DNA of 39,326 bases from an uncultured bacterium (GTDB taxonomy: Bacteria; Bacillota_I; Bacilli_A; RF39; UBA660): positions 1 to 39,326 of the forward strand of contig CASFOW010000082.1 in assembly GCA_949296705.1 (NCBI GenBank). The letters are read 5' to 3'. How positions within the stretch are numbered: the stretch's first letter is position 1; the number at the start of each line of letters is the position of its first letter. The notes beneath the pieces were generated by a model. The model was not told the origin of the DNA, searched no databases, and saw only the letters and a program-made list of their open reading frames with translations. The position numbers and the translations under genes were made by a program. Shown piece after piece: positions 1 through 39,326 of this stretch.

Positions 1-242
1 AAGAATATGTAGATAATCATTTATTGTTTTTAAGAAAATTCTATGTTACATTTTCAAACAATAGAGCCGAAGCAGACTTAAGGTTTGTGAAAGTTAGACA
101 AAAGATTGGAAAATTTAGAAGTGTTGAAGGTGCAAATAACTTTGTAGTTATAAGAAGTTTTACATCTACATGTTCTAAAAATAAAAAGTCATTAAATTCT
201 TCTTTAAAAGAGGTTTTTAGTAATAAAACAGTTAAGGCATAA
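1..242 (+). CDS. IS66-family transposase, C-terminal fragment (cut by window edge)
   Basis: The frame is open from the first bases of the window to TAA at 242, so the gene starts outside. The visible ~79 residues match the end of IS66-type DDE transposases: a leucine-rich stretch, then SNNRAEADLRFVKVRQK, then KFRSVEGANNFVVIRS, equivalent to the family's 'DNN.AE.DLR..KVKQK..G.FRS.EGA..F..IRS' block that carries the catalytic Glu (here the E of RAEADL). The protein would cut and join IS ends. A terminator hairpin overlaps the stop codon. Whether the upstream part is intact cannot be seen. The family call is firm; activity is unknown. Confidence 0.85.
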   Translation, partial: EYVDNHLLFLRKFYVTFSNNRAEADLRFVKVRQKIGKFRSVEGANNFVVIRSFTSTCSKNKKSLNSSLKEVFSNKTVKA

Positions 243-278
243 AATTAGATAGAACTTGATAGTTCTACCTAATTTTTG
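241..278 (+). terminator. Rho-independent terminator of the IS66 transposase
   Basis: Arms AAAATTAGATAGAACT and AGTTCTACCTAATTTT pair over 16 bp with one A/C mismatch around a TGAT loop and run into T5. The sub-arm AGATAGAAC (247-255) can also pair perfectly with GTTCTATCT at 283-291, so two alternative stems are possible. The group II intron begins 9 nt after the second one. Confidence 0.8.
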
Positions 279-822
279 TCATGTTCTATCTGAACTGTAA
301 GTGCGACCGTGTAGGTCGAATAATTTAATGGGTGAAAATCCCATCTAGAAAGGTGTACCCGCATCACTAGTAGCGAGTCTTGGAACGAAACTGGTAACAG
401 TTAGTTCAAGCGTAGACAGCTAGGTAATAGGGTTAGTATTGAGCCCCGAAATCAGAGGTAAATGAGAGGCAGATGTTGTTTACTAAACAGAAGGCAATAC
501 TTGAGAAGATGATATGGGAAGTCTATCAAGCTCTCACGGGGTCGAAGACCTAATCATGTTACACAATGATTATTCGATGAACGGTGAGAACCTATGTTTT
601 CTCTTACTCTAGTGAGAGGCACTAGTACTAAACTAGAGATAGAAAAAAAGAGTATGCTATATCAAGTTACCAAATAATGAGATATAACAAATGAAGCATA
701 GGTAGTCAGATGAACTCATAGTACTTTTGATACTGTATCAACAAATACAGAGTAAGGAAGGGGTTCACATAATATAGCTCTTGTTAAAAGAAACATTATC
801 ACTATGCAAGGAGGGAGAAATA

Positions 823-2124
823 ATGTCAACTAAAATAACAAGAATAAATCAAATAGCAAAAGAAAGACCACAAGAGGCTTTCACATCAATCTATCACATA
901 ATTGATTACGAACTACTTAAAGAATGTTTTGATGAACTAGATGGAAATAAGGCAACAGGAATAGACAGAGTTACTAAAGATATGTATCTAATAAACTTAG
1001 ATGAAAATCTAAATAATATCGTAAAGAGACTCAAAACAATGTCCTACAAACCGACACCTGCAAGAAAGATAAATATACCTAAGCCTAATGGAAAACTAAG
1101 AGGACTTGCAATATCCAACTTTGAAGATAAGATAGTACAACTAGCATTAAAGAAAGTGGTGGAAGCAATATTCGAGCCGAAATTCACAAATAATATGTTT
1201 GGATTTAGACCGAACCGGAGTTGTCATGACTGTCTAAGATATTTAAATAATTGTATTGAAAATAAATATACAAACTACATTCTCGATGCAGACATAAAAG
1301 GATATTTTGATAATATTAACCATGAATTAATTATGAAAGGATTGGAAATGCACATAAAAGACAAGCGTCTTCTAAGACTAATTAAAAGATTTCTAATTAC
1401 TGGAATAATGGAAAATGGAAAACATCTAACAAGCGATACGGGTACGCCACAAGGCTCAATATTAAGTCCTGTATTAGCAAATATAGTAATGTACTATGGA
1501 ATAATACTATTTGTAGAGAGAATCAAGAAAACTACAAAAGGCTTTGTAGAGATAATAAATTATGCAGATGATTTAGTTCTATGTTTCCAATATAGAGATG
1601 AAGCGGAAAGAACGTACCAGCTATTAAAACAAAGGTTGAAACAAATAAAACTAGAATTTGCAGAAGATAAAACGAGATTAATCGAATTTGGTAGATTTGC
1701 ATGTGAAAATTGCAAGAGAAGCGGTAAAAGAAAGCCTGAAACATTTGATTTTCTGGGATTTACTCATTATTGTAGTAAAAGTAATAAAACAGGAAAATTT
1801 AGAGTTAAGAGAAAAACTTCTAAAAAGAAATTCAAACAAAAAGTACAAGAGTTCAAGGTATGGATAAAAACAAATCGAAACAAACCATTAAAAGAAATAA
1901 TGGAGACAACCAAAAGAAAACTAACAGGACACTATAACTACTATGGAATAACAGACAACAGTAGAAGCATAACAGACTATGCATATGCGGTAAATGTATT
2001 GTTATTCAAATGGTTAAATCGTAGAAGCCAAAAAAGAAGTTACACTTACGATGAATTTAACATGATGATTAAATGTTTTGACTTACCATTGCCAAGGATA
2101 AAAGTAAATATCTATGCTATTTGA
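823..2124 (+). CDS. ltrA: Group II intron reverse transcriptase/maturase
   Basis: This 433-residue protein binds and splices the intron RNA and reverse-transcribes it during retrohoming. ATG 823 is chosen because AAGGAGGGAG lies just upstream; an earlier TTG frame start at 781 has no such site. Visible RT blocks: GNKATGIDRVT, KPNGKLRGLAI, FGFRPNRSCHDCL, ILDADIKGYFDNI, GTPQGSILSPVLANI and the active site NYADDLVL. Then comes the thumb/X (maturase) domain with FDFLGFTHY and GHYNYYG. No HNH endonuclease or zinc fingers follow the X domain; the protein ends soon after a PLPRIKVNIY motif. The length is normal for an endonuclease-less maturase and no frame breaks are seen. Confidence 0.95.
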   Translation: MSTKITRINQIAKERPQEAFTSIYHIIDYELLKECFDELDGNKATGIDRVTKDMYLINLDENLNNIVKRLKTMSYKPTPARKINIPKPNGKLRGLAISNFEDKIVQLALKKVVEAIFEPKFTNNMFGFRPNRSCHDCLRYLNNCIENKYTNYILDADIKGYFDNINHELIMKGLEMHIKDKRLLRLIKRFLITGIMENGKHLTSDTGTPQGSILSPVLANIVMYYGIILFVERIKKTTKGFVEIINYADDLVLCFQYRDEAERTYQLLKQRLKQIKLEFAEDKTRLIEFGRFACENCKRSGKRKPETFDFLGFTHYCSKSNKTGKFRVKRKTSKKKFKQKVQEFKVWIKTNRNKPLKEIMETTKRKLTGHYNYYGITDNSRSITDYAYAVNVLLFKWLNRRSQKRSYTYDEFNMMIKCFDLPLPRIKVNIYAI

Positions 2125-2146
2125 TAAATAAACACTATATTATGAA

Positions 2147-2218
2147 GAGCCGTATGCGGGAAATCCGCACGTACGGATCTGTGAGGGTTGTATAGAGTAA
2201 TTTATACTTCTACTCGAT
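2147..2218 (+). ncRNA. Group II intron domains V and VI
   Basis: Domain V is a 34-nt hairpin beginning GAGCCGTATGCGG and closing CCGCACGTACGGATC, with the invariant AGC at 2148-2150 that binds the catalytic metals. Domain VI follows as a weaker hairpin. Its 3' strand ends CTACTCGAT, with an unpaired A available as branch point. This marks the intron's 3' end. Confidence 0.85.
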
Positions 2219-2270
2219 CACAGAAATTGTAAAATTTTGTCCAATTACTTGAAAAAAAGCAAAAAATGTG

Positions 2271-2299
2271 TTGCATTATTTTTAAAAATTCAGTATTAT
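2271..2299 (+). promoter_or_regulatory. Promoter for ybxB (and probably rpoBC)
   Basis: TTGCAT (2271-2276), a 17-bp spacer and TATTAT (2294-2299) make a good housekeeping promoter. It lies downstream of the intron, so ybxB-rpoBC expression need not depend on the insertion upstream. The start site would be about 2306, directly before the leader hairpin. Confidence 0.75.
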
Positions 2300-2308
2300 A
2301 TGAGTACG

Positions 2309-2352
2309 AAAGGAGAACTAACTATTATGGATAGAAAATAGTTAGTTCTTTT
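2309..2352 (+). promoter_or_regulatory. Leader with terminator-like hairpin enclosing a 4-codon minicistron
   Basis: Arms AGAACTAACTATT (2314-2326) and AATAGTTAGTTCT (2337-2349) pair perfectly over 13 bp and are followed by T3-4, so the hairpin could terminate transcription just after the promoter. AAAGGAG (2309-2315) precedes ATG GAT AGA AAA TAG (2327-2341), which could encode MDRK; its start codon lies in the loop and its stop in the 3' arm. A ribosome here would hold the hairpin open. Attenuation of ybxB-rpoBC is an inference; the sequence layout is directly visible. Confidence 0.55.
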
Positions 2353-2372
2353 GCTTTGTTGGGGGTGATTAA

Positions 2373-2957
2373 TTGGCACAGTATTTTGACAACGTCGATT
2401 TGAAAAGTAATCGCAAAGAAATAGTAATTAAGATAAAAGATACTTCTTTGAAGATGACAACAGATAATGGTGTATTTTCAAAAACTAAGTTAGATTTTGG
2501 AACGAGGTTACTTTTGGAAAGTTTTCCTTTAGAAGATTTTCAAGGTAAAGTTTTGGATGTTGGTTGTGGATATGGAGTAATTGGTATTTATTTAGCGAAG
2601 AATACTTCGTGTACGGTGGATATGTGTGATGTCAATAGACGAGCACTTCATTTAGCGCGAACAAATGCGAAAGATAATCGAGTTGATGTAAATATTTTTG
2701 AGAGTGATGCTTATCAAAATGTATCTGATCGTTATCAAGTAATTATTACTAATCCACCGATTCGAGCTGGGAAAGAAGTAGTTTATCGAATTCTACTAGG
2801 CGCGAAAGAGCATTTATTGCCTGATGGGTGCTTGTATTGTGTAATTCACAAAGATCAAGGTGCTAAATCGACGATTTCTGAGTTTGAAAAAAGTTATAAT
2901 GTTAGTATCTTAGAGAAAAGTAAAGGTTTTTTCGTAATAAAGTGTACAAGTTGTTGA
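2373..2957 (+). CDS. ybxB: RsmC/YbxB-type 16S rRNA guanine-N2 methyltransferase
   Basis: This 194-residue class I SAM-dependent methyltransferase belongs to the single-domain RsmC-like group. Members of that family methylate a guanine of 16S rRNA. Motif I is VLDVGCGYGVIGI (SAM binding), followed by an acidic loop-end residue in DMCDVNRR. The catalytic motif IV is TNPPIRAG, matching NPP[FIL] of N2-guanine enzymes. TTG 2373 is the start, with GGGGGTGAT upstream. In Bacillus the same gene sits between rplL and rpoB, so the position supports the call. rplJ/rplL would be expected to the left but are displaced by mobile DNA or lie outside the window. Confidence 0.88.
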   Translation: MAQYFDNVDLKSNRKEIVIKIKDTSLKMTTDNGVFSKTKLDFGTRLLLESFPLEDFQGKVLDVGCGYGVIGIYLAKNTSCTVDMCDVNRRALHLARTNAKDNRVDVNIFESDAYQNVSDRYQVIITNPPIRAGKEVVYRILLGAKEHLLPDGCLYCVIHKDQGAKSTISEFEKSYNVSILEKSKGFFVIKCTSC

Positions 2958-2982
2958 CTTGTTGATAAAATTATGCTATTAA
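2954..2982 (+). promoter_or_regulatory. Second promoter, directly before rpoB
   Basis: TTGACT (2954-2959) overlaps the ybxB stop, then a 17-bp spacer and TATTAA (2977-2982). It would start RNA about 65 nt before the rpoB start codon. Call from sequence only. Confidence 0.6.
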
Positions 2983-3050
2983 TATAAATTGGCAACGTAT
3001 TATTTTTTATCAATATGTTCTTTGATTATATGTGTATAGGGGTGAATTTA

Positions 3051-6000
3051 GTGGCATATAAAGTAATTAAATGTGGTGACCACCGAGAAAGAAGAAGTTT
3101 TTCTAGAATTAAAAATACTTATGAACTAAAAGATTTGTTGGAGATTCAGACTAAGTCCTATGAATGGTTTACAAATACTGGTATTAAAGAAGTATTTGAG
3201 GATTTATTTCCAGTTGAAAATTTTGCTGGTACGTTATCGTTAGAATTTGGCGATTATCATTTTGATTCTCCTCGTTATTCGATTAAAGAATGTAAGGATC
3301 GCGAGACGACTTATGCTGCTCCATTAAAAGTGGATGTCAGACTTTTTAATCATGAGACAGGTGAAGTTAAAGAACAAGAGATTTTCTTGGGTGATATGCC
3401 AATTATGACGGATAGCGGGACTTTCGTCATTAATGGTGCAGAACGTGTTATTGTCAGTCAGTTGGTTCGTTCGCCAAGTGTCTATTTTAATCGTGAAATC
3501 GATAAGAATGGTAGAGAGTTAATCACTTCTCAAATCATTCCTACCCGTGGTACTTGGTTAGAATTTGAAACGGATGCAAGAGATGTTCTTTATGTTAGAA
3601 TTGATAGAACTAGAAAAGTAACACTTACTACTTTGTTACGTGCTTTTGGTTTGTCAAGTGATGACGATATCCGTAAGATGTTCGGTAAGAATGAATATAT
3701 CGAAAATACAATTGTTAAAGATTCTACTAAGAATACCGATGAAGCTTTAATTGAAATTTATGAGAAATTAAGGCCTGGTGAGCCAGCTACATTGGATTCA
3801 TCTAAGAACCAAATTATTACTCGTTTCTTTGATGAATTTCGTTATGATTTAGCTCGGGTTGGTCGTTATAAATTTAATCGTAAATTAAATGTACTTGACC
3901 GGGTATTAAATCAAACTTTAGCTGAAGATATCAAAGTAAACGGTGAAGTAGTTATTCCTAAAGATACATTAGTAACTAAAGAAGTCTTGGAACAGTTACG
4001 TCCTATCTTTAAGGATGGTTATGGTGTTCGTGAAGCTATGATTAATGAAGAGCTAGATACTTATAATAAGATTCAAGAAATTAAAATTTACAATCCAAAC
4101 AAAAAATCAGAGAAGCTTACACTTATTGGTAATAATCAGACTGTGGATATTAAGCGTCTTACTATTCCTGATGTTTATGCGGCTGTATCTTACTATTTAT
4201 GTCTATTAAACGGATTTGGCAATTTTGATGAGATAGATCATCTTGGTAATCGTCGTATTCGTCAAGTTGGTGAACTTTTACAAAATCAATTTAGAATTGG
4301 TGTTTCTCGTATGGAGAGAGTTATTCGTGAGAGAATGACGACACAAGAAATGGAAGAAGTAACGCCAAAAACGTTAATTAATATTCGTCCAGTTACTGCT
4401 GCAATGAAGGAATTTTTTGGTAGTAGCCAATTATCTCAATTTATGGATCAGATTAACCCAATTTCTGAACTTACCAATAAACGTCGTTTATCTGCTTTAG
4501 GTCCAGGTGGTTTATCAAGAGATCGTGCTGGTATGGAAGTGCGTGACGTTAATCCATCTCACTATGGACGTATTTGTCCGATTGAGTCACCAGAAGGCCA
4601 AAATATCGGTTTGATTACTTCCCTTGCTAGCTATGCTAAAGTGGATGAGTATGGTTTCATTATGACTCCATATCGTAAAGTAGATCATTGTAAGATTACT
4701 GATCAAGTAGACTATTTAACAGCGGATGAAGAAAATGATGTAATTATTTCTCAAGCTACAGTTACAACTGATGAGAATAATATGATGATCGATGAAAAAG
4801 TAGCTGCTCGTTTTAGAGGAGATAATATCTTAGTAAAACCTGATCAAGTAGATTATATTGATGTATCTCCACAACAGGTAGTTGCGGTTACGACAAGTTG
4901 TATTCCATTCTTGGAACATGATGATGCTACTCGTGCTTTGATGGGAGCTAACATGCAACGTCAATCTGTACCACTTTTAAAAGCCGAAGCTCCATTTGTT
5001 GGAACTGGTGTTGAATATATTGCTGCTCGTGACTCCGGAGCTGCTATCTTAGCTAAAGCAGATGGTATTGTTGAATATGTTGATGCTAAGCGAATTGTAA
5101 TTAAAAATAAGACTGGTAAAGATACTTATTATTTAGCTAATTTTGAAGAAAGTAACCAAGATTCATGTTATCATCATCGTCCAATCGTAAGAGTTGGTGA
5201 TGAAGTAAAACGTGGACATGTTATCGCTGATGGTCCAAGCATGGATCAAGGTGAACTTGCTTTAGGTAAGAACGTCGTTGTTGCTTTCATGACTTTTAAT
5301 GGATATAACTATGAAGATGCAGTTATTTTAAATGAAAAATTAGTTAAAGATGATGTTTATACCTCTATTCATATAGAAGATTATCAAATGCAATGTCGTG
5401 AGACTAAATTAGGACCAGAAGAAATTACTCGCGATATTCCTAATGTTAGTGATGAGGCGCGTAAGAACTTAGATGAAAATGGTATTGTTATCGTTGGTAC
5501 TGAAGTTAAAGAAGGCGACATTTTAGTCGGTAAAGTTACGCCTAAAGGAATGGCTGAACTTACTTCAGAAGAAAAATTATTACATGCGATTTTTGGGGAA
5601 AAGACTCGTGAAGTTAGAGATACTTCTCTTCGAGTACCTCATGGTGGTGAAGGTATCGTTCATGATGTAAAGATTTATTCTCGTAAGGATAATGATGAAT
5701 TACCAGCTGGAGTAAGTAAAGTTATTCGTGTTTATATTGCTCAAAAACGTAAGATTCAAATTGGAGATAAAATGGCTGGACGTCATGGTAATAAAGGTGT
5801 TATTTCCCTTATTTTACCAGAAGAAGATATGCCATATTTACCAGATGGTACACCAGTTGATATCATGCTTAACCCTCAAGGTGTTCCTTCTCGTATGAAC
5901 TTAGGACAAATCTTAGAGTTACACTTAGGTATGGCTGCTAAGAAGTTAGGTATTCATGTTGCGACTCCAGTATTTGATGGTGCTAAGAACCAAGATATCC

Positions 6001-6665
6001 TAGATATGATGAAGGAAGCAGGAATGAGTGAAGATGGTAAGACGATTCTCTATGATGGTAGAACCGGTGATCCATTCGATAATCGTATCGCAGTTGGTGT
6101 TATGTACATGATTAAACTTCACCACATGGTTGATGATAAATTACATGCTCGTTCAACAGGGCCTTATTCATTAGTTACTCAACAACCTTTAGGTGGTAAA
6201 GCGCAATTCGGTGGACAACGTTTCGGTGAAATGGAAGTATGGGCACTAGAAGCTTATGGTGCAGCTTATACTTTACAAGAAGTAATTACATATAAATCAG
6301 ATGATGTTCTTGGCCGTGTTAAAGTTTATGAATCGATTGTCAAAGGTGAAGAGATTAATCAAGCAGGTGTTCCAGAAAGCTTTAGAGTATTAATGAAAGA
6401 ATTCCAAGCATTAGGTCTTGATATTAGTATTATCGATGATGAAGGTAAGACATTAAGCTTGAAAGAAATAGAAGAAGATGAAGCTAAAGAGGATATGATT
6501 CAACAAGATAGTCCAGTAGTTTCCTTAGATAATTTATCAGATTCAGGAGATTCTAGTGAATCTGAAGATGATGAATATAATGAAGATGATGACGAGTTTG
6601 AAGACGATTTAGATTTGGAGTTTGATCCAAATTTTGAAGATGATTTGATGGAAGGGGATGAATAA
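3051..6665 (+). CDS. rpoB: RNA polymerase beta subunit
   Basis: This 1204-residue beta subunit is half of the polymerase active centre. GTG 3051 is chosen: GGGGTGA sits just upstream and the protein then begins [15 protein letters not shown], whereas the frame-open ATG at 3015 has no site. The conserved fork region is complete: [31 protein letters not shown], then [19 protein letters not shown]. The active-site region contains [13 protein letters not shown] and the C-terminal clamp segment [26 protein letters not shown]. In the rifampicin pocket the residue equivalent to E. coli His526 is Asn (codon 4476-4478, residue 476). The last ~45 residues form a long Asp/Glu/Ser tail. rpoC starts 2 bp after the stop, so the two are translationally coupled. 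Confidence 0.99.
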
Positions 6666-6667
6666 TT

Positions 6668-9600
6668 ATGATAGCAGTAGATAGGTTTGAAGCTTTAAAA
6701 ATTGGTATCGCATCTCCTGAAAAGATTCGTGAATGGAGTTATGGAGAAGTTAAGAAACCAGAAACGATTAATTATCGTACACTTCGTCCAGAACGTGATG
6801 GATTATTCTGTGAGAAAATTTTTGGGCCTACTAAAGATTTTGAATGTGCTTGCGGTAAATACAAACGTGTTCGTTATAAGAATATTGTCTGTGATCGTTG
6901 TGGTGTTGAAGTAACTCGTAGTAAGGTAAGACGTGAGAGAATGGGACATATTGAACTTGCGTCTCCTGTTTCTCACATTTGGTTCTTTAAAGGAGTTCCT
7001 TCTCGGATGGGACTTGTCTTAGATATGAGCCCAAGAGACTTAGAAGAGGTATTGTATTTCGTTAGTTATGTTGTTATTGATAAAGGAAATACACCACTTG
7101 AAAATAAACAGACACTTTCTGAAAAAGAATACCGTGCTTATTATGAAAAGTATGGAAATACTTTCCAAGTAGGTATGGGAGCAGAAGCGATTAAAGAGCT
7201 TTTAAAGAAAGTTGACTTAGAAAAAGAAATTAAGCAGATTTCTAAAGAGTTAGAAGGAGCTCAAGGACAAAAAAGAACTCGTTTGATTAAACGTATCGAT
7301 GTTTTAAATGCCTTCTATCAATCAGGAAATAAACCTGAATGGATGATTATGGATTGTATTCCTGTTATCCCACCAGAATTAAGACCAATGATTCAGTTAG
7401 ATGGTGGTCGTTTTGCGACTAGTGATTTGAACGATTTATATCGCCGTGTAATTAACCGTAATAATCGTTTAAAGAAGCTAATTGACTTAGGTGCGCCTGG
7501 TATCATTATTCAAAATGAAAAACGTATGTTACAAGAAGCAGTTGATGCCTTATTTGATAATGGTCGTCGTGGTAGAAGTGTAACTGGTGCAGGAAATAGA
7601 CCTTTAAAATCTATTTCTAGTATGTTAAAAGGTAAACAAGGACGTTTCCGTCAAAACTTATTAGGTAAGCGTGTTGATTATTCTGGACGTAGTGTTATTG
7701 TCGTTGGACCTAGCCTTAAGATGTATCAATGTGGTATTCCTAAAGAAATGGCTTTGGAATTATTTAAACCTCATGTTATCCATGGTTTAGTTCAAAAAGA
7801 TATTGCTCATAATATTAAAGCGGCAAAGCGATTAATTGAAAACCAAGATCCAGTTGTTTGGGATGTTGTTGAAGAAGTAATCAAAGAGCATCCAGTTCTT
7901 TTGAACCGTGCTCCAACCCTACATAGATTAGGTATTCAAGCATTTGAACCAATCCTAATCGGTGGTAAAGCTATTCGTTTACATCCGCTTGTTTGTACTG
8001 CATTTAATGCCGATTTCGATGGGGATCAGATGGCTGTACACGTACCTTTATCAGAAGAAGCGCAAGCTGAAGCTAGACTTTTGATGTTAGGTGCTAATAA
8101 TATTCTACATCCAAAATCAGGTGATCCGATTGTTACGCCATCTCAGGATATGGTTCTTGGTAACTACTATATTACGATGGAAAAAGCAGGACTTCCAGGT
8201 GAGGGTAGATTATTTAAAAATACCAATGAAGCTCTAATGGCTTACGAAAGACGTGAACTTACTCTTCATACCCGTATCGCTATTCCTGTTGATTCCTTTA
8301 AATATAAAATATTTACGGAAGAACAACATGGTAAGTTCTTAGTTACTACTGTAGGTAAGATCAAATTTAACGAAATATTACCAGATTCTTTCCCTTATAT
8401 TAATGAACCAACTGATGAGAATATTCAACAAATAACTCCAAATAAATACTTTATCGAAAAGGGAAGTAATATTCCAGAAGTAATTGCATCTATGCCACTT
8501 GTTAAACCTTTTGCAAAGGGTGTTTTGGAAAAAGTTATTGCGCAGGTTTTTAAGCGTTATAAGACGACTGAAACTTCAATTATGTTGGATAAACTTAAAG
8601 ATTTAGGATTCCACTATTCAACAATAGCTGGTATTACGGTTTCTATGAGTGATGTCGTAAGTAGTGAAAAGAAACCAGAAATTGTTGCGGAAGCGAACAA
8701 GATGGTGGATAAGATTAATAAGCAATATAAGCGTGGTTTGATTACTGATCAAGAACGTTATGAAAAAGTAGTAGAAACTTGGAATCATGCTAAGGATTTA
8801 GTTCAAGAAGAACTACAAGAAAAATCTAATGCAGATATGGATAACCCAATCTTCATGATGATGCACTCCAAAGCACGTGGTAATATCTCTAACTTTACTC
8901 AGGTAGCTGGTATGCGTGGACTTATGGCTAAACCTAATGGTGAAAGTGTAGAAATTCCAGTACTTTCATCTTTCAAAGAAGGACTTTCTGTATCAGAATT
9001 TTTCTTAAGTACTCATGGTGCTCGTAAAGGTAGTGCTGATACTGCACTTAAGACAGCTGATTCTGGATACTTAACTCGTCGTTTAGTTGATGTTAGTCAT
9101 GATGTTATCGTTAAAGAAGAAGATTGTGGTACTGACCAAGGTGTTGTTGTTCGTGCCTTTATTAACGACAAGACAGGTGCTGTTATTGAAAGCTTATATG
9201 ACCGTATTGTAGGTCGTTATACGAATAAAAAAGTTCTACATCCAGAGACTAAAGAGATGATTTGTGATAAGTTAACTTTCATTACTGAACAAATTGCAGA
9301 TAAGATTATTTCAGCTGGTGTAGAAGAAGTCGAGATTCGTACCCTTCTTACTTGTGGTTGTCCAAACGGTGTTTGTCAAAAATGTTATGGACGTAACTTA
9401 GCTACTGGAAACATCGTTGAAGTAGGCGAGGCAATCGGTGTTATGGCAGCTCAATCTATTGGTGAGCCTGGTACCCAATTAACTATGAGAACTTTCCATA
9501 CTGGTGGTGTTGCCGGTGGAGAAGATATTACTCAAGGTCTTCCTCGTGTACAAGAATTATTTGAAGCTCGTAATCCAAAAGGTAAAGCAACAATTGCTGA

Positions 9601-10297
9601 GATTGATGGTGCTATTACGAAGATTGAAGAAGATCATGGTAAATTTAGAATCTTTATTAAGAATGATGTGGAAACAAAAGAACACGTTACTAATTACGGC
9701 GCAAAACTTCGTGTAGAAAAAGGAGATAAAGTTGTAGCTGGAGAAAAACTTACTGAAGGTGCTATTAGTCCAAAAGAGTTACTTGCAGTTACTGATCCAC
9801 TTACTACTCAGGAATATATTTTGAAAGAAGTACAAAATACTTATCGTAGTCAAGGTGTTGATATTTCTGATAAGCACATTGAAGTTATTGCTAGTCGTAT
9901 GATTAATAAGATGAGAATCGTTGAAGGTGGTGGCACTAATCTACTACCAGGTTCTTTAGTTAGTATGCATGAGTTTACTGATTTGAACAAAGAGGCAATT
10001 ATTAATGGAAAGAAACCTGCTTCAGGTAGACCAGTCCTTTTAGGTATTACGAAAGCCTCTTTGGAGACGGATTCCTTCTTATCTGCTGCTTCATTCCAAG
10101 AGACAACAAGAATTTTAACTGATGCTGCTATTCGTGGCAAAGTGGATCATTTGACCGGTATGAAGGAAAACGTTATTATCGGCAAATTGATTCCAGCAGG
10201 AACAGGAGCTAAGAAATATAGAAATGTGGATTTCGATTTAGAAAGTCAGTTTATTGATGAAGAACCACTAGAAACTTTAGAAGAAGAGTTTATGTAA
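6668..10297 (+). CDS. rpoC: RNA polymerase beta' subunit
   Basis: This 1209-residue beta' subunit carries the catalytic magnesium loop [12 protein letters not shown]. The N-terminal zinc-binding site is visible as CACGKYK...CDRCG, and the second zinc site as CGTDQG with [13 protein letters not shown]. The bridge helix and trigger-loop region surrounds [19 protein letters not shown]. The length fits Firmicutes beta', which lack the large E. coli insertion. ATG 6668 follows rpoB by 2 bp with GGGGATGA as ribosome binding site inside the end of rpoB. A terminator overlaps the stop codon, ending this operon. Confidence 0.99.
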
Positions 10298-10314
10298 TTC
10301 TTCTTCTTTTTTTT
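10280..10314 (+). terminator. Terminator of the ybxB-rpoB-rpoC operon
   Basis: GAAGAAGA (10280-10287) pairs with TCTTCTTC (10299-10306), followed by T8. The 5' arm is the coding sequence of the last rpoC codons (EEE), so the terminator overlaps the gene. Confidence 0.85.
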
Positions 10315-10482
10315 CCTTCAAAATTAGTGGTTGTTTAACAAAAATTAGACTTTTACTGTCAAAAATTAGGAATAAGTGATTTGTATCAACTTTGTTTTTT
10401 TACGGATTATGTTGATTAATAAAAGAAAATGTGTTTTTCTTTTTTCTTTTTTCTATTATAATAGTATTAGTGGTGATGTGGT

Positions 10483-10968
10483 ATGTTAAGAAAATTAGAT
10501 AACCGTGGTTGGGGATTTAGTACTTTTATCGCTTTTATTGGTGTGTTTATTTTAGCCATTATTTTAATTGCTATCGGGGCAGTTAAAATGGGAATTGGTA
10601 GTAAGGATTCTCTTCCTTTAGATGTCCCTGTTACTACCCCCAGTCCAACACCTAGTAGCCCTCCTGCTAGTTCTGAAGATAATTATCAAGAACAACTTTC
10701 GGAATATAGTGATCAGGTAAAGGAAGTAGCTGCTATGGTAGTGGAGGATTATGAGGATAATTGGGATGGACAGCAGCTTGTTTATACTGTTTCTGATTTT
10801 ATTCAAGCTAATTATTTAAATAAATTAGAAATTGACGGAAATATATGTAGTGGTTATGTTATAGTTTCTCGAGTAGATTCTAAATTAAATTATCAAGTTT
10901 ATCTTCGTTGTGGTTCTTTATATACAACAGATGGTTATCAAGTTGACCTAGATAAAACGGTTTTATAG
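10483..10968 (+). CDS. Membrane-anchored protein of unknown function, prepilin-like N-terminus
   Basis: The 161-residue protein has a short positive N-terminus (MLRKLDNRG), one ~28-residue hydrophobic helix (residues 13-37), a Pro/Thr/Ser-rich linker (about 50-64) and an outer acidic domain with two Cys (in NICSGY and LRCGSL). The stretch DNRG followed by WGFSTFIAFIG recalls a type IV prepilin cleavage site, but position +5 is Thr rather than Glu, as in some minor pseudopilins; this is a weak analogy. I do not recognise the outer domain. The gene has its own TATAAT box (10457-10462) and GGTGATGTG upstream, and lies between rpoC and rpsL where Bacillus has the L7Ae-like gene. It may be co-transcribed with the membrane protein that follows 28 bp later. 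Confidence 0.6.
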   Translation: MLRKLDNRGWGFSTFIAFIGVFILAIILIAIGAVKMGIGSKDSLPLDVPVTTPSPTPSSPPASSEDNYQEQLSEYSDQVKEVAAMVVEDYEDNWDGQQLVYTVSDFIQANYLNKLEIDGNICSGYVIVSRVDSKLNYQVYLRCGSLYTTDGYQVDLDKTVL

Positions 10969-10996
10969 CTGTTATAACAAATATTTGGAGTTAGAA

Positions 10997-12436
10997 ATGG
11001 GATCTTTTTTTGAATGGTTAAGTCACAGTAAAAAACAAGTTTTAATTTTATTAGTTTTGACTTTTGCTTATGGGTTATTTAAAATTATTAATTATAGTTT
11101 TAGTTATGATACTGATTTGATTCTTTTGGATTCTAAAAATATCATGGATAGTTGGCTTGGATTGGGTAGGTATTTTTTAGTCTTTTTGAAATGGATATTT
11201 TCTACATATGATGATTTATGTTTAATTAATTTTTTGACTTATGTAAATATTTTTGTTTATAGTATTTTGTTTATTTATTTTTTAAATATTAATGTCAAAA
11301 AAACAAGCATATTGCGTGATGTTTTGTGCGGGGCGCTTTTGATTACTTCGCCATTTTTTTTAGAACAATATAATTTTACTCTTCAATCCTTTGAAGTTTC
11401 TTTTTCCATGATTTTAATGATGCTTTCTTATATTTTTACTTATTATTATTTATCTAAGAATAAGAAAATATTTGCATTTATCACGATTATTTTATTAATT
11501 TCTACTTTTGGGGTATACCAGTCTTTTATTAATTTATATATTGTTGGAGTTTTGATCAGTTTATATAAAATAAACGATTTATCTTTTAAAGAAAACCTAC
11601 AAAATATTTTTAAAACAGTATTTTTATTTTTAATAGGAATGTTGGGGTATTTTATTGTTTCTAATGTTGTACAGGATATGTTAAACATTCCGGATAATCC
11701 TTATTTAGATAACATGATTATGTGGAATAAGCAATCTATTTTTACTACTTTGTTTGGTTTTTTGAAGGATATTGTTAAATTAGGTTTAGGTATAGGAGAA
11801 ATCTTTAATTTATCATTTATTTTTAGTTATTTTTTAGGTTTTTGGTTTTTAGTTTTAGGTAAACGAAGTAGAACTCAAAAAATATATATCTTCTTTTTGA
11901 TGATGGCTCCTTTCTTATTAAACTTTTTGACAGGTTCTAGAGTTATTTTTCGATCGTTTTTAAGTTTACCTATTGTTTGTAGTTTTATCTTTTTTGAAAC
12001 TTATCATTGGTTTGATTGGATTAAATTTATTCTTGTTTTATGTTTGATTGGTCAAATGGTAAATGGATTTTTATTGATGTTTTCCGATTATAAAAGGTAT
12101 TTGAATGATGTAGAAATTGCTTCTAAGATATACCGTGATTGTGGGAATTCTGATGATGTAGAGATTGTAATTAAAGGACTTGAATATACAGAGGAAAATA
12201 TTTCTATTTATAAGGGGGAAGTTATGGGGTATTCTTATTTTGAATGGACGGCTGATGGAGACAATGCTGATCGTTATCGGATAAATAATTTTATGAAAAT
12301 TCATGGATTTGATACTAAATTGCCAACGGATGACCATATTGCGAAACTTAGGTATATGAATTTTGAATCAGAGTATCCTAATTCTGGTTATTATATTGTA
12401 GACCATCAAGTTTGCTATGTTAATTTGGGTAATTGA
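10997..12436 (+). CDS. Polytopic membrane protein, glucosyltransferase (GtrII-like) family
   Basis: This 479-residue protein has about ten hydrophobic helices over residues 15-365 and a soluble C-terminal ~110 residues. The N-terminal loop YDTDLILLD...DSWLGLGRYF resembles the conserved D...W...GR loop of the Glucos_trans_II group (PF14264), which move sugars from a lipid carrier onto surface polymers. That assignment is by recall of the motif and is moderate. ATG 10997 is preferred over TTG 10985 because GGAG lies 6 nt before it. The gene is much more AT-rich than its ribosomal neighbours. It ends in TGA, which supports the standard code here. Confidence 0.65.
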   Translation: MGSFFEWLSHSKKQVLILLVLTFAYGLFKIINYSFSYDTDLILLDSKNIMDSWLGLGRYFLVFLKWIFSTYDDLCLINFLTYVNIFVYSILFIYFLNINVKKTSILRDVLCGALLITSPFFLEQYNFTLQSFEVSFSMILMMLSYIFTYYYLSKNKKIFAFITIILLISTFGVYQSFINLYIVGVLISLYKINDLSFKENLQNIFKTVFLFLIGMLGYFIVSNVVQDMLNIPDNPYLDNMIMWNKQSIFTTLFGFLKDIVKLGLGIGEIFNLSFIFSYFLGFWFLVLGKRSRTQKIYIFFLMMAPFLLNFLTGSRVIFRSFLSLPIVCSFIFFETYHWFDWIKFILVLCLIGQMVNGFLLMFSDYKRYLNDVEIASKIYRDCGNSDDVEIVIKGLEYTEENISIYKGEVMGYSYFEWTADGDNADRYRINNFMKIHGFDTKLPTDDHIAKLRYMNFESEYPNSGYYIVDHQVCYVNLGN

Positions 12437-12511
12437 TGGGACATTTTACTTTAATATTATTTTGAAATGTTATATTGAAAATCTAGAATTATTTAAAGCA
12501 ATAAAAAATTA

Positions 12512-12540
12512 TTGACTTTCTCAGTTAAGAATGTTATATT
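12512..12540 (+). promoter_or_regulatory. Promoter of the rpsL-rpsG-fusA operon
   Basis: TTGACT (12512-12517), a 17-bp spacer and TATATT (12535-12540): one of the best promoter matches in the window. The ~95-nt leader holds a hairpin AGGTTTTGC/GCAAAACTT (about 12559-12583) and a small TACAC/GTGTA hairpin before the AAGGAG site. Either could serve regulation by S12 or S7; I cannot match it to a known leader. Confidence 0.8.
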
Positions 12541-12641
12541 ATATACGCTAATAAATTTAGGTTTTGCTGTTTAGGCAAAACTTATATTTAGATAGAAAAT
12601 GATACACCTGGATATGTGTAAAGAAAGGAGAAGGAAATACA

Positions 12642-13061
12642 ATGCCTACAGTGAATCAATTAGTTAAGAAAAACAGAACTGATAAGACGAGAAAAAGCAA
12701 ATCTCCAGTATTAGGCTTTGGATTAAATACGATTCAAAGAAAAACTACTACTTTAGCTTCACCTCAGAAGCGTGGGGTTTGTACTCGTGTAGGAACAAAG
12801 ACACCAAAGAAACCTAACTCTGCATTAAGAAAGTATGCTCGTGTTCGTTTATCTAATGGAAAAGAAGTAGATACTTATATTCCTGGAGAAGGACATAATT
12901 TACAAGAGCACAGTGTAGTTTTAGTTCGTGGTGGACGTGTTAAGGACTTGATTGGTGTTCGTTATCATATTATTCGTGGTACTTTAGATACAGCTGGTGT
13001 AAAAGATAGAAAACAAGGTCGTTCTAAATACGGAGCAAAGAAACCAAAAGACAAAAAGTAA
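12642..13061 (+). CDS. rpsL: 30S ribosomal protein S12
   Basis: 139 residues, the normal Firmicutes length. S12 lines the decoding centre. Recognisable blocks: MPTVNQLV, a lineage-typical insert (residues 14-27), [41 protein letters not shown] and [19 protein letters not shown]. The PKKP loop carries the lysines whose change gives streptomycin resistance; they are wild type here. AAGGAG precedes ATG 12642. First gene of the rpsL-rpsG-fusA operon. Confidence 0.99.
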
Positions 13062-13090
13062 AATGGTAATTAGGAAAGGAGGATAAAATC

Positions 13091-13558
13091 ATGCGTAAAA
13101 GACAAGCAGTAAAAAGAGATGTTTTACCAGATCCAATATATAGTTCTAAAGTGGTTACGAAGTTAATTAACAGAATGATGATTGGTGGAAAAAGAGGTAA
13201 AGCGCAGACTATTTTATATGATGCTTTTGATATCGTTAAGGAAAAAACTGGAGAAAATCCACTTGACGTATTCAATAAGGCATTAGAAAATATTAAACCA
13301 TTACTTGAAGTTAAATCACGTCGTGTTGGTGGTTCTAATTATCAAGTGCCAATTGAAGTTAGTGCTGAGAGAAGTCAAGCATTAGGCCTTCGTTGGTTAG
13401 TAAATTATGCTAGATTAAGAGGCGGTAAAGGTATGGCTGAAAATTTAGCTAATGAAATTATCGATGCATCAAACGGAACAGGTGCAGCGGTTAAAAAACG
13501 TGAGGATACCCATAGAATGGCAGAGGCTAACAAGGCATTTGCTCATTACCGTTGGTAG
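13091..13558 (+). CDS. rpsG: 30S ribosomal protein S7
   Basis: 155 residues, a full-length S7, which nucleates assembly of the 30S head by binding the 3' domain of 16S rRNA. Seen: [40 protein letters not shown], a basic hairpin region, and [18 protein letters not shown] at the end. AAAGGAGG lies before ATG 13091, 29 bp after rpsL. Its end abuts the ribosome binding site of fusA. Confidence 0.99.
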
Positions 13559-13571
13559 GAAAGGAGAACAT

Positions 13572-15641
13572 ATGGCTCGTGATACGTCATTAGAACATAC
13601 AAGAAATTTTGGAATTATGGCACACATCGATGCTGGTAAGACAACGACGACTGAACGTGTTTTATTCCATACAAAGAAAATTCATAAAATTGGAGAGACT
13701 CATGATGGAGAATCTCAAATGGACTGGATGGCTCAAGAGCAAGAACGTGGTATAACGATTACTTCAGCAGCAACAACTGCTTACTGGAAAGGTTATCGTA
13801 TGAATATTATCGATACTCCAGGACACGTAGATTTTACAGTAGAAGTTAGTCGTAGTTTGAGAGTTTTGGATGGAGCGGTTGCATTATTAGATGCTCAAGC
13901 TGGTGTAGAACCTCAAACTGAAACTGTTTGGCGTCAGGCTACTGAGTTTTCGGTTCCTCGTATTATTTTTGCAAATAAAATGGATAAGATGGGGGCTAAC
14001 TTTGAATATACGTTATCCACAATCAAATCTAGATTAGGCGTAAATGCAAAACCAATCGAATGGCCAATTGGGGCTGAAGATGAGTTCCATGGTGTTATCG
14101 ATTTAGTTACAATGAAAGCTTATGAATTTGATGGTAAGCAAGAAGAGGAAGCAAAAGAAATCGAAATTCCAGCTGACTTAAAAGCTATCGCTGAGGAGAA
14201 GCGTAATGATTTAATCGAAGCTGTTGCTGAATTTGATGATGAGTTAATGGAAACTTATTTAGATGGTGGAGAGATTTCAACAGACTTAATTAAGAAAGCT
14301 ATCCGTAAGGGAACACTTGCTGTAGAATTTTTCCCAGTTATGTGCGGAACTGCTTTAGGTAACATGGGTATTAAATTCTTACTTGATGCCGTTGTTGATT
14401 ATTTACCTGCTCCTACAGATATTGCTTCAATTGAAGGAACAGACTTAGATGGAAATCCAGCAGTAAGGCATCCATCTGATTCAGAACCATTCTCGGCTTT
14501 AGCATTCAAAGTAATGACTGATCCATTTGTTGGAAGATTAACCTTCTTCCGTGTATATTCTGGACATTTATCTAGTGGTAGTTATGTACTTAACTCTACT
14601 AAAGATGTTAAAGAAAGAGTTGGACGTCTATTATTGATGCATGCTAATAACAGAACAGAGATTTCAGAAGTATTTACAGGAGATATTGCTGCTATTGTTG
14701 GATTAAAGAATACAACGACTGGCGATACTTTATGTGATGAAAAGAAACCAGTTATTTTGGAATCTATGGAATTCCCTGAACCAGTTATTCAGTTAGCTGT
14801 TGAACCTAAATCAAAAGCTGATCAGGATAAGATGGGAATTGCTTTACAAAAATTAGCTGAAGAAGATCCAACTTTCAAAGTACATACTGATCATGAAACA
14901 GGACAAACAGTTATAGCTGGTATGGGTGAGTTACACTTAGATGTATTAGTTGATCGTATGAAAAGAGAATTCCAAGTTGAAGCAAACATTGGTCAACCTC
15001 AAGTTGCATATCGTGAAACCATTCGTCAAGCTGCCGATTGTGAAGGTAAATATATTAAGCAATCTGGTGGACGTGGACAATATGGTCACGTATGGGTAAA
15101 ATTTGAACCAAATCCTGATAAGGGTTATGAATTCGTTGATGCGATTGTTGGTGGTGTAGTGCCTCGTGAGTATATTCCAGTAGTAGATAAGGGCTTACAA
15201 GAAGCATTACAAACTGGTATTTTAGCTGGATATCCAATGATTGATGTTAAGTGTACATTATTTGATGGTTCTTATCATGATGTCGATTCTAATGAAATGG
15301 CATTTAAGATTGCTGCAAGTATGGCACTTAAAGAGGCTAAAAACAAATGTAAGCCAGTCTTACTTGAACCAATTATGAAAGTAGAAGTTACTACTCCAGA
15401 TGAGTATTTTGGTAACGTAATGGGAGATTTAACTTCTCGTCGTGGTAGACCATTAGGTCAGGAATCTGTAGGAAATGCGATTCGTTTAGATGCGATGGTA
15501 CCACTTTCTGAAATGTTTGGTTATGCGACAAGTTTACGTTCTAGTACACAAGGTCGTGGAAACTTCGTTATGGTATTTGATCATTATGAAGAAGTTCCAA
15601 AAAATATCGCTGAAGAAATTGTTAAGAAAAGCGGTAATTAA
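13572..15641 (+). CDS. fusA: Elongation factor G
   Basis: This 689-residue translocase GTPase moves tRNAs and mRNA through the ribosome. ATG 13572 is chosen (AAAGGAGAACAT before it; protein begins [22 protein letters not shown]). G1 is [13 protein letters not shown]2 [11 protein letters not shown]3 DTPGHVDF, G4 NKMDKMGA and G5 near MCGTALG. Domain IV has [17 protein letters not shown]; domain V ends with [25 protein letters not shown]. The frame is also open upstream into rpsG, but that part has no start signal. It lies 13 bp after rpsG; tuf follows after its own promoter. Confidence 0.99.
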
Positions 15642-15645
15642 AAGT

Positions 15646-15670
15646 TAATAACGGAGATAAACCGTTATTA
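15646..15670 (+). terminator. Hairpin after fusA, weak terminator
   Basis: TAATAACGG (15646-15654) and CCGTTATTA (15662-15670) pair perfectly over 9 bp with a 7-nt loop. The following TAGATATTTTG is only moderately T-rich, so read-through into tuf is likely. Confidence 0.55.
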
Positions 15671-15710
15671 TAGATATTTTGTCATAAATGATAAAATAGT
15701 ATCAAAACAG

Positions 15711-15739
15711 TTGAAAAAACTTCAATTGTTAGATAAAAT
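15711..15739 (+). promoter_or_regulatory. Promoter of tuf
   Basis: TTGAAA (15711-15716), 17-bp spacer, TAAAAT (15734-15739), about 30 bp before ATG 15771. A TTGAA/TTCAA hairpin sits over the -35 box. Confidence 0.65.
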
Positions 15740-15770
15740 ATAATAGTAATTAATAAAAGGAGGAAAAAAT

Positions 15771-16961
15771 ATGGCAAAAGCAAAATTTGATCGTTCAAAA
15801 CCACATGTTAACATTGGTACAATTGGACACGTTGACCATGGGAAAACTACTTTAACAGCAGCTATTACTAAACGTCAACATGATAAAAATCCAGCTTGGG
15901 CTGAATTTACTGATTATGCAAATATCGATAAAGCCCCTGAAGAAAGGGAACGTGGTATTACTATTAATACTGCACACGTTGAGTATCAAACTGAAAAACG
16001 TCACTATGCTCACGTAGACTGCCCAGGACATGCTGACTATGTAAAGAACATGATTACTGGTGCAGCTCAAATGGATGGAGCTATCTTAGTTATTGCAGCT
16101 ACAGATGGACCTATGGCACAAACTCGTGAACATATCTTACTTGCTCGTCAAGTTGGAGTACCTAGAATGGTAGTGTTCATGAACAAATGTGATATGGTTG
16201 ATGACGAAGAATTATTAGAATTAGTAGAAATGGAAATTCGTGACTTATTAAATGAATACGGATTCGACGGAGATAATACTCCTATCATTCGTGGTTCTGC
16301 TTTAAAGGCTCTTGAAGGAGATGCTAAGTATGAAGAAGCAATCGATAAGTTAATGGATGCAGTAGATGAATGGATTCCTACTCCAGAACGTGATACAAAC
16401 AAACCATTCTTAATGAGTATTGAAGATGTATTCACTATTACTGGACGTGGAACTGTTGTTACTGGACGTGTAGAACGTGGTCAATTAAAACTTAACGACG
16501 AAGTTGAAATCGTTGGTATTAAACCTACTAAGAAGACAGTTGTTACTGGAATCGAGATGTTCCGTAAACAATTAGACTATGCTGAAGCAGGAGACAATGC
16601 TGGTGTATTATTACGTGGTATTGCTCGTGAAGAAGTAGAACGTGGTCAAGTACTTGCTAAACCAGGTTCAGTTACTCCACATACTAAATTCGAAGCAGCA
16701 GTTTATGTACTTACTAAAGAAGAAGGTGGACGTCATACTCCATTCTTCACAAACTATCGTCCTCAATTCTATTTTAGAACGACAGATGTTACTGGTGTAG
16801 TAGAATTACCTGCTGGTACAGAAATGGTTATGCCTGGAGATAATGTTAACATGACAGTCGAATTAATTCACCCAATTGCTATTGAACAAGGTACTAAGTT
16901 CTCTATCCGTGAAGGTGGACGTACTGTTGGTGCTGGTACAGTTAGTAAAATTGATGCATAA
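15771..16961 (+). CDS. tuf: Elongation factor Tu
   Basis: 396 residues. Brings aminoacyl-tRNA to the ribosome. G1 [11 protein letters not shown]2 [13 protein letters not shown]3 [13 protein letters not shown]4 NKCDMVDD and G5 RGSALKAL are all intact. Domain II starts near [21 protein letters not shown], and domain III ends [26 protein letters not shown] lies before ATG. The codon choice is the most biased in the window (GGT, CGT, GAA), as expected for the most abundant protein. Served by its own promoter and followed by a strong terminator. Confidence 0.99.
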
Positions 16962-16986
16962 TTTGATTTGAATGTATCTATAAGTT

Positions 16987-17017
16987 AAGAAGAAGCTAAA
17001 TTTTGGCTTCTTCTTTT
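16987..17017 (+). terminator. Terminator of tuf
   Basis: AAGAAGAAGC (16987-16996) pairs with GCTTCTTCTT (17006-17015) and runs into TTTT. Its last bases overlap the start of the long palindrome that follows. Confidence 0.88.
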
Positions 17018-17049
17018 ATAATTATGTAGAATTCTACATAATTATAAAA
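17014..17049. repeat. Perfect 36-bp palindrome
   Basis: The left half TTTTATAATTATGTAGAA (17014-17031) is followed directly by its exact reverse complement (17032-17049), centred on an EcoRI-like GAATTC. There is no spacer, so as DNA it can form a cruciform and as RNA a loopless hairpin. It starts on the T-run of the tuf terminator. Role unknown; it could be a binding site for a dimeric protein or a back-up terminator. Confidence 0.9.
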
Positions 17050-17386
17050 TAAAATAGGGAAGTCATATTAAGATAGTTTAGCAAATAAACGATCAAATAA
17101 GAAATAGTATAATTCCAAAAAACGTGATAATATAATCTTGTTTTAAATGAATAACAAATTAATTTTAGTCTTTATAAGCATGATGTAACTTGAATGTGTT
17201 TACACTTTTCAAGGACAAAATTAAGTATGGAAAAAGAAAAAATAGGAAACTTTGTAATTTACTTAATTAATATACTTTTGTTATCGTTCCGTTTAACTTT
17301 TATATTATATATTCGTTTAATGTTTTGAAAAAAATTACTTTTTAATTTTTAAGTAGTTTCTTTTTAGTTGTTTTTTTCTGTTTTCG
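17050..17386. other. Non-coding, AT-rich stretch between tuf and the prepilin-like gene
   Basis: About 340 bp without a supportable gene on either strand. No tRNA or known RNA motif is recognised. Several weak TATAAT-like boxes are present, as expected by chance in such AT-rich DNA. The 3' part is T-rich on the top strand. Confidence 0.5.
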
Positions 17387-17415
17387 TTGACCGTAATCTT
17401 AGTTTTTGCTATACT
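17387..17415 (+). promoter_or_regulatory. Promoter of the prepilin-like gene
   Basis: TTGACC (17387-17392), 17-bp spacer, TATACT (17410-17415), 27 bp before ATG 17442. Confidence 0.75.
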
Positions 17416-17441
17416 TTTTTTAGAGTAGAGGTAGTAGTAAA

Positions 17442-18035
17442 ATGAAAGAAACGTATCGTAAAAGTTCTGGGTTGCTAGAGTTAGTTATAGTTGGTTTGAT
17501 TATTGCGGTTTTATTTGTTGTATCTGTACCTGCTATTTTAGAAAGAATAAGCACGTCAAAGAAAAATGCATACATTGATATTGTAAAAATGTATGTTGAT
17601 GCTGCAAGAATGGCTGTTATTACGGAGAGAATTGATGTTTCTTCTAATGTCGATAATGCTACGTTTATTAGTTTCGAACAATTAAAACCTTATATGGAAA
17701 GTGGTGATTTTACTAGTTCTTATGGTAATGAATGGGTTAGTGAGCATTCATTTGTTGTAGTAGTTAATGAAAGCTCTATTAACAATCAAACAAAATTTAC
17801 TTATTATGTGTCAGCTTGGGACGGAGAACATGCAATAGGGTGTACTATTGGTGATGAATCAATGGCTGAAATAGTATTAGAAACCGATCTTACAGCCGAA
17901 AACGTAGTTGTTACGACTGATGGTGCTGTTGCCTTACCAGAAGCTAAGTATACAAAAAAGGTTTCAGTAAATGGTTATACCTATCTTACTTTAGATCCAG
18001 AGGGAGTAATTCAGATGTTTGCTTTTGATGAGTAA
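17442..18035 (+). CDS. Prepilin-like (type IV pilin/pseudopilin fold) exported protein
   Basis: This 197-residue protein has a short basic leader (MKETYRKSS) and then the pilin-like hydrophobic helix GLLELVIVGLIIAVLFVVSVPAI, leading into an amphipathic helix (ISTSKKNAYIDIVKMYVDAA) and a globular domain with a single Cys. The helix ending in VPAI and the 'SKKNAYID' continuation are typical of Gram-positive pilin-like proteins. The cleavage site is odd: counted from the Gly, Glu is at +3 rather than +5; cleavage between the two Ser would put Glu at +5. GAGGTAG precedes ATG, and the gene stands alone between its own promoter and terminator. No pilus assembly genes are in the window. Function beyond the fold is unknown. 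Confidence 0.7.
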   Translation: MKETYRKSSGLLELVIVGLIIAVLFVVSVPAILERISTSKKNAYIDIVKMYVDAARMAVITERIDVSSNVDNATFISFEQLKPYMESGDFTSSYGNEWVSEHSFVVVVNESSINNQTKFTYYVSAWDGEHAIGCTIGDESMAEIVLETDLTAENVVVTTDGAVALPEAKYTKKVSVNGYTYLTLDPEGVIQMFAFDE

Positions 18036-18038
18036 TAG

Positions 18039-18062
18039 AGGTATTGTAAAAGATACCTTTTT
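18039..18062 (+). terminator. Terminator of the prepilin-like gene
   Basis: AGGTAT (18039-18044) and ATACCT (18053-18058) followed by TTTTT, directly after the stop codon. Confidence 0.75.
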
Positions 18063-18208
18063 ATTATTTGTGTGGAACTTTTAGTTATGTAGAACGTTAA
18101 TGAAAAAAGCTTGAAAATAAGACTTTGACATTAGAAACTTTTTACATAATTTTTTTGATAAAATTGTATTGTATTCATAAAAAGGTAGTAAAATAATTCA
18201 AACAAATA

Positions 18209-18241
18209 AAAAAAATAACATTTTTATTCTGTTATTTTTTT
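18209..18241 (-). terminator. Terminator of the FemAB-type gene
   Basis: AAAAAATAACA and TGTTATTTTTT pair around a 9-nt loop. Read on the minus strand, the hairpin follows (and overlaps) the stop codon and runs into a T tract. It is symmetric enough to work in both directions. Confidence 0.75.
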
Positions 18242-19502
18242 AGATTCTCTTTCCTTTTTTATCCATCTTCTTTTTATATAATGAATATGTTGTTTTATTG
18301 ATGATTAAATCGAATTCTCCGATGTATTCTATTGCACTAGCATTATATCCTAGTTTCATTTCATTTAACCCCGAATATTTATTTTTGGTCTCAAATTCGC
18401 CACAAATTCCATTTAGGTTAAAATAGCTATATCCTTCATTGTTGTATTCTTTAAGAATTTCCCATTTAAGTAGGTAATTGGGATTATAATCACGGTAGTT
18501 TTTGTCAAATCCTTCTATGATTAGGTTAACTCCTTTTTCATATTTAATAATTAGCGCGCCACCAATAATAATTCCATTTGGTTGCTCTTGAAAGAAACGA
18601 GTTGCTTTTAAAAGATTATTTTGATAGATACTAAGATTTTTATCTGATTCCATTTTTGTATTGATAATTTTTTTAACATCTAGTCCTTGTCGGCTTCTTT
18701 CTTGTAGGATTTGATTATATTCTTCGTTTTTTTCTAATTCTTTTTCATAGTAACTTTGGCTATATTTGACAAATTTTTCAGGATTAATATAAGCAAAATA
18801 AAGTTCTGCCTCGTCTGGAAAATTTTCTAATAATGCTTTATAATATCGAATGCTTTTATTTCTTTTTTTCTTAATGAATTCGTAGAAAACTTTTAGGTTT
18901 TCTTTATCTGTTTTGTCGACTTTTATAATATCTATACCTTTTTTATTGGCATTATTGATTTTATTGCGCACTTGTTTATTTAATTGTTGATAAATTTTTT
19001 CATTGGTGGTTGTTAATTTAGTAATAGCTACCCATCTTGGCTTGTTGTTTTCAAAATATTTATTGAAACCGTGGTGGACATAACCGTTTCTTTTTAAAAT
19101 TTCTAAAATATCATTAATTTCGGGATTATAAGAGATAATTTTTCCGGTTTTATCTCTTTCTGCACAGTGGACTAAGGGATTAATTTTTAGATAGATAAAC
19201 TTTTGTTTAATCAATAGTTTTTTTAAACGACTTGTCAATTCTTCGATTAAATCATTGTTGGTATAATCGATTAGGAATCCGTATGGGGCATAAGCTACTT
19301 TATAAGTCATAAATACTTTTTTATATAATAAAAGTGTGGCTCCAATAAGGTCATTACTGTTGTTGATGAAGCCTAAAAAATGATAGTCATATCCTTCTGT
19401 TTTCATTACTTTTGCGTAATTAGATGTTTGGTATAGACTTTTATATTTGTGATTTCTTGCAAATTGATCGAATTCTTCTTCTTTTAGTGTGATTATTTTC
19501 AT
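18240..19502 (-). CDS. FemA/FemB/MurM-family aminoacyltransferase
   Basis: 420 residues, the usual size for FemABX enzymes, which add amino acids from aminoacyl-tRNA to the peptidoglycan stem peptide (interpeptide bridge) at the inner membrane face. Two GNAT-like halves are visible: N-terminal SLYQTSNYAKVMKTEGYDYHFLGF...VAYAPYGFLIDY, and C-terminal GALIIKYEKGVNLIIEGFDKNYRDYNPNYLLKWEILK with YFNLNGICGEF. A charged helical insert (about residues 240-300) resembles the coiled-coil arm of FemA. GAGGGGATAAGT precedes ATG. It is transcribed alone, divergent from secG. Which amino acid is added cannot be told from sequence. Confidence 0.88.
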   Translation of the reverse strand: MKIITLKEEEFDQFARNHKYKSLYQTSNYAKVMKTEGYDYHFLGFINNSNDLIGATLLLYKKVFMTYKVAYAPYGFLIDYTNNDLIEELTSRLKKLLIKQKFIYLKINPLVHCAERDKTGKIISYNPEINDILEILKRNGYVHHGFNKYFENNKPRWVAITKLTTTNEKIYQQLNKQVRNKINNANKKGIDIIKVDKTDKENLKVFYEFIKKKRNKSIRYYKALLENFPDEAELYFAYINPEKFVKYSQSYYEKELEKNEEYNQILQERSRQGLDVKKIINTKMESDKNLSIYQNNLLKATRFFQEQPNGIIIGGALIIKYEKGVNLIIEGFDKNYRDYNPNYLLKWEILKEYNNEGYSYFNLNGICGEFETKNKYSGLNEMKLGYNASAIEYIGEFDLIINKTTYSLYKKKMDKKGKRI

Positions 19503-19531
19503 ACTTATCCCCTCTTTTAATAATGGTGATT

Positions 19532-19560
19532 ATTATAACATTTTTTTAGTATTTTGACAA
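19532..19560 (-). promoter_or_regulatory. Promoter of the FemAB-type gene
   Basis: On the minus strand TTGTCA (19560-19555), a 17-bp spacer and TATAAT (19537-19532), about 30 bp before the start codon. Confidence 0.8.
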
Positions 19561-19645
19561 TAGGATCCGACTTATGAAATTTTCGAGAACTGTTGCTTTT
19601 CTTGCTATTATATGATAAACTATTTGTCAGTTGTGGAGGGATACT

Positions 19646-19861
19646 ATGCAAACTATATTACTTATTATTTCCATTTTATTAATTGTTATTGTATTATTAC
19701 AAAGTAATCGTGCAGAAAGTGGTGCTCAGATTATTTCTGGTGGTAATTCTGATTTGTTTTCTAACCGTAAAGAACGTGGATCAGAGTTGGTAATTAGTCG
19801 TATTACTTTAGTTTTAGGTATGGCATTTTTCTTAATTAGTTTTGTAATGGAATTTATTTAG
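19646..19861 (+). CDS. secG: Protein translocase subunit SecG
   Basis: 71 residues with two membrane helices (about 3-20 and 51-70) joined by a loop containing LLQSNRAESGAQIISGG and SDLFSNRKERGSE, the SecG hallmark (Q...SGG..DLF..R...G...LLSRIT). SecG is the small accessory subunit of the SecYEG channel. ATG 19646 has GGAGGG 5 nt before it; the in-frame TTG 19631 upstream is not needed. An extended -10 box TGCTATTAT (19603-19611) lies upstream. In Bacillus secG leads the rnr-smpB-ssrA region; here other genes lie between them. Confidence 0.93.
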   Translation: MQTILLIISILLIVIVLLQSNRAESGAQIISGGNSDLFSNRKERGSELVISRITLVLGMAFFLISFVMEFI

Positions 19862-19934
19862 TTATAAACTTTTTTAAATAGTAAGGGTATATGTTTTTAC
19901 ACCTTTTCATTTGGGAGTAAATTTTTCAATGTAT

Positions 19935-19958
19935 AAAATCCACAGTTTTGTGGATTTT
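19935..19958. terminator. Bidirectional terminator between secG and the radical SAM gene
   Basis: AAAATCCACA (19935-19944) and TGTGGATTTT (19949-19958) pair perfectly over 10 bp around a 4-nt loop, with A and T flanks serving both strands. The two genes are convergent and it overlaps the stop of the minus-strand gene. Confidence 0.85.
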
Positions 19959-21240
19959 AATATTTATATTGATAATTTATTGTGCTTCCTCTTCTTTTTA
20001 CGATTCTTTTTGGAGGTTCTTTTACTATGGTTCCTAGTGGTAGTTCATATAAATCTTTTTTCATACTATAAGGAGTCATAGAATTTGCTAGGTATACTTT
20101 TTTATCATTATGTCCAACTACAATTGATGCATTTGTAAAAGGATAATTCATTACGTTTTCTAATACTTCATAATTGGAAGTTTTAATCGCTTCGCTCAAT
20201 GCTTTTAAGTGTCTTCTTTTCTCCTTATATGGCAATTGTTCTAGTTCATGAGATGGTATCGCATAAAAATCTGCATAATCAACTATTCCTTCTACATATA
20301 TTTTTCTTTCTTTGATATAATTTATTGTTTTTTCTAAATCTTCTTGGGTTTCTGTTGGAAATCCGCTCATTAATATGGTATCAACTATTTTTTCTTGCTC
20401 TTGTAGAGTTCTTATAATATAGTCATACTCTTCTAGAGTGTGCCCTCTATTCATTGCTTTTAATATCTTATCACTAGCACTTTCTAATTGAAGGGATACT
20501 TGAACTACTTTTTTACATCTTGCTAATTCTTCTAATAATTCTGGATACATATTTTGGGCTGTTATTTCATTTACTATGATATAGTTTAGATCTGTTTCTT
20601 CTGCCAATTCATGAATAAATTTATGAAGTATAGGTTTTTTATAAATATCTATCCCATAAAGAGTTAGATTTTCTCCAGATAATGAAATGATTTTTGTACC
20701 ATTCTTGATTTTATTTTTTAAATAATATAGGGCGTCTTGATCATTTATAGATTCTATCTTTTTTGGATAGTAATGGGTTTTACAAAAACTACAATGATTA
20801 GTACATCCATCTTCTAACATGAATTGGATATAGGTGTCTTGATCACAAATTTTCCTAGTTGCATGTTCTAATGATAACTTTTTAGTTGTTCTTTTCTTTT
20901 CTTCATTAATATAATTGCTGACAGGTACTACAAAATCTTTATTTTCAATGATTTTGATACCCTCTCTATTTTGGGCAAAGTCTAATTCCTTTATTAATCC
21001 AGCAAGACATCCAGTAATAATTAATGGAGAAGTTTTCTTTTTGATTTGCTGTAACCAATAGCAGGTTTTTATACCTTTATCGATACTATAGCCCGTACCT
21101 GCACAAGTGGTATAGATTAGTATATCGCTGTTTTCATAGTCTGTTGTAATTGTGTGGTTCTCACTTTCTAGTCTTATTTTTAAATTTTGGATTAAAGCAT
21201 CTTCTCTTACGCATCCATCATTTAGTATAAATATATTCAT
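19957..21240 (-). CDS. MiaB/MtaB-type radical SAM methylthiotransferase, divergent
   Basis: 427 residues with the methylthiotransferase layout. An N-terminal UPF0004 domain supplies three cluster-binding Cys (C10 in NDGCVRED, C46 in TTCAGTG, C78 in TGCLAG). The radical SAM domain has CTNHCSFC (C146, C150, C153). Family members insert a methylthio group at a tRNA adenosine next to the anticodon or at ribosomal S12. The part after the radical SAM core (about 360-427) is TRAM-like at best. Two family-typical spots differ: the first Cys is not followed by the usual N..D/E pattern, and the residues after CxxxCxxC are KTHYYPKK. Substrate is therefore left open. Transcribed alone from its own promoter, divergent from murD. 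Confidence 0.8.
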   Translation of the reverse strand: MNIFILNDGCVREDALIQNLKIRLESENHTITTDYENSDILIYTTCAGTGYSIDKGIKTCYWLQQIKKKTSPLIITGCLAGLIKELDFAQNREGIKIIENKDFVVPVSNYINEEKKRTTKKLSLEHATRKICDQDTYIQFMLEDGCTNHCSFCKTHYYPKKIESINDQDALYYLKNKIKNGTKIISLSGENLTLYGIDIYKKPILHKFIHELAEETDLNYIIVNEITAQNMYPELLEELARCKKVVQVSLQLESASDKILKAMNRGHTLEEYDYIIRTLQEQEKIVDTILMSGFPTETQEDLEKTINYIKERKIYVEGIVDYADFYAIPSHELEQLPYKEKRRHLKALSEAIKTSNYEVLENVMNYPFTNASIVVGHNDKKVYLANSMTPYSMKKDLYELPLGTIVKEPPKRIVKRRGSTINYQYKY

Positions 21241-21263
21241 ATTTTCACTTCCAAATTGATGTT

Positions 21264-21292
21264 ACTATAGCAAAATTTTTTTTGTTTTTCAA
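21264..21292 (-). promoter_or_regulatory. Promoter of the radical SAM gene
   Basis: On the minus strand TTGAAA (21292-21287), 17-bp spacer, TATAGT (21269-21264), followed by GGAAGTGA before the start codon. Confidence 0.7.
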
Positions 21293-21401
21293 GCAAAAGT
21301 TAATGCAGTTATGATTTAGACTGTTTCTTTTTCTGCTTTTTTCTGGTGGTTTTGCTTACTTTTTCCTTCTTTGGTAGTATAATATAGAAAGGGTGAAGAA
21401 A

Positions 21402-22757
21402 ATGTTTGAGAATCAGAAAATTTTGATTTTGGGATTTGCAAGAAGTGGTTATGAAGCTGCCAAGTTATTGATTACTCGCGGAAACAAAGTGATAATTAAT
21501 GATAATAAAAAAAGAGATGCCCATGATTCTTCTAAAATAGAAGAATTAGAAAATATGGGGGTTCAGTTTGTATTCGGAGGACATCCTGATGATTTGTTAG
21601 ATTCTTCGTTTCAATATCTAATTAAAAATCCTGGGGTTCCCATAGATCACAAATATGTATTAAAAGCAAGAGAATTGGAAATTCCAGTGATTAATGAAAC
21701 GGAAATGTCTTATTTACTTTTACCAAAAGATAAACATATTCAATTGATTGCGATAACAGGGACAAATGGGAAGACAACAACTACAACTTTAGTATATGAG
21801 TTTTTAAAAAAAGCTGGTAAAAGTGTTCATCTGGTAGGAAATATTGGTTATCCATTTTGTAGTTTTCTTTCTAAATTGAAAGATGGCGATATTATTGTTG
21901 ATGAAGTAAGTTGCCAACAATTGGAAAATTTAGATCAATTTCGTCCTAACGTGGCTATTTTAACGAATATTAGTGAAGCACATACTGATTTTATGAAAAC
22001 ATATGAGCATTATACAGAAGTAAAGAGGAAGTTATTTAAGAATCAGGATAAGCATGATGTTGCGGTACTAAATTTGGGAAATGATGAGTCGATTCGAATT
22101 ACTAAGGGTATTTCTTCTTGTGTTAAATATTTTACTAGTAAGGGTGAGATAAATGGAGCCTATATAAAAGATGGGGCTATTTATTATTATGATGAATTAG
22201 TTGTTTACTTAAAAGATATTCGTTTGATTGGTAAGCATAATTATGAAAATATTATGGCAGCAATTGTGGCAGTTAAAGAGTATCAGGTTTCTAATGAGGT
22301 TATTCAAGAAGTACTAAAAGAGTTTGGTGGTGTAGAGCATCGTTTAGAGTTTGTTGCTGAAATCGAGGGAAGAAAATTTTATAATGATACTGAGGCTACA
22401 AATATTAAATGTTGTCAGATTGCATTAGCTTCTTTTCATGATCCTGTTATTTTATTCTTGGGGGGCTTGGAAAGAGGGCAAGACTTTACTGAATTAAGTG
22501 ACTATATGACTCCGGTTAAAGCAATTTTGGCGATTGGCGAATGTAGGAAGCGTGTAAAAGAGTTTGGGGATAAATTAGCTATTCCTACTTATGAGTATGA
22601 ATTTTTAAAGGATGCGATGCCAAAAGCTTGGGAAATTAGTACAAATGGTGATATAATATTATTGAGTCCAGCGAGTGCATCGTGGGATCAATATAAACAA
22701 TGTGAAGATAGAGGAGCAGAATTTAAAGATTTTGTTCATTCGCTTCAGAAAAATTAG
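21402..22757 (+). CDS. murD: UDP-N-acetylmuramoyl-alanine--D-glutamate ligase
   Basis: 451-residue Mur ligase that adds D-glutamate to UDP-MurNAc-L-alanine in the cytoplasm. The N-terminal Rossmann part is KILILGFARSGYEAAKLL; the ATP site is TGTNGKTTTTTLVYEFL; the central domain includes EVSCQQLENL and TNISEAHTDFM. The C-terminal domain begins near GVEHRLEFVAEIEGRKFYNDTEATN and ends LLSPASASWDQYKQCEDRGAEF. ATG 21402 is preferred over GTG 21393 because AAAGGGTGA then serves as ribosome binding site. A TATAAT box (21378-21383) lies just upstream. eno follows 64 bp later and may be co-transcribed. Confidence 0.97.
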   Translation: MFENQKILILGFARSGYEAAKLLITRGNKVIINDNKKRDAHDSSKIEELENMGVQFVFGGHPDDLLDSSFQYLIKNPGVPIDHKYVLKARELEIPVINETEMSYLLLPKDKHIQLIAITGTNGKTTTTTLVYEFLKKAGKSVHLVGNIGYPFCSFLSKLKDGDIIVDEVSCQQLENLDQFRPNVAILTNISEAHTDFMKTYEHYTEVKRKLFKNQDKHDVAVLNLGNDESIRITKGISSCVKYFTSKGEINGAYIKDGAIYYYDELVVYLKDIRLIGKHNYENIMAAIVAVKEYQVSNEVIQEVLKEFGGVEHRLEFVAEIEGRKFYNDTEATNIKCCQIALASFHDPVILFLGGLERGQDFTELSDYMTPVKAILAIGECRKRVKEFGDKLAIPTYEYEFLKDAMPKAWEISTNGDIILLSPASASWDQYKQCEDRGAEFKDFVHSLQKN

Positions 22758-22797
22758 TATCGGGTGTTTATTTTGTTTTCCCTGATAAATATGATAA

Positions 22798-24057
<1,260 letters not shown>

Positions 24058-24072
24058 TTAGTTAATTTGAAG

Positions 24073-24098
24073 AGAACTTGTGATAAGTTCTTTTTTTT
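24073..24098 (+). terminator. Terminator of eno
   Basis: AGAACTT (24073-24079) and AAGTTCT (24085-24091) with a short loop, followed by T8. Confidence 0.9.
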
Positions 24099-24256
24099 CT
24101 TAGTTGGGGAAAATATGTTGAATATGTTTATTATTTATTTAGAAGTTTTTAGCAATATAAATTTATTCTTTTAATTGGATTTGACTTTTTTATTAAGGGT
24201 ACTACTAATTTTTCTTTTTGTTTACCTTTATTCGTGTAAATATTTATTTCTATTGA

Positions 24257-24285
24257 TTGTGTTAGAGATTATTTTCTTCTATAAT
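24257..24285 (+). promoter_or_regulatory. Promoter of the rnr-capA-smpB operon
   Basis: TTGTGT (24257-24262), 17-bp spacer, TATAAT (24280-24285). Start about 24292, only ~18 nt before the chosen rnr start. This rules out the longer in-frame reading that begins at 24175. Confidence 0.8.
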
Positions 24286-24309
24286 GGTATTATAAAGATA
24301 GGTGAGATT

Positions 24310-26481
24310 ATGAAAGAAGAAATAATTAAGATTTTACAAAATAAGAATAAGGCATTAAGTATCGAAGAGTTAGATCGTTTGCTTCAACATCAAAATTTGG
24401 ATGAATATCGTGAGTTAGAAGATACTCTTCAGGAAATGTGTGATGTTTATACACTTTATCGTTCGAATAAAGATAGATATATGCTTTTTGATCGTGGACC
24501 GTTAAAGAAAGGAATTTTACGTGTTAACCGTAAAGGTTTTGGTTTTGTCGAATGTGAGGACGAAGAAGATGTCTATATTCCAATTGCTAATATGAATGGA
24601 GCTTTACACAATGATTTGGTTGTGGCGGAAGTTTTAGGAAGAAAAGAGAACAACAAGTTAGAAGGTAGAATATTAAAAGTATTGGATCGTAAGTTAAGTA
24701 CAGTTGTCGGTGAGTTCTTTTTACGTAAAGATGGGATAGGGACAATTGATTTGGACGAAGAAAAACTAAAGATGAGTATCGAGATTGAACCAGATATGAT
24801 TCATGGGGCGGTAGATGGTCACAAAGTAGTCGTTAAATTACTTGGTTTAATCGAGAAAAACCGTTATCGTGGTGAAGTGGTTAAAATTATCGGGCATCGG
24901 GACGATCCTGGTGTTGATATTTTATCTATTGTTTATAAGTATGAAATTGAAGATCAATTTTCCGATGAAGTAAAAGAACAATTAAAAACGATTCCTGAAG
25001 AAGTTAGTCCAGAAGCAAAAGTCGGTCGTCGTGATCTAACCAAAGAACAAATTTTTACGATAGATGGTGCGGATACTAAGGATATAGATGATGCTATTTC
25101 GATACAGATATTAGAAAATGGCAATTATCAGCTTGGCGTTCATATAGCGGATGTTAGTTATTATGTAAAAGAAGGGACTCCATTAGATGTTAGCGCGATG
25201 GATAGGGGAACAAGTGTTTATTTGGTCGATAGAGTAATTCCTATGCTTCCTCATCAATTGTCAAATGGTATTTGTTCGTTAAATGAAGGCGTTGACCGTT
25301 TAGCTATCTCTTGTGTTATGGAATTTGATCATAATGCCAAAATGGTTGATTATGAGATTTTCGAAAGTGTGATTCGTTCTAAAAAGAAAATGACTTATCA
25401 AGCAGTTAATTCTATACTAGAAGATAATATTGTGCCAGAAGGGTATGAGCCATTTGAAAAAGATTTACGTTTGATGGCTGATCTAGCTAGTATTTTACGA
25501 AAAGCGAAAATTAAGCGTGGTTATTTGGATTTTGATGTTGATGAACCAAAAATTATTGTTGATGAAAAATGTCATCCAATAGATATTGTTATTCGGGAAC
25601 GTGGTATTGGAGAAAACTTAATCGAAGTTTTTATGATTGCGGCTAACGAGTGTATAGCTTCTCATATTTTCTATATGGAACTTCCTTTTATTTATCGTGT
25701 ACACGAGTATCCAAAAGAAGAAAATATTCGTGAGTTTTTAGATTACATCGGTACTTTAGGTTATCAATATTATGGTAATTTAAAGGATGTTAGGCCAAAG
25801 ACAATTCAAGGTTTACTAGAATTCTTAAAAGATAAAAAAGAGTTTAAAATTTTATCTAGTTTATTACTTCGTAATATGAAGAAAGCGGTTTATAAACCAG
25901 AAAATTTAGGTCACTATGGACTAGCTAGTCCTTGTTATACCCATTTTACTTCGCCAATAAGACGTTATCCGGATACAACAGTTCATCGTTTACTTAGAAC
26001 TTATTTATTTAACAATGATCTTCGTCCAGAAACGATTCGTCATTGGGAAGAAAAGTTACCGTTTGTTGCTGAACATTCATCGATGAAAGAGCGTTCTTCG
26101 ATCAATTGTGAACGAGATGTTGAAGATATGAAAATGGCAGAATATATGGAGGATCATATTGGTGAAGAGTTTACTGGTATGATTTCTGGTGTGACTAATT
26201 TTGGATTATTTATTCAGTTAGATAATTTGGTAGAGGGATTATGTCGTTTAGCGGATATGAAAGATTTCTTTCATTTTGAAGAGGCAACTATGTCAGTAGT
26301 TGGGGAGAAGACTAAGATGAAATACAGTTTAGGAAATCGTGTATTAATTAAAGTTGTATCCGTTTCTAAAGATGAAGGCATGATCGATTTTCAAATTTTA
26401 AAGAAGTTGGATGATGAAGATTCGAATGTTAAAGGGACTAAAAATAAGCAAAGAAAGAATTTTGAAGAAGATATTATTTAA
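24310..26481 (+). CDS. rnr: Ribonuclease R
   Basis: 723-residue 3'-5' exoribonuclease that digests structured RNA and, with SmpB/tmRNA, removes faulty mRNAs from stalled ribosomes. Domains in order: N-terminal winged helix (IIKILQNKNKALSIEEL), cold-shock domains (RKGFGFVECEDEEDVYIP), the RNB catalytic domain with the metal-binding IDGADTKDIDDAISI and later HYGLASPCYTHFTSPIRRYPD, and a C-terminal S1 domain (GEEFTGMISGVTNFGLFIQLDNLVEGL). ATG 24310 with GGTGAG is chosen from the promoter position. The Lys-rich tail typical of RNase R is short. capA follows after 14 bp, then smpB. Confidence 0.97.
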   Translation: MKEEIIKILQNKNKALSIEELDRLLQHQNLDEYRELEDTLQEMCDVYTLYRSNKDRYMLFDRGPLKKGILRVNRKGFGFVECEDEEDVYIPIANMNGALHNDLVVAEVLGRKENNKLEGRILKVLDRKLSTVVGEFFLRKDGIGTIDLDEEKLKMSIEIEPDMIHGAVDGHKVVVKLLGLIEKNRYRGEVVKIIGHRDDPGVDILSIVYKYEIEDQFSDEVKEQLKTIPEEVSPEAKVGRRDLTKEQIFTIDGADTKDIDDAISIQILENGNYQLGVHIADVSYYVKEGTPLDVSAMDRGTSVYLVDRVIPMLPHQLSNGICSLNEGVDRLAISCVMEFDHNAKMVDYEIFESVIRSKKKMTYQAVNSILEDNIVPEGYEPFEKDLRLMADLASILRKAKIKRGYLDFDVDEPKIIVDEKCHPIDIVIRERGIGENLIEVFMIAANECIASHIFYMELPFIYRVHEYPKEENIREFLDYIGTLGYQYYGNLKDVRPKTIQGLLEFLKDKKEFKILSSLLLRNMKKAVYKPENLGHYGLASPCYTHFTSPIRRYPDTTVHRLLRTYLFNNDLRPETIRHWEEKLPFVAEHSSMKERSSINCERDVEDMKMAEYMEDHIGEEFTGMISGVTNFGLFIQLDNLVEGLCRLADMKDFFHFEEATMSVVGEKTKMKYSLGNRVLIKVVSVSKDEGMIDFQILKKLDDEDSNVKGTKNKQRKNFEEDII

Positions 26482-26495
26482 TTAGGTAGGGTAGT

Positions 26496-27686
26496 ATGGA
26501 GAAGTTTTTAAAGGATTCTATCTGTTTGTTTATTATTCTTATTGTCTTATTGCTATTTTTGATTATCTATAAGATATTTCCTTTTTCTGTTTATTGGCAA
26601 CAATTATTGATTCCTTTTGATTCTTCAGTGGTTCAGGAGAATAAAGATACTTCTCTTTCTTCTGAAGAGCCTCCTTTAAAAACAACGACACGTGCTTCCT
26701 TGTTTATGGTAGGAGATGCTTTGATTCACAGTGCGGTTTATGCTGATGCTGATACAGGAAATGGTTATGATTTTCGTCCAATGATCGAAGAAGTGAAAGA
26801 AATATCTAAAAATTATGATCTAGCTTTTTATAATCAAGAGACTATTTTAGGTGGTAGTGAACTAGGGTTATCTAGTTATCCCCGTTTTAATTCTCCCTAT
26901 GAAGTAGGGGATGCTTTTGTTGATGCTGGGTTTAATTTAGTATCTTTGGCGAATAATCATACTTTGGATCGTGGAGAGACTGCCATTTTGAACTCTCATC
27001 AGTATTGGAAACAACATCCTGATGTGATGACTGCGGGCAGTTTTTCTTCTAAAAATGAGATGGATCAGCCTAACATTGGCGAAGTAAATGGAATTCGTTA
27101 TGCTTTTTTTGCTTATACAGATTGGACAAATGGCCTTGTCGTTCCGTCTGGTAAAGAATATTTATTAGCGCGTTATTCTAATGAATTAGCTAAGCAAGAT
27201 ATCGAAAAAGTTCGTGATCAAGTCGATGTTGTTATCGTATCGATGCATTTTGGCGATGAGTATTCTTTGAGTGTTAGTTCTAGACAGAGAGAAATAGCTA
27301 CATACTTAGCTTCTTTAGGGGTAGATATTGTGATTGGTCATCATCCACATGTTGTTGAGCCTATCGAGATGATTGACGATACCTTAGTTATTTATTCGTT
27401 AGGTAATTTTATTTCCGCTCAACGAGGGGTAGAAAAACTGACAGGTATGATGTTTTCTTTGGATATTGTTAAAACTACAGAAGCTGGAGTTAGTAAAGTT
27501 TCTTTAGAAAACATGAAAGCAGGATTAGTCTATACTTATAGTGATACGATAAATGGAATTCGGCGTAATTTTAAAGTATATCCTTATCAAAACTTAACAG
27601 AAGAACTTTTACCTAATCATGAAATGTATTATAATAAATACATGAATCTTATTTTACAGAATGTTTCTAACGTAGAAAGATGGTGA
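26496..27686 (+). CDS. CapA-family membrane-anchored metallophosphatase-like protein
   Basis: 396 residues. An N-terminal membrane helix (about 7-28) anchors a large outer domain of the CapA superfamily, related to calcineurin-like phosphoesterases and found in poly-gamma-glutamate synthesis and other envelope roles. Motifs: [52 protein letters not shown] and [11 protein letters not shown]; these supply the metal ligands. No other capsule genes are near, so a poly-gamma-glutamate role should not be assumed. It sits between rnr and smpB in one operon with tight spacing, and ends in TGA. Confidence 0.88.
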
Positions 27687-27693
27687 TGATGTT

Positions 27694-28134
27694 ATGGAAA
27701 TTGTCAATCGAGTAGCTAGACATGATTATTTCATCGAAGAAGAATATGAGTGTGGAATAGTTTTGACTGGTACGGAAATTAAATCTATTCGTTTAGGAAA
27801 AGCGAATATTAAAGATAGTTATGCAGTGATTAAGAATGGTGAAATATTTTTATTAAATATGTTTATTAGTCATTATAAAGAAGGAAATATTTTTAATCAT
27901 GAAGAAACAAGAACGAGAAAACTATTATTACATCGCTCAGAAATCTTAAAATTGAATGATAAAGTTCGCTTAGAAGGATATACGTTAATTCCTTTAAAGA
28001 TTTATTTTGTGAAGGGAAAAGCTAAGTTATTATTAGGCGTTTGTAAGGGAAAGAAAAATTACGATAAACGTGAGGCTTTAAAACAAAAAGATATCAGGCG
28101 TCAAGTTGAAAAAGATTTAAAAAATAGATATTAA
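27694..28134 (+). CDS. smpB: SsrA-binding protein SmpB
   Basis: 146 residues; binds the tRNA-like end of tmRNA and places it in the ribosomal A site. Seen: [26 protein letters not shown], the core [39 protein letters not shown], and the basic C-terminal tail ([25 protein letters not shown]), which monitors the empty mRNA channel. ATG 27694 follows capA by 7 bp. ssrA lies 1.6 kb downstream on the same strand, separated by the convergent ClpX-like gene. Confidence 0.98.
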
Positions 28135-28137
28135 ACA

Positions 28138-28175
28138 AAAATAGTCAAGGTTACTGTGGCCTTGATTATTTTTTT
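28138..28175. terminator. Bidirectional terminator between smpB and the ClpX-like gene
   Basis: AATAGTCAAGG (28139-28149 region) pairs with CCTTGATTATT (28160-28170) with one mismatch, followed by a T run. The minus-strand gene's stop lies in the 3' arm, so the hairpin serves both convergent genes. Confidence 0.8.
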
Positions 28176-29602
28176 AAGGTATATACTTTATTGTCTTCTA
28201 AAGTTTCTTGAGATACGATTGCTTCACTGAAACGGTTCTGATTCTTCTTTTTTAATAGTTCAAATTCTAAATCGATTAGTGAAGACGCAACTAGTCGTTT
28301 CAGACTTCTGGCTCCGCTATTTAATTCTCTACTTTGTGCGATAATTTCTTGGATATAGCTTTGATCCCAACGTAAATTTACATGGAATTCTTTTTGAATT
28401 CTTGCTTGTTCTAAAAGAAGAGGGCTAATTTTAGAGTGTAAAAGAATATTGGCTAAGTCTTCGTCAGTTAATTGATTTAAGAAGAATACGTTACTCATTC
28501 TTCCAATAAATTCGGGCATTAATCCATAGTTGATTAATTCTTGATTGGTGTATTTATCTTTATTTTTTGTAGATAAATTATTTTGAATAAAACCGAGGCT
28601 TTTTCTCTTTTCTTTTTCTAAGTCTTCAAAGGCTCCACCACATAAGATACTCATCAGACTAGTATCTATGGTGATTTCTACTTCTGGTGCTACTTTTACA
28701 CTATATTCATGGCCTTCTATTAGTTTTAAAAGGGATGGTTGTGGATTGATTTCTTGATCATGATTTCTAGCCAGTTTATCGATTTCGTCAATAAACAAAA
28801 TTCCATTTTCTGCTTGCTCGACATCCTTAAAGGCATTAAAATAAGTTCTTCTTAGAATATCATCGATATCTTTTCCGACATAGCCAGCTGAGGATAAGTC
28901 TGGAGCAGAATAATTAGTAAAAGGAATAGCTAAGTAGTCGGCAATGATGTTAAGAATTTCTGTTTTTCCACAACCAGTTGGTCCGATTAATAGGCCTTTT
29001 TTTATTTCTTGTGGATTACTAGTTCGATAATTCATAGCTAGTAGGGTAATAATTCCTTTTAAATGTTCGTCTTGTCCAAATATTCTCTCTCTTACATATG
29101 CTTCTAATTCTTCAACGTCAATATCGATTCTAATATTATTATTTTCGTAGTTAGAGATTATGATGTTAATATCTTGCTCTGTTTTTTTATCGGTATCTTG
29201 ATTATCTTTTTCTTCTAAGTTTGTTGACTCTATTTTTTTGGCATGTAAAAGTTCGCTTAATTCTTGTGTTGACATGGGAGAAATTTCAATATGATTTTCT
29301 GTGTGATTAGTGGTTCCTAAGTATACTTTTTGACTAGCGTCGTCGAAATATTCCTCCATGCAAAGTTCGATATTATTACAGGAAAACTTTTCTAATAAAT
29401 CTTTGTCGTCGATTGGATAATAGTAACATAACTCCTCTTTTGTTTTCATTAAGGTAATGGTATCCGCTTTGAAATAGGTTTGATCTTTAGTTTGGAAGCA
29501 ATTGCCATAATTGTGTCCAATGATTGCTTTTGTAGGTTGAAAGAGATATATTTCATCTTGAAGAAATTGTTTTTTCATTAGTATTGCTACTTGTTTTGTC
29601 AT
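28166..29602 (-). CDS. ClpX-like AAA+ unfoldase with an unusual N-terminal domain
   Basis: 478 residues. The C-terminal ~320 are a ClpX/HslU-type AAA+ module: Walker A GPTGCGKT (207-214), pore loop GYVG (240-243), Walker B ILFIDEID (268-275), CGGAF (321-325), arginine finger in PEFIGR (363-368), sensor 2 GAR (430-432). An LGF triplet (336-338) sits where ClpX has its IGF loop, which docks onto ClpP. Unlike ClpX there is no four-Cys zinc domain: residues 1-150 are of unknown type. The RKH-loop region before CGGAF is shortened. It lies between smpB and ssrA, on the opposite strand, under its own promoter. A role in unfolding tmRNA-tagged proteins is inference from family and position; a second, standard ClpX may exist elsewhere. 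Confidence 0.82.
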   Translation of the reverse strand: MTKQVAILMKKQFLQDEIYLFQPTKAIIGHNYGNCFQTKDQTYFKADTITLMKTKEELCYYYPIDDKDLLEKFSCNNIELCMEEYFDDASQKVYLGTTNHTENHIEISPMSTQELSELLHAKKIESTNLEEKDNQDTDKKTEQDINIIISNYENNNIRIDIDVEELEAYVRERIFGQDEHLKGIITLLAMNYRTSNPQEIKKGLLIGPTGCGKTEILNIIADYLAIPFTNYSAPDLSSAGYVGKDIDDILRRTYFNAFKDVEQAENGILFIDEIDKLARNHDQEINPQPSLLKLIEGHEYSVKVAPEVEITIDTSLMSILCGGAFEDLEKEKRKSLGFIQNNLSTKNKDKYTNQELINYGLMPEFIGRMSNVFFLNQLTDEDLANILLHSKISPLLLEQARIQKEFHVNLRWDQSYIQEIIAQSRELNSGARSLKRLVASSLIDLEFELLKKKNQNRFSEAIVSQETLEDNKVYTLKK

Positions 29603-29624
29603 ATTATCACATCCATAGTTGTTT

Positions 29625-29653
29625 ATTATAATGGTTTTTACTTATTAATGCAA
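29625..29653 (-). promoter_or_regulatory. Promoter of the ClpX-like gene
   Basis: On the minus strand TTGCAT (29653-29648), 17-bp spacer, TATAAT (29630-29625); GGATGTGAT precedes ATG. It is back to back with the ssrA promoter. Confidence 0.82.
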
Positions 29654-29666
29654 ATCTAAAAGATAC

Positions 29667-29695
29667 TTTTCATATAAGGATAATTGTGATATAAT
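29667..29695 (+). promoter_or_regulatory. Promoter of ssrA
   Basis: TTTTCA (29667-29672), 17-bp spacer, extended -10 TGATATAAT (29687-29695). Transcription would start within a few bases of the mature tmRNA 5' end. Confidence 0.75.
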
Positions 29696-29704
29696 TACGT
29701 TCAT

Positions 29705-30056
29705 GGGGATGTTCAGGTTTCGACAGGATCAGCTGCGCTTAAACGGCAAGTAGATGGCAATCTTAAAATGCGTCAGTTAAAATAACTGGAAACAAATATC
29801 AAATGGCTTACGCTGCTTAATTAGCATATAGTGTAAGGCTCTTTTAAAAACTTTACCTGTTGGTTTTTATAAAGGGCTCGATTTTAACAGGTTATATTAT
29901 CTCTTTGTTTCGGAGAGGTAATGAATTTTAGAAACTAGCTAATATAGTGTTTGTTGGCTAACTTCTATATTAGTGAATTTACTTAGTCAACTAAACTTGT
30001 AGATGTTTTTGCCTCGCTGATTTTGGACAGGAGTTCGATTCTCCTCATCTCCACCA
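29705..30056 (+). ncRNA. ssrA: Transfer-messenger RNA
   Basis: 352-nt one-piece tmRNA. The 5' end GGGGATG pairs with CATCTCC near the 3' end, followed by encoded ACCA (CCA at 30054-30056). The T arm GGACAGGAGTTCGATTCTCC and the 5' D-like GTTCAGGTTTCGACAGG are standard. The resume codon is GGA at 29788, in the ATAACTG context used by Bacillus tmRNA, giving tag GNKYQMAYAA and TAA at 29818-29820. The tag is short (10 residues) and ends AYAA rather than the common ALAA. Pseudoknot-forming sequences fill 29830-30000. The 3' end is intact although mobile DNA lies directly downstream. Confidence 0.97.
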
Positions 30057-30100
30057 GATTGATAGGAAACTCGGACACTTTTGTTTGAGAGTAATAGATT

Positions 30101-30126
30101 ACTAACTAGAAATAGTTAGTTTTTTT
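30101..30126 (+). terminator. Terminator of ssrA
   Basis: ACTAACTA (30101-30108), GAAA tetraloop, TAGTTAGT (30113-30120), then T6. Very similar in style to the terminator at 36761-36785 at the other end of the mobile element. Confidence 0.88.
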
Positions 30127-30156
30127 CTGCTTAAAACGAAAGGATGAGTGATAATT

Positions 30157-30429
30157 ATGTTTGAGATTGAAACTAAAGAACTAAAAATAAGTGAAGAACT
30201 AGGTAGAAAAATAGACATGATATGTCGATTTGCTTGTGTTAAATATGAATTTATACCTGGTAACATTAAGAGTATTAAAAATACCAATATTGCCTATGTA
30301 AAGCCACATATTTTAAAAGTTAAAGGAAATAATTACTTAATACTAGAAGAATGTGAAGAAGTCTTTATAAATGGCTATAATAAGAAAATAAAACTAAAAG
30401 ATTTAGAAAACTATCTAAAAAATAACTAA
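30157..30429 (+). CDS. Small protein of unknown function, first gene of the mobile element
   Basis: 90 residues, not recognised. AAAGGATGAG precedes ATG 30157, so translation is likely; the in-frame GTG 30148 is within that site. The sequence begins MFEIETKELKISEEL, is rich in Lys and Ile, contains Cys in ICRFACVKY and LEECEE, and ends LKDLENYLKNN. Short beta-strand-like segments (AYVKPHILKVKGNNYLILEE) suggest a small globular domain; no membrane helix. It lies between ssrA and the recombinase, where such elements often keep a small regulator or directionality factor, but nothing in the sequence proves that role. Confidence 0.65.
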   Translation: MFEIETKELKISEELGRKIDMICRFACVKYEFIPGNIKSIKNTNIAYVKPHILKVKGNNYLILEECEEVFINGYNKKIKLKDLENYLKNN

Positions 30430-30435
30430 TACCTA

Positions 30436-30463
30436 TTGATTGTGAAATTATTTGTGATATTAT
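30436..30463 (+). promoter_or_regulatory. Promoter before the recombinase leader
   Basis: TTGATT (30436-30441), 16-bp spacer, extended -10 TGATATTAT (30455-30463). Start near 30470, leaving a ~165-nt leader before the recombinase gene. Confidence 0.65.
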
Positions 30464-30516
30464 AAATAACCAATAAATGACAAGCAGTATCCGTCTTTTA
30501 TTAAAGGAGGTACACT

Positions 30517-30561
30517 ATGTCCAAATATATAATATACATAAAACAATTTAATAAAGTATCC

Positions 30562-30588
<27 letters not shown>
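30517..30588 (+). CDS. 23-residue leader peptide upstream of the recombinase
   Basis: ATG 30517 is preceded by an ideal site TTAAAGGAGG (30501-30510). The ORF encodes MSKYIIYIKQFNKVSKEELK then VLV and stops at TAG 30586-30588. The codons for KEE form the 5' arm of a terminator hairpin whose 3' arm lies after the stop. A ribosome translating or pausing here would therefore prevent the hairpin. This is the standard layout of a translation-coupled attenuator; the signal it responds to is unknown. Confidence 0.7.
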
Positions 30589-32519
<1,931 letters not shown>

Positions 32520-32580
32520 TAACAAACGTACACGTTTTGTTGAAATATAATTTCAATGAAAGTGGGAAAAGTTTGGTTAA

Positions 32581-32617
32581 TAGATACAATAATAAATAGT
32601 ATTTGTTATTGTATCTA
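32581..32617. repeat. Long inverted repeat upstream of oriT
   Basis: TAGATACAATAATAAATA (32581-32598) and TATTTGTTATTGTATCTA (32600-32617) are inverse over 18 bp with one T/G exception and a single central base. It lies 63 bp after the recombinase stop. It may be a terminator-like structure without a T run, or a protein site of the transfer origin. Confidence 0.75.
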
Positions 32618-32680
32618 TATCTTACGAAAGGTTTAACTATTACGGAGTTTTAGTTATTACTGAAGTAAGATAAACGGATT

Positions 32681-32746
32681 CTAAGGTGTCCTTAGCTCCC
32701 ACATCTTGTTAGAATGACAAGATGTCTAGGGAGTTATACATCTTGT
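32681..32746 (+). other. oriT: Predicted oriT of MobV/pMV158 type
   Basis: CTCCC (32696-32700), ACATCTTGT (32701-32709), loop, ACAAGATGT (32717-32725), CTA, GGGAG (32729-32733), then TTAT and a third copy ACATCTTGT (32738-32746). The pMV158 oriT has the same order: an outer and an inner inverted repeat, then G/TTAT and a third copy of the inner half-repeat. By analogy the nick falls between G32733 and T32734. A further CTAAGG/CCTTAG hairpin occupies 32681-32695. The relaxase gene starts 36 bp downstream. Confidence 0.8.
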
Positions 32747-32781
32747 CTTAACTATCCAAGATACTATTTTAGGGGGAATAT

Positions 32782-34167
32782 ATGATTGAAGAACTATCTT
32801 ATTCATTCCATGTTGGTAATGATAAAAATAAAACAAGTAAGGCCAAACAAATTGCTAAAGAAAGACCTACAAACTTTAATAATAATGCTATTCAGAATGG
32901 TATTCAGTTATCAAAAGTAAATCATCATAATTTGAGAATATATGAAAATAATCCTGAACTTATTTATACAATTAAAGGAAGTAATAATCTTGTTAATGAT
33001 ACGAAAAAATTATATTTAGAATTATTTGAAGAATCAAGAATTAATTATAATAATAAACAAACCCGTGATGATAGAAAAATAGACAACTATTTTAATAAAA
33101 TAGCAAATGATAATAAACACGATTTAGCCGTTGAGATTATTATTGAACTTGGTAATATGTATTATTGGTCTGATAAAACGATGGAAGAAAAATATAAAAT
33201 GGTAAGCGTGTTTGAAAAACAAGTGATTGATTTAGAAAAACTTATCCCATCATTTAAAGTAGCAAATGCAACTATTCATTTTGATGAATCATCTCCACAC
33301 TTACATATAGTTGGTGTACCATTTAAAGAGAATTGTAAAACTGGTATGAATAGACAAGTTGGAAAGTCTGATGTATTTAATGTAGAATCATTAAAAGATA
33401 TTCAAAAAGAATTAAGAGAAAGTTGTATCAAAGAATTTAATAGAGTTTATAATCTCAATATGGAATTAAAAGAAAAAGAACAAGGTAGAAATCAAGATTA
33501 TCGTGTTAGTCAAATGAAAGATTATGATATTTTTCAAAAAAATTATAATAAACAACAAAAGAAAATTCAAAAAGTAAATAGTAAAACTGAAGTTATAAAT
33601 GAAAAATCTAAAGATATTAAAGAAATTATAAATAATCTTAAACAACAACCATTAAATAAGAATAATTTACTTTTATCAAATGAAAATAAAGATAAAATAG
33701 TTAAATATATTGAAGATATAGAATCTAATAATAAAACTATAAAATCGTTAACTAATTATTCAGTATCATTAATGGATATTAAAAATGATTTAAATGATAA
33801 TTTAAATAAAATATATAAGTTAAGTAATGAAAATAAAGATCTTAAAGAAGAATTAAATAATAAGGATGAACTATTAGATGTAGCAGAAAAAAAGATAAAT
33901 AAATTACAACTAGATATATTTTCTTTAGAAGATAAATTAAGACAATGGAGATTAAGATTTAAAAAATTAGTTGATTATTTAAGAAATAAAGTATGTGGAT
34001 TATTTGGTAATAAAAATCAAGATATATATAAAGAAATAGTTGAAGATTTGCATGATAATGATTTTTTAACTAATGATGATTATAATAAGATACATATGAA
34101 AACTATTATAAAAGAAGTTAAAATTGATAAGGAACAAAAGAAAAAAGATGATGATTTTGAATTATAA
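32782..34167 (+). CDS. mobV: MobV (Mob/Pre) family relaxase
   Basis: 461 residues; nicks oriT and leads the strand into a recipient cell. Motif I is HNLR (49-52). Motif III is HFDESSPHLH (166-175), the His-rich metal site that defines Mob/Pre proteins. After about residue 240 the protein is a long charged coiled coil rich in Asn, Lys and Glu, with a basic segment near 390-410, and ends in a Lys/Asp tail. AGGGGGAATAT precedes ATG 32782. It lies directly after the predicted oriT, as in pMV158-type plasmids. No replication gene is present, so mobilisation of an integrated element is the likely role. Confidence 0.92.
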   Translation: MIEELSYSFHVGNDKNKTSKAKQIAKERPTNFNNNAIQNGIQLSKVNHHNLRIYENNPELIYTIKGSNNLVNDTKKLYLELFEESRINYNNKQTRDDRKIDNYFNKIANDNKHDLAVEIIIELGNMYYWSDKTMEEKYKMVSVFEKQVIDLEKLIPSFKVANATIHFDESSPHLHIVGVPFKENCKTGMNRQVGKSDVFNVESLKDIQKELRESCIKEFNRVYNLNMELKEKEQGRNQDYRVSQMKDYDIFQKNYNKQQKKIQKVNSKTEVINEKSKDIKEIINNLKQQPLNKNNLLLSNENKDKIVKYIEDIESNNKTIKSLTNYSVSLMDIKNDLNDNLNKIYKLSNENKDLKEELNNKDELLDVAEKKINKLQLDIFSLEDKLRQWRLRFKKLVDYLRNKVCGLFGNKNQDIYKEIVEDLHDNDFLTNDDYNKIHMKTIIKEVKIDKEQKKKDDDFEL

Positions 34168-34190
34168 TTTAATAAAAATTGTAGATTTAA

Positions 34191-34199
34191 TGTTATAAT
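34191..34199 (+). promoter_or_regulatory. Extended -10 promoter of the cargo operon
   Basis: TGTTATAAT is an extended -10 box 27 bp before ATG 34226; no good -35 box is seen. Confidence 0.5.
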
Positions 34200-34225
34200 A
34201 GAAATGAGAGAATATGGGTGATTAA

Positions 34226-34881
34226 ATGAAAACTATATATTTAGTAAAACATTCGGGTCCATTTGTGGATATAAAAAATTATGAAAATTATGAAAATGTT
34301 TTATGGGAAGATTATATATTGGAAGATTATATATTGGAAGATTATAATAGAAATATGATTTTATCTGTTGAGGGGAAAAAAGAGCAGAAAAATTATGTGA
34401 AATAGAAGAATTAAATAATGTAGAGAGAATATTTGCTAGTGATTCAGTTAGAGCAATTGCTAGTGCTAAATATTTAGCAGAAAAGAATAATATTAAAATT
34501 GAGTTGGATGAAAGAATTAATGAAAGAATATTTGGAATAGAAAAATTAAGTGAATTGCCTAAAGATTTTAATAAATTATCATTTGATGATAAAAACTATA
34601 AAATGCGAAGTGGAGAATCATTTAATGATGTTGATAAAAGATTTATTCATTTTATTAATGATTTGTTAAATCAAAATAATAGTAGTTATATATTATTTAT
34701 ACATGGATTAATTTTATTGTCATCTTTAGAAACTATTTGCGATTTTACTTTTGATGGAATGAATTTTAATATTAAATACAATGATAAAGTAATATTGGAT
34801 GGTAATCCAAAAAGTCCTAGTGTTTATAGAGTGACTTATGATGAACATAGAGAAGTTATAGATGTAGATATAATTAGATAG
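34226..34881 (+). pseudogene. Histidine phosphatase family gene, broken by a -1 frameshift
   Basis: GGGTGATTAA precedes ATG 34226 and translation starts MKTIYLVKHSGPF, the phosphatase RHG-type motif with Lys replacing the usual Arg (K-H). The frame ends at TAG 34403-34405. From GGGGAAAAAA (34372-34381) onward the homologous reading continues in the -1 frame (GEKRAEKLCEIEEL, VRAIASAKYLAEK, DERINERIFG, FIHGLILL) to 34881. One G appears to be missing from the run. The second catalytic His (FIHG) is in the shifted part. It also carries a 15-bp tandem repeat at 34306-34350. The neighbour at 34893 is an intact paralogue. It is either a pseudogene or a slippage-expressed gene. Confidence 0.8.
34306..34350 (+). 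repeat. 15-bp tandem repeat inside the broken phosphatase gene
   Basis: GGAAGATTATATATT occurs at 34306-34320 and 34321-34335, with a third diverged copy at 34336-34350; it encodes ILEDY-type repeats. A 9-bp repeat AATTATGAA lies just before it. Both are in-frame multiples of three, suggesting replication slippage. Confidence 0.9.
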
Positions 34882-34892
34882 GAGATGAAAAA

Positions 34893-35528
34893 ATGACAAC
34901 AATTTATTTATTAAGACATTCTCAACCTTTTAGAAAATTGTTGGGTGAATATAATGTTAATGAAGTGGAACAATTAAGAAATGAAAAAAATCCATTAAGC
35001 GTAGATGGAGAAAAATTAGCTTGTGAAATGAGTGAAAAAGATGAACTTCAAAATATAGATGCAATTTATTCATCTCATTATGTAAGAACAATGTGTACGG
35101 CAAAATATATTGCTGAAAATAATAATATAAAATTGAATGTAGATGAAAGACTTGGAGAAAGAAAGTTTGGAGTTAATAATATGTCTGAACTTCCATCAAC
35201 TTTTTTTGAAGATCAATTTAGAGATTGGGATTATAAGTTAGAGAATGGAGAATCTGCAAATGAAGTTTCAAAAAGAATGAACGAGGCTTTATTTGATATA
35301 TTAAATAAAAATATAGGGAAAAATATCGCAGTAGTATCACATGGAACAGCAATTTCAACTATGGTAAAAACTTGGTGTGATGTACTATTAAATGAAGAAA
35401 CAAAATTAATTGAATTTTATTTTAATGATAAATTAGTATTTGATGGAAATTGGAATTGTCCAGAATTATTCAAATTAGAGTTTGATAATAACAATAATTT
35501 GATAAATATTGAAAATATAAGGAGATAA
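34893..35528 (+). CDS. Histidine phosphatase superfamily protein
   Basis: 211 residues. Branch-1 histidine phosphatase (phosphoglycerate mutase-like) fold: LLRHSQPF (R8, H9 phosphate acceptor), SSHYVRTMCTAKYIAE, the acidic residue in DERLGERKFG, and the second His in VVSHGTAIS. Members remove phosphate from sugars, nucleotides or proteins; the substrate cannot be told. AGGAGATGAAAA precedes ATG. It is the intact copy of a tandem pair with the gene before it, and the next gene starts 2 bp after its stop, with the ribosome binding site (AAGGAGATAATC) inside its last codons. Confidence 0.9.
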   Translation: MTTIYLLRHSQPFRKLLGEYNVNEVEQLRNEKNPLSVDGEKLACEMSEKDELQNIDAIYSSHYVRTMCTAKYIAENNNIKLNVDERLGERKFGVNNMSELPSTFFEDQFRDWDYKLENGESANEVSKRMNEALFDILNKNIGKNIAVVSHGTAISTMVKTWCDVLLNEETKLIEFYFNDKLVFDGNWNCPELFKLEFDNNNNLINIENIRR

Positions 35529-35530
35529 TC

Positions 35531-36175
35531 ATGGAAGCAAATAAAAATGAATTTAATTATTATATACATAAGAGTCCCGTAGCAGACTATAATTCTTTTT
35601 TTCAAAAAGGACTGAAAGATTTAGATACATCTTTTAGAATCGAATCAACAATGGAAAGAATATCTGATGAAGATATTGAAAATGGTTTATTACAAGATAT
35701 AATGAAAGTTTTAAGAGAAACAGATGAAAATGTCTTTTTAATAAAAATTCCTAAAAGTTATTTCCCTGATAGACAACATAGAAATGGTAATGGGGATGTT
35801 CCAATTCCAATATTTTATGAACAACAAGGAACAGATGAATATGGAAGAAAAGGAGTTTATCCAATATTAATACCTAACCTTATTCAGGGATGCTATAACA
35901 AGAAAAAGGGATTTATAACAAATGAAAATTATAATCCAGTATTTGATCCAAGTGGATTAAAATTTGCTTACGAGCAATTACAACCTATGAGAAATGCTGG
36001 GTATTCAAAATATTATGAGTATATGAAAAGAAATGCCAGAAATATGAAAGAGTTATTTTATTTTGATAGAGATAATGATACTTGGGGTCCGTTTGTTGAA
36101 TATTATTCATCAAAATTTGGCTGTGAAGAAGTTGTGCTATTTGATGATGATAGAACAAGTAAAAAAACTATGTAA
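35531..36175 (+). CDS. Cargo protein of unknown function
   Basis: 214 residues, not recognised. No signal peptide or membrane helix. The N-terminus YYIHKSPVADYNSFFQKGLK faintly resembles the 'H.T....IL..GL' entry of small ADP-ribosyltransferase or RNA phosphotransferase folds; this is a hint only. A middle block (FLIKIPKSYFPDR, YPILIPNLIQGCYN, NPVFDPSGLKFAYEQL) looks conserved and enzyme-like. A C-terminal stretch has two clustered Asp (VVLFDDDRTSKK). It is tightly coupled to the phosphatase before it and lies 18 bp before the HIT-like gene, so the three probably act together. Confidence 0.75.
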   Translation: MEANKNEFNYYIHKSPVADYNSFFQKGLKDLDTSFRIESTMERISDEDIENGLLQDIMKVLRETDENVFLIKIPKSYFPDRQHRNGNGDVPIPIFYEQQGTDEYGRKGVYPILIPNLIQGCYNKKKGFITNENYNPVFDPSGLKFAYEQLQPMRNAGYSKYYEYMKRNARNMKELFYFDRDNDTWGPFVEYYSSKFGCEEVVLFDDDRTSKKTM

Positions 36176-36193
36176 ATAATAAGGCGGTGTTTT

Positions 36194-36628
36194 ATGGAAC
36201 TATATAAAGGAAAATATTGGGATGTAATATTCGTTAAATGGTGTCAAGAATTTCCTGGTGATTGTATTATATCTTGTAATAAAGAATCTTTAAGTGATTT
36301 AACATCAGAAGAGTGGATAGAATTAGGAGAATTAGAAAAAGAATTAGAAAGAATTACAAAAAAACTTTTTAATGCAACTATGTTTAATTTTGCTTGTTTA
36401 ATGAATAATGCTTATAGAGACAATGAAAAACCACATGTTCATTTTCATTTTATTCCAAGATATGATAATGAAAGAATAATTTTAGGTAAAAAATATAAAG
36501 ATAGACATTTTGGGTATAATATGTGGAAATGGTCATTAAGCAAGTTTAAGTGTCAAAAAGATATTTTTACAAAAGAAGATAAAAAAACAATATTTGAATT
36601 AATGAAAAATGAATGGAATTTAAAATAA
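36194..36628 (+). CDS. HIT-like (histidine triad) protein
   Basis: 144 residues with the triad HVHFHF (H81, H83, H85) followed by IPRY, as in HIT hydrolases and transferases that cleave nucleotide-phosphate linkages (AMP-X, Ap4A and similar). The preceding part (PGDCIISCNKESLSDLTSEEW...LGELEKELERITKKLFNATMFNFACLMN) fits the HIT order: substrate-loop strand, helix, then the N..M-N strand. After the triad come ~55 residues, longer than in small HIT proteins. AAGGCGGTG precedes ATG. Last gene of the cargo operon. Confidence 0.82.
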   Translation: MELYKGKYWDVIFVKWCQEFPGDCIISCNKESLSDLTSEEWIELGELEKELERITKKLFNATMFNFACLMNNAYRDNEKPHVHFHFIPRYDNERIILGKKYKDRHFGYNMWKWSLSKFKCQKDIFTKEDKKTIFELMKNEWNLK

Positions 36629-36641
36629 AATTACTATTGTG

Positions 36642-36670
36642 TTGATTAAGTTATATTGTTTTAGTATAAT
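36642..36670 (+). promoter_or_regulatory. Strong promoter of the predicted small RNA
   Basis: TTGATT (36642-36647), 17-bp spacer and perfect TATAAT (36665-36670). No plus-strand ORF with a ribosome binding site follows; the transcript would run into a terminator 115 bp downstream. Confidence 0.75.
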
Positions 36671-36676
36671 TAATTC

Positions 36677-36785
36677 AGTTAGTAAGTTTATTACTTACTA
36701 TCATCTTTTAGCCTAGGAGTTGTTAGACCTGCTCCTTACTGGCACCATTGAGAAATTAGTCGAACTAGTAATAGTTCGTTTTTTT
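36677..36785 (+). ncRNA. Predicted small RNA or orphan leader, ~109 nt
   Basis: The segment starts at the predicted transcription start and ends at the T run after 36761-36778. There is no ATG in it. Hairpin 1: TAGTAAGT/ACTTACTA (36680-36700), perfect 8 bp. Hairpin 2: AGGAG (36715-36719) with CTCCT (36732-36736). CTTACT (36735-36740) could compete with hairpin 1 for AGTAAG. CTCCTT resembles an anti-Shine-Dalgarno sequence. It fits no RNA family I know. Confidence 0.55.
36761..36785 (+). terminator. Terminator of the predicted small RNA
   Basis: CGAACTA (36761-36767), GTAA tetraloop, TAGTTCG (36772-36778), then T7. Confidence 0.88.
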
Positions 36786-36806
36786 ATACCTTTACGGATT
36801 ATTCTT

Positions 36807-37034
36807 CTAATCTCTAAAGTCAAATAGTTCTTTAGGTTTTATATTAAATACTTCACACATCTTAAATAATAAGTCAAATGATACTCCAACATTACCTAGT
36901 TCTATTGCACTAATATGACTTCTTTGAATATCTAATAATTCTGCTAATTCTAATTGTGTTACTCTTAACTTCTTTCGGTAGTACACCACATTCAATCCAA
37001 ATTTTCTATATTGTTCTCTGTATTCTTCCTTCAT
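36807..37034 (-). CDS. XRE-family helix-turn-helix regulator
   Basis: 75 residues, a single Cro/C1-type DNA-binding domain with no other domain. The HTH is visible: NVVYYRKKLRVTQLELAELLDIQRSHISAIELGNVGVSFDLLFKMCEVFNIKPKELF. ATG at 37034 is preferred (AGAGGTGATTACA before it) over the ATG 9 nt upstream. Its ribosome binding site is one arm of an inverted repeat, and a second palindrome lies 57 bp upstream, so self-repression and control of the divergent lipoprotein promoter are likely. Whether it belongs to the mobile element or to a separate insertion is unclear. Confidence 0.9.
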   Translation of the reverse strand: MKEEYREQYRKFGLNVVYYRKKLRVTQLELAELLDIQRSHISAIELGNVGVSFDLLFKMCEVFNIKPKELFDFRD

Positions 37035-37040
37035 TGTAAT

Positions 37041-37064
37041 CACCTCTACAATAGTTTAGAGGTG
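37041..37064. promoter_or_regulatory. Inverted repeat over the XRE ribosome binding site
   Basis: CACCTCTA (37041-37048) and TAGAGGTG (37057-37064) are perfect 8-bp arms with an 8-bp spacer. It could be an operator, or in RNA a hairpin that hides the start site. Confidence 0.7.
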
Positions 37065-37090
37065 TTATTGCAAAGTATAAACTTGTTAAA

Positions 37091-37107
37091 AACGTCGTTA
37101 CGACGTT
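37091..37107. promoter_or_regulatory. 17-bp palindromic operator candidate
   Basis: AACGTCGT, one base, ACGACGTT: a perfect palindrome with a CpG-rich core unusual in this AT-rich DNA. Its right end overlaps the -35 box TTGACA, the expected place for repressor binding. Confidence 0.75.
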
Positions 37108-37134
37108 GACAGTAGACATTTTATGTGTTACTCT
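37106..37134 (+). promoter_or_regulatory. Promoter toward the lipoprotein gene
   Basis: TTGACA (37106-37111), 17-bp spacer, TACTCT (37129-37134). The -35 box is consensus, the -10 box weak, and the palindrome overlaps it. Confidence 0.6.
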
Positions 37135-37199
37135 TTCCTTATGACTACACCACATAGCAGACAGGAATTATCACAATGAGAAGAAAGGAAATGGTGAAC

Positions 37200-37805
37200 A
37201 TGAAAAGACTGATAGCATTATTACTGGCGGCGGCTCTGGCCTTGTCCCTTGTAGCTTGTGCAGGTGATAATAATTCGTCAATGAGTGAGGAAAACAGTTC
37301 AGAAGATAGTAGCAATAGTTCTTCAAATACAGAGACAGAATACAAAACTATACAACTCAATGAAACAGTGACAACCGAAAATTTTGATTTCACCTTAACA
37401 AGTGTAGAATTTGCTGAAAAAAGCTCTGAAATTACTACTAGCTATACCGTTGAAATAATGGATAGCGATAAGGAACTTTTGCGTTGTGACTACACAATTA
37501 GCTATATCGGAAAAGAGAGTTTGAGTTCTAGCCCTGTTGCAATGACTGTCTTATATGGTGATGGATATACATTTAGAGATGGTAGGCAGTATATTTTGTC
37601 TCCTGATGGAGAACTTGAAGAAACATATAGGTATAGCAATAATTCATCTACTACCATGTTTGTAAACTTTGAGCCTCTTACTGATGATATTTATACTGGA
37701 TATGGATTTATGGAAATTCCAGAAGCGGTCAAAAATAGCACAGAAGAACCATTAAGTATTTTAATTCTAATAAATGGTGAGGAACTTTTATACGAAATTA
37801 GGTAG
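37200..37805 (+). CDS. Secreted lipoprotein, immunoglobulin-like outer domain
   Basis: 201 residues. A classic lipoprotein signal: MKRLIALLLAAALALSLVAC, with lipobox LVAC and lipidated Cys20, then a Ser/Asn/Glu linker (about 25-48) and a beta-rich domain (LNETVTTENFDFTLTSVEFAEKS...) that resembles the DUF4352/DUF5067-type domains of Firmicutes lipoproteins; the domain name is a tentative recall. ATG 37200 is chosen since the signal peptide begins there; in-frame ATG at 37176 would add eight charged residues. Codons of the signal peptide (CTG GCG GCG GCT CTG GCC) are far more GC-rich than anything nearby, suggesting transfer from a Clostridia-like donor. Paired with the XRE regulator. Confidence 0.85.
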   Translation: MKRLIALLLAAALALSLVACAGDNNSSMSEENSSEDSSNSSSNTETEYKTIQLNETVTTENFDFTLTSVEFAEKSSEITTSYTVEIMDSDKELLRCDYTISYIGKESLSSSPVAMTVLYGDGYTFRDGRQYILSPDGELEETYRYSNNSSTTMFVNFEPLTDDIYTGYGFMEIPEAVKNSTEEPLSILILINGEELLYEIR

Positions 37806-37812
37806 CTTAAAA

Positions 37813-37837
37813 GCGGCTAGTGTTTAACACTGGCCGC
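37813..37837 (+). terminator. GC-rich hairpin after the lipoprotein gene
   Basis: GCGGC-T-AGTGT and ACACT-G-GCCGC pair almost perfectly over 11 bp with a 3-nt loop. Only a weak AT tail follows. Its GC content matches the lipoprotein gene rather than the surroundings. Confidence 0.65.
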
Positions 37838-37863
37838 GATAGTGTAAAAATGTTTCGGAAAAA

Positions 37864-39186
37864 CTAGTTATAAGCAATATTGTGAAGTAGAATAGAAGTA
37901 GGATTCTTAGAAGAACGTACAGGTAAATAAGAAATAGACTTATCGAAAAGGGAAAAGTTTATTTCTTTTTCATTGTAAATGAAATCATTATCATTACAAG
38001 AAACCTTTAAATATAAGTCTAAAATATTAATACCATTTAATTTAGCTTCTTGAAGTTTTAAATAATATTCAATATTATCTTTTGAATAGCCCTTAGGTCT
38101 TGACCCAAAATGTTCAGCTACACAATGTGAAATATGAGATTCCATTGAAGATTTAATATCACAATTTTTCATATTAATGATGCTTGTCCAATGTTTAGTA
38201 ATATAATCTTTATATTCAGTTAATTTTTCTTTTCTGTTATTTGGCTTATTTTCAATCAATTCATCAGCTAATGAGGTAAATTTTTTCTTATCATATTCTT
38301 CATATATGGCTTTTACAAATAGGTTTCTAAGTTCTTTGTCAGTAGTCATTCTATTAATTTTTTGTTTAACATGAAATTCACAAGTATTTACTACAATATT
38401 ATTTTGACTATATAGTTTAAGTTCGGATTTTCCTGAAATAATCCAAGAACCAGCATCGCTTAATAAGTTAATAGTTTCTAACTTTTCAAAGTCATATATT
38501 TTACAAATTTCATCCATTAAGTCTTTCCAAGGAGTTTTAGAGGAAGTAATAAAAACATGTTTACCTAATAATTCAGTTCTACCATTTTTAGTTTTAGCCC
38601 CAGTAAAAATAACAAAACATTTAGACATAATAAAATGCTTTTTATCTTTTTCTTCATCGCTAAGATTAATCTTTTTTATTTGTTCATGAATCCATTTTTC
38701 ATCAGCCATAACATAAAGAGTAGAACCATTTTTAATAGGTTCATAATTAATCTTATGAACATTAAAATTTTTAATCCAATAATAAACAGTTTGTCTTGGG
38801 ATATCGGGAATATTAGAAGGAGTTAAATTTTTAAGTATATCAAGATTATAAACTAAAGAATTATTACAAGCTTTATTGGCATTAGTATTAATAGATTCAT
38901 TAATTAATAAACCTCTAATAACTTGATCATAGTTTTTATATTGTTCGAAACCGAATAATTCATCGATAAGAAAGAAATCATTTTGTTTATTTTTATCAGT
39001 ATAATAAGTTCTATTGAAAGATAAAGTACCGTAAATAGAGACAATGGTTCTAGGAACATTTTGTTTATTAATATAAAAGTGTTTTTTACGATAATCAGAA
39101 TTTAGGAATAAATTATCGATGACATTAATAGTATATATTATAGTATCAACAACTATTTTTTTGATTTTAGAAATTAAATTTAAACG
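37864..39186 (-). CDS. ISLre2-family (UPF0236 / Mbov_0401-like) transposase, start codon missing
   Basis: The minus-strand frame is open for 440 residues from just after TAG (39189-39187) to TAG at 37864. The first Met (38709) is internal: about 159 residues upstream are clearly homologous to the family, e.g. SIYGTLSFNRTYYTDK, FFLIDELFGFEQY and PRQTVYYWIKN. Catalytic-type blocks are all present: ADEKWIHEQ (Asp), LLSDAGSWI (Asp), and MESHISHCVAEHFGSRPKGYS (Glu). Family members are about 450-480 residues, so only some N-terminal residues are lost. No ATG, GTG or TTG occurs in frame before the conserved part. It is probably a slightly truncated gene, or one using a rare start or frameshift. Mycoplasma ICEs carry relatives. 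Confidence 0.85.
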   Translation of the reverse strand, partial: RLNLISKIKKIVVDTIIYTINVIDNLFLNSDYRKKHFYINKQNVPRTIVSIYGTLSFNRTYYTDKNKQNDFFLIDELFGFEQYKNYDQVIRGLLINESINTNANKACNNSLVYNLDILKNLTPSNIPDIPRQTVYYWIKNFNVHKINYEPIKNGSTLYVMADEKWIHEQIKKINLSDEEKDKKHFIMSKCFVIFTGAKTKNGRTELLGKHVFITSSKTPWKDLMDEICKIYDFEKLETINLLSDAGSWIISGKSELKLYSQNNIVVNTCEFHVKQKINRMTTDKELRNLFVKAIYEEYDKKKFTSLADELIENKPNNRKEKLTEYKDYITKHWTSIINMKNCDIKSSMESHISHCVAEHFGSRPKGYSKDNIEYYLKLQEAKLNGINILDLYLKVSCNDNDFIYNEKEINFSLFDKSISYLPVRSSKNPTSILLHNIAYN

Positions 39187-39227
39187 CTATGTTGTAGTTT
39201 TTGAGGGATGATGATATAATAGAAGTG

Positions 39228-39324
39228 CTTAAGATGAATTTAGAAAGGGATATTCTTGATTGGCTAGTCACTCTAAATTCATCTTAAGCAAATGAATATA
39301 CTTGGCTAGCCAATCAAGGATATC
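39228..39324. repeat. Two interleaved inverted repeats (A-B-A'-B')
   Basis: A, CTTAAGATGAATTTAGA (39228-39244), is exactly inverse to A' (39272-39288). B (39249-39267, GATATTCTTGATTGGCTAG) is inverse to B' (39306-39324) over 19 bp with one difference. The arms alternate, so both pairings together would form a pseudoknot. TTGGCTAGCCAA inside B' is itself a 12-bp palindrome. It may be the end of the ISLre2 element or the edge of another structure cut by the window. Confidence 0.85.
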
Positions 39325-39326
39325 TT

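Follow-up and report, generated by a model that had tools for sequence, protein, structure and literature searches.

ClpX is normally a slow-changing regulator of protein turnover. Its pore-2 and RKH contacts are critical to ssrA recognition (PMC7652416). The nearest published parallel to the gene described here is ClpX3 of Myxococcus xanthus, a divergent, deletable ClpX paralog connected with heat tolerance that lacks the N-terminal cysteine domain and RKH, in a host that retains canonical ClpX1 and ClpX2 (PMC11423568). Among phage proteins, the ClpX-like family phrog_4339 has no function assigned and carries its ATPase part after a long N-terminal part, and the CbxX/CfqX/SpoVK-type ATPases are built on another AAA+ core, PF00004 with AAA_lid_6. 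In an uncultured bacterium of the GTDB family UBA660, we found a gene, P0001, that joins a ClpX-derived motor to a different N-terminal domain. The Tenericutes genome paper is silent on Clp, and our literature search for this combination gave nothing.

P0001 lies in a window of 39,326 nucleotides (contig CASFOW010000082.1). Its ORF is intact, starts with ATG and runs on the strand opposite to both smpB and ssrA. The features of the locus are as follows, with residues counted along P0001.

27694..28134, (+), smpB, a neighbour of P0001 judged to lie outside the system
28166..29602, (-), P0001, ClpX-derived AAA+ unfoldase gene, 478 aa, identified by its ORF and translation, a ClpX HMM and Foldseek
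28169..29116, (-), ClpX-type AAA+ module (large and small subdomains), residues 163-478
28307..28315, (-), sensor-2 GAR, residues 430-432
28499..28501, (-), arginine finger R368, invariant in alignment A2
28589..28597, (-), LGF triplet at the IGF-loop position, residues 336-338, putative ClpP docking
28664..28705, (-), site of the RKH loop in canonical ClpX, residues about 300-313; the loop is absent
28733..28774, (-), shortened pore-2 region LARNHDQEINPQPS, residues 277-290, without RDVSGEGVQQ
28784..28801, (-), Walker B ILFIDE, residues 268-273 (alignment A2)
28874..28885, (-), pore-1 loop GYVG, residues 240-243
28961..28984, (-), Walker A GPTGCGKT, residues 207-214 (alignment A2)
29117..29248, (-), charged linker, residues 119-162, AF2 pLDDT about 46-76 over most of it
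29249..29602, (-), N-terminal domain, residues 1-118, defined by profile A4 and AF2, without a Pfam or PDB match
29705..30056, (+), ssrA tmRNA with the tag GNKYQMAYAA, 184 bits, a neighbour of P0001 judged to lie outside the system
29788-29820, the tmRNA tag

We compared P0001 with canonical ClpX (TIGR00382 / NF003745) and found that the two share the AAA+ core fold, Walker A and B, GYVG, the arginine finger, the sensor-2 GAR and an xGF triplet, read as LGF in P0001, so that every core motif named in the original prediction was present. The identity to the ClpX core is about 30%. When the complete protein was modelled with AF2 (mean pLDDT 85), Foldseek returned ClpX chains in ClpXP complexes as the top matches of the model (6wrf, E 9e-27). 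However, the ClpX models cover just residues about 190-473 of P0001, and the scores are under half the cutoffs, with 177 bits against 359 for NF003745 and 157 against 371 for TIGR00382. The zinc-binding domain is absent, as had been claimed, with no zf-C4 Pfam match and no CxxC pair in P0001. The claimed absence of the RKH loop was likewise seen, and the motif occurs in 0/41 P0001 relatives examined compared with 9/9 canonical ClpX. The pore-2 region is also shortened, reading LARNHDQEINPQPS in P0001 and I.RKS.NPSITRDVSGEGVQQA in canonical ClpX.

In a tree built on the core, 20 canonical ClpX of several phyla grouped in one clade with short branches (SH-aLRT 100) and P0001 fell outside it, with the ClpX derivatives on long branches; in a second tree with 27 viral ClpX rows, 60 derivative rows lay on one side of a branch (98% SH-aLRT), both trees being quick searches with long branches. 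P0001 works with a motor like that of ClpX, but the cutoff, the zinc domain, the RKH loop and the clade all separate it from canonical ClpX. Like M. xanthus ClpX3, it has neither the cysteine domain nor RKH; in ClpX3, however, the N-terminal domain is described as missing, whereas that of P0001 is replaced, and a shared lineage is not indicated. The ATPase part of P0001 matches phrog_4339 at 1.8e-39, but its N-domain is unmatched there.

The region ahead of the motor had been described as about 150 residues of unknown type. No known domain was found in it, in agreement with that description, but it is really a folded domain (residues about 1-118) followed by a mostly low-confidence linker (119-162). 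The N-domain alone was modelled by AF2 with a pLDDT of 91.9 and a pTM of 0.84. It spans about 115 residues with the rough pattern YIA.LM.K...FLF.P...IEG..D....F.D..G.EY and is common to many ClpX derivatives, and a profile built from 26 rows recovered independent members outside the build set (E down to 1.7e-19). Profile A4 was present in 28/117 genomes of the family and in 55/193 genomes of the order; outside the family (296 class genomes), the sole match had E 4e-4 and lay in a 53-codon frame. Searches of the N-domain gave nothing convincing in Pfam and no match among PDB sequences, and its structural neighbours were too weak for use (Foldseek best E 0.75 in PDB and 0.11 in BFVD; VIA best Z 2.3 over 53 residues). 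A Pfam GtgE match to 1 of 25 N-domain members (2e-4) was taken as chance. P0001 is thus, as had been proposed, a ClpX-like unfoldase with a replaced N-terminal domain, and no family described in the libraries searched covers that domain, although a missing match is no proof that the fold is new.

The same N-domain also occurs on another motor. In one family genome (G073), it stands ahead of two CbxX/SpoVK-type AAA+ cores (L336:1964-3433 (-) and L337:1712-3160 (-)), and in another (G062), two N-domain copies without an AAA+ core lie downstream of aspS. Because the N-domain moves among different AAA+ motors, the simplest reading is that it binds substrates or adaptors, a role that we infer from its position and modularity. 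Its occurrence across genera and on a CbxX/SpoVK-type core is what would be expected of a modular recruiting domain.

We surveyed 117 genomes (116 genera) of the host's GTDB family; all genomes surveyed were drafts. The cutoff for canonical ClpX was reached in 0/117 of them compared with 10/14 controls. Class-wide, canonical ClpX was present in just 46/198 genomes, none of the 46 in the host family, indicating that its loss is common in the class. ClpX-core derivatives were detected in about 41 of the 117 family genomes, a figure tallied from the listed matches, at 47-236 bits, sometimes several per genome, most of the frames being about 450-850 aa long. Among the genomes surveyed, these derivatives were seen only in the host's family. 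Named relatives comprised uncultured Bacilli or Erysipelotrichaceae MAGs and Bacillales bacterium UBA5348. As regards a separate clpX and clpP in the host genome (a 1.58-Mb assembly, 95% complete), an NF003745 search found no second ClpX there, and a ClpP is encoded whose GMAAS and MIHQ motifs are the usual ones. The host also encodes ClpC (with an IGF loop), ClpB, FtsH and Lon, the Clp and FtsH identities being read from the sequence of their ORFs.

Outside the host species, full-length orthologs of P0001 (83-99% identity) were confined to three species of its genus. Against orthologs of 83-85% identity, the dN/dS of P0001 was 0.12-0.16; by part, in the window pairs, it was 0.23-0.28 for the N-domain and 0.07-0.13 for the core, and the neighbouring genes gave 0.04 (smpB) and 0.03 (rnr). 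P0001 is under purifying selection, yet evolves faster than its neighbours, and the purifying selection indicates a working gene and no chance ORF.

The original prediction had suggested that P0001 may be a machine dedicated to products that were tagged or rescued, and its location between smpB and ssrA, both of which it adjoins in the host genome, is indeed as claimed. The ssrA-side adjacency was also seen in G015, and in G001 and G013 the gene lies beside smpB on contigs that end short of ssrA. A scan of 56 ClpX-like loci, however, showed that such adjacency is confined to the window's genus and that the other relatives do not lie near smpB and ssrA, the recurrent site being hisS-aspS (these two genes recur beside ClpX-like loci in the family, at about 11 loci). 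Two L025-type relatives (L144 and L146) have smpB or ssrA 4-5 kb from the ClpX-like gene, but spacing of this kind is close to what chance would give (expectation within 5 kb, about 0.4; P(>=2) about 0.05) and both sit on a different tree branch from P0001. The tmRNA model matched 116/117 family genomes (99 over the cutoff), far beyond the about 41 with a ClpX-like gene, and where a P0001-type gene is lacking, smpB and ssrA are by default adjacent in the family, with 39-161 bp between them in many species. Tags end in -MAYAA or -MAFAA in members of the genus both with and without the gene; one sister species without it (G007) has a tag identical to that of the window and a smpB-ssrA gap of 160 bp. 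In other sister species, the gap holds an HD-type hydrolase-like ORF (G002 and G016) or a 152-aa exonuclease-like ORF (G005), both read from sequence; in the genus it is a changing gene slot (L108, L109 and L114) that is HD-hydrolase-like, exonuclease-like, ClpX-like or empty. The gene is conserved in relatives that sit elsewhere, an outcome that the original prediction had itself named as refuting it. Since, in addition, the tag and the adjacency persist without the gene, the gap varies and RKH is lost along with part of pore-2, the link of P0001 to tmRNA does not hold. Its position is a lineage-specific insertion and a local accident, and an unfoldase dedicated to tmRNA-tagged products is a very improbable reading. 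Tagged proteins are probably handled by ClpCP, Lon or FtsH. The least probable of the readings weighed here is that P0001 is a decaying or selfish accessory gene, the cargo of a mobile element or phage in a lineage whose genome is reduced. The patchy spread, the long branches, the split or core-less copies in G103 and G062 and a mobile element just past ssrA are in keeping with it, but P0001 is under purifying selection, the chromosomal hisS-aspS site is shared by many genera, the N-domain had no matches in the viral loci examined, and the family variants stand apart from viral ClpX in the tree. We rejected a phage origin of P0001 on the last two of these grounds.

With moderate confidence, we favour the reading that P0001 is a ClpX-derived hexameric unfoldase that probably docks on ClpP through LGF and chooses its substrates or adaptors through the N-domain, and that it is not a dedicated reader of the tmRNA tag. 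P0001 would form a hexameric ring in which the flexibly linked N-domains may capture particular substrates or adaptors; the GYVG pore-1 loops would then draw the polypeptide through the ring, and the LGF loops would dock onto the genome's ClpP, leading to degradation of the polypeptide. Docking is favoured by the near-invariance of xGF among 26 diverse relatives, where G337 is invariant and F338 is kept in at least 90% (alignment A2). P0001 might instead be a ClpP-independent remodelling ATPase whose N-domain picks complexes to unfold or disassemble, with xGF a relic or meant for another partner. Derivatives and ClpP occur independently of each other across the 117 genomes, as ClpP was not found in 5/41 genomes with a ClpX derivative and 9/76 without (Fisher p = 1), and several genomes in which no ClpP was detected retain xGF. 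Some relatives (the L013/L025 group, L321 and L322) are without xGF, and the N-domain also heads the CbxX/SpoVK-type AAA+ core, which to our knowledge is not a ClpP partner. Against this, the triplet aligned with IGF reads [ILVMT]G[FLI] in most relatives, which keep xGF or xG[LI] despite very fast divergence, the host genome encodes a typical ClpP, and the ClpP gaps in some genomes may reflect assembly incompleteness. Weighing the conservation of xGF against its loss in a few relatives and the ClpP-independent occurrence, we consider coupling to ClpP probable and remodelling independent of ClpP rather unlikely.

Across the host family, -AFA, -AFAA or -AYAA takes the place of -ALAA at the end of the tmRNA tag (the window and loci L037-L066 and L104-L114). 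These non-ALAA ends, in a family without canonical ClpX, suggest that another protease (Lon or ClpC) reads the tags, and raise the question of which protease reads -AFA and -AYAA in the host family. An altered tag in Mycoplasma reportedly accompanies a switch to Lon (Gur and Sauer 2008, cited in PMC11986505), a protease that the host genome also encodes. In the whole family no canonical copy of ClpX was found while ClpP and tmRNA are kept in most genomes, and the derivatives, present in about one third of the genomes, are more divergent among themselves than ClpX is across phyla. We see an even chance that this Bacilli family without ordinary ClpX has rapidly diversifying ClpX derivatives whose shared N-domain is an undescribed fold, serving as a portable recruiter of previously unknown substrates or adaptors for ClpX-like and CbxX/SpoVK-like unfoldases. 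That one N-domain sits on AAA+ motors of two kinds suggests a mode of substrate choice that is as yet undescribed.

Several further observations were made in the window and among the relatives. The mobile element past ssrA spans 30636-34167 and encodes a large serine recombinase and a Mob_Pre relaxase; tmRNA 3' ends are frequent insertion sites. Group II intron RNA matches lie at 335-2218 of the window (RF02005 at 335-551 and RF00029 at 2145-2218). A comparison of P0001 with known anti-phage defence proteins in PADLOC yielded only weak, generic AAA-domain matches, none full-length. Next to the CbxX/SpoVK-type ATPase gene of L337 is a gene for a Clp ATPase of the ClpC/ClpB type. There is also a second ClpX-like subgroup, which lacks the P0001-type N-domain and has a different helical N-terminus (L098 and L103); a conserved 117-aa partner gene (cluster c8) is adjacent to its members in L304, L309, L310 and L322 (G074, G093, G082 and G001, respectively), and G093 carries two copies in tandem. 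At the hisS-aspS site of G019 (L015), a ClpX-like protein has a truncated ImmA/IrrE (Peptidase_M78) N-terminus, and an 839-aa protein of G142 (L090) contains two tandem ClpX-like AAA+ modules. A genome of another family of the class (G419, family f10) gave eight ClpX-model matches, several of them to near-identical AAA frames of 575-717 aa, which suggests that it holds an expanded AAA+ family.
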